Shown here: positions 1-64,000 of the stretch, piece after piece
Position numbering within the stretch: the stretch's first letter is position 1
Layout of the letters: the number at the start of each line of letters is the position of its first letter
Assembly (NCBI GenBank): GCA_902782225.1
Contig: CACZMF010000002.1
Location: forward strand, 153,549-217,548
Reading direction: 5' to 3'
Length of the DNA stretch: 64,000 nt
From: an uncultured Bacteroidia bacterium
GTDB taxonomy: Bacteria > Bacteroidota > Bacteroidia > Bacteroidales > UBA932
Notes under the pieces: model-generated
Seen by the model: the letters and a program-made list of their open reading frames with translations, nothing else
Databases searched by the model: none
What the model was told of the DNA's origin: nothing
Position numbers and translations under genes: made by a program

Positions 1-157
1 TCAGGACGGTGGATTTGCCGGCGCCGTTGAGGCCTATGATGCCGATTTTGGCCCCATAGAAGAAGCCCAGGTAGATGTCTTTGAGGATGACTTTGTTGTT
101 GTGGGGGAGAATCTTGCTCACCCCGTTCATCGAGAAGATTATTTTTTCGTCTGCCAT
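1..157 (-). CDS. ettA: EttA-like ABC-F ATPase, N-terminal fragment
   Basis: Only the first 52 codons are present; the gene runs off the left edge of the window. The reverse strand reads from an ATG at 157 and contains a Walker A motif GLNGAGKST at residues 42-50, preceded by the sequence FFYGAKIGIIGLNG that is typical of EttA. EttA is a cytosolic ABC-F protein with two ATPase domains that binds the ribosomal E site and gates translation elongation according to ATP/ADP level; it is not a transporter. The gene lies 27 bases downstream of tex on the same strand, so it may be cotranscribed. Another ABC-F member cannot be excluded from so short a fragment, but the N-terminus fits EttA best. Confidence 0.8.
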   Translation of the reverse strand, partial: MADEKIIFSMNGVSKILPHNNKVILKDIYLGFFYGAKIGIIGLNGAGKSTVL

Positions 158-184
158 AGGTGGAATGTGTTCTGTTACAGCTGT

Positions 185-2341
185 CTATGCGAGGCCGAGG
201 CTGATGCGGCCGCGGTCGAGGTCGACGGAAAGGACACGCACGCGGATGTGCTGGTGGAGCTTCACCACGCGGGTGGGGTCGGTGCCGCGCGGGCCCATCT
301 GGGACACGTGCACGAGGCCGTTGTCGTGGAGGCCTATGTCCACAAATGCGCCGAAAGCCGTGATATTTGTCACTATGCCGGGGAGTTCCATTCCGGTCTT
401 GAGGTCTTCCAGTTCGTGGATATCGTCGGCGAATGCGAATTCGGAGGCCTGCTCGCGAGGGTCCAGGCCCGGTTTCGCGAGCTCCTTGAGTATGTCCTGC
501 ACGGTGGGGAGGCCCACGTCGCCGTCCACGAAGTCCTCGGCCTTGATGCGGGCGCAGAGCTCTCCGTTGCCCACCAGTTCGCGGGTGCTTACCCCGAGCG
601 AGCGGGCCATGGCATCCACGATATGATAGGATTCCGGGTGCACGGCGGAGCCGTCAAGCGGGTTCTCGGCGTCGCGTATACGCAGGAACCCTGCGCACTG
701 CTCGAAGGCCTTGGGCCCGAGTCGGGGCACCTTCAGCAGCTCTCTGCGGCTGCGGAATGCCCCGTTCCCGCTGCGCCAGGCCACTATGTTGGCGGCGAGT
801 CCGGGACCTATACCTGCCACGTATGAAAGCAGATAGGGCGATGCGGTGTTGAGGTTCACCCCCACGCTGTTGACGCAGGATTCGACCGTGCCTTCCAGCT
901 TTTCCTTCAGCAGGCCCTGGTCCACGTCGTGCTGGTACTGGCCCACACCGAGGTTCTTGGGATCTATTTTCACCAGCTCGGACAGCGGATCCATCAGGCG
1001 GCGGCCTATGCTCACTGCCCCGCGCACGGTCACGTCTTCGTCCGGGAACTCTTCACGGGCTATTTCGGAGGCGCTGTAGATGGAAGCGCCGTCTTCGCTG
1101 ACCGTCCAGAGCTTGCACCCTTCGGGGAGCTGCACCCTCCGCATGAACTCTTCGGTTTCGCGGGAAGCGGTGCCGTTCCCTATGGCGACTGCCTGGATGT
1201 TGTATTTTTCAAGCATCCCCTGAATGGCCATCAGTGCCTTGACTTTCTCATTCTGAGGCGGATGAGGGAATACGACCGTATGGTACAACAGCCCTCCCTG
1301 CTCGTCCAGGCACGCTATCTTGCAGCCGTTCCTGAAGCCGGGATCGATGGCCATGGTGCGCTTCTGGCCCACCGGGGCCTGCAGCAGCAGCTGGCGGAGG
1401 TTCTCGCCGAACACCTTTATGGATTCGGCGTCCGCCTTCGCCTTTGCCTCGCGTATCACTTCCGAAGTTATCGAAGGCTCAAGCAGGCGCTTGAACGAGT
1501 CTGCCACGGCCTCCTTGATCTGCTCTGCGAGCGCACCGCCCGGGTAGCCCTGGGCCTGGCAGAAATCGTAGTAGATCTTGTTGCCGCACTTTTCGGCGTC
1601 GGTGTCCAGCCCTATGGAGAGAAAGCCTTCCTTCTCGGCACGCAGCACGGCGAGCAGGTTGTGCGACGGCATACGGTCCAGAGGCATCTTGAAATCGAAA
1701 TAGTTGCGGTATTTTGCAGCGTCCGGGTTGCCTGAGGCGGCTTTTGTGGCCTTCGCTTCGAGGCGGCGGACCTTGAAGATGGCACGCAGGTCGCGCCGTA
1801 TGGTCTCGGTCTCGCTGAGCCGTTCGGCGATGATGTCCCGGGCGCCGGCGAGGGCCTGTCCGGCATCTTCCGCGCCCGGCTTGTCCCCGAGGGCGGGGGA
1901 GCCTTTGACGTAGGCCTTTGCGCTTGCCAGGGGGTCGCGCGTCCCCAGTTTCCACATAAGGTCGGCAAGAGGTTCGAGCCCGAGCTCACGTGCGGCCGTG
2001 GCCCTGGTGCGGCGCTTGGGGCGCCAGGGGAGATAGATGTCTTCCAGTTCCACGGAGTCCACGCAGTTCTCTATGCGCTCCCGCAGGCTCTCGTCCAGCG
2101 CGCCGGCTTCTTCTATCGTCTTGATTATGGTGGCTTTGCGGACTTCCATTTCGGTGTAGACATCCACCCAGTGCTTGACCTCGGCCACAGTGGCGTCGTC
2201 CATCCCGCCTGTCTTTTCCTTGCGGTAGCGGCTGATGAAGGGGATGGTGTCGCCCTCTGCAAACATGTCTGCACAGTTCTCCACCTGCCACAGCTTTGCG
2301 CCGACGGCGGAAGCGATGGCCTTCAGATATATCTCTTTCAT
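185..2341 (-). CDS. tex: Tex family RNA-binding protein (S1 domain)
   Basis: A 718-residue protein with the architecture of Tex, a cytosolic nucleic-acid-binding transcription accessory factor. The N-terminal helical region carries the signature FISRYRKEKTGGMDD; a YqgF-like RNase H fold follows (AIDPGFRNGCK, about residue 330); then helix-hairpin-helix repeats (LNTASPYLLSYVAGIGPGLA, about 500-560) and a C-terminal S1 domain (PGIVTNITAFGAFVDIGLHDNG, about 650-715). Its length is slightly below the common 720-780. The ATG overlaps the stop of the upstream glycosyltransferase in an ATGA arrangement, so the two are probably translationally coupled. The exact cellular role of Tex is poorly defined in the family. 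Confidence 0.93.
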   Translation of the reverse strand: MKEIYLKAIASAVGAKLWQVENCADMFAEGDTIPFISRYRKEKTGGMDDATVAEVKHWVDVYTEMEVRKATIIKTIEEAGALDESLRERIENCVDSVELEDIYLPWRPKRRTRATAARELGLEPLADLMWKLGTRDPLASAKAYVKGSPALGDKPGAEDAGQALAGARDIIAERLSETETIRRDLRAIFKVRRLEAKATKAASGNPDAAKYRNYFDFKMPLDRMPSHNLLAVLRAEKEGFLSIGLDTDAEKCGNKIYYDFCQAQGYPGGALAEQIKEAVADSFKRLLEPSITSEVIREAKAKADAESIKVFGENLRQLLLQAPVGQKRTMAIDPGFRNGCKIACLDEQGGLLYHTVVFPHPPQNEKVKALMAIQGMLEKYNIQAVAIGNGTASRETEEFMRRVQLPEGCKLWTVSEDGASIYSASEIAREEFPDEDVTVRGAVSIGRRLMDPLSELVKIDPKNLGVGQYQHDVDQGLLKEKLEGTVESCVNSVGVNLNTASPYLLSYVAGIGPGLAANIVAWRSGNGAFRSRRELLKVPRLGPKAFEQCAGFLRIRDAENPLDGSAVHPESYHIVDAMARSLGVSTRELVGNGELCARIKAEDFVDGDVGLPTVQDILKELAKPGLDPREQASEFAFADDIHELEDLKTGMELPGIVTNITAFGAFVDIGLHDNGLVHVSQMGPRGTDPTRVVKLHQHIRVRVLSVDLDRGRISLGLA

Positions 2342-3057
2342 TTCGATGCTTTGAACTTGCGGAAACGAAGTTTGAGCACGCCCCAGAATGCTTCTCCGAA
2401 TATGCCTCCGGACATTTTGGAAGTGCCCTCCTTGCGGTTGACGAATATCACCGGCACCTCGGCTATCTTGAAGCCGAGCTTGTAGGCCGTGTATTTCATT
2501 TCTATCTGGAAGCCGTAGCCTTTCATCTGCACGGCGTCCAGGTCGATGGTCTCAAGCAGCCGGCGGCTGTAGCAGATGAAGCCTGCGGTGCTGTCGAAAA
2601 TCTTGAATCCCAGGGTTTTGCGCACATAGACCGATGCGAAGTAGGAAATCAGTATCCTGCCTATCGGCCAGTTCACCACGCTCACACCGTTGCAGTAGCG
2701 TGAGCCGATGGCCATATCCGCGCCTCCGGTGCAGGCCTGAAGGAGCCGGGGAAGGTCGGAGGGGGCGTGGGAGAAATCGGCGTCCATCTCGAAAATATAG
2801 TCGTAGCCGCGCTCCAGGGCCCATTTGAATCCGGTGAGATAGGCGGTGCCGAGCCCGAGCTTGCCGCTGCGTTCGATAAGGTGGAGCCTGGAGGCGAACT
2901 CCTGCTGCAGGCCCTTCACCACGGCAGCGGTGCCGTCGGGGGAGCCGTCGTCGATGATCAGTATCTCGAATCCGTCCTCCAGCCCGAGGACGGCGCGGAT
3001 AATCTTTTCCGCATTTTCGACCTCGTTGTAGGTCGGAATTATCACCAGATTCTTCAT
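2338..3057 (-). CDS. GT2 glycosyltransferase, polyprenol-phosphate mannosyltransferase-like
   Basis: A 239-residue single-domain GT-A fold enzyme. It starts MKNLVIIPTYNE, has DDGSPDGT near residue 40 and a DADFSH metal-binding DxD-type motif near residue 95, as in DPM1-type polyprenol monophosphomannose synthases that move a sugar from a nucleotide donor to a membrane polyprenyl phosphate. No C-terminal membrane segments are seen, so it would act as a peripheral enzyme on the cytosolic face. I chose the ATG at 3057; a TTG three codons upstream is possible. A TATATTTG -7 box lies six bases before the ATG, so the mRNA would be nearly leaderless. It leads the tex operon with a 4-base overlap. 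The sugar is not predictable. Confidence 0.88.
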   Translation of the reverse strand: MKNLVIIPTYNEVENAEKIIRAVLGLEDGFEILIIDDGSPDGTAAVVKGLQQEFASRLHLIERSGKLGLGTAYLTGFKWALERGYDYIFEMDADFSHAPSDLPRLLQACTGGADMAIGSRYCNGVSVVNWPIGRILISYFASVYVRKTLGFKIFDSTAGFICYSRRLLETIDLDAVQMKGYGFQIEMKYTAYKLGFKIAEVPVIFVNRKEGTSKMSGGIFGEAFWGVLKLRFRKFKASK

Positions 3058-3063
3058 ATCCAG

Positions 3064-3071
3064 CAAATATA
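3064..3071 (-). promoter_or_regulatory. Bacteroidota -7 box (TATATTTG) for the GT2-tex operon
   Basis: The reverse strand reads TATATTTG six bases before the ATG at 3057. It matches the TAnnTTTG -7 consensus of the primary sigma factor of Bacteroidota. Transcription would start at or next to the start codon. I see no clear -33 element. Confidence 0.6.
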
Positions 3072-3085
3072 ACTTAATTTTCAGA

Positions 3086-4855
3086 TTAATCCGAATTGGA
3101 GATTTCCTTCAATTCGTCGCGGTAGGCAGTGAGCAGGCGGGACCGGGAGATGAATCCCAGATAGCGGCGTCCGGAATCGACCACGGGAAGCCGCCACGCC
3201 CCGGTGGAGTCGAACTTCCGCATCACGCTGTCCATCTTTTCGTTCTCTTCGATGAGGGCCGGGGCGGTCTCCATCACCCCCTCCACTCCGAGCTTGTCGT
3301 AGAGGTCGGTGCGGAGCAGGTACTTGCGCACGTTGCCTATGTCGATGAGGCCCTGGAAGCGCTGCTCCTCATCCAGCACTGCGATCACCGCGGCTGTGCT
3401 TCCCGTCACGGCGGCCACAATGTCCCGGAGGTGCTGGCCGAGGTAGATCCTGGGGTATTTGTCCCGGATGAGGGACCTGGTGTTCATAAGCGTCAGGACG
3501 GCCTGGTCGTTGTCGTGGGTCAGCAGGTCGCCGCTCTGGGCTATGCGTTTGTTGTAGATGGAATACTTGTCGAAGAGGCGCACCGTGCCGTAGGAGACCG
3601 TGGCGGTGAGGATCAGAGGGATGAGCAGCTCGTAGCCGCCTGAAATCTCGGCGATGAGGAAGATTGCGGTCATCGGGGCCTGCATCACGCCCGCCATGAG
3701 CGCGGCCATGCCCACCAGCACGAAATTCTGCTCCGGCACCGAAGCTCCCATCAGGTTGAAGCTGCGCGCCAGGACGAAGCCCGCGATTGCCCCGCAGAAC
3801 AGCGTGGGGCCGAAGGTTCCTCCGTTTCCGCCGCCTGCGTTCGTGACCGTCATCGCTATGACCTTGGTGAAGAACACAAGAGCGAAAAACACTGCGACGC
3901 CCCATCCCGAACCGGTCATGAACGACAGGACCGAACGGCCCTCCACCTCCACTTCGCGGCCGTTCAGCAGGTCGCCCAGGACCTCGTAGCCTTCGCCGTA
4001 GAGCTGCGGGAATAGGAATATCATCAGGCCGAGGCCCAGGGCGCAGAACACCCATTTGGCGTAGGCGTTGGAAATCTTTGCGAGCTTGTCTTCGAGCCAG
4101 AGGGTGGTGCCTGTGAAGTACAGGGAACCGAAACCCAGGATGACGCCCATCAGTATGTAGAAGGGAATGTTGCCCATCGAGAAGGGCGTCAGGGTGCAGG
4201 CGAACATAGGCGTCTGCCCCCTGAAAATGTAGGCCACCACCGTTGCGGAGATCGTGGAAATGAGCAGCGGCAGCATCGAAGACAGGGATATGTTGAACAG
4301 CAGTATCTCCATCGTGAAGAGCACCCCTGCCAGCGGGGCCTTGAAGATGCCGGCCACGGCTCCGGCCGCGCCGCACCCAAGAAGGATGGTCACGTTGCGG
4401 TAGGAGAGGTCGAAATAGCGGCCCAGGTTGCTTCCGATGGCGGCGCCGGTGTAGACTATGGGCGCTTCGGCACCGACGGAGCCGCCGAAACCAATGGTGA
4501 TCGAGGATGTCAGCATCGACGACCACATGTTGTGGGGCTTTATCTTTGATTCTCCGCGGCTCACGGCCAGCAGCACCTTGGTCACTCCGTGCCCGATGTT
4601 GTCGCGTATGAGGTAGCGGAGCAGCAGCAGGGAGACCAGCATGCCGATGCCGGGCAGCAGCAGGTACTGGATGTTGTAGCTCAGGGACAGGCGGTTGTCC
4701 AGCAGGTGCTTGATGGCATCGATGCAGGTGGTCAGGAGCACGGCGGCGAGGCCTGCGCACACGCCCACGACAAAACTGAGCAGAAGCAGCCGGCTCCGCT
4801 CAGGCAATCTGTCTTTCAGGGATTTATGAGTCTGATGAGTCGTCGTCCCCGCCAT
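3086..4855 (-). CDS. ClC-type chloride channel/antiporter with C-terminal CBS pair
   Basis: A 589-residue inner-membrane protein of the ClC family. About ten hydrophobic segments cover residues 25-440. The family signatures are present: GFGGSVGAEAP (equivalent of GKEGP, with the gating glutamate kept) and GNGGTFGPTL (GxFxP). After the membrane domain come two CBS domains (about 465-515 and 525-585), which usually bind adenine nucleotides and modulate gating. The family exchanges or conducts Cl- and sometimes other anions. The ATG at 4855 gives a 32-base overlap with the upstream acidic-protein gene; a longer frame start at 4918 would overlap it far more and adds a low-complexity P/T tail, so I reject it. 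Ion selectivity is not predictable. Confidence 0.9.
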   Translation of the reverse strand: MAGTTTHQTHKSLKDRLPERSRLLLLSFVVGVCAGLAAVLLTTCIDAIKHLLDNRLSLSYNIQYLLLPGIGMLVSLLLLRYLIRDNIGHGVTKVLLAVSRGESKIKPHNMWSSMLTSSITIGFGGSVGAEAPIVYTGAAIGSNLGRYFDLSYRNVTILLGCGAAGAVAGIFKAPLAGVLFTMEILLFNISLSSMLPLLISTISATVVAYIFRGQTPMFACTLTPFSMGNIPFYILMGVILGFGSLYFTGTTLWLEDKLAKISNAYAKWVFCALGLGLMIFLFPQLYGEGYEVLGDLLNGREVEVEGRSVLSFMTGSGWGVAVFFALVFFTKVIAMTVTNAGGGNGGTFGPTLFCGAIAGFVLARSFNLMGASVPEQNFVLVGMAALMAGVMQAPMTAIFLIAEISGGYELLIPLILTATVSYGTVRLFDKYSIYNKRIAQSGDLLTHDNDQAVLTLMNTRSLIRDKYPRIYLGQHLRDIVAAVTGSTAAVIAVLDEEQRFQGLIDIGNVRKYLLRTDLYDKLGVEGVMETAPALIEENEKMDSVMRKFDSTGAWRLPVVDSGRRYLGFISRSRLLTAYRDELKEISNSD

Positions 4856-5210
4856 ACTGCGAAATGTTGTCGTCGGGGAGCGGGGTGTCGCCGTCGGGAG
4901 CGGCGGTGGTGCCGGCAACTTCTTCAGTCTCGGCTTCCTCTTCTCCTTCGAGCCAGCGCTCCACGTCTTCGGGATTGTCTATGTCCACTTTGATCTTGAC
5001 CAGATAGATGTCCGTGTCGGTCTCGATGGTCACGGCATAGAAGGGTTCGATCAGCTTTCCCGTGCGGGGGTTGACTCCGGGGGAGTACTTCACCAGGTCC
5101 GGAAGGAGGTCGCTGAATCCTTTCGGGTATTTTTCGTTGAACAATGCGGCGATTTCGGCCGGAAGGTTCTCCTGGCTGATGACGTGTCTCTTCTTGCTAT
5201 CTGAGTTCAT
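4824..5210 (-). CDS. small acidic protein of unknown function
   Basis: A 128-residue protein that I do not recognise. The N-terminal half is ordinary soluble sequence (SQENLPAEIAALFNEKYPKG), followed by a beta-rich stretch ending YLVKIKVDIDN, and a strongly acidic tail rich in Glu, Asp and Ser. There is no signal peptide or membrane segment, so a cytosolic protein is expected. The ATG at 5210 was chosen over an upstream TTG. Its 3' end overlaps the start of the ClC gene by 32 bases, implying coupled expression; a regulatory or accessory role for the channel is possible but is inference only. Confidence 0.72.
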   Translation of the reverse strand: MNSDSKKRHVISQENLPAEIAALFNEKYPKGFSDLLPDLVKYSPGVNPRTGKLIEPFYAVTIETDTDIYLVKIKVDIDNPEDVERWLEGEEEAETEEVAGTTAAPDGDTPLPDDNISQYGGDDDSSDS

Positions 5211-5276
5211 TTCCTTAACTGGGATTATTCCAGTGCAATAATAAGTCAAATATTTCAATCAAACAAGAAATATTTT

Positions 5277-5284
5277 TATCTTTG
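5277..5284 (+). promoter_or_regulatory. Bacteroidota -7 box (TATCTTTG) for the Sir2 gene
   Basis: TATCTTTG ends three bases before the GTG start at 5288. A start of transcription 4-7 bases after the box would fall on the start codon, predicting a leaderless mRNA. Confidence 0.6.
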
Positions 5285-5287
5285 GGT

Positions 5288-6010
5288 GTGAAGACGAAAA
5301 AAAATATTGTGGTGCTCAGCGGCTCGGGCATCAGCGCGGAAAGCGGAATCTCCACGTTCAGAGGAGGTAACGGGCTGTGGGACAATGTCCCGGTGGAAGA
5401 AATATGCACTCCTGAGGGCTGGATGCGGAATCCGGCCAAGGTGCTGAAGTTCTACAACAATCTGCGTGCGCAGATGGCCACGAAGGAGCCCAACGAGGCC
5501 CACCGCATCGTGGCGGAGCTCGAATCGGACCACAATGTCTGCGTGGTCACGCAGAACGTCGACAACCTCCACGAGCGCGCCGGCAGCACCCGCGTGGTCC
5601 ATCTCCACGGCGAACTGACCAAGGTGCGCCCGGAAGACTGCTACACCGAGCGCGACGGCTATTCCCTCAAGTACGTCCAGGACATAGGCTACCGGGCTGT
5701 GGAGCTGGGCGAGGTCGGCGGGCCCCGCTCGCGGCAGCTGCGGCCTCACATCGTGTGGTTCGGGGAGGCGGTGCCCAATCTGGAGACTGCGGCGCGGCTC
5801 GTCAGCGTGGCCGACATCCTGGTGATCGTGGGCACCTCGCTGCAGGTCTATCCCGCCGCCAGCCTCTACCACTACGCCCCCTCCGGCTGCCGCATCTATC
5901 TCATCGACCCCGACGACAAACTCGGCGGCCACATCCCAGGAGTGACCTTTATCAATGATGTGGCCACTGCCGGTATGCGGCGATTCAAGGAAGATTTGCA
6001 GAATCTCTGA
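5288..6010 (+). CDS. cobB: Sir2-family NAD-dependent protein deacylase
   Basis: A 240-residue sirtuin. The NAD site GSGISAESGIS is at about residues 12-22, FRGGNGLW follows, then TQNVDNLHERAG and the catalytic histidine in VHLHGEL at about residue 108. LRPHIVWFGEAVP and the GTSLQVYPAAS loop close the Rossmann fold. The two CxxC pairs that bind zinc in most sirtuins are missing: the interval between HLHGEL and QLRPH contains a single Cys. I believe zinc-site loss also occurs in other Bacteroidota sirtuins. The GTG at 5288 is preferred; a TTG two codons earlier lies inside the -7 box. It would remove acetyl or acyl groups from lysines using NAD+ in the cytosol. Confidence 0.9.
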   Translation: MKTKKNIVVLSGSGISAESGISTFRGGNGLWDNVPVEEICTPEGWMRNPAKVLKFYNNLRAQMATKEPNEAHRIVAELESDHNVCVVTQNVDNLHERAGSTRVVHLHGELTKVRPEDCYTERDGYSLKYVQDIGYRAVELGEVGGPRSRQLRPHIVWFGEAVPNLETAARLVSVADILVIVGTSLQVYPAASLYHYAPSGCRIYLIDPDDKLGGHIPGVTFINDVATAGMRRFKEDLQNL

Positions 6011-6018
6011 AAAAGATT

Positions 6019-6026
6019 TATATTTG
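6019..6026 (+). promoter_or_regulatory. Bacteroidota -7 box (TATATTTG) for tRNA-Thr
   Basis: TATATTTG lies 11 bases before the first base of the tRNA-Thr, and therefore belongs to the tRNA rather than to the preceding gene. Confidence 0.62.
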
Positions 6027-6037
6027 CAGTCCCAAAA

Positions 6038-6110
6038 GCCACTTTAGCTCAGTCGGTAGAGCAGCGCATTCGTAACGCGCAGGTCGTCAGTTCGAGCCTG
6101 ATGAGTGGCT
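6038..6110 (+). tRNA. tRNA-Thr (anticodon CGT)
   Basis: A 73-base cloverleaf: acceptor stem GCCACTT/GAGTGGC, D arm GCTC...GAGC, anticodon loop TTCGTAA giving CGT (reads ACG), and T arm GTCAG-TTCGAGC-CTGAT. The base pair next to the anticodon loop is an A-C mismatch. No CCA is encoded, so the 3' end must be added by a nucleotidyltransferase. Confidence 0.95.
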
Positions 6111-6111
6111 C

Positions 6112-6150
6112 AAAAAAAGAGATTCGCTATCCAGCGAATCTCTTTTTTTG
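6112..6150 (+). terminator. Rho-independent terminator after tRNA-Thr
   Basis: An 11-bp perfect stem, AGAGATTCGCT-ATCC-AGCGAATCTCT, is flanked by a run of A before and a run of T after, so it could act in both directions. It ends tRNA-Thr transcription. Confidence 0.85.
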
Positions 6151-6210
6151 AGCCATCTATAATCCCCCTGCACCCCCAGGGGACGGGGGGCGTTCCCCCC
6201 GACACCCCCT

Positions 6211-6236
6211 GTCATTCTGAGCGAAGCGAAGAATCT
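6211..6236 (+). repeat. REP-like GTCATTCTGAG element overlapping the nhaA stop codon
   Basis: The sequence GTCATTCTGAGCGAAGCG followed by AAGAATCT forms an imperfect palindrome of a short dispersed type. It contains the stop codon and last eight codons of nhaA (read on the other strand as DSSLRSE-stop). Related copies are at 22705-22739 and 36086-36114. A separate G/C hairpin (GGGGGG-CGTT-CCCCCC, around 6185-6200) lies just beside it. Confidence 0.65.
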
Positions 6237-7651
6237 GCATCCTTCAGGGGCTTGGAGGCCTTGTGGACGAGGGTGATGAGCAGCGAGCCGAGGAGGCCGG
6301 CGCTGACGGACCCCATCAGGACGGCGATCTTGCCGGCGTTGCGGAGATGCTCGGTGACGTGGGGAAGGAGGTGGCCGAAGGACAGCGTGTCCACGAAAAT
6401 GCTCATCGTGAAGCCGATGCCTCCGAGGCAGGCCACGGCGAAGAACATCTTCCAGTTGGCCTTTTCCGGCATCGCGCCGGCTTTCAGCTTGATGGCGAGC
6501 CAGCTGAAAAGGGTGATACCCACCGGCTTGCCCAGCAGCAATCCAAGGAAGATACCCATCGAGACGCTTCCCAGGGCGGGGTCGTAGGCGAACACGTTGA
6601 AATACGACGGGTCGCTAATCTCCACACCCGCGTTGGCAAGGGCGAAGATGGGCATTATCAGGAAGTTGACCCAGGGGCTCAGGGCGTGCTCCACCCGGTA
6701 GCTCATGTCCATGGAGCCGTGGGCTATGCTCTCGAGCTTGCGCAGGCAGTGCTTCTGCGGCCCGTTGGGGAACGGCTCCCCGTCGATGCCGTCGTAGGAG
6801 TCCAGCTTGGCTATGTAGCGGTTGCGCTTATGGATGTACTGGCTCTTGTTGTATCGCGACGTGGACGGAATAAGGAAGGCCATCACAACGCCGGACATCG
6901 TGGCATGTATGCCGCTGTAGTAGAAGAGGGCCCACACCACTATCGCCAGGAAAATGTAGGGGAACATGTTCTTTTCCCCGAGCTTTCGCAGTAGGAAGGT
7001 GAACCCTATGACCATCAGGGCGATGAGCAGCAGGGGGAAGTTGATGCTGCCCCCGTAGAAAATGGCCACGACCAGGATGGCGATGAGGTCGTCCGCGATG
7101 GCGAGCGCCGTCAGGAACACCTTCAGCGACACCGGGACCTTGTCCGACAGCACCGACAGTATGCACACGGCGAAGGCGATGTCGGTGGCGGTGGGGATGC
7201 CCCAGCCGGAAGAGGCTGCAGTGCCATGGTTCACAAGGGTGTAGATGAGGGCGGGAACGATGACTCCGCCGAAAGCCGCGATCACGGGCAGCATTGCTTT
7301 CCTGACGGACGAAAGCTCTCCGTGGGAGATCTCACGCCGGATTTCGAGCCCGACGGTGAAGAAGAACACCACCATCAGGATGTCGTTGATGAACTTCTCG
7401 ACGGTGAGGTCCCTGGGGAACAATATGTTGACGGATCCGTCCGGGCTGGCGAAGTGCAGCTGCATGCTCGTCTCCAGGAACGCGTGGTAGAAATGCTTGG
7501 TGAACGGAAGGTTCGCCAGGAGCATTGCCACGATCACGCACAGCAGGAGCAGAGCCCCCTGGAACCAAGGTTTCTTGCTGATGCTGTCGCTGCGCTTGTT
7601 GATGGCGACCATGCTTTTGTTCCAGGTGTAGATGGGGATAAGTTTTGCCAT
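6212..7651 (-). CDS. nhaA: Na+/H+ antiporter NhaA
   Basis: A 479-residue inner-membrane antiporter that exports Na+ (or Li+) in exchange for H+. Family hallmarks are PTATDIAFAVCILSVL and the paired ion-binding aspartates in ALAIADDLIAILVVA, followed by further helices and NFLIMPIFALANAGV. The loop at about residues 270-310 (GIDGEPFPNGPQKHC) is longer than in E. coli NhaA, as is common in Bacteroidota. The C-terminal residues DSSLRSE are encoded by a REP-like repeat, so the native tail was probably altered. I keep the ATG at 7651; a second ATG at 7612 is possible. It is the last gene after dnaN and the exonuclease gene, 15 bases downstream, and fits the Na+ cycle also served by the NQR operon. 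Confidence 0.93.
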   Translation of the reverse strand: MAKLIPIYTWNKSMVAINKRSDSISKKPWFQGALLLLCVIVAMLLANLPFTKHFYHAFLETSMQLHFASPDGSVNILFPRDLTVEKFINDILMVVFFFTVGLEIRREISHGELSSVRKAMLPVIAAFGGVIVPALIYTLVNHGTAASSGWGIPTATDIAFAVCILSVLSDKVPVSLKVFLTALAIADDLIAILVVAIFYGGSINFPLLLIALMVIGFTFLLRKLGEKNMFPYIFLAIVVWALFYYSGIHATMSGVVMAFLIPSTSRYNKSQYIHKRNRYIAKLDSYDGIDGEPFPNGPQKHCLRKLESIAHGSMDMSYRVEHALSPWVNFLIMPIFALANAGVEISDPSYFNVFAYDPALGSVSMGIFLGLLLGKPVGITLFSWLAIKLKAGAMPEKANWKMFFAVACLGGIGFTMSIFVDTLSFGHLLPHVTEHLRNAGKIAVLMGSVSAGLLGSLLITLVHKASKPLKDADSSLRSE

Positions 7652-7666
7652 AGTCGGACTGAAATG

Positions 7667-8500
7667 TTAGCTGCGTTTGAACTTCTCCGCAAGCTTTTCG
7701 AGCTTGAACTGGTTTTCAAGCTTTTCGAACTGCTTCTTGGTGTCGAGGGTGAAGCTGCCCTGCTGTATCCAGGCGAAATAAGAAGGCTCGGTGAAATAGA
7801 CCTGCCTTGCCGTCTTGCCTTTGTGCTTGCCGAAATTGATCACGGCTTCGCCGGCGTCGTTGTAGATGAGGTGACCGGAGAAATCCACGTATTTGCGGCC
7901 CACGAAGGAAGACAGGCATTCGATATCGTTTTTCAGCTGCGTGGGATAGCGGTCCAGCTGGGCCTTGAGCACTTCGTAGGTGGCCAGGGTGTCGGCTTCG
8001 GCGGTGTGGGCGTTTTCGAAATCCTCGCCGCCGCAGTAGAAGCGGTAGGCGGCCCGGAGGTTGCGGGGCTCCATCGCGTGGAAGATGTTCTGCACGTCCA
8101 CCATCTTGGGCTGATGGAGGTCCACCCCAAGGTCTTTGCCTGCGGCCGCAGCCCTTTCGAACTCCTCCGCCAGCATAGGCAGGTCGAATTTCTGGGAGTT
8201 GAATCCGGCAAGGTCGCTGTCCTGTATCCAGGATGCGATCTCGTCGGCCAGTTCGAAGAAAGTCGGGCAGCCGGTCAGCATGTCGTCGGTCACTCCGTTC
8301 ACGGCGGAGGCGCCGGGCTCGATGGGCCGCTGGCAGGCGTTGATGTAGTCCCAAGGCTTTATCTTCCAGGTCTTTATGCGCTGCTCGCCGCCGGGAAATA
8401 CCTTCACGAAACTGAGCTCTATGATAGAATTTACAGCAATATCCAGCCCCGTGCTTTCTATGTCGAAGAACAGAAGGGGCCTTTGCAGTTGGAGTTCCAT
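7667..8500 (-). CDS. DnaQ-like 3'-5' exonuclease
   Basis: A 277-residue DEDDh exonuclease. ExoI is FDIESTGLD (residues 13-21), ExoII is the NSQKFDLPMLAEE region near residue 100, and ExoIII is HTAEADTLATYEVL near residue 165 with the catalytic His and Asp. The C-terminal part (INFGKHKGKTARQVYFTEPS) resembles the small domain that follows exonucleases in ExoX-like proteins. It is either a DNA polymerase III epsilon-type proofreader or a repair exonuclease. It starts four bases after the dnaN stop, so the two are probably cotranscribed, which supports a DNA replication or repair role. Confidence 0.85.
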   Translation of the reverse strand: MELQLQRPLLFFDIESTGLDIAVNSIIELSFVKVFPGGEQRIKTWKIKPWDYINACQRPIEPGASAVNGVTDDMLTGCPTFFELADEIASWIQDSDLAGFNSQKFDLPMLAEEFERAAAAGKDLGVDLHQPKMVDVQNIFHAMEPRNLRAAYRFYCGGEDFENAHTAEADTLATYEVLKAQLDRYPTQLKNDIECLSSFVGRKYVDFSGHLIYNDAGEAVINFGKHKGKTARQVYFTEPSYFAWIQQGSFTLDTKKQFEKLENQFKLEKLAEKFKRS

Positions 8501-8504
8501 ATTG

Positions 8505-9623
8505 TCAAGAAATCATTATAGGCATCAGGATGCCGCAGATCTTTTCGCTGGCGGCCTCTTCCTCGGAAGGAATGATGAGGGCGGCCCTGCGGGCGTCCAT
8601 AAACTTCATCACCAAGGTCTCGCAGCTCATGTTGTTGAGTATGTCCACGAGGAACGAGGACTTGAACCCTATCGCAAGCTCTTCGCCGGCATAGTCGCAC
8701 TCGAGCTTCTCATAGGCGGCAAGGGCGAAGCCGAGGTCCTGGGCGGTGATTTCCAGCTGGCCGGGGGCGAGGTTGAACTTCACGTGGTTGGAGGCCTTGT
8801 TGGCGCACACCGACACGCGGCGCACGGTGTTGAGAAGCTGGATGCGGTCTATCCTCAGCACGTTGGAATTGTTCTGGGGGATGACGTCGCGATACTTGGG
8901 GTACTTGCCCACGATGAGGCGGCAGACCATCATGGTGGCGCCGTAGGTGAAGACCACGTTTGCAGCATCGAAGCGGACGGTCACGTCGCCTTCGCCCTTG
9001 TCGATGAGGGAACGGAGCACTGCTGCCGGCTTCTTGTGGAGTATGAACGAGGACTTCTGGGCGGCCTTCACGTCGTCTGTGGTGTAGCAGATGAGTTTGT
9101 GGGAGTCGGAAGCCACGAGGGTCGTGCTGGCAGTGTCGATATCGAAGAAGATACCGTTCATCGCGGGACGCATCTCGTCGTCTGCGGTGGCGTAGATCGT
9201 GCCTCCGATGCCGTCAGCCAGGGACTGGGCCGGGAACTCCACGGTCTCGGCGTCGTCGCCCACGGTCTTGATTTCCGGATAGTCGGCGGCGGGGAAGAAC
9301 GGAAGCGAGGAGTTACCGTTGTTCCAGATGCATTCGAAGGATGCGTCGGTCTTTGTCTTGATGGTCAGCGGCTGGTCGGGGAGGGCCTTGAGAAGCTCTG
9401 CGAGCTGGCGGGCGGGCACTGCGATGCTGCCGCCTTCCTTGACGTCGACCTCCACGGCCGTGCGCAGGGTCAGTTCCTGGTCGGAAGCCGTTATCTCCAG
9501 CTTGCCGTCGCCGAGGACGAAGAGGAAATTTTCCAGAATGGGGAGGGAAGTCTTGGCCGGAATCGCCTTGGAGACGTTCAGCACTCCTTTGAGCAGCTCT
9601 GCGCTTGAAACTATGAATTCCAT
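8505..9623 (-). CDS. dnaN: DNA polymerase III beta subunit (sliding clamp)
   Basis: A 372-residue clamp protein of the usual length. It begins MEFIVSSAELLKGVLNVSKAIPAKTSLPILENFL and ends ILMPIMIS, as expected for bacterial beta clamps; three repeated clamp folds cover the chain. A ring-shaped dimer encircles DNA and tethers polymerase III and repair factors. It is followed after four bases by a DnaQ-like exonuclease and then nhaA. dnaA and recF are not next to it, which is common in Bacteroidota. A TATTTTTG -7 box lies 28 bases upstream of the ATG. Confidence 0.96.
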   Translation of the reverse strand: MEFIVSSAELLKGVLNVSKAIPAKTSLPILENFLFVLGDGKLEITASDQELTLRTAVEVDVKEGGSIAVPARQLAELLKALPDQPLTIKTKTDASFECIWNNGNSSLPFFPAADYPEIKTVGDDAETVEFPAQSLADGIGGTIYATADDEMRPAMNGIFFDIDTASTTLVASDSHKLICYTTDDVKAAQKSSFILHKKPAAVLRSLIDKGEGDVTVRFDAANVVFTYGATMMVCRLIVGKYPKYRDVIPQNNSNVLRIDRIQLLNTVRRVSVCANKASNHVKFNLAPGQLEITAQDLGFALAAYEKLECDYAGEELAIGFKSSFLVDILNNMSCETLVMKFMDARRAALIIPSEEEAASEKICGILMPIMIS

Positions 9624-9651
9624 ATAAATAAATCCTTTGTTATAATTCGCA

Positions 9652-9659
9652 CAAAAATA
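9652..9659 (-). promoter_or_regulatory. Bacteroidota -7 box (TATTTTTG) for dnaN
   Basis: The reverse strand reads TATTTTTG, giving a 5' leader of about 22 bases to the dnaN ATG at 9623. The surrounding region is AT-rich. Confidence 0.5.
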
Positions 9660-9730
9660 ATAAAAATATTCGGGACATTTGGCACACTCTTTGACTTTTT
9701 AAGGGACTCGGAAACAAATTTGAACATTAT

Positions 9731-11146
9731 ATGGCAAAAAATTTCTTTACAGTGTTTGCGTCAGTGCTGCTCAGCGGCCTGACAGCCTGGGGGATAGTCA
9801 AGGCTGCAACGCCCCGGCAGAGCGAAATTGTGTACAATGAACAGGGGGAACCGGTGGCTGGTACTGTCAATTTGTCAGTATCGGACTATCCGGATTTCAC
9901 CTACGCGGCTGAACACGCTGTCGAGGCGGTGGTCTACGTGAAGGTCACCGTCAAATACCAGCAGCAGTATATGATAGATCCGTTCTTCCGCTTCTTCTTC
10001 GGCGACGAGGGCCAGCCCCAGACCCGCGAGCAGGAGCGCCAGGGCAGCGGATCCGGCGTCATCATACGCCCCGACGGCTACATCGTGACCAACAACCACG
10101 TGGTCCAGAACGCCAGCAAGATTGAAGTCACCCTGAACAACAACAAGACATATTCCGCCACCGTCATCGGCACCGACCCCGCCACCGACGTGGCCCTGAT
10201 AAAGATCGACGCTGCCGGCCTGCCCACCCTGAAGTTCGCAGACTCCGACAAGCTCCGCCTCGGCGAGTGGGTGCTCGCTATCGGCTCTCCGCTCGGCGAA
10301 GAACTCCGTTCCACCATCACCGCCGGCATCGTGAGCGCAAAGGGCCGTTCGATGCCCAGCAACGGTGAATTCAAGATCGAATCCTTCATCCAGACCGATG
10401 CGGCCGTCAATCCCGGCAACTCCGGTGGCGCCCTCGTGAACAAGGCCGGCGAACTGGTGGGCATCAACACCGCCATCATTTCGACCACCGGATCCTACAC
10501 CGGATACTCTTTCGCAGTGCCTTCCAACATAGTCAGCAAGATTGTCAGCGACCTGATCGACTTCGGATCCGTGAAGCGCGCCCTGCTCGGCGTGACTATG
10601 TCCCCGGTCACGGACAAGATTGCCAAGGATATGAAGCTCAACTCGCTGGACGGCGTCTATATCAACGAAGTGGCCAAGGGCAGCGCGGCAGACAAGGCCG
10701 GCGTCAAGAAGGAAGACATCCTGGTGAAGGTCGACTCCACCTTGATCAAGACCCCGTCCGACCTGCAGGTCGTAGTGAACCAGTTCCACCCCGGCGACAG
10801 GGCAGTCCTCACCGTGATCCGTGACGGCCGGGAGAAGGAACTCGAAGTGCAGTTCCAGGGCACGACTGAGGCCACGGGCACTGTCGCCGAAGACGGAAGC
10901 GTCGCTTTCTACGGCGCCCGCATCGGCCTCACTTCCAGGGGAGTGGAGATCCTTTCCGCGGGCAGCGGCAAGCTCGCCCAGGCCGGCGGCGAAGACGGCT
11001 TCGTGATCCAGTTCGTCAACGACCAGAAGGTGTCAAAGCCCCAGGATGTCATCGAGATAGCCAAGAAGGCCCGCCGCAGCATCGTCATCGAAGGCGTGAC
11101 CTCCACCGGCCGCCAGGGCTACTTCGCCTTCGGCAAGGATGAATAA
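9731..11146 (+). CDS. degP: HtrA/DegP-family periplasmic serine protease
   Basis: A 471-residue envelope protease and chaperone for misfolded proteins. A hydrophobic signal or anchor segment covers residues 5-25. The trypsin-like domain has the triad His123 (TNNHVVQN), Asp153 (TDVALIKID) and Ser231 (NPGNSGGALV). A PDZ domain follows at about 285-375 (GVTMSPVTDK), and a shorter, divergent second PDZ at about 385-465. The ATG at 9731 is the first good start. It is a single-gene unit followed by a strong terminator. Homologues are often controlled by envelope stress, but no operator is visible here. Confidence 0.94.
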   Translation: MAKNFFTVFASVLLSGLTAWGIVKAATPRQSEIVYNEQGEPVAGTVNLSVSDYPDFTYAAEHAVEAVVYVKVTVKYQQQYMIDPFFRFFFGDEGQPQTREQERQGSGSGVIIRPDGYIVTNNHVVQNASKIEVTLNNNKTYSATVIGTDPATDVALIKIDAAGLPTLKFADSDKLRLGEWVLAIGSPLGEELRSTITAGIVSAKGRSMPSNGEFKIESFIQTDAAVNPGNSGGALVNKAGELVGINTAIISTTGSYTGYSFAVPSNIVSKIVSDLIDFGSVKRALLGVTMSPVTDKIAKDMKLNSLDGVYINEVAKGSAADKAGVKKEDILVKVDSTLIKTPSDLQVVVNQFHPGDRAVLTVIRDGREKELEVQFQGTTEATGTVAEDGSVAFYGARIGLTSRGVEILSAGSGKLAQAGGEDGFVIQFVNDQKVSKPQDVIEIAKKARRSIVIEGVTSTGRQGYFAFGKDE

Positions 11147-11181
11147 ATATCGTTTTTTCAAACGATCTTAAATAGCATATT

Positions 11182-11218
11182 GAGGGTGTATTCCACGTGT
11201 TGAATACACCCTCTTTTG
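11182..11218 (+). terminator. Rho-independent terminator after degP
   Basis: A perfect 12-bp stem GAGGGTGTATTC / GAATACACCCTC with an 8-base loop is followed by TTTT. It closes the degP unit and marks the left edge of the AT-rich block. Confidence 0.85.
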
Positions 11219-11285
11219 TGCATTTACCTAGTTTTTTTGATTATTTATGCTATTTTTGCTGAGAGTAAGACAATCATGCATTTTT

Positions 11286-11417
11286 ATGAAAAGGCACCCT
11301 TATTATGATTCTCCTGATGCGGAAGTACTGCAACTGGATTTCTTGACCATGTTCTGCGACAGTTTTACTGGTGGTAATGAGCAATACGAAGAAGAAGATT
11401 ACGTTTGGAATTCTTAA
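11286..11417 (+). CDS. 43-residue peptide gene upstream of the large lipoprotein
   Basis: An ATG at 11286 opens a 43-codon frame beginning MKRHPYYDSPDAEVLQLD and ending in an acidic stretch with VWNS-stop. The frame closes four bases before the next gene's ATG at 11422, so it looks like the first gene of a small operon. The pattern (basic start, PDAEVLQLD-like middle, one Cys, then Gly/Asn/Glu-rich tail) resembles short Bacteroidales peptides that often sit beside surface-lipoprotein genes; that comparison is from memory. There is no signal peptide. Function unknown. Confidence 0.5.
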   Translation: MKRHPYYDSPDAEVLQLDFLTMFCDSFTGGNEQYEEEDYVWNS

Positions 11418-11421
11418 AGAA

Positions 11422-14400
11422 ATGAGGATTATGTCTAAATTTGGATTTGCTTCGATTGCTGTCATTGCAATAGCACTGATTGTTTCTTGCGAGAGAGAAA
11501 TAGGGTCGGATAAGTCAGCGATGGAAATGGAAGGAGTTCAGCGCCAGTTTATCGGATACTTTTGCGATAATACAAAGACAGTTCTTGATGATAGTGGCAC
11601 CCTTGTCTGGCAGACTGGCGACAAAGTTCGTTTCTACACAGATGGTTCAAGTGATGCGGAAGTATGTGAAATCGCTGAATCGGGATCATCCGCTCGCTTT
11701 AATGTTATAGCAAATCGTTATTTAATAGCTCTTTATGGGGCAGTCGCCAGTATGTGGAGCGACAATGGAGTAGTGGCAGGGAATGTTGTTAAAGCAGTCC
11801 AAGATGGCAGTTTCGGTGGTGCTCACGTATCAATGGCGCGTACTACTGATTTTGACTCTGAAGAGTTGTTGTTTTATAACGTTACGAGTATTTTGAAGTT
11901 CAGAATACAACGACAGGATGTAGATTATGTCTTACTTGAAAGTCGTTCAAATGCTCAGTTATTTGGGGAAACAGAGGTACTGTTTAATGTGTATGGTATC
12001 CCTGTGGGGAGCTTTACTGGTAGTGAAGACTGTAGTGCAGTTAAAGTGAAAGTTAACGGAAATACAGGCACTTTCTATATTGCCCTGCTACCAGGAACAT
12101 ACAAAGACGGCTTTACATTGTCGTGCTTCGATGTCAAAGGGAAGATTGTCGGCACGGTTGTTATTGATAGAGACATAAAATTATCCAGAAATAAGATTCT
12201 TAACCTTGGAGTGATAGATGAACATCTTACTGTTGAGCCCCAGACTGTTTTGGAAAGCATAATTCCTGTTTCCCAGATTGAAGGGTCTGAGACTCCAGTT
12301 TTCAATTACCATTATATTGCTGGTTATTATTGTGCTCCATCTGGCAGTAAAACTGGAATTGATTATGAGGGACAGATTAAATATAACGTCCAGAGGTTGA
12401 ATGCTCCCGGCCCAACTAGGATTAAGTATTGTATTGGATCTATGGACACGGCGGAGTACCATATCCGGCCTGCCGAATATCTTTTTGAAACAGAAGTCAG
12501 CCAGTGGTCTTTTTGTTGCTATGACAGAAATAGCGACAATTCAGTGTCTGGAGCTACGCAGTGGAGCGCTGATTTTAGTGATATCTATCGTGTTGATAAG
12601 GATCTGGCTAGGGTTGAATATGTTATCAACAACGCGGATAAGTTGAAAGAATCTTCAATATGCCTGTCAGCCATAGACAAGTCTAATAATTATTCAACCA
12701 TTACGTCCGATTATGCGTATCTCAAGCCTTCTCTGGATGAATTTGAACACTTCGAATTTATAGGTGATTATTCTGGGATAGATTGTGCATCAACCCCATC
12801 TTTGCCTGGAAAAAGAATGCTATATGAAAGTGCAGGAGATGCTGCCGAGAACCCGGCAAGTATTGAAGTTATGTATAATGGGAATCCTTTATGCATTGAT
12901 TTCTTGGGCATTCATATGAAGGGAAATGATAATCCCGTTAGCATTCAGCAACTACAATCTTTGTATCCTGACCTTGTGCTAAAATTGCAATTAGTCCCTT
13001 ACACGATTGGATTAAATACAATTCCTGAAAGTGCTTATGGAATAATTGAAAGCCAGCTTGATAATGTATATTTTTATCCTTCTTATCCTGATCTCACTAA
13101 TAAGAATAACGAGATAATTAAGGTGGGTAGCAACGAGAGCGCCGGCAAGGCGGCTATCGGGCACCGCCCAATTGTCGTTGCCACTTTGATCAACCAAACA
13201 AACAATAGAATTATTCTTACTGGTTATTTCAAGATCAGTATAGTCTCTCCTCCTCTTCCCTACGTGACTGATGACTTCGTCGTGTTGGATTACAATACGA
13301 TATTGTATACTTGTGGCGTTCAGGAAATTCCGTGTTCTTGGACGGATGTGGAGTATCAAGTGGTGGCTCAGTCGCTGGGTATTACATTTAATGAATTCCA
13401 AAAACAATATACTTGGGAAACTGGAGCTACTTACGAAAAGACAAGCGCGGGGGTGTTTAGTATAGCCAAGACAGGCTCAATGGATACTTATGGTACCGTT
13501 TCATATGAAAAAGCTGACGAGGTTAATGATAATAAGGCATTATTTAAGCTGACGTTGAATAAAACCCAAGTGGATGCGGTCGGTATAAGTAATAGCAAAA
13601 CCTTGTATGCGCGTTTTACAAGTGATGGTGGAGAGGTTTACCTTGGTTTGACTTTTAAGATTGGAAGCACCCCAAAACTGAATTGGTATCAAAAGAATCC
13701 TGTATATTGGTATGATGATGTTGCTGCTGGCAATTCATCTGATAACGACAGAGCTACTACTTTGCGTTGCGGAGTTCATGTTCCAATGAAATGGATGAAG
13801 GGCGGCTCTGACAACTCGGTTTCAGTGAGATATTTTGTAAATAATTTAAATGATTATTGGATTGATAATAAAGTTCAGGTACGATCAGATTATGGTATAA
13901 TTAACAATAATAATAAAGCTATCATCAAATATCGATTCAGTAATGATAACAACAATATAAAAGTTAATAATAAACCGTGGCTAAAGATTGATGACAATAC
14001 GTTATATTGGTGTGGGGAGCCTGCTTTGACCCTTGGGGAGGATGGTATTCTTACTTTTAAGTATAATAGCATAACAAAGAATCTTTTGAACTGGGCTGCA
14101 AATCCTCATGAGAAGGAGGATAAAGAGAATATGCTGTATTGCAATATTGACATAGTGTGCTACCTTGAGGATTCTCTTGGTATAGAATGCGAATTCCAGT
14201 TCTACCAAATACACGTGCGCTTTCTCCGCCCAATAACTATGTATGTTGACTCGAAGAACTACTCCTTGACTGATGGCCGCCCTATGGGTTCCAGTATTCC
14301 GATTCATGAGTTCTTTAGTGTCCGCGACTGGAATAATTTCACAGTATTTACATTTGACAGTAACACTCAAAGTCTTGAGAAAGGGTATTATCCGGAAGGT

Positions 14401-14766
14401 GGCGGTGAAGCAAATGCCAAGATAGACTGGTATGACTATTATGGCATAAAAAGAATGAATTTTTACCTCGATTCTGTTGAAACGGATGTTTGGGAACCAG
14501 GTACAGGACATTTTACGTCTCTCGAGAAGGCCATACCATCTGCTGCGATTGGTCTTGTTGATCCCCAGGATCCAACCAATCCTCGTGTTTTCTCTACATC
14601 ATCTATTGACCTGACAAATCTTAATACTTTAAATGGCTGGTCCATATGGTTTGCAAACAATGCTGTCTATGGGTCTAATTATAATATCAAGATTAAAGTT
14701 GGCCTTGAATACGAATGGGGAGAATATTTCACAGATCTTGTTGTCCCAGTGAATGCACCATATTAA
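11422..14766 (+). CDS. very large fimbrillin-like lipoprotein
   Basis: A 1114-residue exported lipoprotein. The N-terminus has a hydrophobic stretch ending in the lipobox ALIVSC, so it is probably lipidated and surface-exposed or periplasmic. The first mature region (TKTVLDDSGTLVWQTGDKVRF) has the TKT...W..GD pattern seen in fimbrillin-like proteins of Bacteroidales; the remaining 900 residues are beta-rich, Asn/Tyr-rich and unrecognised. The start at 11422 (MRIM...) or 11431 fits the signal peptide best. The gene is visibly AT-richer than both neighbours, with many AAT, TAT and ATT codons, which suggests recent acquisition. It follows the 43-residue peptide gene by four bases. Confidence 0.75.
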   Translation: MRIMSKFGFASIAVIAIALIVSCEREIGSDKSAMEMEGVQRQFIGYFCDNTKTVLDDSGTLVWQTGDKVRFYTDGSSDAEVCEIAESGSSARFNVIANRYLIALYGAVASMWSDNGVVAGNVVKAVQDGSFGGAHVSMARTTDFDSEELLFYNVTSILKFRIQRQDVDYVLLESRSNAQLFGETEVLFNVYGIPVGSFTGSEDCSAVKVKVNGNTGTFYIALLPGTYKDGFTLSCFDVKGKIVGTVVIDRDIKLSRNKILNLGVIDEHLTVEPQTVLESIIPVSQIEGSETPVFNYHYIAGYYCAPSGSKTGIDYEGQIKYNVQRLNAPGPTRIKYCIGSMDTAEYHIRPAEYLFETEVSQWSFCCYDRNSDNSVSGATQWSADFSDIYRVDKDLARVEYVINNADKLKESSICLSAIDKSNNYSTITSDYAYLKPSLDEFEHFEFIGDYSGIDCASTPSLPGKRMLYESAGDAAENPASIEVMYNGNPLCIDFLGIHMKGNDNPVSIQQLQSLYPDLVLKLQLVPYTIGLNTIPESAYGIIESQLDNVYFYPSYPDLTNKNNEIIKVGSNESAGKAAIGHRPIVVATLINQTNNRIILTGYFKISIVSPPLPYVTDDFVVLDYNTILYTCGVQEIPCSWTDVEYQVVAQSLGITFNEFQKQYTWETGATYEKTSAGVFSIAKTGSMDTYGTVSYEKADEVNDNKALFKLTLNKTQVDAVGISNSKTLYARFTSDGGEVYLGLTFKIGSTPKLNWYQKNPVYWYDDVAAGNSSDNDRATTLRCGVHVPMKWMKGGSDNSVSVRYFVNNLNDYWIDNKVQVRSDYGIINNNNKAIIKYRFSNDNNNIKVNNKPWLKIDDNTLYWCGEPALTLGEDGILTFKYNSITKNLLNWAANPHEKEDKENMLYCNIDIVCYLEDSLGIECEFQFYQIHVRFLRPITMYVDSKNYSLTDGRPMGSSIPIHEFFSVRDWNNFTVFTFDSNTQSLEKGYYPEGGGEANAKIDWYDYYGIKRMNFYLDSVETDVWEPGTGHFTSLEKAIPSAAIGLVDPQDPTNPRVFSTSSIDLTNLNTLNGWSIWFANNAVYGSNYNIKIKVGLEYEWGEYFTDLVVPVNAPY

Positions 14767-14781
14767 TTATCTTTGCAGGAT

Positions 14782-16698
14782 ATGAAGAAAATTTGGTCCG
14801 TAATAGTTCTGCTGGCAGCGGCGCTTTCGGCCGCTGCCCAGAACAATCCCTATGAGATTGATGATGAATGCTATGCTATCCTGTGCGAAGCAGAACAGCT
14901 GGAGGGCCGGACTGGCTTCGACCATGCAAATGCTGCGCTCCTGAGCATGGCGGTGGAGAAGGGGGACACGAAGGCGCAGGCGCTCTACTATGTCGAGCGC
15001 CTTAAACATGAAGTAGCTCTGCTCAAAGACAAGGAATCCACATCCCAGAAGGATGACGCCGCCATTCTGAAATACATGGAGGACCTCAAGAGGGTGGCGT
15101 CCGACCTCGGCCAGAGCCAGTTCTACTACTACGCCTACGACATCGCCCAGGGGTATTTCTATTCCCACGGCAAACTGGTCCACACCATGGAGCTTGTGCA
15201 GGATATGCGTGAGCAGGCGGTCGCCCGCAAGGAGCCATACGGCATCTGGATGGGCAACCGCTACATCATTTCCCTCTACATACTCCAGAACGACTACATC
15301 TCCGCGAAGAAATACATCAAGGAAGCTATCCGTGTGTATGAGACTACGGACGACCCGACCATCAGGAAAGAGTCCGCCACGCGCCTGTACTGCGACATGT
15401 CGGATACTTTCCCCATAGGCAACGATTCCGTACCCTATTTCCTCTCGAAGGCAAGCGCAGCGCGAAAGCAGCATATGGATACGCTCCGCTGCGAGTACCA
15501 CAATGCCAAACTGGCTGCATTCCAGAAGGATGTCAAAAAGTACGAATACTCCAGGGACTATTGCCTCGCCGATCCGAACCTGGACAAGATAAGCACTACA
15601 GCCCCCATAATGTTCGGCTACATCGACAAGCTGGTGTATGGAGAGAACATAGACGAGGAGTTCGACATCGACGCGATGGCCAGACACCTCAGGGAGGTCA
15701 AGTATATTGCGAACATTGCCGAAGAATACGGCAGGAAGGATCTGGCTTTCGGGATTGAGAAAAAGCTGCTGGCCTATGAAGAGAAGGTGCTTGCCACCGC
15801 CAACCAGTCCAAACTCACTGAGATAGAGGCGAAGATGGGCAACGACGTCCTCTCGGCCAAGGTGAATGAGGAGGCCAGGCGCGCCGAAGCCGCATTCCGG
15901 CTTGCTGCGATTCTGCTTGTCGTCATCCTCGCGGTCGTGATCATATTCCTCGTCATCTACACCCGGTCCCTGAAGCGGACCAACGAAAGGGTGCGTCTGG
16001 CCGACGCCGCCAAGACCCGCTTCGTGCAGAACATGAGCCACGAGGTGCGCACCCCCCTGAACGCCATCGTCGGCTTCTCCCAGCTGCTGAGCCTCCCCGA
16101 CGGGAGTTTCCCCGAAGAGGAGAAACAGGAGTTCTCCGGCCACATCGTCAACAACACCAAGATGCTGACCATGCTCCTGGACGACATTCTCAACGCGTCC
16201 GCCATGGACAGCGGCAACTACCGCATCACATACGAGGACGGGGAGATGAACTTCATGGCCGAGGCTGCCATCTCCAGCGCCGAACACCGTCTCCAGCCGG
16301 GCGTGCGCATGTATTACGCTCCTGAAAGCACGGAGCCCTACACTTTCCGGACCGATCCCAGGCGCGTGCAGCAGATACTTATCAACCTTCTGACCAACGC
16401 CTGCAAGCACACATCCGCCGGTGAAATCAAACTGTCCGCCTCGCTCACGGAGACGCCCGGATTCGTGACATATTCCGTGACCGACACCGGCCCCGGCATA
16501 CCGGCCGACCAGGCGGAAAAGATTTTCGAGCGCTTCACCAAGCTCAACGAGTTCGTGCAGGGCACCGGCCTGGGCCTCAGCATCTGCCGTGACATCGCCG
16601 GCCGCATGGGCGCGAAGGTTTATCTCGATACCACTTACTCGGCCGGCGGCTCCCGCTTCGTCTTCACCGTTCCCTGCAATCCCGACGAACAGATATGA
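14782..16698 (+). CDS. membrane sensor histidine kinase with periplasmic helical-repeat domain
   Basis: A 638-residue sensor kinase. A signal peptide (residues 1-20, cleaved near SAAAQ) precedes a roughly 350-residue helical region that looks like TPR-type repeats and would be periplasmic. A single membrane segment lies at about 370-392. The HisKA motif NMSHEVRTPLNAIVGF places the phosphorylated histidine at residue 420; the N box (LTNACKH), G1 (DTGPGIP) and G2 (GTGLGLSI) boxes of the ATPase domain follow. No receiver domain is fused and no response regulator is adjacent, so its partner must lie elsewhere. The next gene is a kinase-less paralogue with which it overlaps by four bases (ATGA). 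Confidence 0.9.
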   Translation: MKKIWSVIVLLAAALSAAAQNNPYEIDDECYAILCEAEQLEGRTGFDHANAALLSMAVEKGDTKAQALYYVERLKHEVALLKDKESTSQKDDAAILKYMEDLKRVASDLGQSQFYYYAYDIAQGYFYSHGKLVHTMELVQDMREQAVARKEPYGIWMGNRYIISLYILQNDYISAKKYIKEAIRVYETTDDPTIRKESATRLYCDMSDTFPIGNDSVPYFLSKASAARKQHMDTLRCEYHNAKLAAFQKDVKKYEYSRDYCLADPNLDKISTTAPIMFGYIDKLVYGENIDEEFDIDAMARHLREVKYIANIAEEYGRKDLAFGIEKKLLAYEEKVLATANQSKLTEIEAKMGNDVLSAKVNEEARRAEAAFRLAAILLVVILAVVIIFLVIYTRSLKRTNERVRLADAAKTRFVQNMSHEVRTPLNAIVGFSQLLSLPDGSFPEEEKQEFSGHIVNNTKMLTMLLDDILNASAMDSGNYRITYEDGEMNFMAEAAISSAEHRLQPGVRMYYAPESTEPYTFRTDPRRVQQILINLLTNACKHTSAGEIKLSASLTETPGFVTYSVTDTGPGIPADQAEKIFERFTKLNEFVQGTGLGLSICRDIAGRMGAKVYLDTTYSAGGSRFVFTVPCNPDEQI

Positions 16699-17921
16699 AA
16701 AGACTAGCTGCAATTATTGCAACCGTGTTTCTCGCGTCCGTTTCTGTGTGGGCGCAGCACAATTCCTACGCCATTGATGACGAGTGCCATTCATGGTTCA
16801 TGAAGGCGGAGCAATCCATGGACGACTTTGAGAGCGACGAGTTCGACACGGCGCAGCAGATGTTCCTGGAGACCTCGCTCCGGAAGAAGGACACCAAGGC
16901 CCAGGCAATATATTATGTGGAGCAGCTCAAACGCACCTCCCATCTGGCCCAGCACGTCAGGTCGCAGGATCCGATCGCCTGGGACAGCCAGGCCTGGAAC
17001 GCCCGCATCGAGCAGGAGAAGGAGACCGCGCAGCGCATAGCCAGATCTACCGGATATATGCAGTACTACTACTATGCCTCCGAACTGTGCCAGACCTACT
17101 ACTACAACACCACCCAGGACGTGCTTGCGAGCGAAATGCTCATGGACATGATGGAAGAGGCGAGGGCGACGGATGACGAATATGCCCTGTGGAAAACCCT
17201 TATCTATCTGGAGAGGCTGTACCTGAGGGCCGGCGACCGGCTCCACACGCAGAGGTATCTCCTCCAGGCAGTCAAAATTTTTGAGACGACAGCCGACCAG
17301 ACAATACGGCGCCAGGGCATGACGGTGCAGTTCTGCGAACTTGCCGACACTTATCCTCCGGCCTCGGATTCCGCGCGGTTATTCTACAGAAAGGCCGAGG
17401 CCACCAGCCGCACGAAACTGGATACGTTGAGGTTTACCTACTACAAGGCCCTGCTGGCCGCTGCGGACGGCAAAATGGATGAATACAGGAAACACCGTGA
17501 TTTCTGCCTGTCCTTCGCCCCTTTCCCCAGCCAGATACGTTCCGGCAGGCAGTGCTTCGATTGCGTGGACAACATACTGGCAGGCAAGCCCGCCAAGTCT
17601 TACGCGGGCAGCATAAATGCCCTGTACTCCCTCCAGCAGATGGAGTTTACCTCATATCTTGCCGCAATGCACGGCCAGTGGGAGACTGCTGCCGCCATAC
17701 GCCACCGCCTGGTGGAACGCCAGTATCTTAATATCTTCTACCTCAACGGCCAGAGGCTGGATTACATGACGGCCCAATATGAGAACAACCGCCTGTCGGC
17801 CGATCTTGAGCAGGCTGCGCAGAAAGTGAAGCGCACAACCATACTGGCCATAGTGCTGGTGGTCCTCATGTTGTCGGGGGCTCTGGTCTATGTACTGTTG
17901 CAAAGACGGAAGAAAAAATAA
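16695..17921 (+). CDS. kinase-less paralogue of the upstream sensor
   Basis: A 408-residue protein with signal peptide (cleaved near SVWAQ), a helical-repeat periplasmic domain and one C-terminal membrane segment (about 380-400) ending RRKKK. It aligns along its length with the sensor half of the preceding histidine kinase: the mature start (HNSYAIDDEC against NNPYEIDDEC), the KKDTKAQAIYYVEQLK against KGDTKAQALYYVERLK block, and the DTLRF/DTLRC segment are shared. The kinase domains are absent; the gene stops right after the membrane segment and is followed by a terminator. It may modulate or dimerise with the kinase; that is inference. ATGA overlap implies coupled translation. Confidence 0.85.
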   Translation: MKRLAAIIATVFLASVSVWAQHNSYAIDDECHSWFMKAEQSMDDFESDEFDTAQQMFLETSLRKKDTKAQAIYYVEQLKRTSHLAQHVRSQDPIAWDSQAWNARIEQEKETAQRIARSTGYMQYYYYASELCQTYYYNTTQDVLASEMLMDMMEEARATDDEYALWKTLIYLERLYLRAGDRLHTQRYLLQAVKIFETTADQTIRRQGMTVQFCELADTYPPASDSARLFYRKAEATSRTKLDTLRFTYYKALLAAADGKMDEYRKHRDFCLSFAPFPSQIRSGRQCFDCVDNILAGKPAKSYAGSINALYSLQQMEFTSYLAAMHGQWETAAAIRHRLVERQYLNIFYLNGQRLDYMTAQYENNRLSADLEQAAQKVKRTTILAIVLVVLMLSGALVYVLLQRRKKK

Positions 17922-17955
17922 GCCGCTGCAAGTTGAAACTTGCGGCGGTTTTTTC
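17922..17955 (+). terminator. Rho-independent terminator after the sensor pair
   Basis: A 12-bp stem with one G-T pair (CCGCTGCAAGTT against AACTTGCGGCGG) is followed by TTTTTT. It separates the sensor operon from the sigma factor gene. Confidence 0.82.
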
Positions 17956-17981
17956 CGTATATATGGTACAACAGTTTTTAT

Positions 17982-18842
17982 ATGAGACAGCTTAAGATCA
18001 CCAAGTCCATCACCAACCGCGAAAGCGCTTCCCTGGACAAATACCTGCAGGAAATAGGCCGCGAGGAGCTCGTGAGCCCCGAGGAGGAAGTGGAGCTTGC
18101 CCAGCGCATACGCAAGGGCGACCAGGCGGCGCTCGAGAAACTCACCCGCGCCAACCTGCGTTTCGTGGTGTCCGTGGCAAAACAGTACCAGAACCAGGGC
18201 CTCAGCCTGCCCGACCTTATCAATGAAGGCAATCTCGGACTCATCAAGGCCGCCGAGAAATTCGATGAAACCCGCGGCTTCAAATTCATATCCTACGCCG
18301 TGTGGTGGATACGCCAGAGCATACTCCAGGCGCTCGCCGAGCAGAGCCGCATAGTGCGCCTCCCGCTCAACCAGGTGGGCTCCCTGAACAAGATCAACAA
18401 GGCCCTCGGCAAATTCGAACAGGAAAACGAGCGCCAGCCTTCGGCTGAGGAGCTCTCCGAAATGATAGACGTGCCCAAGGACAAGATAGCCGACACCCTT
18501 CGCGTGTCCGGCCGCCACGTCAGCGTGGACGACCCGTTCGTGGAAGGCGAAGACAACTCCCTGCTGGACGTGCTTCCCAACGACGATTCCCCCAGCGCCG
18601 ACAAGGGTCTCACCAACGAGTCCCTGAGCACCGAAATCGAGCGCGCCCTCCAGATCCTGACCCCCCGCGAGAGGGAAATCATCAAGAGTTTCTTCGGCAT
18701 TGGCTGCCAGGAAATGACCCTCGAAGAAATAGGCGAGAGGCTCGACCTCACCCGCGAGCGCGTGCGCCAGATTAAGGAAAAAGCCATACGCAAGCTCAAG
18801 AAGCCCTCTGCCAGCAAACTCCTTAAATCCTATCTGGGCTGA
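17982..18842 (+). CDS. rpoD: primary sigma-70 factor
   Basis: A 286-residue, short primary sigma factor of the Bacteroidota kind, which lacks the long region 1.1. It starts [20 protein letters not shown]. Region 1.2 ([20 protein letters not shown]), region 2 ([35 protein letters not shown]), region 3 and region 4.2 ([20 protein letters not shown]) are all present. It directs RNA polymerase to the TAnnTTTG-type promoters that recur in this window. The ATG at 17982 was chosen because the upstream extension lies in the terminator of the previous unit. Its stop overlaps the argS start by one base (TGATG), followed by ygiQ in the same manner. Confidence 0.94.
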
Positions 18843-20572
18843 TGACAACAGAGCAATTCATAGCCGCGAAGGCCGTTGAGGCGGTCAAGGCGCTCTACGG
18901 CGCCGATGTCCCCGCCGATCTGATGCAGGTCCAGGTGACCCGCAAGGATTTCGAAGGCGACTACACCCTGGTGGTGTTCCCGCTCCTCCGCACTTCCCGC
19001 CAGGCTCCGGCCGCGACCGCCCAGGCGATAGGGGAGTGGATGACGGCTTCCTGCCCCGAAATCAGCGGCTTCAATGCCGTGCAGGGCTTCCTCAACCTCA
19101 GCCTGAGCAATGTCTGGTGGCGCGAGGCGCTTGAAGAGGTCATCTCCGACCCTTCTTTCGGCACCCTCCCGTCCACGGGCAGGCGCGTGATGGTGGAATT
19201 CTCTTCCCCCAACACCAACAAGCCCCTCCACCTCGGCCACATCCGCAACAACCTCCTCGGCTCCAGCGTGTCCGACCTTCTCAAGGCCGCCGGCGACCAG
19301 GTCATCAAGGCCACCCTGGTCAACGACCGCGGCGTCCACATCTGCAAGTCGATGTATGCCTGGGAGAAACTCTTCGACGGAGCCACCCCTGAAAGCACCG
19401 GCATCAAGGGCGACCACCTCGTCGGCGACTGCTATGTGGCTTATGCCAAATATGAAAAGGAGCACCCGGAGGCCATAGAAGACGTCCACAGGATGCTCGT
19501 CAAGTGGGAGGAAGGCGACCCTCAGGTGCGCGCCCTCTGGGAGAAGATGAACGGCTGGGTGTTCGACGGCTTCGAGCAGACCTACAAGGCACTCGGCATC
19601 AGTTTCGACCGCACCTACTATGAGCACGACACCTACCTCCTGGGCAAGGAACTTGTGCAGAAAGGCCTGGATATGGGCGTGTTCGTCAAGGATCCCGACG
19701 GCTCCGTGTGGTGCGACCTGACCGCCGACGGCCTTGACCGCAAGCTCCTGCTCCGTTCGGACGGCACTTCCGTGTATATGACCCAGGACCTCGGCACCGC
19801 CGAGCGCCGCTTCGCCGAGTATGACCTGGATTCCCACGTCTATGTGGTCGGCGACGAGCAGAACTACCACTTCCAGGTGCTCAAGCTCGTGCTGAAGAAA
19901 CTCGGTTACGCCTGGTCCGACCAGATTTTCCACCTCAGCTACGGCATGGTGGAACTGCCCGAAGGCAAGATGAAGAGCCGCGAAGGCACCGTCGTGGACG
20001 CCGACGACCTCATCGAGAAGATGTACCAGGAGGCGAAGGCCACCAGCGAGGAGTCCGGCAAGCTGGACGGGATAGCAGAAGAAGAGAAGGAACGCCTCTT
20101 CCGCATGATAGGGCTCGGCGCTCTCAAGTACTTCATACTCAAGGTGGATCCCAAGAAGAAGATGCTCTTCAATCCCAAGGAGTCCATCGACTTCAACGGC
20201 AACACCGGCCCCTTCATCCAGTACACCCACGCCCGTATCTGCAGCATACTCCGCAAGGCGGAGGAGGCCGGCGTCAAAGCCGCCCTTTCTGCTGATGCAG
20301 TGCTCAGCCCCAAGGAGATACGCCTCGTCAAGCTGCTTGCCACATATCCCCAGAAGGTGGCCGAAGCCGCTGCCGCCTACTCCCCGGCCCTCATCGCCAA
20401 TTTCGCCTACGACCTGGCGAAGGAGTTCAACCAGTACTACCACGAAACTCCCGTGCTCAAGGAGCCCGATCCCGTGCTGCTTTCGATGCGCCTCGCCCTC
20501 ATCGGCACCCTCGCATCCACGCTGCGCAAGGCAATGGGCATCCTCGGCATAGAACTTCCTGAAAGGATGTGA
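18842..20572 (+). CDS. argS: arginyl-tRNA synthetase
   Basis: A 576-residue class I aminoacyl-tRNA synthetase that charges tRNA-Arg. The HIGH-type signature is HLGH in SSPNTNKPLHLGHIRNN (about residue 130), and the KMSKS equivalent is MKSREGTVVDADDL (about residue 378). The N-terminal Arg-tRNA recognition domain and the C-terminal anticodon-binding DALR domain (FIQYTHARICSILRKAEEAG and following helices) are complete. Length is close to the usual 560-600. The start overlaps the sigma factor stop by one base; ygiQ begins inside its stop codon. Confidence 0.96.
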   Translation: MTTEQFIAAKAVEAVKALYGADVPADLMQVQVTRKDFEGDYTLVVFPLLRTSRQAPAATAQAIGEWMTASCPEISGFNAVQGFLNLSLSNVWWREALEEVISDPSFGTLPSTGRRVMVEFSSPNTNKPLHLGHIRNNLLGSSVSDLLKAAGDQVIKATLVNDRGVHICKSMYAWEKLFDGATPESTGIKGDHLVGDCYVAYAKYEKEHPEAIEDVHRMLVKWEEGDPQVRALWEKMNGWVFDGFEQTYKALGISFDRTYYEHDTYLLGKELVQKGLDMGVFVKDPDGSVWCDLTADGLDRKLLLRSDGTSVYMTQDLGTAERRFAEYDLDSHVYVVGDEQNYHFQVLKLVLKKLGYAWSDQIFHLSYGMVELPEGKMKSREGTVVDADDLIEKMYQEAKATSEESGKLDGIAEEEKERLFRMIGLGALKYFILKVDPKKKMLFNPKESIDFNGNTGPFIQYTHARICSILRKAEEAGVKAALSADAVLSPKEIRLVKLLATYPQKVAEAAAAYSPALIANFAYDLAKEFNQYYHETPVLKEPDPVLLSMRLALIGTLASTLRKAMGILGIELPERM

Positions 20573-22425
20573 TTCCGGCGCAGGACTATATGTTCCCGAC
20601 TTCCATAAAGGAGGTCCAGGCACTCGGATGGGACTACATCGACGTCATCTTCTTCACGGGAGACGCCTTTGTGGACCATCCGAGTTTCGGTACCGCCTGC
20701 ATTTCCCGCTGGCTGCAGAAGGCCGGCTACAGGGTGGCGGTGGTGCCGCAGCCCAACTGGCGCGACGACCTGCGGGATTTCCGCAAGCTCGGCGCCCCGC
20801 GCCTCTATTTTGCAGTCAACGCCGGTGCGATGGATTCGATGGTGAACCACTACACCGCAGCGAAGCGCCTCCGCCACGACGACGCCTACACCCCTGAAGG
20901 CCGTGCAGGGCAGCGTCCCGACAGGGCAGTGACCGTCTATACCCGCATCCTCAAGCAGCTCTGGCCCGACGTGCCCGTGGTCATAGGCGGCGTCGAAGCC
21001 TCCCTGCGCCGCCTCACGCACTACGACTACTGGGACGACCGCCTCATGCCCTCCATTCTCGTGGACAGCGGCGCCGACTGGCTCTGCTACGGCATGGGCG
21101 AAAAACCCATGCTCGCCCTCACCCGCGCCATCGAAAAGGGCTGGTCCCTCCGCCAGATCCAGCAATTACCCCAGATAGCATTCTACCGTACCGGCAGCAA
21201 GGCTGGCGGAGCGGAGACTGGCAGTGGTTCCCGAAACTGTGGCCGCCCATGGCCACATGAATGGGAGGGGCCCGCTGCGAAGCAGTGGGAGGGACGGAGC
21301 GAAGCGGAGGTTTCGGGAACTGCTGGCAGCGCAGCGGAGCCGTTTATACTTCATTCCTACGAAGAGTGCTGCCGTAGCAAGCAGGCATTTGCGGAGAACT
21401 TCCACCATATCGAGATCTACGCCAATATGCTGCACCCCCCGGTGCTCATAGAGCCCGTGGGCCAGGGCTACGTGCAGGTCAACCCCACCTGCGACCCCTC
21501 CACGACTGCGGAAATGGACTCCTACTGGGACCTCCCTTTCACCAAACTCCCGCATCCCCGCTACAAAGGCAAACGCATCCCCGCGTACGATATGATCAAA
21601 GACAGCATCATCACCCACCGGGGCTGCTTCGGCGGCTGCAACTTCTGCACAATCGCCGCCCACCAGGGCAAATTCATCCAGAGCCGCAGCGAGGAAAGCA
21701 TACTGAAAGAAGTACGGAAACTGGCCGCGATGCCCGAGTTCCACGGCAACATTTCCGACGTCGGAGCCCCCACGGCCAATATGTACGGAATGACCGGCCA
21801 GGACCCCGGCCGCTGCGAAAAGTGCCGCCGCAAATCCTGCCTCTACCCGGCTCCCTGCGTGAATCTGGACCGTTCCCACGAAAGGTTGCTGCGGCTCTAT
21901 GAGCGCATCGACGCAGTCAAGGGCGTGCGCCATTCCTACATAGGCAGCGGCATACGCTACGATCTCTTCCTCGATGAAAAGGGCTTCGTGGACAAGACCT
22001 CTTGTCCGTATCTGGAGACCGTGATGCTCAGGCACACATCCGGCCGTATGAAAGTGGCCCCGGAGCACACTTCCGACAAGGTGCTGGGCTATATGGCCAA
22101 GCCGTCGTTCCGCCTTTTCGAGCGCCTGCGCAAGGAATTCGACGGCATTAACCGCAGGCACGGGACCCACGTGGAGCTGGTGCCGTATTTCATTTCGTCG
22201 CACCCGGGCTGCACCCTGCGGGATATGCAGGAACTGGCCCACCACCCCGCCCTGAAGGGCATCTGGATGGACCAGGTGCAGGATTTTATGCCCACACCGA
22301 TGACCACCAGTTCAGTGATGTTCTACAGCGGGATCGATCCCCGCACGATGAAGCCGGTGTTCGTGGAACGCGATCCCGAGCGCAAACGCCAGCAGAAGTC
22401 CCAGTTCTTCAGGAAGAAGTCCTAG
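20569..22425 (+). CDS. ygiQ: YgiQ-family radical SAM protein carrying an in-frame palindromic insert
   Basis: A 618-residue UPF0313 radical SAM enzyme. The N-terminal part matches the family (VIFFTGDAFVDHPSFGTACI), and the 4Fe-4S cluster motif CFGGCNFC is near residue 350 in THRGCFGGCNFCTIAAHQG. The substrate is unknown in the family. Residues about 206-262, between the N-terminal domain and the radical SAM core, are a low-complexity insert not expected in YgiQ; bases 21227-21320 within it are the palindromic element described separately. The GTG at 20569 overlaps the argS stop; the ATG at 20590 is an alternative. The reading frame stays open through the element. Confidence 0.9.
   Translation: MIPAQDYMFPTSIKEVQALGWDYIDVIFFTGDAFVDHPSFGTACISRWLQKAGYRVAVVPQPNWRDDLRDFRKLGAPRLYFAVNAGAMDSMVNHYTAAKRLRHDDAYTPEGRAGQRPDRAVTVYTRILKQLWPDVPVVIGGVEASLRRLTHYDYWDDRLMPSILVDSGADWLCYGMGEKPMLALTRAIEKGWSLRQIQQLPQIAFYRTGSKAGGAETGSGSRNCGRPWPHEWEGPAAKQWEGRSEAEVSGTAGSAAEPFILHSYEECCRSKQAFAENFHHIEIYANMLHPPVLIEPVGQGYVQVNPTCDPSTTAEMDSYWDLPFTKLPHPRYKGKRIPAYDMIKDSIITHRGCFGGCNFCTIAAHQGKFIQSRSEESILKEVRKLAAMPEFHGNISDVGAPTANMYGMTGQDPGRCEKCRRKSCLYPAPCVNLDRSHERLLRLYERIDAVKGVRHSYIGSGIRYDLFLDEKGFVDKTSCPYLETVMLRHTSGRMKVAPEHTSDKVLGYMAKPSFRLFERLRKEFDGINRRHGTHVELVPYFISSHPGCTLRDMQELAHHPALKGIWMDQVQDFMPTPMTTSSVMFYSGIDPRTMKPVFVERDPERKRQQKSQFFRKKS
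21227..21320 (+). repeat. palindromic structured element, copy 1 (inside ygiQ)
   Basis: An 11-bp perfect inverted repeat, GTTCCCGAAAC (21227-21237) and GTTTCGGGAAC (21310-21320), extended outward by imperfect pairing, encloses a 72-base core. The core has a perfect 7-bp hairpin TGTGGCC-GCCCAT-GGCCACA, then AATGGGAGGG, then a hairpin with loop GAA (CCCGCTGC-GAA-GCAGTGGG), then GAGGGA and a GCGAAGC mini-hairpin. The same core occurs in uvrD at 58601-58670. Here it is translated in frame as about residues 220-251 of YgiQ. Confidence 0.8.
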
Positions 22426-22428
22426 CGG
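22409..22428 (+). repeat. 20-bp direct repeat at the ygiQ stop codon
   Basis: TCAGGAAGAAGTCCTAGCGG spans the last codons and stop of ygiQ. It recurs with one mismatch at 23361-23380, across the stop codon of the convergent DUF3108-like gene. Confidence 0.7.
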
Positions 22429-22454
22429 CTAAACTGTCGGGGAAGGGGTGGTGA
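22425..22454 (+). repeat. 30-bp direct repeat, left copy
   Basis: GCGGCT followed by AAACTGTCGGGGAAGGGG and TGGTGA; the right copy at 23295-23324 differs at one base. The two copies bracket the gene-free repeat region. Confidence 0.8.
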
Positions 22455-22619
22455 CACTGATTGTCATCACCAACAACCGGATGGCGCAAGACTCTTAAAA
22501 GAGGTGAGCAGAAAACCGATGAATCAAGGCGGTTTTTTGTTCACCTCCCCCTCAAATCAGCCTCCTGGAAGTCAAAACAGGGAGAGGTGTACATACAGAA
22601 TGAACAGGATGAAGGTTTT

Positions 22620-22712
22620 CTGTTCACCTGTTGGGCCGTCTGAGATTCTTCGGTTCACCTGTCGGGTCGCCTGAGATTCTTCGGTTCACCTGTCGGGTCG
22701 CCTGAGATTCTT
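22620..22712 (+). repeat. 31-bp tandem repeat, three units
   Basis: Units start at 22620, 22651 and 22682. The last two are identical (CGGTTCACCTGTCGGGTCGC then CTGAGATTCTT); the first differs at a few bases. The third runs straight into the REP-like element. Confidence 0.85.
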
Positions 22713-22739
22713 CGGTCGCTACGCTCCCTCAGAATGACA
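22705..22739 (-). repeat. REP-like GTCATTCTGAG element, intergenic copy
   Basis: On the reverse strand it reads TGTCATTCTGAGGGAGCG, then TAGCGACCGAAGAATCT, an expanded version of the copy at 6211-6236. Confidence 0.65.
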
Positions 22740-22743
22740 CCGG

Positions 22744-22816
22744 GATGTCATTTTGAGCGCCAGAGATGTCATTCTGATTTCCGTGATGTCATTCTGATTT
22801 CCGTGATGTCATTCTG
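22744..22816 (+). repeat. 20-bp tandem repeat of a GATGTCATTCTG unit
   Basis: Units start at 22744 (divergent, 21 bases), 22765, 22785 and 22805 (partial). The middle two are identical, GATGTCATTCTGATTTCCGT. The unit contains the head of the REP-like element. Confidence 0.8.
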
Positions 22817-22968
22817 CCCGGGAACTGGTCGCTAGGGACACCAAGCCCGAGCCGTCGGAATGGAAGGCCCCGGTCTTCATTCCGTCCGAAATGATAAGAA
22901 TATTTTGCCAATACTGAGCCACCCGTGGTCGAGATTTTTGCCGGAAGGCCGAGACGGTTGTAGGGGTT

Positions 22969-23068
22969 GGCGCAGGTCCCCACTCTCTTTGGCGCGGGCC
23001 CCTACTCTCTTTGGCACAGGTCCCCACTCTCTTTGGTGCAGGCCCCTACTCTCTTTGGCGCAGGTCTG
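22969..23068 (+). repeat. 22-bp tandem repeat, four and a half units
   Basis: Units start at 22969, 22991, 23013, 23035 and 23057 (partial). Odd units carry GGTCCCCACTCTCTTT and even units carry GGCCCCTACTCTCTTT, giving a 44-bp higher-order period. There are no unique spacers, so it is not a CRISPR array. Confidence 0.85.
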
Positions 23069-23294
23069 TTTTTTGGCAAGGGGCCTGCGCCACTGGCATG
23101 CACAGGAAGCCGTTTCGCGGTGCAGGTCCCCACTTCTTTTTCGGACCTGCGCCAAACAACCGGGGACCCGCGCCGCAATAATGTCATTCCGCGCTATTCC
23201 GAGCGCGCGAAGACAACGTCAACACTCCCACATCGTCTTCGCGAAAGTTTTCCGCACTGGCAGCCGCAACCTCCCCGGCACCCACGGCCGGCTT

Positions 23295-23324
23295 GCGGCC
23301 AAACTGTCGGGGAAGGGGTGGTGA
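23295..23324 (+). repeat. 30-bp direct repeat, right copy
   Basis: GCGGCC followed by AAACTGTCGGGGAAGGGG and TGGTGA, one mismatch from the copy at 22425-22454. Confidence 0.8.
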
Positions 23325-23360
23325 TAAAGGGCCTGGGAAAACGTTAGTATTTATGGCAGC

Positions 23361-23380
23361 TCAGGAAGAAGGCCTAGCGG
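23361..23380 (+). repeat. 20-bp direct repeat at the stop of the DUF3108-like gene
   Basis: TCAGGAAGAAGGCCTAGCGG, matching 22409-22428 at 19 of 20 bases and in the same orientation. Confidence 0.7.
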
Positions 23381-24057
23381 ATGGAGACGAGCTGCTCGGA
23401 GGTCTCTTCTTCGCCGCCTATAAAGAACGTGTCGTGGCGCACCATCCCGTAGCCTTTGGCGTACCAGGTATATGTGATGCGGTCACGCTTGTAAAAAGGA
23501 GCCCTTTCGAGCTTGTGCTCCCGGACCACTATGCAGTCGAAAGTGCCGGCCGGCACGGTCACGGACTCCTGCCGGACAACCTTCCGTTCGGTGTAGTCGA
23601 TGGTGTATTTAATTCCGCTCCAGGCCACTACGGCGTGGATATCATCCAGCGTGTCTCCCGGTTTCAAGGTGGCCGGAAGCAGGGAAGTCCCGCCGCTTGC
23701 CGTGAAATCGAAGGCGGCGAATCGCTGCTTTGCAGCCACAACGGCGGCTTGTGCCACATCCAGTTCCACCGTGCCGTCGGGATGGAGGGTGACGAACGAT
23801 GAGACCGGGCTCCTGAGAGGGGATTTCATCTTGCCGGAGATGATGGTGGTGGTGAAATCCACCTTCATCGAGCCGTCTTCCAGCGTCTGCTTCGATTTGA
23901 TGCTGGATTTGTGGGTCCAGCTCAGGTCTTCCGATCCGGGAGCATAACGCTCATAATGCAGGGTGGCGCCGGGAGTGGTGAAAAAATAGCCCTGAGGCGG
24001 CGCTGCATGGCAGACCGTGCAAATCAGGGCCAACAACAGTGATAATCTCTTCTTCAT
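23374..24057 (-). CDS. exported DUF3108/TapB-like protein
   Basis: A 227-residue protein with a signal peptide (MKKRLSLLLALICTVCHA). The rest is beta-rich, with a central DYTERKVVRQESVTVPAGTF segment followed by CIVVREHKLE and a C-terminal YAKGYGMVRHDTF. This layout, conversion of an unknown quantity with 'VPAGTFDC' and 'W(Y)AKGYGMVR', is typical of DUF3108/TapB-like periplasmic proteins whose biochemical role is unclear. It overlaps the upstream transglutaminase-like gene by four bases (ATGA) and ends the operon. Its stop codon lies in a short direct repeat shared with ygiQ. Confidence 0.78.
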   Translation of the reverse strand: MKKRLSLLLALICTVCHAAPPQGYFFTTPGATLHYERYAPGSEDLSWTHKSSIKSKQTLEDGSMKVDFTTTIISGKMKSPLRSPVSSFVTLHPDGTVELDVAQAAVVAAKQRFAAFDFTASGGTSLLPATLKPGDTLDDIHAVVAWSGIKYTIDYTERKVVRQESVTVPAGTFDCIVVREHKLERAPFYKRDRITYTWYAKGYGMVRHDTFFIGGEEETSEQLVSIR

Positions 24058-26294
24058 CTTAATCTTAAGATTCCTTCCAGATCACTTGCCAGAGATGTAT
24101 TGTAGCCTTTTGAAATATAGAAAACGCGTCCGAAACTGTCGCAGAGCGCTATTATCGGAAGCGTGGTGCCGGGAGTGCCAATCGCCGCGAATGAATGGAG
24201 CAATTTATCGTCGAATGCGGGATAAAGTTTAACCACCGGGCGCCCCCAGGCGTTGATCCTGTCCGCTGCTGATGCAAGCTCGCGCAGGGCGTGGTTGGTC
24301 GGTTCGTTTCCCCTGTCGCCGAGCAGGCAGAGCAGGAACTCACCCCGTCCTGTGGCGCTAAGAAGGCTTTCCGCGTCGAAATTTCCAATCACCGAAAGTT
24401 CACCGTCTGTGCTTCTCAGGTGGACGGGAACTTCAACAGTGCCGTTGCCGCCTGGCACGGTGAAGAACTCCATACTAGCGAGCACGCTGCCGTCCTGCAG
24501 GCGTGTGCCTGTGGTCAGCAGGTAATAGCCGGCATCGCAGATGAGAATCTCCGTCTCGTCCTGCCTGAGCCCCCATCCTTCCGGATACTCGAGCAGCCGG
24601 ATGCCTTCCGGATGGATAGCCGAAAGGGTGAAATGGCGGTAGTATTCGGGGTTGGGGACGGACGAGCCTGCTTCCAGGCGAGGCATGATGTTGCCTTTGT
24701 CGCTTTGGGGGGCTTTCTCTTCGCCGAATTTCACGTCAGTCCATAAATCCTTCTGGAAGTACTGTGTTTTGCCTGTGACAGGGTCGATCCTGGCCGGGAA
24801 TCCGAGCGTCCTGCACAGGGCGACGAAGAAAATGTCGCGGGCTTTGGAATCGGCAAGGCGGGAGAGCCAGACGGCCGCGGGAGCCGTGCGCAGGCGCTGC
24901 GGGTTGCGGTTTTCGACAATCTTTATGCTGTCGCGCACCCAAGCCACCACCTCTTCGGGGGAGTGCAGGCGGGCGGCAATTCCGGAGGAAAGCACTTCAC
25001 CGCGGAAGGGCCGAAGGGGCTCCAGCTCCACGCGGGGCGAAAGCACGTCTTTATCCGTGGATTCTATGCACATGGCATCCACCAGCACCGAGGCCGACAC
25101 ATCGCCCCTGTCCTTTGCGGGGAGCATATCCAGCAGGCGCTGCCCCTCTGCGCCGCGGGCGGCAAGGAAGGCGTCGGCTTCTGGATTGTTGTGCGGGTGG
25201 GAGCCCCGGATGGCATCCTCTTCGGAAAGCCTGCGGCGGTTGGCCTCTTCCTGCTCAGGAGTGGCTCCCGAGGGGATGGGATTCTCGGGCGGGGGCACAA
25301 TTTCGACGTCGGCGCTGAAACGCTCGCCGATGCTGTGCTCCAGCCGTACGGTAACTCTGTCGGAATCAGCCTTCGCAAAACCGAAACGCCCGTCCTTCTG
25401 CGCCCAGACCAGCATGTCGCCCAGGCCGGTATCGAGCGCGGCGGTGCCGTCCGCTCCGGTGGTGTAGGAGGCCACCGTGTAGAACTCGGCGTAGTTGTAG
25501 ATCTTGAAGTCCACCCGGGCTCCTTCAGCCGGAGCATCGCCGTCCAGCACCGTGACGGTGGTGCGGCGGGCCGGCACGTAGCCGCGTATCACGTTGATCT
25601 CCGTGTAGCAGGGTGTCCGCTGGATCACGTCTTCGGGGCCGTCGTAGTCGCCATACACCTTTGTGTGGAGGATGAGGGCCCTGGACACCGGGGCATTGAA
25701 CCAGGCGTTGTCCAGGGTGGGAGCGGGCTCGCAGGCGCCAAGGAAATGCCAGCGGCCGTCGGTGTAGACCTCCACCCAGGCGTGGTTGTCGTCGGTGTGG
25801 GCCCAGCGGGGCGTATACACCTGGCGCGCCGGAATGCCTGCTGCGCGCAGGGCCGCTACCGCCAGCACCGACTCCTCCCCGCAGCGGCCCACGCCCCTGC
25901 GCACCGTCGCCATCGGGGCGCTCGTCCTCGCGTCCGACGGCTCGTAGCACGCCTGCTCGTGGCACCAGTGGTTGATTTCCAGCGCCGCCTGCGTGATGTC
26001 CATACCTTTCACGCGGGCGCACAGAGTGTCTGCATATACGGTCCGGAAGTCATCCAGCGATTCATTATTCACCCTGAGCGGCAGCACGAAATGCCGGAAC
26101 TCCCTCTCCGGGACGTCCCAGCCCATCTTCTCGCGCACCTCCAGAGTCTTCGCCACATTCGCCTCCCAGAACTCCCTGGGATACATCAGGCTGTCCGGCA
26201 ACGGCATCGATTCATACAGCCATTCCACATAGTCGACCTTCCTGCCGCAGCAGCAAAGCACGAGCACCGTTAAAGCAACTGCAATCCTCTTCAT
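24054..26294 (-). CDS. transglutaminase-like lipoprotein
   Basis: A 746-residue exported lipoprotein with signal peptide and lipobox VLCCC near residue 15. A transglutaminase-like domain covers about residues 95-215: catalytic Cys in GRCGEESVLAVAALRAAGIP, His in WAHTDDNHAWVEVY, then the Asp-containing region. A carboxypeptidase-regulatory-like beta domain follows (TVTVLDGDAPAEGARVDF, about 245-310). The last 100 residues look like a thioredoxin-type fold without the CxxC pair. Such proteins are usually peptidases or amidases of cell envelopes; the substrate is unknown. The ATG at 26294 is one base after the tricorn stop; it overlaps the downstream DUF3108-like gene by four bases. Confidence 0.82.
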   Translation of the reverse strand: MKRIAVALTVLVLCCCGRKVDYVEWLYESMPLPDSLMYPREFWEANVAKTLEVREKMGWDVPEREFRHFVLPLRVNNESLDDFRTVYADTLCARVKGMDITQAALEINHWCHEQACYEPSDARTSAPMATVRRGVGRCGEESVLAVAALRAAGIPARQVYTPRWAHTDDNHAWVEVYTDGRWHFLGACEPAPTLDNAWFNAPVSRALILHTKVYGDYDGPEDVIQRTPCYTEINVIRGYVPARRTTVTVLDGDAPAEGARVDFKIYNYAEFYTVASYTTGADGTAALDTGLGDMLVWAQKDGRFGFAKADSDRVTVRLEHSIGERFSADVEIVPPPENPIPSGATPEQEEANRRRLSEEDAIRGSHPHNNPEADAFLAARGAEGQRLLDMLPAKDRGDVSASVLVDAMCIESTDKDVLSPRVELEPLRPFRGEVLSSGIAARLHSPEEVVAWVRDSIKIVENRNPQRLRTAPAAVWLSRLADSKARDIFFVALCRTLGFPARIDPVTGKTQYFQKDLWTDVKFGEEKAPQSDKGNIMPRLEAGSSVPNPEYYRHFTLSAIHPEGIRLLEYPEGWGLRQDETEILICDAGYYLLTTGTRLQDGSVLASMEFFTVPGGNGTVEVPVHLRSTDGELSVIGNFDAESLLSATGRGEFLLCLLGDRGNEPTNHALRELASAADRINAWGRPVVKLYPAFDDKLLHSFAAIGTPGTTLPIIALCDSFGRVFYISKGYNTSLASDLEGILRLR

Positions 26295-26295
26295 A

Positions 26296-29200
26296 TTACG
26301 GGAGCTGGGGAAGGCCAAGGTCCTTGAATGTGCGGTCGGCGGGGACGGGCGGCAGCGGCTTGCGGTCTTTAAGCTGCTCGAGCGCCACTTCGACGGCCTT
26401 CAGCAGCTGTTCGTCCGTGCCTGCGTATTCCTTCAGCGGGTCATTGTCCAGCAGGATGTCCGGATCCACGCCGTGGTTCTCCACTATCCACTGGCCGGTG
26501 GCCCTGTCGTAATTGGTGAAGAAGGGCACGCGCACGTCGGTGCCGTCCATATACGGCAGGGGGCCGCTGATGCCCACGATGCCGCCCCAGGTGCGGGTAC
26601 CAATCACGGTGCCGAGTTTGTTCGCCTTGAAACTCCATGGGAACAAGTCCCCGTCGGAAGCGGAATACTTGTTGATCAGCAGCACCTTGGGACCGGTGTG
26701 AGTCGCGTCTGGGACGGTGCCGGTCATCGTGGACGTACGGCTCATGGTCATACGGTAAACCTCCCTCTTGAGCCTCTCGATGAGCATGGGGGACACGTTG
26801 CCGCCGCCGTTGGCTCGGTCGTCGATGATGAGCGCCTCCTTGTCCACCTGCGGATAATAGTAACGGGCGAACTCGCTGAGGCCCTCGGGACCCATATCGG
26901 GAATGTATATGTAGCCGACCTTGCCGCCTGACAGTTCGTCCACGGTCTTTATGTTCTTCTGTACCCATTCATAGTGGTAGAGGGGGTATTCATCGGGTAT
27001 CGGCTTCACGACCACTTTCCTGCCGCCTTCGGCGGGCTTTGCCGATATGGTCAGTTCGGTGAGCACACCTGCCTTGCCGACAAGCAGGCTGTAGATATTG
27101 TCCACGCCTTTCACGCTCACTCCGTCCACTGCTGTGATATATTCTCCTGCCTTCACGCCGAGTCCCTGCTCGCCGAGTGGAGAGCGCAGTTTTTCGCTGT
27201 AGGGAGCCCCTTCAAGTATGCGGTCGATCTTGAAGAAACCGCTCTTGTCGCGGGAAATCTGTGCCCCGAGCAGGCCCATATCGACGCGGGCTGGCTTAGG
27301 ATACTCGCCGGGGGATACGTAGGCGTGGCCGCAGCCCATTTCGGATATCATTTCGCCTATGACATAGTTGAGGTCGAGGCGGGTGCGGACATAGGGAAGC
27401 AGGACGGAGTACTTGTCCTTTATGGCCTTCCAGTCGCGTCCGTGCATGTTTTCCACGTAGAAACCGTCCCTGAACGCCCTCCAGACCTCGTCGAATATCT
27501 GGGGCCACTCCTCGCTGTAGTCTATGATGGCGATGCAGTCGTCGGTGGAGACTGCATCGCCGCGCATCTTGTCTCCGACTTTGGCAACGGAGAACTTGCC
27601 TCCTTCGCGCAGGAGGGCTTTCTTGTCGCCGGGGCGATATGAGAAGAAGCCTTTTGCGCATTCTTCGTCGGTCTGCTTCTCAAGGTCGAAAACGCGGGTG
27701 CCGCCCCTTCCGGAGTACCAGATTTTCTTTCCGTCGGAATAGTAGTTGCGGCCGCTGAAAGGCAGCTTCACTATGCGGGCGAAAATGCCTTCAGGCACAA
27801 TTTTCACGGTGACTTTGGGCTTCGCAGGGGCCTCTTCGCCTTTCTTGGGCTCCTCTTTTCCGGCCTTGGGGCCGGGTTTCTCGGGCTTTTCGGACTTCAC
27901 GGCTTCGCCGTCCTTAGGAAGCAGCGGGGAAGGCGTGGCGGAGTCGAGCAGGGCGATGTAGGCAGAGCTCATATTGCCCAGCGTGAAGTTCCATTCAACT
28001 CTGTTGTACTGCGGGTTGATGTCGCGGTCGGAGCTGAATATCAAGTATTTGCCATCGGACGAGAAGACGGGGCTGCTGCTGTTGTACCAGCGCTCGGTGA
28101 CGGGATATTCCTTGCCTGATGCCAGTTCGTACACATAAACGACGTTCATTTCATTCTTTGCCGGACGGGTGTAGGTGAGCCATTTGCCGTCGGGAGAGAA
28201 ATTGGCGTTGTAGAATTCGGCCTCGGGGTTCTGGAGCACGGTGCGTCTTTCGCCCGTGGCTATCTGCACTTCGACGATGCGGTTCTTGCGGTCGCCGTAG
28301 AAAACGGACTTGCTGTCCGGAGCCCACTGCAGGCCGCGGATATAGGTGTCGGAACCGGAGGTCAGCTGCCTGGGCTCACCGCCTGCAGCCACGTCGTAGA
28401 TGTAGATTTCGGTCTCGCCGGTGGAGTCGCCTATCCAGGCGATGTATTTCCCGTCCGGGCTCCAGTCGGCACTGCGGTCGTTGGAACCGGGACTGCGGCT
28501 GATGTTGCGCGTAACTCCTTTGCCCACAGGGATATCGAACACCTCGCCGCGGGCTGTCGCCACCATCCTCGTGCCGTCGGGAGAGAGGGCTGAGCCGTTG
28601 ATGCGCTTGCCGACCGCGCGCCTTTCGGGACGTGCCTGGATGTTGTCGCCGGCAAGTGTCACGGGCACCTTGGCGCAACTGCCGTCGGCAGGGTTGAACC
28701 TCCATATCCATCCGCCGTTCTCGAAGACTATGGTCTTGCCGTCGGAGCTGGGGAATTTGACGTCATATTCCTTGAAATCAGTGACTTTGGAGGTTTTGCC
28801 GGTCTTGGTTTCGTAGCAGAACAGGTTCATTGTCATATCCCTGTCGGAGGCGAAATATATCTTGTCTCCTATCCACATCGGGAAGATGTCCTGGGCGTCG
28901 TTCGAAGTGATGTTGGACACTTTCTTCGCCTTCGGGTCCCAGATCCAGATGTCGTCGGCCATACCGCCGCGATAGTACTTCCAGGTGCGGAATTCACGCA
29001 TCACGCGGTTGTAGGCCAGCTTTTTGCCGTCGGGCGACCAGCTGCAGAAGCCGCCTTCCGGGAGGGGAATCTCTTCCGGCATTCCGCCTTTCGGAGATAC
29101 TTTATACAGCTTGGCGGCGAAGCCGTCGCTGATGCGGTTGCGAAAGACTATGCTCTTGCCGTCCGGGGTCCAGTTCATCACTATGTTGTTCGGGCCCATA

Positions 29201-29550
29201 CGGTCGCCCATATCGTCGCGGCTGTTGGTTGCGGTCCAGGTGAGGCGTACTGGCTCGCCGCCCTCGGCCGGGATGAGATAAACCTCACGGTTGCCGTCGT
29301 ATTCTCCGGTGAAAGCGATCTGCTTTCCGTCGGGGGAGAAGCGGGCGAACGCTTCGTAGCCCAGGTGGGAAGTAAGGCGTCGGGCTTCACCGCCGGCTGC
29401 GGGCACAGTCCACAGGTCGCCGGCATAGGTGAACACTATTTCGTTGCCGTTGGTTGCGGGAAAACGCAGGAGACGGGCCTCTTCGCGAGCCGTACATACT
29501 CCGGAAATAAACAGGGCGGCCAGAACGGCCGGCAGGATGTACTTATTCAT
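26296..29550 (-). CDS. tricorn-type S41 peptidase
   Basis: A 1084-residue exported peptidase. A signal peptide (MNKYILPAVLAALFISGVCTA) is followed by two WD40/PD40-like beta-propeller regions with repeated FSPDGKQIAF and WSPDGKKLAY blades (residues 30-530). A Lys/Pro/Glu-rich linker (about 550-585), a helical part, a PDZ domain (about 750-850) and the C-terminal S41 domain follow, with the nucleophile serine in KYSASDGDLFPW and the oxyanion segment IIDDRANGGGN. Tricorn homologues in Bacteroidota are periplasmic and degrade peptides. The ATG at 29550 suits the signal peptide. It leads a three-gene unit with the transglutaminase-like and DUF3108-like genes. Confidence 0.92.
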   Translation of the reverse strand: MNKYILPAVLAALFISGVCTAREEARLLRFPATNGNEIVFTYAGDLWTVPAAGGEARRLTSHLGYEAFARFSPDGKQIAFTGEYDGNREVYLIPAEGGEPVRLTWTATNSRDDMGDRMGPNNIVMNWTPDGKSIVFRNRISDGFAAKLYKVSPKGGMPEEIPLPEGGFCSWSPDGKKLAYNRVMREFRTWKYYRGGMADDIWIWDPKAKKVSNITSNDAQDIFPMWIGDKIYFASDRDMTMNLFCYETKTGKTSKVTDFKEYDVKFPSSDGKTIVFENGGWIWRFNPADGSCAKVPVTLAGDNIQARPERRAVGKRINGSALSPDGTRMVATARGEVFDIPVGKGVTRNISRSPGSNDRSADWSPDGKYIAWIGDSTGETEIYIYDVAAGGEPRQLTSGSDTYIRGLQWAPDSKSVFYGDRKNRIVEVQIATGERRTVLQNPEAEFYNANFSPDGKWLTYTRPAKNEMNVVYVYELASGKEYPVTERWYNSSSPVFSSDGKYLIFSSDRDINPQYNRVEWNFTLGNMSSAYIALLDSATPSPLLPKDGEAVKSEKPEKPGPKAGKEEPKKGEEAPAKPKVTVKIVPEGIFARIVKLPFSGRNYYSDGKKIWYSGRGGTRVFDLEKQTDEECAKGFFSYRPGDKKALLREGGKFSVAKVGDKMRGDAVSTDDCIAIIDYSEEWPQIFDEVWRAFRDGFYVENMHGRDWKAIKDKYSVLLPYVRTRLDLNYVIGEMISEMGCGHAYVSPGEYPKPARVDMGLLGAQISRDKSGFFKIDRILEGAPYSEKLRSPLGEQGLGVKAGEYITAVDGVSVKGVDNIYSLLVGKAGVLTELTISAKPAEGGRKVVVKPIPDEYPLYHYEWVQKNIKTVDELSGGKVGYIYIPDMGPEGLSEFARYYYPQVDKEALIIDDRANGGGNVSPMLIERLKREVYRMTMSRTSTMTGTVPDATHTGPKVLLINKYSASDGDLFPWSFKANKLGTVIGTRTWGGIVGISGPLPYMDGTDVRVPFFTNYDRATGQWIVENHGVDPDILLDNDPLKEYAGTDEQLLKAVEVALEQLKDRKPLPPVPADRTFKDLGLPQLP

Positions 29551-29588
29551 ACCAACATTATTTTTTCGCAATATAAGAAAGTTTTTGC

Positions 29589-29596
29589 TAAATTTG
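29589..29596 (+). promoter_or_regulatory. Bacteroidota -7 box (TAAATTTG) for the acyltransferase pair
   Basis: TAAATTTG ends 21 bases before the ATG at 29618, predicting a leader of about 15 bases. It lies between the divergent tricorn and acyltransferase genes. Confidence 0.55.
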
Positions 29597-29617
29597 AAAG
29601 CTAAACCTATTGCCAGT

Positions 29618-30649
29618 ATGTCAAAATATTGGGGCAGAAACCGATGGTATTACATCCTGCGGCCTTATGTGGACCATATCGCCCGCAGCAGTTTTGCAAG
29701 CATAGAAGTGGAAGGCAGTGTCCCGGACGACGGACGCGCCGTGATTTTTGCGCCCAACCACACCAATACACTCCTGGACCCTCTGGTGCTGCTTCAGCAC
29801 TTCCCCCGGAAGGCCATCCTTTTCGGAGCAAGGGCCGACATATTCAACAAGCCCCTGGCTGCCAAGCTGCTGCACTTCCTTTATATGGTTCCCCTTGCCA
29901 GGGAACGCGACGGGCGCAGCAGCGTGGAAAAGAACCTGGAGGTTTTCCCGGTCATCATCGACGTGCTGAAAGACGGAATCCCCTTCTGCCTTTTCCCCGA
30001 GGGCGCCCATAAGCTCAAGCATACCCTCCGCCCCCTGCGCAAGGGGACTCAGCGCATCGCATTCGAGAACGCCGCCACCCAGCCCACCTGCGTGGTGCCT
30101 GTGGGCTTGGAATACAGCGACTTCCTGACTTTCAGGGGCCGTTGCAAGATGCGTTTCGGCGAGCCCATAGACGTGAACGGATTCATCGAGGCGCACAAGG
30201 ACGATCTGAAGTCCGACCAGTATGAGGCTTTCGGAGATCTGCTCTGGAACCGTATGGCCGGCCTTATCAACTATATTCCGGAAGACGAGAATTATGAGAA
30301 GCGCCTGGACGAGACCATGCCTGTGCCTCCCAGGCCCTGGTGGCGCATACCCCTGGCTGTCATCACCTTGCCATTCTTTGTGGCCGCTGCGGCGCTGTCC
30401 CTCCCTATGTGGCTCCCGGCAGAGCTTCTCTGCCGCTTCAAGATCAAGGACAAGGCGTTCAGCAATTCGGTGCGTTTTCTATGCAAACTCTTCCTGACTC
30501 CTTTGCTGCTGATACTCTGGGCCGTGCTCGGCTTTTGCCTCCTGCCTACGCTGAGTGCGGCGGCCCTGCTGGTGTATTTCCTCTTCTCATACAGCATTTT
30601 CTACGATTGGCTAAACCTTGTCTTATGGAAGCACAGACGACTATCCTGA
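29618..30649 (+). CDS. PlsC-type lysophospholipid acyltransferase
   Basis: A 343-residue membrane-bound acyltransferase. The LPLAT block I is APNHTNTLLDPLV (His and Asp spaced by five), and block III is CLFPEGAHKLKH. The C-terminal third has three to four hydrophobic segments (about 235-335) that anchor it in the inner membrane. The family moves acyl groups from acyl-ACP or acyl-CoA to lysolipids, so a role in glycerophospholipid or amino-lipid synthesis is likely. The ATG at 29618 fits the promoter; longer upstream extensions run through the neighbouring gene. It overlaps the next acyltransferase gene by 25 bases. Confidence 0.85.
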   Translation: MSKYWGRNRWYYILRPYVDHIARSSFASIEVEGSVPDDGRAVIFAPNHTNTLLDPLVLLQHFPRKAILFGARADIFNKPLAAKLLHFLYMVPLARERDGRSSVEKNLEVFPVIIDVLKDGIPFCLFPEGAHKLKHTLRPLRKGTQRIAFENAATQPTCVVPVGLEYSDFLTFRGRCKMRFGEPIDVNGFIEAHKDDLKSDQYEAFGDLLWNRMAGLINYIPEDENYEKRLDETMPVPPRPWWRIPLAVITLPFFVAAAALSLPMWLPAELLCRFKIKDKAFSNSVRFLCKLFLTPLLLILWAVLGFCLLPTLSAAALLVYFLFSYSIFYDWLNLVLWKHRRLS

Positions 30650-32427
30650 CGGCGGAAGAACTTCAGAAGTTCATAGGAATCAAAGGCTTTTTCGGCCGGT
30701 TCATAGCTAAGTCATTGTTGAAACTCTTCCGGATCGACGAGGCGAACCGTATCCAGAACAAGTATCGCGACTATACCGGGCCCGAATTCTCCGCCCGTGT
30801 GCTGGAGGAATGCGGAGTGAGCTGGGAAATCCCTCAGGAGCAGCTCTCCAACATTCCCGCCGAAGGCGGATTCATCACCATTTCCAACCATTCCTACGGC
30901 AGCATCGACGGAATGATACTGAGCTGCGTCGTGGGGTCCCGCCGGCCGGAGTACAAAATACTGACCACCTTCCTTCTGTCCCTTATCCCCAGCCTCCGTG
31001 ACAGCTTCCTGGCTGTCGATAATTTCAGTTCCGGGGGCGCCCGCAGCATACAGGGCATACGCCAGGCCCTGGGGCACCTCGCTTCCGACGGCCCGCTGGG
31101 GCTTTTCCCCGCCGGGGAAGTGGCCACATGGCAGAAGAAGGGCGAGCGAACTGCCCTCGGAAATGGCCGCATCATCGAAGACAGGCCGTGGGCGGACAAC
31201 ATAATCAAACTTATCCGCAGGTCCGGAATGCCTGTGGTACCCATTTATTTCGACGGCGGTAATTCAAAGCTCTTCCATCTTCTGGGCTGTATCCACCCCC
31301 GGCTCCGCACGGTGCGTCTCGTCCAGGAGCTTTTCAACAAGAGGGGTACCTGCGTGAAAGTGCGGATAGGCCGTCCCATACTTCCCGTAGAGACGGAGGG
31401 TCTGGACCTTGACACCTATGGAAAGTACCTTCGCAGCCGCTGCTATGCCCTCGAGTCGGAATGCCGGGAACCCCCCGTACACGAGTCTTTGCAGCATGCC
31501 GAGCCGGTGGCACCTGAGACTGACAGGGAGCTGGTGCGCGCTGAAATTGAAAGGATTTCCGACCGTATGCTGTTCGAGAATGCCGGCTACAGGTGCTATC
31601 TGACCCGGAGCGACGACGTGCCGTCCATCATGAAGGAACTCTCCCGGCTGCGGGAACTCACTTTCCGTGCGGTCGGCGAAGGTACGGGCAATGCCTGCGA
31701 CACCGACAAGTACGACAGTTACTATTACCAGCTGATTCTCTGGCACATGGAGGATGCCTGCATTGCAGGCGCCTACCGTATCGGGGTGGGAAGCGAGATT
31801 ATGGCGATGCCGGGAGGGGCTTCCGGATTCTATACCACGTCTCTTTTCAGGTATAAGCCCGGCACAGACGCCATGTTGCGGGAGACCGTCGAACTTGGCC
31901 GCAGTTTCGTGCTGGAGAAGTATCAGGGGGAATTCCTGCCGCTCCGCCTGTTGCTGACGGGCATCGTGTACACCCTGCTCAAGTTCCCTGATGTCAAGTA
32001 TATGATAGGTCCGGTGAGCCTGAGCTCAAGCTACCCTGACCTGTATAAGAGCTTGATAGTCAGATTCTTTATGCGCGCATACGGGGCTTCTGAAAAGGAC
32101 CGTTACGCTGAGCCGACGCATCCCCTGAAAGAGAATTTCCTCAGGGTGGACCCCGATCCTCTTCTGGCCTCGGTGGGCGATGCGGATGCGCTGGACAAAC
32201 TGATTGTCAACATGTCCGGGGGCGCCTGGAGGCTGCCGCCCCTGATGCGCGCCTATGTGGCCTGGGGCGCCCGTATGGTGTGCTTCAACGTGGATCCCGA
32301 TTTCAACGACAGCGTGGACGGCCTGATCCATTCCCGCCTCTCGGAATTCCCGGAGCGGATGATAAAAATGCTCTTCCGTTCCGCAGGGGAGGAAGAGCTT
32401 GAAAGAATTATCCGCCGTTTCAGCTGA
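30625..32427 (+). CDS. bifunctional acyltransferase of the ornithine/glycine-lipid type (PlsC + OlsB-like)
   Basis: A 600-residue fusion. The N-terminal half is a PlsC-like O-acyltransferase (block I SNHSYGSIDGM, block III GLFPAGEVATW), and the C-terminal half (about 300-590) is an OlsB/GNAT-type N-acyltransferase (GAYRIGVGSEIM, RSFVLEKYQGEFLPL, IGPVSLSSSYP). This arrangement matches OlsF-type enzymes that N-acylate an amino acid with a 3-hydroxy acyl chain and then O-acylate it, giving ornithine lipids or, in Bacteroidales, glycine lipids. Which amino acid is used cannot be read from sequence. It acts at the inner membrane. It overlaps the upstream acyltransferase by 25 bases, so both are probably translated together. 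Confidence 0.85.
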   Translation: MEAQTTILTAEELQKFIGIKGFFGRFIAKSLLKLFRIDEANRIQNKYRDYTGPEFSARVLEECGVSWEIPQEQLSNIPAEGGFITISNHSYGSIDGMILSCVVGSRRPEYKILTTFLLSLIPSLRDSFLAVDNFSSGGARSIQGIRQALGHLASDGPLGLFPAGEVATWQKKGERTALGNGRIIEDRPWADNIIKLIRRSGMPVVPIYFDGGNSKLFHLLGCIHPRLRTVRLVQELFNKRGTCVKVRIGRPILPVETEGLDLDTYGKYLRSRCYALESECREPPVHESLQHAEPVAPETDRELVRAEIERISDRMLFENAGYRCYLTRSDDVPSIMKELSRLRELTFRAVGEGTGNACDTDKYDSYYYQLILWHMEDACIAGAYRIGVGSEIMAMPGGASGFYTTSLFRYKPGTDAMLRETVELGRSFVLEKYQGEFLPLRLLLTGIVYTLLKFPDVKYMIGPVSLSSSYPDLYKSLIVRFFMRAYGASEKDRYAEPTHPLKENFLRVDPDPLLASVGDADALDKLIVNMSGGAWRLPPLMRAYVAWGARMVCFNVDPDFNDSVDGLIHSRLSEFPERMIKMLFRSAGEEELERIIRRFS

Positions 32428-32435
32428 AACTTCAG

Positions 32436-33764
32436 CTATTCCAGCACGTTACCGGTGCGGTAGTCTTGCCTGGTGGCGTAGTTGTAGTCTTCGCATACGA
32501 TGCGTACAGCGTCCTTCACCAGGGCCCTGGGGTTCATCGCGAGCACGCCGTTCCGCACGCGGATGTACTGGATGGGCATATACTGATGCAGCATGCCCAT
32601 AGGGATGTCGGCGCCTTCGAGGTTGGCGAACAGCTTTGCCATCGCGGCCTCGATGCGCGGATCCGGCATATAGTAGCGGCTGCGGTCGGAGTAGCTGTAG
32701 GCGCGCTTGAGTGCCTGCTCCTTTGGCGTGCCGTGGTAGTACTTCTGCCAGTTCTTGGGATTCTCCAGCATGGCCTGCTCCACCACTTCGATGTAGTTGG
32801 AACGCTTCGCGGGCTCGTCTATTAGTTCGGCCTCCATGTGGGCGAGGGCGAAGAGGGCTTCGCGGGCTGCGAAAGTCAGGGCCGGTCCCACCTTCAGTAT
32901 GCCTATGCCGTCTTCGACCATCTGCCGCAGGGCCTGCGGGCTCTGGTAGTCGGTGGAGTGGCCTTCGAACATAAGCTCCGGGAAGTCTTTCAGCCTGGCG
33001 CACAGGGCTTTGGCGTCGGGACGGTTGTACATGTGCACGTCGGCATCGCCGAATTCCACGCCAGGCTGCACCACCACGGCGATGACGTACTGCCATTTGT
33101 CGGAAAGGCCTTCGCGGGCGAAGACTTCCTTGTAGGCCTTGACGGTGGCTGCAAAGGCGTCGGGATCGGTGACCTGCATCTCCTCCTTTTCCTGTGCGCC
33201 GCCGGGAATGGGCACTTCGCTGCCTATGATATAGACGGGGTGTACGGCAGTGGGATCCTGCTTGTGCAGCTCCTCCCAGGCGGCCTCTGCCACGCGCATC
33301 AGGATGGCGCCGCGGCGGGCAATCGTCTGGTCGCTGAGGGGCTGGCTGCGGTCGTCGTCGGCGACGCGCATACTTGTGTCGAGGTGGATTTTGGTGTAGC
33401 CGGCGGCGGCGTACTGGCGCACCATTTCCTTCGCATTCTCCATGGCTTCGGCCTCGGGCTGGTTCTGGAAGGGCTGAGGGCCGAGGTGGTCGCCTGCAAG
33501 TATGATTTTAGAGCGGTCGAAGCCAATGCGGTCGGCAATGCGCCAGACGTAGTCGCGGTAGTCGGCCGGCTTCATTCCGGTGTAGCCGCCGAACTGGTTG
33601 ACCTGGTTGGAGGTGGCTTCGATGAGCACGCTGTCGCCGAAGCGCCCGGCCTGCTCGAGTACGCCTTCTATCACTATCTCGTTCGCGGTGCAATAAGAGG
33701 GAATACCGGCCGGTATTCCCTCCCTGCGGGCCGCGATGAGTTTCATCATCGGGTTCTGTGTCAT
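32436..33764 (-). CDS. GatZ/KbaZ-like tagatose-bisphosphate aldolase subunit
   Basis: A 442-residue protein of the GatZ/KbaZ family: NPMMKLIAARREGIPAGIPS at the start, then IEATSNQVNQFGGYTGM, LAGDHLGPQPFQ and IHLDTSMRVADD. In enterobacteria this non-catalytic subunit stabilises the class II aldolase (GatY/KbaY) in galactitol or N-acetylgalactosamine breakdown. No GatY-like catalytic subunit is next to it, so it may pair with a distant partner or act alone. The ATG at 33764 overlaps the stop of the AraM-like gene by one base (TAATG), so the two share an operon. The sugar route is unknown. Confidence 0.88.
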   Translation of the reverse strand: MTQNPMMKLIAARREGIPAGIPSYCTANEIVIEGVLEQAGRFGDSVLIEATSNQVNQFGGYTGMKPADYRDYVWRIADRIGFDRSKIILAGDHLGPQPFQNQPEAEAMENAKEMVRQYAAAGYTKIHLDTSMRVADDDRSQPLSDQTIARRGAILMRVAEAAWEELHKQDPTAVHPVYIIGSEVPIPGGAQEKEEMQVTDPDAFAATVKAYKEVFAREGLSDKWQYVIAVVVQPGVEFGDADVHMYNRPDAKALCARLKDFPELMFEGHSTDYQSPQALRQMVEDGIGILKVGPALTFAAREALFALAHMEAELIDEPAKRSNYIEVVEQAMLENPKNWQKYYHGTPKEQALKRAYSYSDRSRYYMPDPRIEAAMAKLFANLEGADIPMGMLHQYMPIQYIRVRNGVLAMNPRALVKDAVRIVCEDYNYATRQDYRTGNVLE

Positions 33765-35110
33765 TATTTTATCTCCCAAACGCCTCCCTTTCCGAAGACT
33801 TTGTCCATAAGTTCATCATAGAAGCAGCCGCGCTTGGCAAGGTCGAGGAGGTTGATTCTCCAGCGCATAAGCTGCACGTAATCGGTGATTCTGCGAAGGT
33901 CTGCGCGGGTTGCGCCGATCTCTTCGGGAGAGGTCGGGGCGCCGGCACGGCGGAACATGTCGCGCATCTTCTCGAAGCTCCAGACCTGGGCCTGCAGCTT
34001 CTTCTTGAGCTCGGGCCAGTTTTCCTTGACCTTCTGCAGCTGCACGCGGACTTCCTCCTTGGGCTGCCATTTCTTTGTGATTTCTTCGTAGCCGAGGGTG
34101 GGGACGGGGAAGTCGGCGTAGATCTTCTTTGCTCTCTCCTGTTCTTCTTCGAGGCTGGGCCAGGCTTCGACGCACTTGTCGACGTCGAGCTTGCTGAGGT
34201 CCATTTCGAAGAGGGCGTCGAAGAAGGCGCAGAGGGTGAGTTCACCGATGGCAACCTGGAAACCGTGGGACACGGGACGGCCGTTGTTGGTGTGGTGGGT
34301 CATATCCCAGTAGTGGCCGTAGAGGTGCTCGGCGCAGGATGCGGGGCGGCTAGATCCGGCCACTTCCATGCCTATTCCGGCGAGGGTGAGGCCGAGGAAG
34401 AGCTTCTCGATGGCCTCGGGCTTGCCGTTGCGCACGCCTTCAGGGTCGTCCAGCATATCCTTTAGGGAGTCCTGGGTGATGTGCCAGCTCGGCGGGTCTA
34501 TGGGTTCGGTGCCGAAGAGGTCGGCGATCATCCATTCTGCTCCGGAAGTTACCTTGGCGGCGAGGTCGGCATAGCCGGCGGCGGACAGGAACCAGGGAGC
34601 GGAACCGAGGACCTTGGAGTCGGCCACGATCACGAGGGGAGCGTTGGACTTGATGTTTATCTTGGCGCCGCGCTCGTCGTTGACGATGGCGGATGAGGAA
34701 GTGTAGCCGTCCACGGAGGCGGTTGTGGCCACGCAGATGTACTGCTGGTTGTGGCGGAAGGAGCCGAGCTTCGCGAGGTCGTTGATCACGCCTGCGCCAA
34801 CGGCGACCAGGATGCCCTTTTCGTCTTCAATCACTTTGTCCACCATCTCGACGTATTTCCAGTCGGGGTGGAAGCGGTCGTCGGTGATGATGAAGGTGGT
34901 GGCGGGAACGCCGGCCTTTGCCAGTTCGTAGAATACCCGCTCGCCTGCGACTTTCCAGGTGATCTTATCGGCGAACACTATCGCCTTCTGTCCCGGGAAA
35001 AACTTGTTGAAGAGACCTGGGACGCGGTCCAGGATGTCCTCGCCGAATTCCAGCGCCTTGGTGGCGACTGAAACCTCAAGGGCTTGTTTGATAACTTTTT
35101 GTGTGTCCAT
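33764..35110 (-). CDS. AraM-like sn-glycerol-1-phosphate dehydrogenase family protein
   Basis: A 448-residue NAD(P)H-dependent metal dehydrogenase of the AraM/EgsA group. The nucleotide loop is VAVGAGVINDLAK, followed by VATTASVDGYTSSSAI, and candidate metal-binding residues lie in AEHLYGHYWDM and SHGFQVAIG. B. subtilis AraM makes sn-glycerol-1-phosphate from dihydroxyacetone phosphate, a stereoisomer otherwise typical of archaeal lipids. The protein is about 50 residues longer than AraM, mostly at the C-terminus. The ATG at 35110 was preferred to a longer frame. It precedes the GatZ-like gene by TAATG overlap; DHAP is an aldolase product, so the two steps could be linked, which is inference. 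Confidence 0.82.
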   Translation of the reverse strand: MDTQKVIKQALEVSVATKALEFGEDILDRVPGLFNKFFPGQKAIVFADKITWKVAGERVFYELAKAGVPATTFIITDDRFHPDWKYVEMVDKVIEDEKGILVAVGAGVINDLAKLGSFRHNQQYICVATTASVDGYTSSSAIVNDERGAKINIKSNAPLVIVADSKVLGSAPWFLSAAGYADLAAKVTSGAEWMIADLFGTEPIDPPSWHITQDSLKDMLDDPEGVRNGKPEAIEKLFLGLTLAGIGMEVAGSSRPASCAEHLYGHYWDMTHHTNNGRPVSHGFQVAIGELTLCAFFDALFEMDLSKLDVDKCVEAWPSLEEEQERAKKIYADFPVPTLGYEEITKKWQPKEEVRVQLQKVKENWPELKKKLQAQVWSFEKMRDMFRRAGAPTSPEEIGATRADLRRITDYVQLMRWRINLLDLAKRGCFYDELMDKVFGKGGVWEIK

Positions 35111-35167
35111 ATACTGTTGATATAGTTGTTTCCGAACCCTAAAATTAACGATTTTTCTCGTTTTATG

Positions 35168-35175
35168 CAAAAATA
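35168..35175 (-). promoter_or_regulatory. Bacteroidota -7 box (TATTTTTG) for the AraM-GatZ operon
   Basis: The reverse strand reads TATTTTTG, 58 bases before the ATG at 35110. It sits back to back with the tRNA-Gln box on the other strand. Confidence 0.42.
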
Positions 35176-35178
35176 TCG

Positions 35179-35186
35179 TATCTTTG
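35179..35186 (+). promoter_or_regulatory. Bacteroidota -7 box (TATCTTTG) for tRNA-Gln
   Basis: TATCTTTG ends ten bases before the tRNA-Gln. Confidence 0.62.
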
Positions 35187-35196
35187 CCGCCGGAAT

Positions 35197-35267
35197 TGAG
35201 GTATGGTGTAATGGTAGCACTACAGATTTTGGTTCTGTCTGCCCAGGTTCGAATCCTGGTACCTCAA
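35197..35267 (+). tRNA. tRNA-Gln (anticodon TTG)
   Basis: A 71-base cloverleaf: acceptor TGAGGTA/TACCTCA, anticodon arm ACAGA-TTTTGGT-TCTGT giving TTG (reads CAA), and T arm CCAGG-TTCGAAT-CCTGG. CCA is not encoded. Confidence 0.95.
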
Positions 35268-35269
35268 CG

Positions 35270-35297
35270 AAAAAAGGACGCGCAGGCGTCCTTTTTT
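35270..35297. terminator. bidirectional terminator between tRNA-Gln and the metallo-hydrolase gene
   Basis: A GGACGC/GCGTCC stem flanked by six A and six T can terminate transcription from tRNA-Gln on the + strand and from the convergent operon on the - strand. Confidence 0.82.
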
Positions 35298-35299
35298 CG

Positions 35300-36211
35300 T
35301 TATGGCTCCTTGAAAGTGACCTCCAGGCCGTCTTCGGCGGCGCGGATGGGGTCGGGAAGCCCGGCGTTGATGTCTCGGGGATGGAGGCTCGAGGCCATGT
35401 GGGTGAGGTAGACCTTCTGGCCCGCCGGCATATGTAGACGCCCGGTTTTCAGCAGCACGCGGACGGTGTTGGCCACCGTGGCGGTGCTGGAATGGCAGTA
35501 GAGGCGGAAGTCGTCCGGGTCGGCCATGGTGGCTTCCATTATGAGGGCGGTGATGCCGTAGGCCTCGCGGTGGGCGTCGATGCCGGCAAGGCGGGCTGAA
35601 CGCCCCGGGATGCCGCTGGTGTCGGTGGCGTAGAGAAGCCGCACGCCGCCTTTCTCGATCAGGTAGATCTGGGACTCCTCCATCGCGTTTTCGGTGGGGT
35701 GGTTGGCAAGCAGGGGAGTGACGGCTATGTCGCCGGTTATCACCGGAGTGCCCACGTAGGTGGGGATGATTGCAGGCATCTCCACCCCGGCTTCCTTTGC
35801 CGCCTGGCGGTAGGCCTTCACGGCCACGTCGTACCAGCTGTGGTTGAGGTACACCCGTCTGACGCCTATCCTGAGGGCGGCGGAGGGCTGGAAGTGGTCG
35901 CTGTGGGAGTGGGTGTAGAAAATGGTGTCTATGCGGGTGCCCGGGGGCAGCATGTCGAGGGAGTCGTCGGTGAAGTCGATCAAGAAGCGGCCGTCCACGA
36001 GTATGCTGCTGTGCCGGCGGCCCTTGCCGGTGCGGCCTTTTCCACTGGCGGCGCCGGTGCCGAGGAACTTTACCCTCAGGCCGGCAGATTCCTCGCTGGC
36101 GCTCGGAATGACAGGGGCAGGGGCCAGTGAGGAAGGGGCCGCGAGGGCGGGGGTGGCAGCGGCGGCAACGGCAATGGTGGCGGCGCTTTTAAGAAAGTCT
36201 CTGCGTTTCAT
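35300..36211 (-). CDS. Tat-exported MBL-fold metallo-hydrolase with in-frame REP-like insert
   Basis: A 303-residue protein. The N-terminus MKRRDFLKSAATIAVAAA is a twin-arginine-like signal with Ala-rich core. The hydrolase part starts LRVKFLGTGAASGKG and carries the metal motif YTHSHSDHF (HxHxDH) near residue 105, then NHSWYDVA and later AGIDAHRE; it resembles PhnP-like phosphodiesterases. Substrate unknown. Residues 33-42 (PVIPSASEE) are encoded by a REP-like repeat placed between the signal peptide and the domain. The ATG at 36211 overlaps the tadA stop by four bases (ATGA); longer upstream starts add low-complexity Arg/Pro sequence. Confidence 0.84.
   Translation of the reverse strand: MKRRDFLKSAATIAVAAAATPALAAPSSLAPAPVIPSASEESAGLRVKFLGTGAASGKGRTGKGRRHSSILVDGRFLIDFTDDSLDMLPPGTRIDTIFYTHSHSDHFQPSAALRIGVRRVYLNHSWYDVAVKAYRQAAKEAGVEMPAIIPTYVGTPVITGDIAVTPLLANHPTENAMEESQIYLIEKGGVRLLYATDTSGIPGRSARLAGIDAHREAYGITALIMEATMADPDDFRLYCHSSTATVANTVRVLLKTGRLHMPAGQKVYLTHMASSLHPRDINAGLPDPIRAAEDGLEVTFKEP
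36086..36114 (-). repeat. REP-like GTCATTCCGAGCG element inside a coding sequence
   Basis: On the reverse strand the sequence is TGTCATTCCGAGCGCCAGCG then AGGAATCT, the same family as 6211-6236. It is translated in frame in the metallo-hydrolase. Confidence 0.7.
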
Positions 36212-36645
36212 CGTTTTTCTTTGAAAAATTCTGCTACGAGCCGGGAGCATTCTTCGGCGAGTACGCCGCCGGCCACTTCGGTCCTTGGGTGCAGCAGGGA
36301 AGGGGAGTAGAGGGAATAGCCGCGTTTCGGGTCGGGGGCGCCGAAGACTATCCGGGCGGTCTGGGCCCAGCAGAGGGCTGCCGCGCACATGGGACACGGC
36401 TCTACGGTCACGTATAACGTGCAGTCCTGCAGGTACTTGCCCCCGAGGGCCTCGGTCGCTGCGGTCAGCGCGATCATCTCGGCGTGGGCGGTGGGGTCGT
36501 GGAGGCGCTCGGTCATATTGTGCCCCCGGGCGATAATCCGTCCGCGGGCCACCACCACGGCTCCTATGGGCACCTCCCCCTCACTGCGGGCCGCCTGGGC
36601 CTCCCGCAGCGCTTCCTTCATATACTGTTCGTCAATAGATGACAT
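36208..36645 (-). CDS. tadA: tRNA-specific adenosine deaminase TadA
   Basis: A 145-residue zinc deaminase. HAEMIALTAA supplies the zinc His and the proton-shuttling Glu, and VEPCPMCAAAL supplies the two zinc cysteines. TadA converts A34 of tRNA-Arg(ACG) to inosine; the length is typical and the C-terminal helix (LAEECSRLVAEFFKEK) is present. A nucleoside or guanine deaminase is less likely given the length and motifs. Its 5' end overlaps the stop of the GDPD gene by 14 bases and its stop overlaps the metallo-hydrolase start, so GDPD-TadA-hydrolase form one unit. Confidence 0.9.
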   Translation of the reverse strand: MSSIDEQYMKEALREAQAARSEGEVPIGAVVVARGRIIARGHNMTERLHDPTAHAEMIALTAATEALGGKYLQDCTLYVTVEPCPMCAAALCWAQTARIVFGAPDPKRGYSLYSPSLLHPRTEVAGGVLAEECSRLVAEFFKEKR

Positions 36646-37474
36646 TCAACCAGGGGGCATTCTTTTCCAGCCAGGGCTTCATCGTGAACGGGATGTCCGT
36701 GCACATTGCGTCGGAGCCAAGGTAGGCGGCGAGCATGAAGTCTTCGATCTTGTGGGTGGGCCACAGGCTCACAATCATTCCTTCCTTGTGGGCCTTTTCC
36801 ACCATCTTGCGGGTGGTGCCATCAGTCTTGCATCCCATCACCCAGATGTCTTCCTTCTTGCAGGTCTCGATAGTCTCGTCGGTGACGCCTTTCGAAAAGA
36901 TAATCAGCAGGTTGGACTCGGGGCCCCTGCTCTTGAGGTCCGGGTGGGCCTGCTTCAGGTAGCGAAGGCCGCGAAGGTCGGAGGAAGTGAAACGGAGCAG
37001 GGAGTTTTTGGTGCGTATCGACATTGCCGCCTGGTACACGCGCTCCGCTACTTCTTCCACCAGCTCCTGGGGATAGAGTTCCTCCGGCTTGGTCTTGAGC
37101 TCGAATTCCACGTAGAGATTGTCCTTGTCCTGCAGGAACTCGATGAATTCGTCGAATTTCATCAGCTTGTTGCCCTGCTTGGTGCGGAGCTGCTCGATTT
37201 CGGCGGATGTCTTCTGCTCGAAGATGCCCGTGCCGTTGGTGGTGCGCTCGAGGGTGTGGTCGTGGGTGAGGTAGAGCACTCCGTCTTTGGTGCGGCGGAT
37301 GTCTGTCTCGAATCCTGTGTAGCCGGCGTCCCAGCTGTCCTGGAAGGCAATTGCAGTGTTCTCGTCCCTTTCGAGGCGGCCGCCCCTGTGGGAGAAAGCC
37401 CGGATGGTCTGCGTCTGGGCGAATGCGCCTGCGGCGAGGCAGAGCGCAAAAGTGATGGCAATTATTTTCTTCAT
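36632..37474 (-). CDS. exported glycerophosphodiester phosphodiesterase
   Basis: A 280-residue protein with signal peptide (MKKIIAITFALCLAAGAFAQ). The catalytic motifs of GDPD enzymes are intact: SHRGG (first His), ENTAIAFQDSWDAGYTGFE (metal Glu), TDIRRTKDGVLYLTHDHTLE (Asp and second His), then a TIM-barrel chain. It would cleave glycerophosphodiesters from lipid turnover in the periplasm, yielding glycerol-3-phosphate. The ATG at 37474 fits the signal peptide; a TATATTTG -7 box is six bases upstream, predicting an almost leaderless mRNA. Overlaps tadA by 14 bases. Confidence 0.9.
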   Translation of the reverse strand: MKKIIAITFALCLAAGAFAQTQTIRAFSHRGGRLERDENTAIAFQDSWDAGYTGFETDIRRTKDGVLYLTHDHTLERTTNGTGIFEQKTSAEIEQLRTKQGNKLMKFDEFIEFLQDKDNLYVEFELKTKPEELYPQELVEEVAERVYQAAMSIRTKNSLLRFTSSDLRGLRYLKQAHPDLKSRGPESNLLIIFSKGVTDETIETCKKEDIWVMGCKTDGTTRKMVEKAHKEGMIVSLWPTHKIEDFMLAAYLGSDAMCTDIPFTMKPWLEKNAPWLNVIY

Positions 37475-37480
37475 AGTTCC

Positions 37481-37488
37481 CAAATATA
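37481..37488 (-). promoter_or_regulatory. Bacteroidota -7 box (TATATTTG) for the GDPD-tadA unit
   Basis: The reverse strand reads TATATTTG six bases before the ATG at 37474. Confidence 0.6.
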
Positions 37489-37537
37489 GCCAAGAAGTTT
37501 GAAACTTTCAAAAAAAATCCCATATTTGTGTTTCAAT

Positions 37538-40135
37538 ATGAAACTTTTTCTGATCGACGGCCACGCGCTCGTTTTCAAGATGTATTATGCCTTCCTGGGG
37601 CGCCCCATGGTGAATTCCAAAGGGGTGGACACGTCCATACTCTTCGGCTTCACGAAGTATCTCCTGGAGTTGGTGGAGCGTGAAAAGCCCACCCATCTCG
37701 CCGTGAGTTTCGACCCGCCGGGAGGCACTTTCCGCAACAAGCTGTACCCTGAGTACAAGGCCAACCGGGCCGAAACTCCCCAGCTCATCATCGACGCCCT
37801 GGAGCCCCTGACCGCAATAGTCAAGGCGCTGGACATTCCGGTGCTGATGATTCCCGGATTCGAGGCTGACGACGTGATAGGCTCGATGGCCGTGCGCAGC
37901 GCCGCCGAAGGCCTGGAAGTCTATATGGTGACTCCCGACAAGGATTACGGGCAGCTGGTTTCCACGCACATCCACCAGTACAAGCCCGGAAAATCCGGCG
38001 CCGACAACGAGCTGCTCGGAGAGGCCGAGGTGTGCGAAAAGTGGGGGATAGACAACACCAGGCAGGTCATCGATATCCTGACCATATGCGGAGACTCCTC
38101 CGACAACGTGCCGGGAGTGCAGGGCGTCGGGCCCGTGGGCGCGTCGAAGCTGCTGAAAAAATACGGCTCCGTGGAGGCGATTTATGACCACCTGGACGAA
38201 CTCACGCCCCGCCAGCGCGACCTCTTCGAAGCCGCCCGCGGCCACATAGGCCTCTCGCGTGAACTTGTGACCATCAAGACCGACATCCCCCTGGAGGCGA
38301 CGGCGGCCGACATGGTGCTCGACCTGGCGTGGACTCCGGAAGTCGAGGCCCTCTTCAAACTATATGAATTCCCTTCCCTGATTCGCCTGGTGCGGAAGAT
38401 TTCCGACGAAATCGGCAGCGCCGGCCCCCAGGTTTTCCATGCGCCGCCGGTGCGCAGCGTCGAGGTCAAAAAGGTGGAGCCTGCGGCGATCACCGACTCC
38501 CGCGTAGCCGTCCACTATTGCGACGGGACGCTCTATGTGGCTGATTCCCACGGAGTCGCTTCCGCCCCGCCGGAATCGCTGAAGGACCTGCTTGCCGACC
38601 CTTCCCGCACGAAAGCCGGCATAGGGCTCAAGCAGCAGATGGAAGAGCTCTGCCTGCTGGGCTGTCCGCTCAAAGGTCGCCTCGAAGACATAGAGCTGCT
38701 GCATTATCTGCTGGGCCCCGAGCGCAGCCACAAGCTCGACTTCCTCGCCTCCACGGTGCTTGGAGTGGAGTTAACCGGCCATGCTGATATGGAGCAGGGC
38801 TCCCTGTTCGACGACGGCGAATCCGGCCCGGACCATTATCTCGAGGCGTCGGTACTGCTGCCGCTCGCGGATGCCCTGTTCGCCGAGATGGACCGCACCG
38901 ATCCCCGGCTGCGGGAACTCTACGACAGCATCGAGGAGCCCCTTTCCGGCGTGCTCGCCCGCATGGAGATGACCGGCGTCAAGGTGGACCTGAAAGTGCT
39001 CCGCGACTATGCCGACAGCCTTCGCGTGCAGGTGGCTGAAAAGGAGTCCGAAGTCCGGAGGCTGGCCGGTGAGCCGTCGCTGAACGTGAATTCACCCAAG
39101 CAGATAGGCGAAGTCCTATTTGAGAAGCTGAAGCTCGACCCGAAAGCCAAAAAGCCGAAGAAGGGCAACTGGCCGACGGACGAAAAGACGCTGCAGGACC
39201 TCTCCGGCCGCAGCCCCATCATAGAAGCCATCCTCGACTACCGCGGCCTCAAGAAGCTGCTCGGAACCTACATCGAGCCGTTCCCGTCATACGTGAGCCC
39301 GCGCGACGGCCGCGTCCACACCACCTTCAACCAGGCGCTGACCGCCACCGGCCGCCTGTCGAGCTCGAACCCCAACCTGCAGAACATCCCAATACGCACC
39401 GAGCAGGGCCGCGAAATCCGCAAGGCCTTCGTGCCGGAAGCCCCCGGAGCGGTGATAATGAGCGCCGACTATTCCCAGATCGAGCTGAGGATAATGGCCC
39501 ACCTGAGCGGTGACGAGCATCTTTGCGCCGCCTTCCGGGAGGGAATCGACATCCATGCCGCCACTGCTGCGAAAATCTTCCACATTCCCGTGGAGAAGGT
39601 CTCCGCCAACGAGAGGCGCATCGCCAAGACCGCCAACTTCGGCATAATGTACGGCATATCCGCGTTCGGACTCAGCCAGAACCTCGGCTGCTCCCGCACG
39701 GAGGCCGCCAAACTCATCGAAGACTACTTCGCGTCCTTCCCCAGCATACGGGGCTGGATCGATGCCACCCTCGCTTCCGCGCGCGCCAACGGCTACGTCG
39801 AGACGCTGATGGGCCGCCGCCGCTACGTGACCGATATCAACAGCGGCAATGCCACCGTGCGCGCATTTGCCGAACGCAACGCCGTCAACGCCCCTATCCA
39901 GGGCACCAGCGCCGACATCATCAAGCTGGCGATGGTGGCTGTGGACAGGCGCCTGCAGTCGATGCGCTCCCGCATGGTGCTCCAGATCCACGACGAACTC
40001 CTGCTGGAGGTGCCCTCAGACGAAATCGAGGCCGCGGCCGCAATGGTGTGCGAAGAAATGCAGGGGGTCATATCCCTGAATGTTCCACTCACAGTCGAAT
40101 GCAATTATGGCTCAAACTGGCTCGAAGCCCATTGA
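37538..40135 (+). CDS. polA: DNA polymerase I with degenerate proofreading domain
   Basis: An 865-residue family A polymerase for repair and Okazaki-fragment processing. The 5'-3' exonuclease domain is intact (LFLIDGHALVFKMYYAF; PGFEADDVIGSMA; TPDKDYGQLV). The polymerase motifs are present: motif A MSADYSQIELRIMAHL, motif B RRIAKTANFGIMYGISAFG, motif C LQIHDELLLEVP. The middle region (about 300-480) keeps the fold of the 3'-5' exonuclease, but the DxE of ExoI and the Asp of ExoII are not found, so proofreading is probably lost. The ATG at 37538 gives the conserved start. It overlaps the sigma-GH36 frame by 29 bases. Confidence 0.93.
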   Translation: MKLFLIDGHALVFKMYYAFLGRPMVNSKGVDTSILFGFTKYLLELVEREKPTHLAVSFDPPGGTFRNKLYPEYKANRAETPQLIIDALEPLTAIVKALDIPVLMIPGFEADDVIGSMAVRSAAEGLEVYMVTPDKDYGQLVSTHIHQYKPGKSGADNELLGEAEVCEKWGIDNTRQVIDILTICGDSSDNVPGVQGVGPVGASKLLKKYGSVEAIYDHLDELTPRQRDLFEAARGHIGLSRELVTIKTDIPLEATAADMVLDLAWTPEVEALFKLYEFPSLIRLVRKISDEIGSAGPQVFHAPPVRSVEVKKVEPAAITDSRVAVHYCDGTLYVADSHGVASAPPESLKDLLADPSRTKAGIGLKQQMEELCLLGCPLKGRLEDIELLHYLLGPERSHKLDFLASTVLGVELTGHADMEQGSLFDDGESGPDHYLEASVLLPLADALFAEMDRTDPRLRELYDSIEEPLSGVLARMEMTGVKVDLKVLRDYADSLRVQVAEKESEVRRLAGEPSLNVNSPKQIGEVLFEKLKLDPKAKKPKKGNWPTDEKTLQDLSGRSPIIEAILDYRGLKKLLGTYIEPFPSYVSPRDGRVHTTFNQALTATGRLSSSNPNLQNIPIRTEQGREIRKAFVPEAPGAVIMSADYSQIELRIMAHLSGDEHLCAAFREGIDIHAATAAKIFHIPVEKVSANERRIAKTANFGIMYGISAFGLSQNLGCSRTEAAKLIEDYFASFPSIRGWIDATLASARANGYVETLMGRRRYVTDINSGNATVRAFAERNAVNAPIQGTSADIIKLAMVAVDRRLQSMRSRMVLQIHDELLLEVPSDEIEAAAAMVCEEMQGVISLNVPLTVECNYGSNWLEAH

Positions 40136-42863
40136 TGAACTGGTGCGCCGGGCGATAATCGGCGACGGCACCGCATTCACGGCCCTATGGGACGCGAACA
40201 TCGATTCCATACGCTCCTACCTTCGCACCATAATGAAGCAGCTGGACTACTTCTACGTGGAGGACGTCTGCTCGAAGACCTTCGAAAAGGCTTTCCGGCA
40301 GATACGCTCCTTCGACCCGTCCCTCGGCCGTTTCGAGGTGTGGCTCAAAAGGATAGCCCACAACACGGCGCTCGATGTCATCGACCAGGAAACCCGCCGC
40401 CTGCGCGGTTATGTGTCGATCGACGACGAAGGCCGTTCGCTCAACGTGGCCGAGACCATAGGCGACGACGTGGACGACGCGCTGGAAGGAATCATCAAGA
40501 CCGAGGTGCGGGAGGAGACGGAACAGCTGGTGGAAGGCCTCCCGGAGCTTTACCGGGAAATCGCGCGTAAGCGCCTTATCGAAGGAATGCAATACAAAGA
40601 AATAGCCGAGGAGACGGGGATCGAACTCAACACGGTCCGCACCCGCATCCGACGCGCCAAACAAATGCTTGACAAAATGAAAAATCTCGTCATCGTGATC
40701 CTGGCGGCCCTCGGGCTCTCCCTGCAGGGCTTTGCCGCCGACTACCACTACATCAACGTGAGCACCGACCACAATTCCCTCGTCATGGTGGGCAAGGTCG
40801 GGGGTGCCCTCAGCTATCGCCACTACGGCCCGTCCGTGCGTTCGGCGTCCGATTTTACCGGATATGCAACCTACGCCGACTCCCATTCCGTGGGTGATCC
40901 GCAGATGTATCCCACGGCCGGAGGAAAGTTCGTCCTGGAGCCTGCGCTTGCCGTCACCTATCCCGACGGAGGCCTGAACACGGAGCTGATATATGAGACC
41001 AGCTACGTGGAAAAGCCGCAGGCGGGGGTGATCCGCACCCGCGTGCAGCTGAAGGATTCCAAGCAGCCTCTGGTCGTGTGCCTGGTGTTTGACGCCTACC
41101 AGGCGGAGGACGTGATCCTGGCCCACGCCGAGATTACTAACTGCGGCAAGAAGAGCGTGCTGCTGCGCAACTTCTACTCCTCCTGCATTCCCATCCTGTC
41201 CGAAAAATACACCCTGACCCACTTCAACGGTTCCTGGGCCCACGAGAACTACATCGAGACGGAGCGCCTGACCCACGGCATCAAGGTCGTCGAGTGCCGC
41301 GACGGCGTGCGCGCCACCCAGCGTTCGAACCCTTCGTTCATGCTGAGCCTCGATTCAGACACCCTAGACGAAACGCACGGAGATGTGATCGCCGGCGCCC
41401 TCCGCTGGAGCGGCAGCTACAGGCTTAATTTCCAGGTGGATGAGACGGGACGCCTTTACATCAGCTCGGGAATCCATCCCAACGGTGCTGAATACACCCT
41501 TGCCGGCGGTGCCACATTCACGACCCCCGACATGGTATGGACCTACAGCACCCAAGGTGCGGGCCAGGCCAGCCGCAACCTCCACGACTGGGCGCGCCGC
41601 TTCGGAATGTACGATTCTTCGATGCACTGCCCCATGCTGCTCAACAGCTGGGAAGGCGCCTATTTCTCGTTCAACACCAAGACCCTCACGGACATGATCG
41701 ACGATGCGGCCGGAATGGGCCTGGAGATGTTCGTGCTGGACGACGGATGGTTCGCCAACGGCGAGTATGCCCGCGACAACGACAAAGCCGGCCTCGGCGA
41801 CTGGGAACTCAATGAGAAGAAAATCCCGGAGGGCATAGGCTACCTGGCCGATTATGCCCACGCGAAGGGCCTGAAATTCGGCATATGGATCGAGCCCGAG
41901 ATGGTCAATCCCAAGTCGAACCTCTACCGGAAGCATCCCGAATGGGTGGTGGTGGAGAAGGGAAGGGAGGCCTATCCTGCCCGCAACCAGCTGCTTCTGG
42001 ACCTCAGCAACCCCGAGGTGCAGGACTTCGTGTTCGGCGTGTTCGACAGGACCATGCAGCTCGGCGACATCGACTACATCAAGTGGGACTGCAACCGCCA
42101 CGTCTTTAATGTCGGCTCCTCCAGCGAGAAGTACCAGGCCAATTTCTGGGTTGACTACATCAACGGCTTCTACGACGTGCTGCGCCGCATAAGGGAAAAG
42201 TATCCCAAGGTGATGCTCCAGTCCTGCTCGTCAGGCGGCGGCAGGATGGACTACGGCGTGCTCCAGTGGGCCAACGAGGTGTGGACCAGCGACAACACCG
42301 ACGCCAACAGCCGCGCCTTCATGCAGTACGGCGCCAGTCTCATCTATCCCGTGCAGATTCTCGGGTCGCACATTTCCGCCATTCCCAACCACCAGACCGG
42401 ACGTATCATTCCCCTCAAGTTCCGCTGCGACATGGCCGCGACCGCCCGCCTCGGAATGGAGATACAGCCCAAGCTTCTGAACGACGAGGAGAAAGAATAC
42501 GTGCGCAAGTACCTCGCTGCCTACAAGGAGTACCGCGACATCGTGTTCGACGGCGACCTCTACCGCGTCAGCTCTCCCTATGATGGCGGATATTACGCCC
42601 TGGCCTACGTGTCCAAAGACAAGAGCAAGGCCGTGTTCTTCGCCTTCTGCCTGCAGTACGAAAGCCGCAGCGTGGTCCCGAAGTTCCGTATCGGGGGACT
42701 GGACGGGACTGCCCGTTACAAGGTGACGGAAATCGCGCCCCAGCGTAAGTCCACCTGGGCGGACGGAAAGGTGCTGGGTGGCGATTTCCTCTCGTCATTC
42801 GGGATCAATATGGACCTCAAGCAGCCCTACCAGAGCGCTGTGCTGCTGCTCGAACGCCAATGA
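40107..42863 (+). CDS. single ORF joining an ECF sigma factor to a GH36 alpha-galactosidase
   Basis: An uninterrupted 918-codon frame with two unrelated parts. Residues 1-190 form an ECF sigma-70: region 2 (VRRAIIGDGTAFTALW, FYVEDVCSKTFEKAFRQIRS) and region 4 (QYKEIAEETGIELNTVRTRI). The rest, from residue 191 (base 40677), is a complete secreted GH36 enzyme with its own signal peptide. A sigma domain directly followed by a signal peptide makes little sense as one protein. The junction reads GACAAAATGAAA: with one A fewer the sigma frame would end AAA TGA, exactly overlapping the enzyme ATG, as other genes here do. So this is likely two coupled genes joined by a recent one-base insertion or a base-call error. 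No anti-sigma gene is adjacent. Confidence 0.75.
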   Translation: MAQTGSKPIDELVRRAIIGDGTAFTALWDANIDSIRSYLRTIMKQLDYFYVEDVCSKTFEKAFRQIRSFDPSLGRFEVWLKRIAHNTALDVIDQETRRLRGYVSIDDEGRSLNVAETIGDDVDDALEGIIKTEVREETEQLVEGLPELYREIARKRLIEGMQYKEIAEETGIELNTVRTRIRRAKQMLDKMKNLVIVILAALGLSLQGFAADYHYINVSTDHNSLVMVGKVGGALSYRHYGPSVRSASDFTGYATYADSHSVGDPQMYPTAGGKFVLEPALAVTYPDGGLNTELIYETSYVEKPQAGVIRTRVQLKDSKQPLVVCLVFDAYQAEDVILAHAEITNCGKKSVLLRNFYSSCIPILSEKYTLTHFNGSWAHENYIETERLTHGIKVVECRDGVRATQRSNPSFMLSLDSDTLDETHGDVIAGALRWSGSYRLNFQVDETGRLYISSGIHPNGAEYTLAGGATFTTPDMVWTYSTQGAGQASRNLHDWARRFGMYDSSMHCPMLLNSWEGAYFSFNTKTLTDMIDDAAGMGLEMFVLDDGWFANGEYARDNDKAGLGDWELNEKKIPEGIGYLADYAHAKGLKFGIWIEPEMVNPKSNLYRKHPEWVVVEKGREAYPARNQLLLDLSNPEVQDFVFGVFDRTMQLGDIDYIKWDCNRHVFNVGSSSEKYQANFWVDYINGFYDVLRRIREKYPKVMLQSCSSGGGRMDYGVLQWANEVWTSDNTDANSRAFMQYGASLIYPVQILGSHISAIPNHQTGRIIPLKFRCDMAATARLGMEIQPKLLNDEEKEYVRKYLAAYKEYRDIVFDGDLYRVSSPYDGGYYALAYVSKDKSKAVFFAFCLQYESRSVVPKFRIGGLDGTARYKVTEIAPQRKSTWADGKVLGGDFLSSFGINMDLKQPYQSAVLLLERQ
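40677..42863 (+). CDS. GH36 alpha-galactosidase (likely internal start)
   Basis: A 728-residue exported glycoside hydrolase starting at the ATG at 40677. The signal peptide is MKNLVIVILAALGLSLQGFA. The N-terminal beta domain is followed by the catalytic TIM barrel: nucleophile Asp in YIKWDCNRHV and the acid/base Asp in VWTSDNTDANSR, with LQSCSSGGGRMDYG between them, as in GH36 alpha-galactosidases. It would remove alpha-linked galactose from plant oligosaccharides or galactomannan in the periplasm. It lies in frame downstream of the sigma-factor sequence and overlaps rsmG by four bases (ATGA). Specificity within GH36 is inferred only. Confidence 0.88.
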   Translation: MKNLVIVILAALGLSLQGFAADYHYINVSTDHNSLVMVGKVGGALSYRHYGPSVRSASDFTGYATYADSHSVGDPQMYPTAGGKFVLEPALAVTYPDGGLNTELIYETSYVEKPQAGVIRTRVQLKDSKQPLVVCLVFDAYQAEDVILAHAEITNCGKKSVLLRNFYSSCIPILSEKYTLTHFNGSWAHENYIETERLTHGIKVVECRDGVRATQRSNPSFMLSLDSDTLDETHGDVIAGALRWSGSYRLNFQVDETGRLYISSGIHPNGAEYTLAGGATFTTPDMVWTYSTQGAGQASRNLHDWARRFGMYDSSMHCPMLLNSWEGAYFSFNTKTLTDMIDDAAGMGLEMFVLDDGWFANGEYARDNDKAGLGDWELNEKKIPEGIGYLADYAHAKGLKFGIWIEPEMVNPKSNLYRKHPEWVVVEKGREAYPARNQLLLDLSNPEVQDFVFGVFDRTMQLGDIDYIKWDCNRHVFNVGSSSEKYQANFWVDYINGFYDVLRRIREKYPKVMLQSCSSGGGRMDYGVLQWANEVWTSDNTDANSRAFMQYGASLIYPVQILGSHISAIPNHQTGRIIPLKFRCDMAATARLGMEIQPKLLNDEEKEYVRKYLAAYKEYRDIVFDGDLYRVSSPYDGGYYALAYVSKDKSKAVFFAFCLQYESRSVVPKFRIGGLDGTARYKVTEIAPQRKSTWADGKVLGGDFLSSFGINMDLKQPYQSAVLLLERQ

Positions 42864-43489
42864 GAAGCACTGAACAGGATTTCGGACGCGCGCTGGAGCT
42901 GTACCGCGAATGGAACGAGCGCATCAACGTGGTGTCCCGCAAAGACATAGACAGTCTTTACGGGCACCATATCCTGCATTCCCTTGCTATCGCCCGCTAT
43001 CTCGAGCTGCATTATCCCGAAGGGGTGCTGGACGGCGCCTCGGTGCTGGACCTCGGCACCGGCGGGGGCTTTCCCGGCATACCGCTGGCGGTGGAGTATC
43101 CGCAGGCGCGCTTCACTCTGTGCGACTCGATAGGGAAGAAGGTGCGCGTGGCTTCGGCCGTCGCGGAGGGGCTCGGGCTTGCGAACGTGCGCTGCGTGCA
43201 GGCACGGGCAGAGGAGCTCGGCGAGACTTTCGACTGGGTGGTCACCAGGGCTGTCGCCTCGCTTGACAAGCTCTACCCCTGGGTGAAAGGGCGTTTCCGC
43301 CGCAGCATCCTGTGCCTGAAGGGCGGGGACGTGCTCCAGGAAATTGCCGAAATGGGCCGCAAATGCGGTGTTTCTCCCGCCCGCGTGAGGGTCTGGAGCA
43401 TCGAAGATTGGCTTAATGACGAATATTTTAAAGAAAAATTTGTAATTGAGGTTGGAAAAGATTACCTTTGCCCTCCCAAATCTGATTAA
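42860..43489 (+). CDS. rsmG: 16S rRNA (guanine527-N7)-methyltransferase RsmG
   Basis: A 209-residue SAM-dependent methyltransferase. Family marks are WNERINVVSRKDIDSLYGHH and HSLAIARY near the start, and the SAM loop LDLGTGGGFPGIPLAV at about residues 65-80, then VTRAVASLDKL. RsmG methylates G527 in 16S rRNA. Length matches the family. The start overlaps the stop of the alpha-galactosidase by four bases (ATGA). A -7 box for rpmH lies inside its 3' end. Confidence 0.95.
   Translation: MRSTEQDFGRALELYREWNERINVVSRKDIDSLYGHHILHSLAIARYLELHYPEGVLDGASVLDLGTGGGFPGIPLAVEYPQARFTLCDSIGKKVRVASAVAEGLGLANVRCVQARAEELGETFDWVVTRAVASLDKLYPWVKGRFRRSILCLKGGDVLQEIAEMGRKCGVSPARVRVWSIEDWLNDEYFKEKFVIEVGKDYLCPPKSD
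43463..43470 (+). promoter_or_regulatory. Bacteroidota -7 box (TACCTTTG) for rpmH
   Basis: TACCTTTG at the 3' end of rsmG, 34 bases before the rpmH ATG. Confidence 0.58.
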
Positions 43490-43504
43490 TTAAACAAATA
43501 AGAT

Positions 43505-43657
43505 ATGAAACGTACATACCAACCCTCCAACCGCAAGAGAGTCAACAAGCACGGATTCCGTGAGCGCATGAGCACTCCCAACGGACGTCGCGTCCTTGCG
43601 GCCCGCCGTCGTCACGGCCGGAAGAAACTGTCGGTTTCTTCTGAAGACAGGTTCTAG
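43505..43657 (+). CDS. rpmH: 50S ribosomal protein L34
   Basis: A 50-codon gene, [20 protein letters not shown] at the start and [19 protein letters not shown] near the end, which is the typical L34 sequence. It is a small basic protein of the large ribosomal subunit. The gene is flanked by its own -7 box in the 3' end of rsmG and by a terminator, so it is transcribed on its own. rpmH is not next to rnpA or dnaA here. Confidence 0.97.
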
Positions 43658-43664
43658 AACCTTC

Positions 43665-43692
43665 CGCCTCCCCAGCAGGGAGGCGTTTTTTT
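43665..43692 (+). terminator. Rho-independent terminator after rpmH
   Basis: An 8-bp GC-rich stem CGCCTCCC/GGGAGGCG is followed by seven T. Confidence 0.85.
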
Positions 43693-43705
43693 ATGTTTTT
43701 TTTCG

Positions 43706-43713
43706 TATATTCG
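43706..43713 (+). promoter_or_regulatory. -7-like box (TATATTCG) for the cytidylate-kinase-like gene
   Basis: TATATTCG differs from TAnnTTTG at one base and ends 20 bases before the ATG at 43734. Weak. Confidence 0.35.
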
Positions 43714-43733
43714 CAAAATAACTTTTTACTGTT

Positions 43734-44387
43734 ATGAATTTGAACGAAAAATTTGTGGTGACGCTGAGCCGTGAAATCGGGTCCGGCGGTCACAGCGTCG
43801 GCAAACTCCTCGCGGAGAAGCTTGGCGTGCGTTTCTGCGATAAGGATCTCATCAAGGGCCTGCGTGAGCGGTTTGACCTCAGCGCCTATGAAATTGAAAA
43901 GCTGAAAGGCGAGAAGAAGTCGTGGCTGTCCGACTTCCTCCAGAGGATCACCCCCACTCCGAAGGCGGCGCTTCTCAATGACCCCAACAGCATTTATATC
44001 AGGGAGTTCCGTCCCGACGTGGATACCGACGACATATTCAAGGCGGAGTCGGAAATCCTCCGCGGGCTGGCAGATGAAGAATCCTGCGTGATCACCGGCC
44101 GTTCCGGATTCTTCATCCTCAGGGACTGTCCCAACAAGGTCGATGTGTTCATCACCGCCCCCCGCGAGCAGCGTGTCGAGCATGTGATGCGCAAGCAGGA
44201 CATGAACCGCGAGACCGCGGAAGTCATCGTGACCGAGGTGGACAAGATGCGCGAGAACTACATCAAGCGCTACGCCGGTGTGAGCCGCTATGACACCCGC
44301 AACTACAGCCTCGTAATCAATATGGACGGCATCACCGAAGAACAGGCCGTCAACATCATCCTCGAATACCTCGGGGCCGCAAAATAA
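43734..44387 (+). CDS. cytidylate-kinase-like family protein
   Basis: A 217-residue nucleoside-monophosphate-kinase-like protein. It starts VVTLSREIGSGGHSVGKLLA, a P-loop variant with GSGGHSVGK, and continues with VRFCDKDLI, CVITGRSGFFIL and NPKVDVF-like segments typical of the cytidylate kinase 2 family (PF13189) rather than of Cmk proper. It is likely a cytosolic kinase of unknown substrate; homologues are often annotated as cytidylate kinase. Single-gene unit between two terminators. Confidence 0.83.
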   Translation: MNLNEKFVVTLSREIGSGGHSVGKLLAEKLGVRFCDKDLIKGLRERFDLSAYEIEKLKGEKKSWLSDFLQRITPTPKAALLNDPNSIYIREFRPDVDTDDIFKAESEILRGLADEESCVITGRSGFFILRDCPNKVDVFITAPREQRVEHVMRKQDMNRETAEVIVTEVDKMRENYIKRYAGVSRYDTRNYSLVINMDGITEEQAVNIILEYLGAAK

Positions 44388-44398
44388 AAAATAATCAA

Positions 44399-44426
44399 GC
44401 ACCTGTGGAAACGCAGGTGCTTTTTT
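44399..44426 (+). terminator. Rho-independent terminator after the cytidylate-kinase-like gene
   Basis: GCACCTG/CAGGTGC stem with an 8-base loop and six T after it. Confidence 0.85.
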
Positions 44427-44432
44427 GATAAG

Positions 44433-44507
44433 TGGGAATTACTGGACTCGAACCAGTGACCCCCTGCTTGTAAGGCAGGTGCTCTGAACCAGCTGAGCTA
44501 AACTCCC
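44433..44507 (-). tRNA. tRNA-Val (anticodon TAC)
   Basis: Reverse-strand cloverleaf: acceptor GGGAGTT/AATTCCC, D arm GCTC...GAGC, anticodon arm CTGCC-TTACAAG-CAGGG giving TAC (reads GTA), T arm CTGG-TTCGAGT-CCAG. CCA is not encoded. Confidence 0.93.
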
Positions 44508-44517
44508 GATGGGGGTA

Positions 44518-44525
44518 CAAAGGTA
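44518..44525 (-). promoter_or_regulatory. Bacteroidota -7 box (TACCTTTG) for tRNA-Val
   Basis: The reverse strand reads TACCTTTG, ten bases before the tRNA. The overlap with the stop of the exporter gene places the promoter at that gene's 3' end. Confidence 0.6.
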
Positions 44526-44526
44526 C

Positions 44527-47500
44527 TTATTTTTTCTTATTTCCCAAACTTTTTACCGCGCCCTTGGGGGCGATCAGCCTGTCGCAGATGGCAATGGTGC
44601 CGGGAAGCACCAGGAAAATGATCAGGATAGACGCAAGGGCGCCCGTGGCAAGGCACCGCAGGATCATTTCCACCATCTGGTCGTTGATGAACATGCTCAT
44701 CGCGAGAGGCCCGAGAGTGAGTATGAGGCCGGAGGTCATGATGGAATGGCCTGCGCCAAGGTAGGCGGCGCTGATCGAGCCGGATACGTCGCTGCGGAGC
44801 CTGTTCTCGCGGTAGTAGCTGGTGAACAGGATGGAGTAGTCGATGGTGGCGCCCATGAGTATGCCCTGGACTATCAGATAGGCAAGGAAGTACATCGTAT
44901 GGCCTCCAAGACCGCTCACGAACACGTTGACATACACCCCGGACATCACAGCGAAAATCAGGAACACGGGAATGACGAACGACTTGAAGGTCAGGGCCAC
45001 GATGACGAAGATTGCAAGTATGGTGAGGATGGTCAGCAGCAGCATCTCGTCAGGGAAACCGTCCTTGATCTCCTTATACATGAATGATTCTCCGATAATG
45101 AAGTGCTCCTTCTGCAGCGATCGGTCCGCCAGCTCCTTGAAGCGGTCCACGAAGGCGAAGGTCTGGGGCGACTCGAAGGGGTAATCGGTCATCAGGGCGG
45201 CAAGGGACATCTTGTCGGAGCGGAGCATTCCCACGCCTTCTTCCAGCTGTCCGGTGATTCCTGATAGCATTTCCCGCTGGTCGTCGGTGATGAAGCGTGC
45301 GAACTTCGGGTCTTTCAGCAAGGTCCCGTCGATAAAACCGGCAAGTTCGCCCAGACTCATGCGCTGGCCTGGGTCGAAATCCTTCCGGCTGCCGGCATAC
45401 AGGAACAGCAGGTCCATGTCGTCCTGGCTCACGGGGACGCCTGCAGCTGCAAGCGCATTCCGCACGCGGCGGGAGTTGTAGCGCCTTCCGGAGAAGGCCA
45501 TCTCCGCCAGCCTTTCGGCGGGAGTGATCACGGGCTCCGGTTCGGGCTCCGGATCCGGCACCTGGGCAACCACGGCATCGTTCTGCGGCACCGATCCGGC
45601 GAGCGAATCAGAAGCGGCTACAAGGACTGCCGTGGAATCGGACGGGGCGGCCAGGCTGTCGCTGCGGGCAATCAGCACATCGGGAACGTCGGTGACGGAC
45701 GGGCCTGCGATGAATGCCGAATCAAGCTGCCTGTGGGCTTCCCGTATGAGATCTGACTGCTCCTTTGTCAGGAGATGGGCATATCGCTTCTGGGTGAGTA
45801 TCTTAGTGGTCACGAACGTGGACAGTTCGTGCGGCGACATGGTGGCGGGCTTGCGTGTGCGGCCTGCCATTCGGAACACCATATTGAAATAGCTGCGGTC
45901 CAGGCCCAGGATTTCCGACATCTCTTTTGCGCTCATCTGGGTGGTGGCCAGCTCGTAGGTCACTTTGATGCCCATGGGATTGTCCGGAGCTTCGGGGCTT
46001 CCGGCGGGGGGCGTGACGACGGCCTTCGCCGATGAATCGGCAGGGGCGGCGGCAGTGGAATCCGGAAGGGCGGCCGCCACGAGGGTGGAGTCGGGCAGCG
46101 CGGCCTTTGCCGTCACAGTGTCTGCCGGCGCCGGCGCCGGAGCGGGCTCGGGCTTTGCGGGCTTCACCGGCGGGGCGGGCGGCGGCATCAGCTTTGCCGT
46201 GATCTTGTCCATGCTCATGCCTTCGGGAATGAGCCCCTGCTTTCCGAGTTCTTCGGCAAGATCCTGTATTTCATTGAAACTCAGCTTCTCCGTGCGCTCG
46301 GGGTGGGATTTGGCGTAGTACACAATCCGCAGCAGCTCTTCATCCACCTCTTCGGTGTACTGCTTCACGCGTCCGGTCATCTCGGACACGGTGTAGCCCT
46401 GGAGCATCAGGCTGGGGTAGCTCAGGCAGGACTGGATGTTTTTGTCGCGCTCAAGGGTGTCGAGTATTCCCGCCACCGCTTCTTCTTCGGAAGTGTCATA
46501 CACCAGCAGGCAGGGATTCTCCGGCGGGAATATATCGCCGATTTCCGTGGTCCAAATAGCTGAGAACGAGATTTCCGTGCGTTTCTGAAGTATGAATGCG
46601 GCAATGAATATACCCACGAATAGTATGGCCAGCGGCAGCCGGAAGCGGATTTCGAAGCGCGACAGGGCGGAAGAAGGCAGGTGCGGAACCTTCTTGGTGG
46701 TCTTCTGGACTGCGTTCTCATATTTCAGGATGAGCGCCGGCAGCACGGTGAAGTTGCACACCATGCTCAGGAACACTCCCTTTGCCAGCACGAAGCCGAG
46801 GTCCTGGCCTATCTTCAGGTGCATGAAGATGAGCATGAGAAGGCTCACTATCGTGGTCAGGGCGCTGCTCATGATCGACGGTGCGGCGCTCCTGACTGCA
46901 TTGCTCATGGCCGTCTCACTGTCGGCGCAGGCAAGCCTTTCCTGCCGGAAACGGTTCATCAGGAAGATGGAATAATCCATCGACAGAATCATCTGAAGCA
47001 CTGCGGTGAGGGTGTTGGTCATAAATGACACGCCCGGCATCAGCACATTGCTGCCCATATTGATTGCCACGGCAAACAGCATGGACAGCAGGAAAAGGAA
47101 CACTTCCACCACCGAGGCGCACATCACCAGCAGGATGATGAACACTATCACTGCGCCCGTGGCTATCATGGGGATGATGTCGGCGGGCATGTTCTTGTCC
47201 AGACTCACCTCCACTGTGACATCGTCGCCGTATTGCGCGTTGATATTTTTTTCTATGCCCCTGTAGTCGCAGCCTTTCGACAGGAGGAATTCGAAGAGCG
47301 TGTAGTCGTCCTTTTCCTTCACGGCCAGGCAGGAAAGGCCTCCGGTCAGGCCGTTCAGCTCTTTCATCACCGTTTCCTTCTCTATCGGCTTGTCGAACAT
47401 CACGCTGAGCAGGCTCAGCTGGTTGTCCATGTCGGGGAAATTTTCCGAAACCTTGTCCATGCCTATTTTCATAGGCGAGTCGTCAGGCAGGAAATATGAA

Positions 47501-47613
47501 ATCTCCATTATGACGTGCACCCGGGGAATCATAATGGCGCAAACCACTGCAAGAACAGCAAATAGGGCCAGTATCGGCCTGCGCTTTTTTATGATAAAAC
47601 CCGAAATGTCCAT
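44527..47613 (-). CDS. MMPL/RND-superfamily transporter with Pro/Ala-rich loop
   Basis: A 1028-residue inner-membrane protein with twelve expected membrane helices in two blocks, each after a large periplasmic domain. The first block (about 170-350) and the second (about 840-1000) have the typical features GATIDYSILFTSYYRENR and SMDYSIFLMNRFRQER, with the Asp used in proton coupling. The middle contains an unusual low-complexity stretch of Pro, Ala and short ALPDST-like repeats (about residues 470-560) and a second Ser/Asp/Ala repeat around 670-710. MMPL proteins export lipids or hydrophobic compounds. The ATG at 47613 follows the -7 box TATCTTTG by seven bases. Confidence 0.87.
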   Translation of the reverse strand: MDISGFIIKKRRPILALFAVLAVVCAIMIPRVHVIMEISYFLPDDSPMKIGMDKVSENFPDMDNQLSLLSVMFDKPIEKETVMKELNGLTGGLSCLAVKEKDDYTLFEFLLSKGCDYRGIEKNINAQYGDDVTVEVSLDKNMPADIIPMIATGAVIVFIILLVMCASVVEVFLFLLSMLFAVAINMGSNVLMPGVSFMTNTLTAVLQMILSMDYSIFLMNRFRQERLACADSETAMSNAVRSAAPSIMSSALTTIVSLLMLIFMHLKIGQDLGFVLAKGVFLSMVCNFTVLPALILKYENAVQKTTKKVPHLPSSALSRFEIRFRLPLAILFVGIFIAAFILQKRTEISFSAIWTTEIGDIFPPENPCLLVYDTSEEEAVAGILDTLERDKNIQSCLSYPSLMLQGYTVSEMTGRVKQYTEEVDEELLRIVYYAKSHPERTEKLSFNEIQDLAEELGKQGLIPEGMSMDKITAKLMPPPAPPVKPAKPEPAPAPAPADTVTAKAALPDSTLVAAALPDSTAAAPADSSAKAVVTPPAGSPEAPDNPMGIKVTYELATTQMSAKEMSEILGLDRSYFNMVFRMAGRTRKPATMSPHELSTFVTTKILTQKRYAHLLTKEQSDLIREAHRQLDSAFIAGPSVTDVPDVLIARSDSLAAPSDSTAVLVAASDSLAGSVPQNDAVVAQVPDPEPEPEPVITPAERLAEMAFSGRRYNSRRVRNALAAAGVPVSQDDMDLLFLYAGSRKDFDPGQRMSLGELAGFIDGTLLKDPKFARFITDDQREMLSGITGQLEEGVGMLRSDKMSLAALMTDYPFESPQTFAFVDRFKELADRSLQKEHFIIGESFMYKEIKDGFPDEMLLLTILTILAIFVIVALTFKSFVIPVFLIFAVMSGVYVNVFVSGLGGHTMYFLAYLIVQGILMGATIDYSILFTSYYRENRLRSDVSGSISAAYLGAGHSIMTSGLILTLGPLAMSMFINDQMVEMILRCLATGALASILIIFLVLPGTIAICDRLIAPKGAVKSLGNKKK

Positions 47614-47620
47614 AATTTCG

Positions 47621-47628
47621 CAAAGATA
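47621..47628 (-). promoter_or_regulatory. Bacteroidota -7 box (TATCTTTG) for the MMPL gene
   Basis: The reverse strand reads TATCTTTG, seven bases before the ATG at 47613, predicting a near-leaderless mRNA. Confidence 0.6.
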
Positions 47629-47668
47629 ATGTTTATTGCGCAAATTTGGAAATTGTTTCAATTAGTTT

Positions 47669-47676
47669 TATCTTTG
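47669..47676 (+). promoter_or_regulatory. Bacteroidota -7 box (TATCTTTG) for the GT2 gene at 47690
   Basis: TATCTTTG ends 13 bases before the ATG. It is divergent from the MMPL promoter; the two boxes are about 40 bases apart. Confidence 0.6.
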
Positions 47677-47689
47677 AAAGATTTTTGAG

Positions 47690-48529
47690 ATGAAGAGAAT
47701 CGCGGCTTTGACAATGGTCAGGAATGACGATTTCTTTCTGGGCAAGTGGACCACATATTATGGAAGCCTGCTCGGCAAGGAAAACTTGTTCATTTTCTTT
47801 GACGGCGAAGACCAGGCGGTCTCTTCATGCGCGGACGGCTGCCACGTCGAAATCATTCCCAGAGTTGCTGGAAACGTGCGCATTTCCGACAAGGAGCGCA
47901 TCAGCATAATGTCTGCGAAGGCCTCCGAACTCCTCAGGGAATACGATATGGTCATCGGCACTGACGTCGATGAATTCCTGATCGTTGATCCGGCAATTGG
48001 CAAGAGCCTTCCCGTTTTTCTTTCCGAGCAGAAAACCGAAGGCCGCAACTCCCTTTCCGGCCTTGGCTGCGACGTGATCCAGGACATCAGTTGCGAGCCG
48101 CCCCTGGATTTCTCCCGGAGCATCCTGTCGCAGCGCAAGTTCGTCCGCCTGTCGCCCCGCTACACCAAGACTTCCGTCCTTCTGGCTCCCGTCGAATGGG
48201 GAAGCGGCTTCCACCGCACCCGCAAGGGCGATTTCCACATAGTGCCCGGCCTGTATCTCTTCCACTTCGGCTGTGCCGACACCAGTTTCATCGGCCAGAA
48301 ACTCGAAGACAAGGACCTTTCTTCCCGGGGCTGGGACAGGCACCTGCATAAGCGCCGCCGCCTGATCGACAACCTGCCCGCCCTCAAGGAGCGCAGCTGG
48401 GACAAATGGTCCGTCAAGGCCCGCAAACTGCAGACTTTCATACGCCTGCCCTACACCCCCAACAAGCCGGCGATGCTCAATCTCAAGGTCAAGGTCCGCC
48501 TTCCCGACAGGTTCTCCGGCCTGGTCTAA
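47690..48529 (+). CDS. GT2/GT92-like glycosyltransferase
   Basis: A 279-residue protein starting MKRIAALTMVRNDDFFLGKW, the form seen in glycosyltransferases of the 'family 2, type 4' group (PF13704). The metal-binding site is TDVDEFLIVD near residue 90. No membrane segment is seen, so a cytosolic or peripheral enzyme working on surface polysaccharide is likely; the sugar is unknown. It converges tail to tail with the fimbrillin-like lipoprotein gene with a 4-base overlap of stop regions. It has its own -7 box. Confidence 0.8.
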   Translation: MKRIAALTMVRNDDFFLGKWTTYYGSLLGKENLFIFFDGEDQAVSSCADGCHVEIIPRVAGNVRISDKERISIMSAKASELLREYDMVIGTDVDEFLIVDPAIGKSLPVFLSEQKTEGRNSLSGLGCDVIQDISCEPPLDFSRSILSQRKFVRLSPRYTKTSVLLAPVEWGSGFHRTRKGDFHIVPGLYLFHFGCADTSFIGQKLEDKDLSSRGWDRHLHKRRRLIDNLPALKERSWDKWSVKARKLQTFIRLPYTPNKPAMLNLKVKVRLPDRFSGLV

Positions 48530-49467
48530 TATACTTTGCTTTCGAAGTCTTCCTTGCCGCTGACCGTGATGTCCACGGTGGTGGTGGAGTTGCGCCGTAT
48601 TGCAGGAAGGTCGATTATGAATCTGGCGATTTCGCCCTTGATTTCGCACTCGAGCACCAGTTTGGTACCGGGGGTGCCTATGGTGGCTTCCGAGGAGTCG
48701 TTGGGGTAGCAGAACAGTTCCGTGCCGGGGTGCTGGGCATAGACTCCTATATCGTAGGGGAGTGAGACTTTGGCTCCTTTCTCCGTGACGCCGCTGGGCC
48801 GGAAACCGCCTTCGCGCATGATTTCCGCCCCGGAATTCAGGTTCTCCAGGTATATCCTCGGATCTTCGAGCCGGACGTAGTTCTTCATGCGGTTTCCCAC
48901 CTCCCCAAGCTTGATGCGGGCCATCAGCGGAGCCAGGCTGATGGTTTCCGTGCCGCCTGCCTCCACTGTGCACATTCCGCTCATCACGGGCATTTCCGGA
49001 CTCTCGCTCGCAAAATCCAGGCTTAGCATCTCGATGGCATCGAAGCGCCCCGTGCTTTCGCTTCCGAAATCCCCGGGGGAGTTGGCTATGGCCACTACGA
49101 TCCTGGCTTTCCCGTTGCCGTGGAGGACCAGGCTTTCCGGGAGGGAGTCGTAGCGGCGCTTGTCCAGCAGGGGCTTGATCCCGTCCGCATCATATATATA
49201 CACATCCAGGCGACGGACGCTGTGGGGCGTCTCCGCGATGTTGTCCACGATATTGAAGCTGACGTCGAAGCGGCTGCTGTCCAGCTGCACTTCCACGGCA
49301 TCCAGGCTGTCCGGCCCGCCGCCGTCCCTGCTGCAACCGGAAATCAAACAGGCCGGGGTTTGTATTAGCAAGCTGAACAAGAGTATAAGTCGGGGAAGAG
49401 TTCCCCCTGGCGAACGCCGGAAGATGAGTAGGGATAACCGGCCTGTTTGATTCCATGCTGTTTTCAT
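48526..49467 (-). CDS. fimbrillin-like lipoprotein (FimB/Mfa2-type)
   Basis: A 313-residue exported lipoprotein. Hydrophobic N-terminus with lipobox LISGC at about residue 45. The mature part has RRLDVYIYDADGIKPL, MSGMCTVEAGGTETISLAPL and MARIKLGEV, which is the pattern of FimB/Mfa2-type anchor or fimbrillin proteins; these form or cap short type V pili of Bacteroidales. A major pilin gene is not adjacent. The ATG at 49467 is seven bases after a TAGTTTTG -7 box. The long N-terminus before the lipobox is unusual, and a later start is possible. Confidence 0.72.
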   Translation of the reverse strand: MKTAWNQTGRLSLLIFRRSPGGTLPRLILLFSLLIQTPACLISGCSRDGGGPDSLDAVEVQLDSSRFDVSFNIVDNIAETPHSVRRLDVYIYDADGIKPLLDKRRYDSLPESLVLHGNGKARIVVAIANSPGDFGSESTGRFDAIEMLSLDFASESPEMPVMSGMCTVEAGGTETISLAPLMARIKLGEVGNRMKNYVRLEDPRIYLENLNSGAEIMREGGFRPSGVTEKGAKVSLPYDIGVYAQHPGTELFCYPNDSSEATIGTPGTKLVLECEIKGEIARFIIDLPAIRRNSTTTVDITVSGKEDFESKVY

Positions 49468-49474
49468 AGTGCCG

Positions 49475-49482
49475 CAAAACTA
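49475..49482 (-). promoter_or_regulatory. Bacteroidota -7 box (TAGTTTTG) for the fimbrillin-like gene
   Basis: The reverse strand reads TAGTTTTG, seven bases before the ATG at 49467. Confidence 0.5.
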
Positions 49483-49525
49483 TAAAAGCGGAATGAAAAA
49501 GCAATGGAATCAAAAAAATCGTAAA

Positions 49526-50632
49526 TCAGTTTTTGTGAATATTTTCGACGACGTATTTCGTACCCCCGGCCGGACCCCTTAGAAGGTCCATGAATCTGTC
49601 GAAAAACAATTTTTTCGAAAAGGCCCTTTCCGCCTTCTGGCGGCTTCTGGAGGCGTATTCCTGCATCTTTTCAGGAGGTGTCGCGGCAAGATCCCGCAAC
49701 GCGCGGATTAATTCTTTTTGTTTCCTGACATTAAACAGAAAACCGTTCTTACCCCCGATGACATAATGACAGTTGTCGCTCACGTCGCTGCACACTGAGG
49801 GCAGCCCGCAGGAGAGGGCCTCTGCCAGGGCATTCGGGGTGCCTTCGTAGAAACTGGGGAGGCAAAACGCATCTGCGGACGAATAGACCGGCAGAAGGTC
49901 ATGGGTGGAGGGATGGATGCGGAAGCGGTCCGATATGCCCAGGCGGGCGATGAGCCGGCGGCAGCGGCGCCCGTAGCCGCTTTCCTCCCCGGCGCCGTAC
50001 CAGTCGAAGCTCAGCCCGGGGCATTTGGCCGCAGCCCTGATGAGCCCCAGGGCGTTTTTCCGCCTGTCAAGCCGCGCGGTGGTTACGACTCTGTAGGGCT
50101 GGCTGAAGACCCTTTCCTCCGGCTTGAAATACTCCAGGTCGGTGAAATTGGGGATTGTGTAGAGCCTCCCCCGCAAGGCTGGGGCGTGGCGCCGTATGAA
50201 ATCCGACTGGGCGTAGCTGTTGCAGACCACCTGGTCGGCGTATCTTCTGTAGAGGGCGAAGCGGAGGGAGTCGTGCGGCAGGAACGAAGTGTTGCAGTTG
50301 CGCTCCGACACTATGAGCCGCAGTCCGGGGCAGAGGCGCTTCACAAGGCAGGCCTTGAGGTTGGTCCCCGCAAGGAAAGAAATCAGCGTCTCGCAGCCGG
50401 TTTCCTTCAAGTGGTCCGCAATGTCGCGGACCAGCCCGGCCTCTCCTGCCCGCTGGGGAATAAAACAGTGCCGGACGCCGCCGGCATCCAGCACTGTTTC
50501 ATAAAAATCTCCGTCTCTGTAGGTCAGCACCTCCACGTCTTCTCCGGCAGCTTTCAGCATGCAGGCCAGACCGGCCAGCTGCCTCTCAGCCCCGCCAAGA
50601 CGAAGGGATGCTATTATACAGCAGATTCTCAC
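49526..50632 (-). CDS. GT4-family glycosyltransferase
   Basis: A 368-residue GT-B enzyme. The N-terminal domain has SLRLGGAERQLAGLA; the C-terminal donor-binding domain has VVTTARLDRRKNALGLIRAA, DWYGAGEESGYG and the FYEGTPNALAEALSCGLPSVCSD motif with the conserved EG.pN.llEAm type signature (nucleotide-sugar Glu). It is soluble or peripheral and probably builds a polysaccharide or glycolipid on the cytosolic side; donor and acceptor are unknown. It lies three bases after nqrF on the same strand, so it could be read through from the NQR operon. Confidence 0.86.
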   Translation of the reverse strand: MRICCIIASLRLGGAERQLAGLACMLKAAGEDVEVLTYRDGDFYETVLDAGGVRHCFIPQRAGEAGLVRDIADHLKETGCETLISFLAGTNLKACLVKRLCPGLRLIVSERNCNTSFLPHDSLRFALYRRYADQVVCNSYAQSDFIRRHAPALRGRLYTIPNFTDLEYFKPEERVFSQPYRVVTTARLDRRKNALGLIRAAAKCPGLSFDWYGAGEESGYGRRCRRLIARLGISDRFRIHPSTHDLLPVYSSADAFCLPSFYEGTPNALAEALSCGLPSVCSDVSDNCHYVIGGKNGFLFNVRKQKELIRALRDLAATPPEKMQEYASRSRQKAERAFSKKLFFDRFMDLLRGPAGGTKYVVENIHKN

Positions 50633-50635
50633 GCA

Positions 50636-51910
50636 TCAACCACCGAAGTTGTCGTAGAGTATGCTTTCGGGAGGGACGCCGAGCGAATCGAGAAGCTCGT
50701 TCACGCACTTGACCATCATAGGAGGGCCGCACATGAAGTACTTGATGTCTTCTGGAGCATCGTGCTCCTTCAGGTAGGTCTCGTACATCACGTTGTGGAC
50801 GAAGCCGGGAGTGTATTTCACGCCTGCGGCATCCGCTGCAGGATCGGGACGGTCGAGGGCGAGGGTGAACTTGAAGTTCGGGAACTCCCTTTCGATCTCG
50901 GCGAAGTCCTCGAGGTAGAAGGCCTCCACGAGGGCGCGTGCGCCATAGAAGAAGCGGACTTTGCGTCCTGTCTTCAAGGTCTTGAACAGCTGCATGATGT
51001 GGCTGCGCAGAGGAGCCATACCGGCGCCGCCGCCCACGAATATGTATTCCATATCCTCGGGATCGTCCTTGGGAAGCAGGAACTCGCCGTAGGGGCCGCT
51101 GATCCACACCTTGTCGCCCGGCTTGCGGGAGAACACGTAGGTCGAAGCGATTCCCGGAGGCACGCCGGGGACGAACTTGAAGACGCCCTTCGACTGGGTC
51201 CTGTCGAACGGAGGAGTGGCAATACGGACGTTGAGCTTGATGATGCCCTTTTCGCCGGGATACGAAGCCATGGAGTAGGCCCTGATGGTGGGAACGGTGT
51301 TCTTGAACTTGAGAGAGGTGATGCCATACTTGTCCCAGTCGCCCTTGTAGATGTCGGCAACGCCCATATCGGCGAAGTCGGCCTCGTATTCGGGAATGTC
51401 GATCTGGATGTATTCACCGCTCTTGAATTCGAGGTTTTCGCCCTCGGGGAGCTTGACGGTGAACTCTTTGATGAAGGTTGCGACGTTTTCGTTGGAAATG
51501 ACCTCGCACTCCAGTTTCTTCACCGAGAGTGCGCTCTCGGCCACCTGGATCCTGAGGTTGTCCTTGACCTTCACCTGGCAGCCCAGACGCCAGCCGTCCT
51601 TGATCTGCTTGCGGTTGAAGAAGCCCGTTTCGGTGGGGAGTATTTCGCCGCCGCCCTCGAGCACCTGCACCTTGCACTGGCCGCAGTTGGCCTTGCCGCC
51701 GCAGGCGGAGGGGAGGAAGATCTTCTCGCCGGCAAGCGTGGCCATGAGGTTGCCGCCGGGAGCTACGTTAAGTTCTTTCTTGCCGTCGTTGATGTCTATC
51801 TTGACAGTGCCCTTGGGGGTGATTGCGTTCTTCACGATAAGGAGAAGAGCCACAAGCACCAGCGTCACTGCGACGAGAAGCACTATTGAAGCAATAATTG
51901 TCTGACTCAT
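50636..51910 (-). CDS. nqrF: Na+-translocating NADH:quinone reductase subunit F
   Basis: A 424-residue peripheral subunit that accepts electrons from NADH. An N-terminal membrane anchor (about 5-28) precedes a plant-type [2Fe-2S] domain with PSACGGKANCGQC and WRLGCQV (four Cys), then the FAD domain (IRAYSMASYP, about 210) and the NADH-binding domain (VGGGAGMAPLRSHI, about 290-305; FMCGPPMM near 390). Electrons pass from FAD via 2Fe-2S to the FMNs of NqrC and NqrB. It is the last gene of nqrABCDEF, six bases after nqrE. Confidence 0.95.
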   Translation of the reverse strand: MSQTIIASIVLLVAVTLVLVALLLIVKNAITPKGTVKIDINDGKKELNVAPGGNLMATLAGEKIFLPSACGGKANCGQCKVQVLEGGGEILPTETGFFNRKQIKDGWRLGCQVKVKDNLRIQVAESALSVKKLECEVISNENVATFIKEFTVKLPEGENLEFKSGEYIQIDIPEYEADFADMGVADIYKGDWDKYGITSLKFKNTVPTIRAYSMASYPGEKGIIKLNVRIATPPFDRTQSKGVFKFVPGVPPGIASTYVFSRKPGDKVWISGPYGEFLLPKDDPEDMEYIFVGGGAGMAPLRSHIMQLFKTLKTGRKVRFFYGARALVEAFYLEDFAEIEREFPNFKFTLALDRPDPAADAAGVKYTPGFVHNVMYETYLKEHDAPEDIKYFMCGPPMMVKCVNELLDSLGVPPESILYDNFGG

Positions 51911-51916
51911 ATCCTT

Positions 51917-52531
51917 TTAAAGTTGAATGCCCATAAAGATCATGAACGCCATACCCATAAGGCCGACGGTGATGAAGGTGATGCCGATGCCCTTGAGGGG
52001 CTTGGGCACGTTGGAGTAGCTCATCTTCTCGCGGATTGCGGCCAGCGCCACGATGGCGAGGTACCAGCCGATGCCGGAACCAAGGGCGTAGACGGCGGAT
52101 TCTCCGAGGCCGGTGAAATCCCTCTGCTGCATGAACAGCGAACCGCCCAGGATGGCGCAGTTCACGGCGATCAGCGGCAGGTAGATGCCCAGCGAGGAAT
52201 AGAGCGAAGGGAGGAACTTCTCCACGATCATCTCCACCAGTTGCACGAATGCGGCGATGACGGCGATGAACACGATGAAGCTCAGGAAACTGAGGTCCAC
52301 GCTCTCGAACTGGGGGCCGAGCCACTTCAGGGCACCGGGCTGCAGCACATAGGTGTTGATGATCCAGTTCAGGGGGAGCGTGCACAGGAGCACGAAGATA
52401 ACAGCGAGGCCAAGGCCGTTGGCTGTCTTCACGTTCTTCGATACCGCCAGGTATGAACACATACCCAGGAAGTATGCGAAGATCATATTGTCAACGAAGA
52501 TTGACTTTACGAATAAGCTGATGTATTCCAT
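51917..52531 (-). CDS. nqrE: Na+-translocating NADH:quinone reductase subunit E
   Basis: A 204-residue integral membrane subunit with six helices (starts [20 protein letters not shown]), homologous to NqrD and Rnf[13 protein letters not shown] contains the Cys that, with one in NqrD, binds the membrane Fe centre, and the second conserved region is [11 protein letters not shown]. The gene is 12 bases from nqrD and six from nqrF. Confidence 0.95.
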
Positions 52532-52543
52532 ATGGCGGCGCTG

Positions 52544-53155
52544 TTAGTTTTCCTGGAGGTCTTTGTCGATCGCCCTGTGCACCCAGATGATACATCCGAT
52601 GAGGATGAGGGCGAACGGGGGAAGGATGACCAGGTTGTTGGGAACATAAGCTGCGGGGAGGACCTGGAATCCGAGCAGGGTGCCGCTTCCGAAGAGTTCA
52701 CGGAAGAAGGCCACGATGACAAGGATGAGGCCGTAGCCCACGCCGTTGGCGATACCGTCCAGCAGCGAGGGGATGGGCTTGTTGCCGAGGGCGAAAGCCT
52801 CGATGCGTCCCATCACGATGCAGTTGGTGATGATAAGGCCGATATAGACCGAAAGCTGCTTGTCGATGGCGTAGGTGCCTTCGCCGGCTTTCAGGATCTG
52901 GTCCACGAGAATCACCATCATGGCCACCACCACGAGTTGCACGATGATACGCACGCGGTTGGGGATGGTGTTGCGGAGCAGCGAGCACACGAAGCTCGAA
53001 AGCCCGGTGACCACGATGACCGACAGGGCCATTACCAAAGCGCCCTTGAGCTGCACGGTGACAGCCAGCGCGGAGCATATGCCGAGCACAAGGACGGTAA
53101 TGGGATTGCCCTTGAGAATCGGATTGAGGATGGTTTCTTTAAGTTTCTGTGCCAT
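52544..53155 (-). CDS. nqrD: Na+-translocating NADH:quinone reductase subunit D
   Basis: A 203-residue six-helix membrane subunit, beginning MAQKLKETILNPILKGNPIT. LGICSALAVT and ITNCIVMGRIEAFAL contain the conserved cysteines that take part in the Fe centre with NqrE. Three bases after nqrC. Confidence 0.95.
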   Translation of the reverse strand: MAQKLKETILNPILKGNPITVLVLGICSALAVTVQLKGALVMALSVIVVTGLSSFVCSLLRNTIPNRVRIIVQLVVVAMMVILVDQILKAGEGTYAIDKQLSVYIGLIITNCIVMGRIEAFALGNKPIPSLLDGIANGVGYGLILVIVAFFRELFGSGTLLGFQVLPAAYVPNNLVILPPFALILIGCIIWVHRAIDKDLQEN

Positions 53156-53158
53156 AAC

Positions 53159-53947
53159 TTATTCCTCCTCTGCGTTAGGTGTTGTTTCTGAGGCGTGCTC
53201 TTCCAGCATGTGGAAGAATGCGCCTATTCCGAGACTCTTCTCATAAGCCTTGAACCAGACGTTCAGAGCCTCATTCAGGCCTTTGGAAGTCATAGTGGCG
53301 CCGGAGATGGCATCCACTGCGTTGGCCGCACCGGTGGCTTCGGCGTTTTTCTCGAGCCGGAAGGCGGGGGTATCGCCCCATTCGACCGTCTTGCCGACGA
53401 ATTTCTCGCGGAACCAGGGCTCGTCCTTGATCTTGGCTCCGAGGCCCGGAGTCTCACCTTCGTGGTCGAAATAGGCGCCGGCGATGGTGCGGCAGTCGGG
53501 CTCGAGGGCAATGTAGCCCCAGACGGGCCCCCAGAGGCCGGCTCCGTAGACCGGAATCACGACCTTGCCGCCCTTGAAGATATAGACGGGAAGAGTGGCT
53601 TCGCCGCCGGCCTTGATGGCCTTGTTCTGCGGCTTGAGCTTGTCCACGAGCTGGATGTTGTCCTTGGCGGTGCCGAGCTCTCCGTTCTTTTCGCCGTCAA
53701 GGCCTATGGTGTAGGCCTCTTCGATGTTGTCGGCGTAGAGCTGGAGGATGTCGGCGTTCCCCGTGGCGTAGAGTTCTTCCGTGGGCTTGATGCCGGCCGC
53801 GGACATCATCTGCCTCAGCGTTTCCGCCTTGGCGTTTGCGTCCTGTGCGGGACCAAGCTTGGCTGCCACGAAGGCCAGAACGGCTGCAACTATCACCACG
53901 ACTATCGAGGTGTAGATGACTGTATAGACGTTGTTGTTGGTGTTCAT
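53159..53947 (-). CDS. nqrC: Na+-translocating NADH:quinone reductase subunit C
   Basis: A 262-residue subunit with a single N-terminal membrane helix (about 10-30) and a periplasmic FMN-binding domain. The covalent FMN site is the Thr in AISGATMTSKGLN (SGATxTS) near residue 220. Length is normal. Three bases lie between nqrB and nqrC. The C-terminal tail after the FMN domain is Glu-rich. Confidence 0.95.
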   Translation of the reverse strand: MNTNNNVYTVIYTSIVVVIVAAVLAFVAAKLGPAQDANAKAETLRQMMSAAGIKPTEELYATGNADILQLYADNIEEAYTIGLDGEKNGELGTAKDNIQLVDKLKPQNKAIKAGGEATLPVYIFKGGKVVIPVYGAGLWGPVWGYIALEPDCRTIAGAYFDHEGETPGLGAKIKDEPWFREKFVGKTVEWGDTPAFRLEKNAEATGAANAVDAISGATMTSKGLNEALNVWFKAYEKSLGIGAFFHMLEEHASETTPNAEEE

Positions 53948-53950
53948 GGC

Positions 53951-55069
53951 TTATGCGGCTTTGAATTTACGTTCCCTGCGGTTGATATGGACGCTCACCA
54001 CGCAGTGGTCGATGAGCGGCGCGACGGTGTTGCAGAACAGGATGGCGAGCATCATTCCTTCGGCGTAGCCGGGGTTGACGAGGCGCACCGTGATGCAGAG
54101 CATGCCCACGAGCACGCCGAATATCCACTTGCCGCATTCAGTCTGGCAGGAGGTCACGGGGTCGGTCGCCATGAAGACGGTACCGAAGGCGAAGCCGCCG
54201 TAGAGAAGCTGCATGTAGAAGGGGATGTCGGTGAGGCCGGCCAGGTTGCCGAGCCAGCCCACGAGCAGCGCGCCGGCGATGCTGCCGCACATGATCTTCC
54301 AGCTTGCGATGCCCGTCCAGAGGAGCAGGATGGCGCCGAGCAGGATGGCTATCACGGAAGTCTCTCCCACGGAACCGGGGACGGTGCCGATGAAGAGATC
54401 CCAGAAGCCTGTGCCGTACTGGGCGGTTGCGCCGTCGAGGGCGAGGGGAGTGGCGCCGGTGAAGGCGTCTGCCACTGCGGTCTCACCCTTCTTGAAGGCG
54501 ATCCAGCACTCGGAACCGGACATGTAGTTGGGGTAGGAGAAGAAGAGGAACGCGCGGGTCAGCAGGGCGGGATTCCAGATGTTCATGCCGGTGCCGCCGA
54601 ACACTTCCTTGCCGAAGATGACGGCGAAGGCGACGGCCAGGGCAAGCATCCACAGGGGGATGTCCACCGGGACGATAAGGGGAATGAAGAAACCGCTGAC
54701 GAGGTAGCCCTCGCTCACTTCTTCGCCACGTATCTGGCTGGAAGCGAATTCGATACCGAGACCTACGATGTAGGACACAAGGTACAGGGGAAGGACGCGC
54801 AGGAAGCCGAACCAGAAGTACTCGAGGATGTGCACTCCGGTCTGGCCCATCGCAAGTCCGTGCTGGTAGCCCACGTTCCACATGCCGAAGAGGGCTGCGG
54901 GAGCGGCGGCTATCACCACCAGTATGAGAAGGCGCTTGAGATCTATCGCATCACGCACGTGTGAGCCTTTGAGGGTCACTGTGCCGGGCACGTGGAGGAA
55001 TGTCTCAAAAGCATCGACGGTGCTGTGTAGCCAGTAAAGCTTGCCGCCTTTTTCGAAAATCTTGTTCAT
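53951..55069 (-). CDS. nqrB: Na+-translocating NADH:quinone reductase subunit B
   Basis: A 372-residue multi-helix membrane subunit that forms part of the Na+ path and binds FMN and riboflavin. The FMN attachment region is DAFTGATPLALDG (Thr in the GAT motif) near residue 215. It starts MNKIFEKGGKLYWLHSTVDA, with the usual long N-terminal amphipathic part. It lies five bases after nqrA. Confidence 0.95.
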   Translation of the reverse strand: MNKIFEKGGKLYWLHSTVDAFETFLHVPGTVTLKGSHVRDAIDLKRLLILVVIAAAPAALFGMWNVGYQHGLAMGQTGVHILEYFWFGFLRVLPLYLVSYIVGLGIEFASSQIRGEEVSEGYLVSGFFIPLIVPVDIPLWMLALAVAFAVIFGKEVFGGTGMNIWNPALLTRAFLFFSYPNYMSGSECWIAFKKGETAVADAFTGATPLALDGATAQYGTGFWDLFIGTVPGSVGETSVIAILLGAILLLWTGIASWKIMCGSIAGALLVGWLGNLAGLTDIPFYMQLLYGGFAFGTVFMATDPVTSCQTECGKWIFGVLVGMLCITVRLVNPGYAEGMMLAILFCNTVAPLIDHCVVSVHINRRERKFKAA

Positions 55070-55074
55070 ATCTT

Positions 55075-56403
55075 TTAAGCCATTTCTTTGAGCATCAGGT
55101 CAATGCCCTTTGCGATTATGTCCTGGATGTAGATCTTGCTGGGATCCACGAACTCGCAGGTGGCGAGGTCCTCGGGGAGGACTTCGTAGATTCCGAACTT
55201 TTCCATCTTGTCTATCTCGCCGGCAAGGCAGGCCTTGGTAAGGTACACGGGATAGATGTCCATGGGGAGCACCTTGGCGTAGTAGCCGTCGTTCATCAGG
55301 AACGGACGGGGACCGCCGTGGAGGTTGGTGTCCATGTCGTATTTGCGCCAGGGCATGAGCCAGCTGAAGTAGCTGTGGTCGGTGCTGAACTGGCGGAAGC
55401 GGATGGGACGTATCCAGCCGAGGAGCTCCTTGTCGTAGCCTTCGCGGATGATGGTCACCTGGTCGGTGTCGCGGCCGAGATAGCCGTCCTTGCCCACCGG
55501 GATGCCGCTGAGGACGTCGCCGCTGATGATGCGGAGCTCGTCTTCGGTGTTGCCCCAGAAGGCGATGAAGTTCTTCATCGGGGTGCCGGGAAGGGCTTCC
55601 ACATAGGAAGGACAGATGGCTGCGGGGCCGCCGACCGCCACTTTGCGGCGCATGTTGAGGCGTCCGGTGGCGAAGAGCCTGCCGATTATGGCGAGCCCTG
55701 CGAGGGACACGGTCCACACGGTCTCACCCTTCATGATGGGGCTGATGTGGCTGATCTGCACGCCCACGTTGCCGGCGGGGTGCTTGCCCTTGAAGGTGTG
55801 GAGGGTGCAGCCGGTCAGCCTGCAGAATGCGCTGTCTTTGCGGGAACCGTCGAGGGACACGTGGACGGGGGCAAGGGTGGCGAGCGCGTCTATGCCCTTC
55901 TGGATGTTCTGCACTTCACCGCCGAGAGTGAACTCGGTGTCGGCAGCAAGGGGTGCGGTGCTGAAGGCGGAAATGAAAATTCCCTTCGGGGTGAGTGCCG
56001 GATCGGCCAGCACGCCGTAGGGGCGTTGTACCAGCAGGGACCAGAGGCCGCTCTGCATCAATGCGGTCTTGACGTCGGAGGTGTCGAACTGGACGTACTC
56101 CTGGCAGTCATCGACCTCGATAAGGACGGCGAGCAGTTTGCGTTTCTCGCCACGGACGATCTCCTTCACGGTGCCGCTTGCGGGCGCTGTGAGCAGGATT
56201 TCGGGATTCTTCTTGTCGGCAATAACGGGAGATCCGCAGAGCACGCGGTCTCCTTCCTTGACCAGGAGCCTGGGAAGCAGGCCCTTGATTCCGTCGGGCT
56301 GTACGGCCACCACGGAAGGCTGCATCGATTTGCTGACAACAAGTTCCGCGCACCCGCTAACGGGGATGTCCAGACCTTTTTTCAAAACGATGTTGTTAGA
56401 CAT
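55075..56403 (-). CDS. nqrA: Na+-translocating NADH:quinone reductase subunit A
   Basis: A 442-residue cytosolic subunit, first gene of the nqrABCDEF operon. It begins MSNNIVLKKGLDIPVSGCA and contains the conserved VKEGDRVLCGSPV, APASGTVKEIVRGEKRK and HVSLDGSRKDSAFCRL-type segments. NqrA takes part in quinone binding. The complex pumps Na+ out and feeds quinol-linked respiration, for example fumarate reduction in anaerobes. A TATCTTCG sequence at 56439-56446 on this strand, one base off the -7 consensus, may be its promoter, divergent from uvrD. Confidence 0.95.
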   Translation of the reverse strand: MSNNIVLKKGLDIPVSGCAELVVSKSMQPSVVAVQPDGIKGLLPRLLVKEGDRVLCGSPVIADKKNPEILLTAPASGTVKEIVRGEKRKLLAVLIEVDDCQEYVQFDTSDVKTALMQSGLWSLLVQRPYGVLADPALTPKGIFISAFSTAPLAADTEFTLGGEVQNIQKGIDALATLAPVHVSLDGSRKDSAFCRLTGCTLHTFKGKHPAGNVGVQISHISPIMKGETVWTVSLAGLAIIGRLFATGRLNMRRKVAVGGPAAICPSYVEALPGTPMKNFIAFWGNTEDELRIISGDVLSGIPVGKDGYLGRDTDQVTIIREGYDKELLGWIRPIRFRQFSTDHSYFSWLMPWRKYDMDTNLHGGPRPFLMNDGYYAKVLPMDIYPVYLTKACLAGEIDKMEKFGIYEVLPEDLATCEFVDPSKIYIQDIIAKGIDLMLKEMA

Positions 56404-56474
56404 TTTTATATCGATATAATAATTTGCAAAAAGCGTTGCGAAGATACCACTTTTTTTTGTATTTTCGCGTCATT

Positions 56475-58901
56475 ATGGAGAACAATGTGCGTGTAATTTT
56501 GGACGGACTGAACGAGGAGCAGGAGAAGGCGGTCCGGTGTGTAGATGGTCCTGTGTTGATAGTGGCGGGTGCCGGTTCGGGCAAAACCCGCGTTCTGACA
56601 AGCCGAGTTGCTTATTTGCTTGCCCTCGGGGCGGATCCTTCGCGTATCCTTGCCCTGACCTTCACAAAGAAGGCGGCGGGGGAGATGAAGGAAAGGATAG
56701 CCCGTATGGTCGGAAACTGGAAGGCGCGCCGCGTCGTGATGGGCACCTTCCACTCCATTTTCGTGCGCTTCCTGCGGGAGTATGCCGGCAGTCTAGGCTA
56801 TCCCGAAAGTTTCACCATATACGACCAGAGCGACTCCACGGCTGCCGTAAAGACCGTGATTAAGGAGCTCGGGCTCGACGATTCGGTCTACAAGCCCAGG
56901 GATGTGCTGTCCCGGATTTCCAACGCCAAGAACTATCTCGTGACTCCAAGGGCCTACCGCGAAGACCGCAACACCCAGATTGCGGACGCGCACGCCAAAA
57001 AGCCGCGTATCGCAGACATATACGACCTCTACCAGGCCCGCCTCAAGCAGTCGGGAGTGATGGATTTCGACGACATACTCGTCAATATGAACATCCTCCT
57101 GCGCGACAATCAGGAGGCCCTGGATGCCATAGCTGCCCGCTTCACCCACATAATGGTGGACGAGTACCAGGACACCAACTACGCCCAGTACCTGATCATC
57201 CGCAAGCTGGCCGCAAAGCACCACAACATCTGCGTGGTGGGCGACGATTCCCAGTCCATCTACGCCTTCCGCGGCGCCCAGATACAGAACATCCTGAATT
57301 TCAAGCAGGACTACAAGGACTGCAAGGTGTTTCGCCTGGAGCGCAACTACCGCAGCACCAGCACCATAGTGGATGCCGCCAACTCCCTGATTGAGCACAA
57401 CACCGGCCGCATCCCCAAGCACTGCTATGCCGACGGTCCCGAAGGCGAGAAGATCCACGTCCTGAAGACCTGGTCCGAGCAGGACGAAGCGGTCGACATA
57501 GTGTCTGCCATCCAGGACCGTGTCCGGAAGGACGGCGCCCAGTACCAGGACTTTGCCATACTCTACCGCACCAACGCCCAGTCGCGCCCGCTCGAAGAGC
57601 AGCTGCGCCGGCGCAACATCCCATACATCGTGTATTCCGGCCATTCTTTCTTCGACCGCGCCGAGGTCAAGGACCTGATGGCCTATTTCAAGCTGGTGGT
57701 GAACCCTATGGACGACGAGTCGTTCAAGAGGGTGGTAAACACCCCGGCCCGAGGCATAGGCGACACCAGCATCCGGGCCCTCGAAGAGGCGGCGCGCTCG
57801 GGGCAGACCTCCCTTTTCAGGGCGGCCTTCTCCGACGGCCTCGAAGCCTTCGGCCTCCGCAATGCCGGAATCCAGAAGATTCGCTCCTTCTGCCTGATGA
57901 TAGATCTTCTCAACCAGAAGTTCAGGCAGACCGACGCCTTTGAGCTGGCCACGGAGATTGCCGACAAAAGCGGCATCCTGGCGTTCTACAAGGCAGACAT
58001 GTCCATCGAAGGGCAGTCCCGGCTCGCCAATGTGGAGGAGCTTGTGAACTCCGTTGCATCGTTCGTCGAGGAGCGGGAGGAAGAGGCCGAGGGTGCGGAG
58101 GCCACCTTCACGCTGGATGATTATCTTGAGAACGTGTCGCTGCTGAGCAGCGTGGATATGGAGGATGACGAAGACACCAACAACAAGGTGGCGCTTATGA
58201 CAGTCCACTCGGCCAAGGGTCTGGAGTTCCCATATGTGTTCGTGGCGGGAATGGAGGACAATCTGTTCCCGAGCCAGAATATGTTGCTGTCCCTGAAGGA
58301 TATAGAGGAGGAGCGGCGGCTCTTCTACGTGGCCGTGACACGCGCCGGGAAAGTGGTGACCCTGTCTTTTGCCGGCACCCGCATGCGCAACGGCCGCCAC
58401 GAGTCCAACGCGCCGTCGCGCTTCCTCAAGGAGATAGATCCCAAGTATCTCGACCGGCCCCTGGATTCCGATGATTTCTCTTCCGAGGGCAATGCTACGG
58501 GGTGGTCAGGTTTTGGCAGCCCGAGGGGTGGTATTAACCGGACTGGCGGCTTTGGCGTATTTGGCAGCGGCAGCCGGGACAGGGGTGTCTCTCCGACGGG
58601 CGTGGCCGCCCGTGGCCTCGTGAACGGGAGGGGCCCAGCTTCGCTGGGAGGGATGAGCGCGAAGCGCGAACCCGTTCGGAGAGACACCCCTGTCTCGGCT
58701 GCAGCCCCCGTGGATCCTAATTTCATCCCGCTGCCGATGACGGAATTCAAGCCCGGAATGCGCATAGAACACAACCGCTTCGGCTTTGGAGAGATTCTGG
58801 AAATCACCGGCAAGGTCCCCGAACTCAAGGCCCGGGTGCGCTTCGACACCCTCGGAGAGAAGCTGCTGCTTCTCAAATACGCCAAGATGCGCCGCGGGTG
58901 A
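56475..58901 (+). CDS. UvrD/PcrA-type DNA helicase carrying an in-frame palindromic insert
   Basis: An 808-residue SF1A helicase. Walker A is VAGAGSGKTRVL (about residue 32), motif II is MVDEYQDTNYAQY, motif III VVGDDSQSIYAFRGA, motif IV RLERNYRST, motif V LMTVHSAKGLEF, motif VI LFYVAVTRAGK. It unwinds DNA in repair and replication. The C-terminus has the PcrA-type Tudor-like domain (FKPGMRIEHNRFGFGEI). Residues about 699-743, in the linker before it, come from the palindromic element at 58571-58701; the neighbouring linker is Gly-rich. The ATG at 56475 is preferred. A TATTTTCG sequence at 56459-56466 may be its -7 box. Confidence 0.93.
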   Translation: MENNVRVILDGLNEEQEKAVRCVDGPVLIVAGAGSGKTRVLTSRVAYLLALGADPSRILALTFTKKAAGEMKERIARMVGNWKARRVVMGTFHSIFVRFLREYAGSLGYPESFTIYDQSDSTAAVKTVIKELGLDDSVYKPRDVLSRISNAKNYLVTPRAYREDRNTQIADAHAKKPRIADIYDLYQARLKQSGVMDFDDILVNMNILLRDNQEALDAIAARFTHIMVDEYQDTNYAQYLIIRKLAAKHHNICVVGDDSQSIYAFRGAQIQNILNFKQDYKDCKVFRLERNYRSTSTIVDAANSLIEHNTGRIPKHCYADGPEGEKIHVLKTWSEQDEAVDIVSAIQDRVRKDGAQYQDFAILYRTNAQSRPLEEQLRRRNIPYIVYSGHSFFDRAEVKDLMAYFKLVVNPMDDESFKRVVNTPARGIGDTSIRALEEAARSGQTSLFRAAFSDGLEAFGLRNAGIQKIRSFCLMIDLLNQKFRQTDAFELATEIADKSGILAFYKADMSIEGQSRLANVEELVNSVASFVEEREEEAEGAEATFTLDDYLENVSLLSSVDMEDDEDTNNKVALMTVHSAKGLEFPYVFVAGMEDNLFPSQNMLLSLKDIEEERRLFYVAVTRAGKVVTLSFAGTRMRNGRHESNAPSRFLKEIDPKYLDRPLDSDDFSSEGNATGWSGFGSPRGGINRTGGFGVFGSGSRDRGVSPTGVAARGLVNGRGPASLGGMSAKREPVRRDTPVSAAAPVDPNFIPLPMTEFKPGMRIEHNRFGFGEILEITGKVPELKARVRFDTLGEKLLLLKYAKMRRG
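58571..58701 (+). repeat. palindromic structured element, copy 2 (inside uvrD)
   Basis: A long inverted repeat, 58571-58600 and 58671-58701 (30 and 31 bases, one mismatch and one extra base), encloses a 70-base core. The core reads GTGGCCGCCC-G-TGGCC, then TGAACGGGAGGGG, a CCCAGC-TTC-GCTGGG hairpin, GGGAGGGA, and a GCGC-GAA-GCGC hairpin. The same order of blocks occurs in ygiQ at 21238-21309. The flanking repeats are unrelated to those of copy 1. Here it is translated in frame in the UvrD linker. Confidence 0.82.
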
Positions 58902-58905
58902 TCCG

Positions 58906-60177
58906 CTACAGCCAGTCGCTCATAATGCCGAACAGGGCCTGCTTGAAACGCTCCCCTGCATCCCATGAATCTACCATGGCCTGGTCGGCCACCTTGCAGC
59001 CCTCCTGCTCCCCGGCGAGGTATTCCTTATGTGCCGTGGCGGTGGGGGCGTCATAGATCAGGACGTTGATTTCATTGAGACTCTGCAGGCTAAGCCTGTC
59101 GAGGTTGGAAGAACCGATGCAGGTGATGTAGTCGTCGCACACAAAGGTCTTGCTGTGGACGAATGGGGGCTTACGGTAAATGACTGTGATACCGTATTTT
59201 ACAAGTTCTCTTACGCTTCGCCTGTAGGCGGGGTCGAAAGTGGACAGGTCTATGGCTTCAGGCACCATTATGCGGACGTCCACCCCTCTTTCCGCCGCCG
59301 CCTTCATCGCCTTGACGACAGGGCGCGACGGCAGCAGGTAAGGGGTCTCGAACCATACATATTTCCTGGCGTGGGAAAGCAGCCAGGTGATGGTCTCCTC
59401 CATCATATATGCCGGCTCGTCGTGGCCGTCTGGAACGACCTGGAGGATCTTGCCTCCGGCGGAAGTGCCTCCTGCAGATGCCGGGGTGAAATCGACTGTC
59501 TCGGCTTTCCCGGAAGACAGTTTGTTCCAGTCGTCCAGGAAAACGGCCCGCAGGCTCTGCACGGCCGGCCCGGTGATGCGCATATGCGTGTCTCCCCAGT
59601 CAGCCATGCTTCCCTGCGCCAGGTTCATCCCTCCAGTGTAGGCTATCCTGTTGTCTATCACGTTGATTTTGCGGTGGTTGCGCCAGGACAGGCGGGTGAA
59701 GGTGAAATCCGGGAGCAGGAGATGGGCGTGGTAGCGTATGTCTATCCCGGTCTGCGGAAGCCTGGAGTAGAAGCCGGTAAATAAAGGCTTGCCGTCAAGA
59801 AAGTTGTCGCCATAATTACCGAGGGTATCGTGGATATAGCGGACGGCAACTCCTCTTTTTGCCTTCCTGTCCAGGGTGTCGCGCACCCTTTTTCCGCAGG
59901 GGTCGTCTCCGAGAATGAACACTTCCAGCTCTATGGTGCTGGAAGCGGCATCGAAATCCTTGAACAGCAGCTCAGTGTAGCGCTCCCCGGAATGTATGAT
60001 CTCAAATGCGTTGCCGTCCGTGGGCACTGCGGCTGGATATACGGCCAGCTTGCGCGCAAGATTCCGGTAATACGGCTCTATCGCAGCGGTGGCGTCCTTG
60101 GGGTACGAAGACGTCAGGCTGTCAGACGGTGCAGCCAGAAGAACGGCTCCTGCGGCGATGGATAATAGAAGATGCAT
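58906..60177 (-). CDS. phospholipase D / cardiolipin synthase-type protein
   Basis: A 423-residue exported or membrane-anchored protein with signal peptide (MHLLLSIAAGAVLLAA). Two HKD motifs are present: NHRKINVIDNRIAYTGGMN (about residue 175) and VHSKTFVCDDYITCIGSSN (about residue 345), each with His, Lys and Asp. Cardiolipin synthases of the ClsA/B type and other PLD enzymes share this pattern; lacking the usual two N-terminal membrane helices, it could instead be a periplasmic phospholipase. The ATG at 60177 fits the signal. It ends four bases after the uvrD stop (convergent). Confidence 0.84.
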   Translation of the reverse strand: MHLLLSIAAGAVLLAAPSDSLTSSYPKDATAAIEPYYRNLARKLAVYPAAVPTDGNAFEIIHSGERYTELLFKDFDAASSTIELEVFILGDDPCGKRVRDTLDRKAKRGVAVRYIHDTLGNYGDNFLDGKPLFTGFYSRLPQTGIDIRYHAHLLLPDFTFTRLSWRNHRKINVIDNRIAYTGGMNLAQGSMADWGDTHMRITGPAVQSLRAVFLDDWNKLSSGKAETVDFTPASAGGTSAGGKILQVVPDGHDEPAYMMEETITWLLSHARKYVWFETPYLLPSRPVVKAMKAAAERGVDVRIMVPEAIDLSTFDPAYRRSVRELVKYGITVIYRKPPFVHSKTFVCDDYITCIGSSNLDRLSLQSLNEINVLIYDAPTATAHKEYLAGEQEGCKVADQAMVDSWDAGERFKQALFGIMSDWL

Positions 60178-60246
60178 ACGTTGATTCCGCAACCAGACTG
60201 CAATATAGTAAAAAATACTTATCTTGCGCTGGTTATCACGTTTAGT

Positions 60247-60783
60247 ATGAAGAAATTCCTTTCCGTCGTAGCGTTGCTCCTCCTGTGCCTGCTGGGTTAT
60301 GCCCAGGAAACGGCGCCGCAGGAAGACCTGACGCTCCGTTCGGGAAAGCGCATCAAGCCGGCGCTGCGGGCGGTGCTGCCGGCATATTTCGGAGCATCTG
60401 CCCTGGCGGACGCGCCTCTGGCCGGCAATACCGGGTTCTGCTTCGGCGTGGAAGCCCTGGGCGTGCGTTTCTCCAGCAGGCTTAGTCCCCTCGAGGCCAA
60501 TCTTGGCCTGCGACTGGACGGAATGAATCTCGGTGCCGGCCGGCGTTGCTTCCATCTGGGACTGCCTTTGAGGGCTGTGTATGAATTTCCCGGCAGGGCA
60601 AAACTGTTTGCCGGGGTGTCGGCCAGTGTGCGCCTCGGCTCGAATGCTGCCTGTCCCGTTTTCGTGGCAGACGCTGAATGCGGGGTGTCGTTTTACGGCT
60701 ACGGCCTTCGATTCGGCTACACACTGACCCCGGCATGGGGCGGCGAGAGGGCGATTTCCCTCGGGCTCGTGATCGGAATCTGA
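60247..60783 (+). CDS. small outer-membrane beta-barrel-like protein
   Basis: A 178-residue protein with signal peptide (MKKFLSVVALLLLCLLGYAQ). The mature part is Gly-rich with alternating hydrophobic strands (VRFSSRLSPLEANLGLRLDG, LFAGVSASVRLGSN, LRFGYTLTPAWGG), which suggests an eight-stranded barrel. I do not recognise a family. It is divergent from the PLD-type gene and convergent with the thioesterase gene. Confidence 0.62.
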   Translation: MKKFLSVVALLLLCLLGYAQETAPQEDLTLRSGKRIKPALRAVLPAYFGASALADAPLAGNTGFCFGVEALGVRFSSRLSPLEANLGLRLDGMNLGAGRRCFHLGLPLRAVYEFPGRAKLFAGVSASVRLGSNAACPVFVADAECGVSFYGYGLRFGYTLTPAWGGERAISLGLVIGI

Positions 60784-60784
60784 C

Positions 60785-61531
60785 CTACCCTCCGAAGACT
60801 ATTTTGCAGACGAAGCTCTGGGTGCCGTTGCAGATGCCTTCTACGTACCATGCGCCGTCGGGACCCTGGGCCCTTATGAGCTCCACTTTTCCGCCCAGCC
60901 GGACTTCGTGGATATAGTTGAGGCTGAGGTCGCTCACGGCCTGCGTGGTGGTGATTTCTGCGGGCAGGCAGTCCATCGCCCAGTGGGGATATTTGCCGTT
61001 GTTGGCGTGGCGGTTGTAGTCCAGGTCGGACCAGGCCACAATGTGGAATCCGGCATCCTCTTTCGGGCAGTCGTCAGGGAATACGATCTTGGCCGGATCC
61101 GTGTCCATAGTCCTTTCGGGGCATTGCGGGTCGGGAGAAAGAAGGTCGTTTATCCTCTCCGGCCTGGCGATGCTCCGGGTCTCAAGGTCCATCAGTGCCC
61201 ACGAACTGGTGGCGTTGATGATGGCGTTTCCGTCTTTGTCAATCATGCGGTAGTCCCTCGTGCTGATGGGCCCGTGGATGCCGCTGTGCCATGTCTGGAG
61301 GACGACCTTTTCCGCCATTAGCGGCAGCCTGTCGAAATGGATGGCGTTGCGCAGCAGGATCCAGCACAGGCCGCGCGCATTCAGCACGGGATCGGGGATG
61401 CCGAGCTGGGCAGAGCCGCGCACGGCCAGTTCCTGGGCGATGTCGAAGAATGATGAGGCACGAAGCCTGTGGTTGCAGTCTATGAAATATCCGGGAATAA
61501 CGTAATCTTCCTGATACTTATCTGGCATCAT
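60785..61531 (-). CDS. acyl-ACP thioesterase (FatA/FatB-like)
   Basis: A 248-residue double hot-dog protein of the FatA/FatB family. GLCWILLRNAIHFDRLP is in the first hot dog; the second contains the catalytic DLDYNRHANNGKYPHW (Asn/His) segment. It hydrolyses acyl-ACP to free fatty acid in the cytosol. The start at 61531 lies within the last 14 bases of the Nif3-like gene (ATG at 61528 is an alternative), so the two are coupled. Confidence 0.9.
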   Translation of the reverse strand: MMPDKYQEDYVIPGYFIDCNHRLRASSFFDIAQELAVRGSAQLGIPDPVLNARGLCWILLRNAIHFDRLPLMAEKVVLQTWHSGIHGPISTRDYRMIDKDGNAIINATSSWALMDLETRSIARPERINDLLSPDPQCPERTMDTDPAKIVFPDDCPKEDAGFHIVAWSDLDYNRHANNGKYPHWAMDCLPAEITTTQAVSDLSLNYIHEVRLGGKVELIRAQGPDGAWYVEGICNGTQSFVCKIVFGG

Positions 61532-62300
61532 AGCAAATTGGATTGGTGTTTAGGGAAGTTCTGACGATGGCGAGTCCGGGACAGGACGCTGTAAGATGTT
61601 GGCAAATAAGGTCTATTGTGGAGGCTTCGCTCTGGTAGTGGCCGAGTTCGGCCAGGAGCATGCCGTCGTTTTCGAAGTAGTCGTGGTAGTGGAATTCGCC
61701 GGTGACGAAGCAGTCTGCGCCTTTGCGGATGGCTTCGCGCATGAGGAAGGCGCCGGCGCCTCCGCACAGGGCCACAGTCCTGACCGCCCTGCCGCTGCAT
61801 TCGGAGTGCCTGAGGCATTCCACGTTGAAAACTGTCTGGAGGCGCTTAAGGAACTCTCTGTCGCTTTCGGGCTGCGGCAGGGTGCCGACAAGGCCCGATC
61901 CGGCGTCTGCCCCGGCTTTAGGAAGCAGCCACTTAAGGTCTTTCAGGCCAATTAGTTCCGCCATTTTATGGTTCACCCCGCCGGGGGCGTTGTCCAGGCT
62001 TGTGTGGGCAGAATAAATGGCGATCCCCTTCGCGAGTGCTTCCACCACGCAGCGCTGCTGGTATGTGGAGTCGCCCACCTGGCTGAGCGCCTTGAAAATG
62101 AGCGGATGGTGGGAAACTATCATCCCGCAGCCCATTCCGGCGGCCTCTGCGACAACGGATTCCGTGACGTCCAGGCACACCAGCACTTTGCTGACGTCTG
62201 AACAGGGGAAACCGACCTGCAGCCCGGAGTTGTCCCACTCGTCCTGGATCGCGGGCGGGGCGAGCTGCTCTATCACGTTTACGATATCTCTTACTTTCAT
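61518..62300 (-). CDS. Nif3-like dinuclear metal-centre protein
   Basis: A 260-residue member of the Nif3/YbgI family. Metal ligands: VSHHPLIF (two His), YSAHTSLDNAPGGVN (Asp), and FHYHDYFEND (His, Glu) near the C-terminus. Some homologues are called GTP cyclohydrolase 1 type 2, but the activity of the family is not settled. Short version without the central PII-like insert. The ATG at 62300 (MKVRD) fits; an upstream TTG is possible. It lies two bases after the stop of the BPL_N lipoprotein and overlaps the thioesterase start by 14 bases. Confidence 0.9.
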   Translation of the reverse strand: MKVRDIVNVIEQLAPPAIQDEWDNSGLQVGFPCSDVSKVLVCLDVTESVVAEAAGMGCGMIVSHHPLIFKALSQVGDSTYQQRCVVEALAKGIAIYSAHTSLDNAPGGVNHKMAELIGLKDLKWLLPKAGADAGSGLVGTLPQPESDREFLKRLQTVFNVECLRHSECSGRAVRTVALCGGAGAFLMREAIRKGADCFVTGEFHYHDYFENDGMLLAELGHYQSEASTIDLICQHLTASCPGLAIVRTSLNTNPICYDAR

Positions 62301-62302
62301 GA

Positions 62303-63691
62303 TCAATACTCCCAGTCGGCCTGGATGCTGTAGGGCACTCCGTTCAGGACGTCCTTCCTGCCGTAGTATATGAAGTAGCGGCCGAGTCCGGCATCCGGTT
62401 TAATGACTATTTCTTTGGATTCTACGGTGGTGGCGCAGCGCACCGTCACATACCAGAGGCCCTTTTCAACCGGGCCGGTGGTCAGCGTGACCCTGCCTTC
62501 CGAGGATGCGGAAGCAGAATAATCGGGGGCGGCGTCGGGAAAAGCAAAGCTGTCCCGCTTCATATAGATTTCCATATCGTAATCTCCCTGGTATGAGACG
62601 CTTATGGAAAGGTTTTTCACGTCGGCGGCGGGGCAGAGCACAAAATGGTGGCACTGCAGGTCGCCTATTCCGGGGCTCACCGGGATCAGGTCGCCGCTCC
62701 TCAGCACTTCCTTGACGAAGGCCTTGCCCACGCCGTCCCATGCGTAACGGAACATGGATGCCGTGAGGTCGAGTATATCACCCGACGGTGCGTCCTCGGG
62801 GTGAGAGCCTGTCACTACCATCCTGCCCGAGTATTCGGAGGCCTTGTAGGCCCAGACCGACGGCTGGTTGTAGTAGGGCTTGGCGGATGAATTCCTGCCT
62901 GCTTCGTCTTTGAAAATGGCAAGGGATTCAGTGCCTTCCGGGGCCAGGCCCGTGTCTAGGTAGCCGCCGCCGTTGTGGCGTATTCCCTTTACGAGCGTGC
63001 CTTTTGATGGGCCGTAGTACTTCGAGAATATGTCGCTTTCTATCAGCATGTCGATGCTGGAATTACCCACGTCGGTGGAGTTCATGTTGCCGTTGTAGAG
63101 TATGTTGAAGTAGCTGCGGCGCCCGCCGTTGGCATAAGCTCCGGCGAGGAATGCGCCTGCGCAGGAGCCCACGTAGCTGCCGCCGTTTTCGTAGAACGTC
63201 TTCACCCTGGAGCGGCCGTCGGCTCCGAGCGTGCTCCCGTGGGGATTGGAGTGGCCGCCGAATATGTAGACCATGCGGAACCGCGGCTGGCCGTCGGGAT
63301 AGAGCAGCACTCCGTTCACGTCTTCGGGGTTGCCGACCATCGTCAGTCTCTGCAGGTCGTTGTCGTTTTGCGTCCAGCCGTCTCCGACGTCATTTATCGT
63401 GGCGAGGAAGTATTCGGCGTCCCCGATGCCGGCTTTTGCGAGCGCGTAGGGGAGGCGTCCGTTGATGACCACGCCTTTTTCCTTGATGCCGGGGTTGAGT
63501 TCGCAGCCGCCGTCCAGGAAAATGTCCTTGTAGAAGGCGGTGTTGGGCACGTCGCTGCGCACCTGGGCAAGGATTTCTGCCTCAGGCAGTTCCTCCACCC
63601 GCGCCGGCTCGGGGATTATATCCTTAGGCTGGCAGGCCCAGAGGCCGGCGGCGGCGAGCGTTATCGGCAGTAGTTTGGCAATGTGCTTCAT
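62303..63691 (-). CDS. BPL_N-domain lipoprotein (glutamine-amidotransferase-like)
   Basis: A 462-residue lipoprotein. Signal peptide with lipobox GLWAC near residue 20. A class I glutamine-amidotransferase-like fold covers about residues 100-310, with the nucleophile Cys in YVGSCAGAFLAGAYA, as in the biotin-protein-ligase N-terminal (BPL_N) domain. The C-terminus is beta-rich. No ligase or amidase partner is adjacent and the function is unknown. The ATG at 63691 lies five bases after a TATCTTTG -7 box; the mRNA would be almost leaderless. Confidence 0.82.
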   Translation of the reverse strand: MKHIAKLLPITLAAAGLWACQPKDIIPEPARVEELPEAEILAQVRSDVPNTAFYKDIFLDGGCELNPGIKEKGVVINGRLPYALAKAGIGDAEYFLATINDVGDGWTQNDNDLQRLTMVGNPEDVNGVLLYPDGQPRFRMVYIFGGHSNPHGSTLGADGRSRVKTFYENGGSYVGSCAGAFLAGAYANGGRRSYFNILYNGNMNSTDVGNSSIDMLIESDIFSKYYGPSKGTLVKGIRHNGGGYLDTGLAPEGTESLAIFKDEAGRNSSAKPYYNQPSVWAYKASEYSGRMVVTGSHPEDAPSGDILDLTASMFRYAWDGVGKAFVKEVLRSGDLIPVSPGIGDLQCHHFVLCPAADVKNLSISVSYQGDYDMEIYMKRDSFAFPDAAPDYSASASSEGRVTLTTGPVEKGLWYVTVRCATTVESKEIVIKPDAGLGRYFIYYGRKDVLNGVPYSIQADWEY

Positions 63692-63696
63692 TCCGA

Positions 63697-63704
63697 CAAA
63701 GATA
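63697..63704 (-). promoter_or_regulatory. Bacteroidota -7 box (TATCTTTG) for the BPL_N-Nif3-thioesterase operon
   Basis: The reverse strand reads TATCTTTG five bases before the ATG at 63691. Confidence 0.6.
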
Positions 63705-63752
63705 AGCAATTTTTTGCGTAAAACGTAAGCGGCTGAAAGCCAGGGAGAAAGG

Positions 63753-63787
63753 AAAACTCCTGTGCGCCGGATGGAGCACAGGAGTTT
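63753..63787 (-). terminator. Rho-independent terminator after pckA
   Basis: On the reverse strand AAACTCCTGTGC / GCACAGGAGTTT forms a 12-bp stem, followed by a TTTT run. Confidence 0.8.
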
Positions 63788-63823
63788 CATAAGGCATTGA
63801 CATTGAGTCAATTGCTGATAACG

Positions 63824-64000
63824 CTACAGCTGGGGACCGGCCTTGACCAGTTTCTTTCCGGCGGCGTTGCTCTCGTACTTCACGAAGTTCTTGATGAAGC
63901 GGGCGGCGAGATCCTTTGCCTTCTCGTCCCAGACCTTGGGATCGGCGTAGGTGTCGCGAGGATCGAGGATGCCGGTGTCGACACCTTCGAGCACGGTGGG
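63824..64000 (-). CDS. pckA: phosphoenolpyruvate carboxykinase (ATP), C-terminal fragment
   Basis: The last 58 codons of a gene cut by the right edge. The sequence [20 protein letters not shown] then [13 protein letters not shown] and AGPQL-stop fits the C-terminus of ATP-type PEP carboxykinase of Bacteroidota (DPRDTY...W...A..LA..F..NF). The enzyme interconverts oxaloacetate and PEP with ADP/ATP; in succinate-forming anaerobes it often runs towards oxaloacetate. A terminator follows at 63753-63787. Confidence 0.85.

Follow-up and report, generated by a model that had tools for sequence, protein, structure and literature searches.

How a structured palindromic element comes to lie in frame inside two unrelated genes is the question raised by this locus, a window of 64,000 nt (the whole stretch of DNA analysed) from an uncultured Bacteroidia bacterium. 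Rickettsia has long been known to carry in-frame palindromic elements, to our knowledge without a settled mechanism. We find two copies in the window, at ~21218–21329 in ygiQ and ~58571–58701 in uvrD, and both host frames read through them (Table 1; the names ygiQ and uvrD/pcrA are from NCBIfam). The initial annotation had located both cores, had noted that the two genes read the core in different frames, each of which stays open through the insert, and had placed the insertions in a loop or linker of each protein; all of this holds, the loops or linkers being variable and the sites a YgiQ loop and the C-terminal linker of uvrD. Exact GTGGCCGCCCNTGGCC matches the window only at the two cores, and exact GGGAGGGGCCC only in the two copies. 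With up to three mismatches GTGGCCGCCCNTGGCC matches 7 times, as compared to 4.6 expected, so that the motif on its own is weak evidence and it is the full arrangement that matters. The + strand of copies 1 and 2 folds better than shuffles (RNA z −4.1 and −8.4; DNA z −3.6 and −8.3), and so does the − strand (RNA z −2.5 and −9.0; DNA z −2.1 and −7.8), as expected of a palindrome. An Rfam scan around copy 1 gave three chance-level matches, the best at E 0.17, all far below gathering scores.

Table 1. The two element copies and their host genes, in window coordinates
Feature	Position	Strand	Basis or remark
Copy 1 core	21239-21310	+	inside ygiQ
Copy 1, outer stem 5' arm (copy-specific)	21218..21237	+	pairs with 21310-21329 in predicted fold
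Copy 1, pseudoknot S1 (21239-21244/21251-21256; L1 = 21245)	21239..21256	+	covariation, 85 distinct rows
Copy 1, S2 5' strand CCCAT	21246-21250	+	covariation, 85 distinct rows
Copy 1, S2 3' strand ATGGG	21261..21265	+	paired in 99.5% of cells; change on both sides at two pairs
Copy 1, AGGGG strand and hairpin P3, C(GAA)G loop	21266..21289	+	predicted fold, loop statistics
Copy 1, AGGGA strand and hairpin P4, GAA loop	21290..21309	+	by eye; weak in predicted folds
Copy 1, outer stem 3' arm	21310..21329	+	predicted fold
ygiQ (radical SAM protein), in-frame insert	20569..22425	+	TIGR03904, E 1.4e-223
Copy 2 core	58602-58670	+	inside uvrD
Copy 2, outer stem 5' arm	58571..58600	+	predicted fold
Copy 2, pseudoknot: S1 58602-58607/58614-58619; S2 CCCGT 58609-58613 with ACGGG 58624-58628	58602..58628	+	family covariation; the nested fold, which cannot draw pseudoknots, pairs 58602-58628 otherwise
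Copy 2, AGGGG, P3 (CCCAGC/GCTGGG), AGGGA, P4 (GCGC-GAA-GCGC)	58629..58670	+	predicted fold
Copy 2, outer stem 3' arm	58671..58701	+	predicted fold
uvrD/pcrA-like helicase, in-frame insert in C-terminal linker	56424..58901	+	TIGR01073, E 2e-217, below model cut-off

The two copies belong to a large family. The search of the genome and its relatives proposed in the initial annotation yields 15 clear copies in the source genome (picked by eye among 20 listed matches). A broader model at E 1e-4 gives 16 matches there, the sixteenth weak (E 3.2e-5), and 503 in 39 genomes of the genus, of which 34 are positive, with 0 to 49 matches per genome; for three genus genomes even the top match is weak (E 1.5e-6 to 6.2e-6). 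Among 393 genomes sampled across the order, 6 match, three belonging to other families, and our first model had zero matches in 24 genomes from 24 other families. A public pattern scan returned at least 119 stretches; among those listed, 112 are in Bacteroidales, Bacteroidia or Bacteroidaceae records, many come from ruminant guts, and one clear copy lies in a record that bears the name Candidatus Cryptobacteroides. The element-bearing genus of gut bacteria is probably Cryptobacteroides. Copy 1 has no match in plasmid and phage collections, and two viral_contigs matches were judged by eye to be chance. The copy-set counts given below leave out elements too near a locus end and ten loci judged chance or partial (L111, L115, L118, L134, L147, L173, L213, L223, L229, and L230), which are still included in the arm-energy set of 158 parsed hits. 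Several copies in G064, a genome of another family (L354, L359, L363, L366, and L369), have in common a 3' flank ending in a terminator-like hairpin, and so seem to be part of a larger multi-copy unit.

The core of each copy, ~70 nt long, consists of an H-type pseudoknot followed by two variable hairpins and is enclosed by an outer stem. The loop CCCRT of GTGGCC-GCCCRT-GGCC is able to pair with the AYGGG that follows (S2), and 194 of 198 copies allow a CCC to be placed in the first loop such that its next two bases oppose a downstream RRGGG; given a choice of CCC, the parse took the best-pairing one and thus leans towards S2. We measured covariation on copies with the most frequent spacing (164 copies, giving 85 distinct rows; the L153 row is apparently misparsed). 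Of the 425 S2 cells, 99.5% are paired, and the two variable pairs show 50 and 40 double changes in 85 rows with zero one-sided changes, the pair types being U-A 35, G-C 32, A-U 17, and C-G 1 for one, and U-A 43, C-G 40, and other 2 for the second. None of 500 shuffles attains the S2 covariation score of 0.455, and sliding yields no more than 0.246; taken by itself, S2 falls within the shuffles on two of five measures (double-change pairs 364/500, further pair types 500/500), because three S2 pairs never vary. The two copies in the window themselves differ in a compensatory way, with CCCAT/ATGGG in copy 1 versus CCCGT/ACGGG in copy 2. The nucleotide before CCC also covaries with the middle of the TRA linker (G/G 109, A/A 56, and A/T 15 of 194). 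The pseudoknot is followed by AGGGG, hairpin P3, AGGGR, and hairpin P4; both hairpins are variable, and P4 is absent from some copies. The core is an H-type pseudoknot with strong compensatory change.

This fold, with its different reading frames, agrees with the earlier view that nucleic acid rather than peptide is conserved, and shows compensatory changes, a test for which had been proposed for the hairpins. We find neither the same insert everywhere with conserved amino acids nor a mere two copies lacking covariation. The structure first described needs partial revision: its hairpins are kept, but its core is a pseudoknot, and its stem is longer than claimed and mostly locus-specific. Four copies in the source genome (L071, L072, L073, and L075) have a common derived core and arms that by eye are alike only beside it. 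L372 and L118 combine a normal 3' half with an unrelated 5' half and may be partial or chimeric, L118 perhaps a partial copy.

The outer stem, roughly 22–30 bp, usually differs in sequence between copies. Its end lies 22–30 nt from the core in 120 of 191 copies, and the median length with arms, whose ends are approximate, is 129 bp for non-coding and 133 bp for coding copies. For 161 of 198 copies the stem aligns with a higher score than any of 1000 swapped-arm controls, though stems were located by local alignment on DNA identity, which favours paired stretches; the median duplex energy of true arms is −62 kcal/mol, as compared to −31 kcal/mol for swapped arms (158 parsed hits). The arms are unrelated between most copies, and a few groups have arms in common. 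When 14 arm sequences were searched in their own genome, 27 of 32 matches were their own loci and the remaining five were weak (E 0.01 to 6.5), and an 18-nt piece of the copy 1 5' arm likewise matches that genome only at its own locus; no donor for the arms was found there. In FolC and RfbB the outermost stem pairs resemble a short host palindrome, two cases that we offer as a lead only. Most of the arm in both is not recognisable as host sequence, a point against the fold-back reading given below.

Among 200 copies, 68 lie within long frames that stay open across the element (22 sense, 31 antisense, and 15 ambiguous). Some of these long frames are possibly spurious, as that of L075 seems to be, given the stops in its L113 homologue. 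Copies outside long frames are stop-free in 292 of 780 combinations of frame and orientation, from which, with the length condition, ~0.125 of random insertions would be tolerated. In the source genome the host genes include ygiQ, uvrD, folC, rfbB, and mazG (sense), tsaB (antisense), and a pectate-lyase-like gene with an antisense, tandem copy; genes without an NCBIfam or Pfam-type assignment were named by eye. Empty sites, which the initial annotation had hoped to find among homologues, exist: the YgiQ homologues in L120 and L127 have a short loop and no insert, and a more distant uvrD homologue (L296) has none, while L214 carries a copy in the same uvrD linker. Insert-free homologues were also seen for FolC, RfbB, RsmE, EamA, TsaB, penicillin-binding-like, ComEA-like, and two RNA-methyltransferase-like genes. 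The same loops have been hit in several species, in both directions. FolC and RfbB show no plain target-site duplication, their homologues being too diverged to be sure. Other short in-frame repeats occupy the same or similar loops (CHFERSREIS in the FolC of G006, L084; RHCEESEGRRGNLSE in the RfbB of G021, L322; and STGAERSGEI in a DnaX-like linker, L288), so that several types of element seem to be tolerated at such sites. Reading frames also hold tandem duplications of the element or of half of it (L069 and L193). The 130 non-coding copies comprise 21 +E+, 27 −E−, 20 convergent, 6 divergent, 7 with one neighbour missing, and 49 overlapping a called frame; as they face both ways, we rejected a general 3' UTR or terminator role.

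The fold could be selected as RNA or as DNA, and the stems and loops bear on which. Stem mismatches on the + strand are G.T 133 versus A.C 49, and G.A 148 versus T.C 23. For the stems that score above every control the ratios are 102:34 and 114:19. The bias is kept in copies antisense inside genes (31:14 and 40:4), so selection there is unlikely to act on the host mRNA. Loops of the GNA and GNNA types are especially stable in DNA. Among distinct P3 loops, GNA accounts for 32 of 59 triloops and GNNA for 23 of 26 tetraloops, of which 7 are of the RNA type GNRA; there is no UUCG. For P4, counted over all copies, GNA makes up 70 of 91 triloops and GNNA just 4 of 16 tetraloops. The P3 loops and the mismatch asymmetry favour a + strand that acts as folded single-stranded DNA rather than as host mRNA, and together they suggest that DNA folds could be distinguished from RNA folds by sequence alone. 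Element orientation shows no link to replication direction as read from GC skew (47 of 102 positive).

A structured RNA, either mobilised via RNA in SINE-like fashion by reverse transcriptase or functional in each host transcript, would account for the H-type pseudoknot, which is typical of RNA, for stems in which G.U is commoner than A.C, and for a + strand RNA fold that beats shuffles; the pseudoknots and the G.U tolerance are points against a DNA reading, as are the P4 tetraloops. We nonetheless regard an RNA as distinctly unlikely. Within genes, antisense copies are no rarer than sense copies, and they too show the mismatch bias; the P3 loops are of DNA type, S2 is free of wobble pairs, and copy 1 has no Rfam match. 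G.T makes up 2.3% of aligned stem columns, as compared to 6% G.U in tRNA stem pairs from the same loci, a weak comparison in that the tRNA caller brackets allowed pairs only and our stems were found by DNA identity. The in-frame habit described in the initial annotation thus survives in modified form: copies do lie in genes, but in both orientations, and a single-stranded DNA fold is favoured over a needed mRNA structure.

Pairs of copies at one site show how the stem changes, in several cases on both sides at once. Pairs changed on both sides and still paired number 7 of 32 in L112/L163 (3 unpaired), 7 of 31 in L041/L204 (4 unpaired), 0 of 31 in L198/L227 (2 unpaired), 13 of 39 in L201/L254 (10 unpaired), and 15 of 28 in L255/L287 (0 unpaired), where the inner arms are maybe not homologous. 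A merely mobile element would not need its fold kept in this way, a point against the mobile-element reading favoured below. At the RsmE site, L113 and L273 have like arms and cores in opposite directions, an apparent core inversion; the arms are 77% identical in either direction of comparison, and inversion and re-insertion are not fully separable because an inverted repeat looks alike both ways. The stem of L287 is 49–54 nt, and ~38 nt of its outer 3' arm (on the coding strand) is an inverted copy of conserved host coding sequence on the 5' side. This one clear case is direct evidence of fold-back copying at a single site, from which the model below generalises. Arms common to copies at different places (a group in G027; L362, L365, and L368 in G162) support movement of whole elements.

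On balance we lean towards a non-autonomous mobile foldback DNA element that is recognised by shape and whose stem would be both created and maintained in paired form at the locus through fold-back copying. The mobile form would most likely be the folded + strand as single-stranded DNA, with the pseudoknotted core recognised by a protein through its shape and the closing stem largely free in sequence. Fold-back template switching at the core would generally make the stems and keep them paired, and could also flip the core; a trans-acting hairpin-binding enzyme would move the element, and copies inside genes would persist if they keep the frame, contain no stop, and fall in a loop that tolerates them. 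More tentatively, and possible rather than probable in our estimation, the pseudoknotted single-stranded DNA element may be little more than the core, and fold-back copying where it lands would turn host sequence into its terminal inverted repeats, hence the unique stem of each copy and the flippable core. It is unusual that a fold should persist while the sequence of its stem can vary freely. Since the family offers hundreds of copies, homologues with empty sites, pairs of copies at one site, and a core that folds, one can test how the element moves, why its stem need only be paired, and how proteins tolerate the insert.

We found no description of this element in the open-licence literature, and the text available to us of PMC3733652, PMC6006769, PMC10969869, PMC2800124, and PMC2727003 describes no such core. 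The element resembles Rickettsia palindromic elements in habit, not anatomy. Those are palindromic, about 150 bp, and inserted in frame in unrelated genes (PMC10969869, PMC3733652, as far as the available text goes), and in-frame insertion is common to both (here the 68 of 200 copies in long frames). As described, they differ in stem, core, and host: our stems are mostly unrelated between copies, the core is a conserved pseudoknot, and the host is of the Bacteroidales. Of the parallel drawn in the initial annotation the in-frame habit therefore stands and family membership does not, as no stem sequence is common across our family and no family-wide consensus including the stem, such as that of the Rickettsia elements, is seen. 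The element would work like integron attC sites, which the accessible text of PMC2727003 presents as recognised in the form of folded single-stranded DNA with little sequence conservation. Its sequence signatures agree with such a strand-specific fold with a free stem; it differs from attC in that its conserved part is the centre. Mitochondrial double-hairpin or repetitive hairpin-forming elements are apparently mobile, occur in genes and spacers, and are left in transcripts (PMC2800124, available portion); their setting is an organelle, and that portion mentions no pseudoknot.

What moves the element is a separate matter, for which we considered two transposase families. REP/RAYT systems, of the HUH Y1 type, pair multi-copy hairpin DNA with enzymes that act on single strands, and some REPs lie in genes, even at about the same site in two relatives (PMC3733652, in the part available); genes of the Bacteroidetes subclass 2.6 are flanked by atypical structures with copies elsewhere (PMC6006769, likewise in part). 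A REP-type tyrosine transposase family with a weak match to NF047646 and PF01797 is present in several copies per genome in much of the genus; this divergent family (L373-L412, L309-L319) is ~290–340 aa, with up to 7 matches per genus genome. A first comparison of transposase and element numbers by Pfam model suggested no link, and a more sensitive alignment gave a correlation within the genus (Spearman 0.60, P 0.002, 24 genomes; 0.56 with four outside genomes added), split transposase matches being counted separately. At E 1e-5 an element is present at seven of 51 transposase loci, as compared to 1.87 expected (P 0.003).

We nevertheless rate as rather unlikely a conventional REP/RAYT system in which the element is the REP of this genus's transposases. 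The other 44 loci have no element at that threshold (one has a weak match at 0.005), and no 10-mer is common to at least 6 of 49 transposase flanks, the control windows for this count being from loci chosen because they hold elements. G010 has the gene but no element, and G009 has five of each; elements occur without a match to the candidate transposase family in G013, G030, and G031 and, outside the genus, in G162, G064, G214, and G244. In size and foot the element is unlike REPs, which are 20–40 bp and in many cases have a GTAG end: it is ~130 bp and has no constant foot and no regular transposase neighbour. A constant GT[AG]G foot is absent, as the first S1 bases vary and belong to the helix. 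For the shape-recognised foldback element that we prefer, a REP-type HUH tyrosine transposase might be the mover, as a candidate only.

Derivation as a MITE from an IS1182-family element appears highly improbable. An element lies directly 3' of an IS1182 transposase gene in L047, and L043 resembles a deletion derivative with arms and 3' flank in common with L047; the association is found in that one group of loci only, the arms of most other copies are unrelated, and a conserved terminal repeat across copies, as the terminal inverted repeats of MITEs would be, is largely seen to be absent. More likely, IS1182 carries a copy of the element. The loci concerned are L047:1381-3068, L043, L268, and L269, with the IS1182-family element that has a copy after its transposase gene and its apparent deletion derivative, and contigs of G021 end at such IS1182-associated copies.
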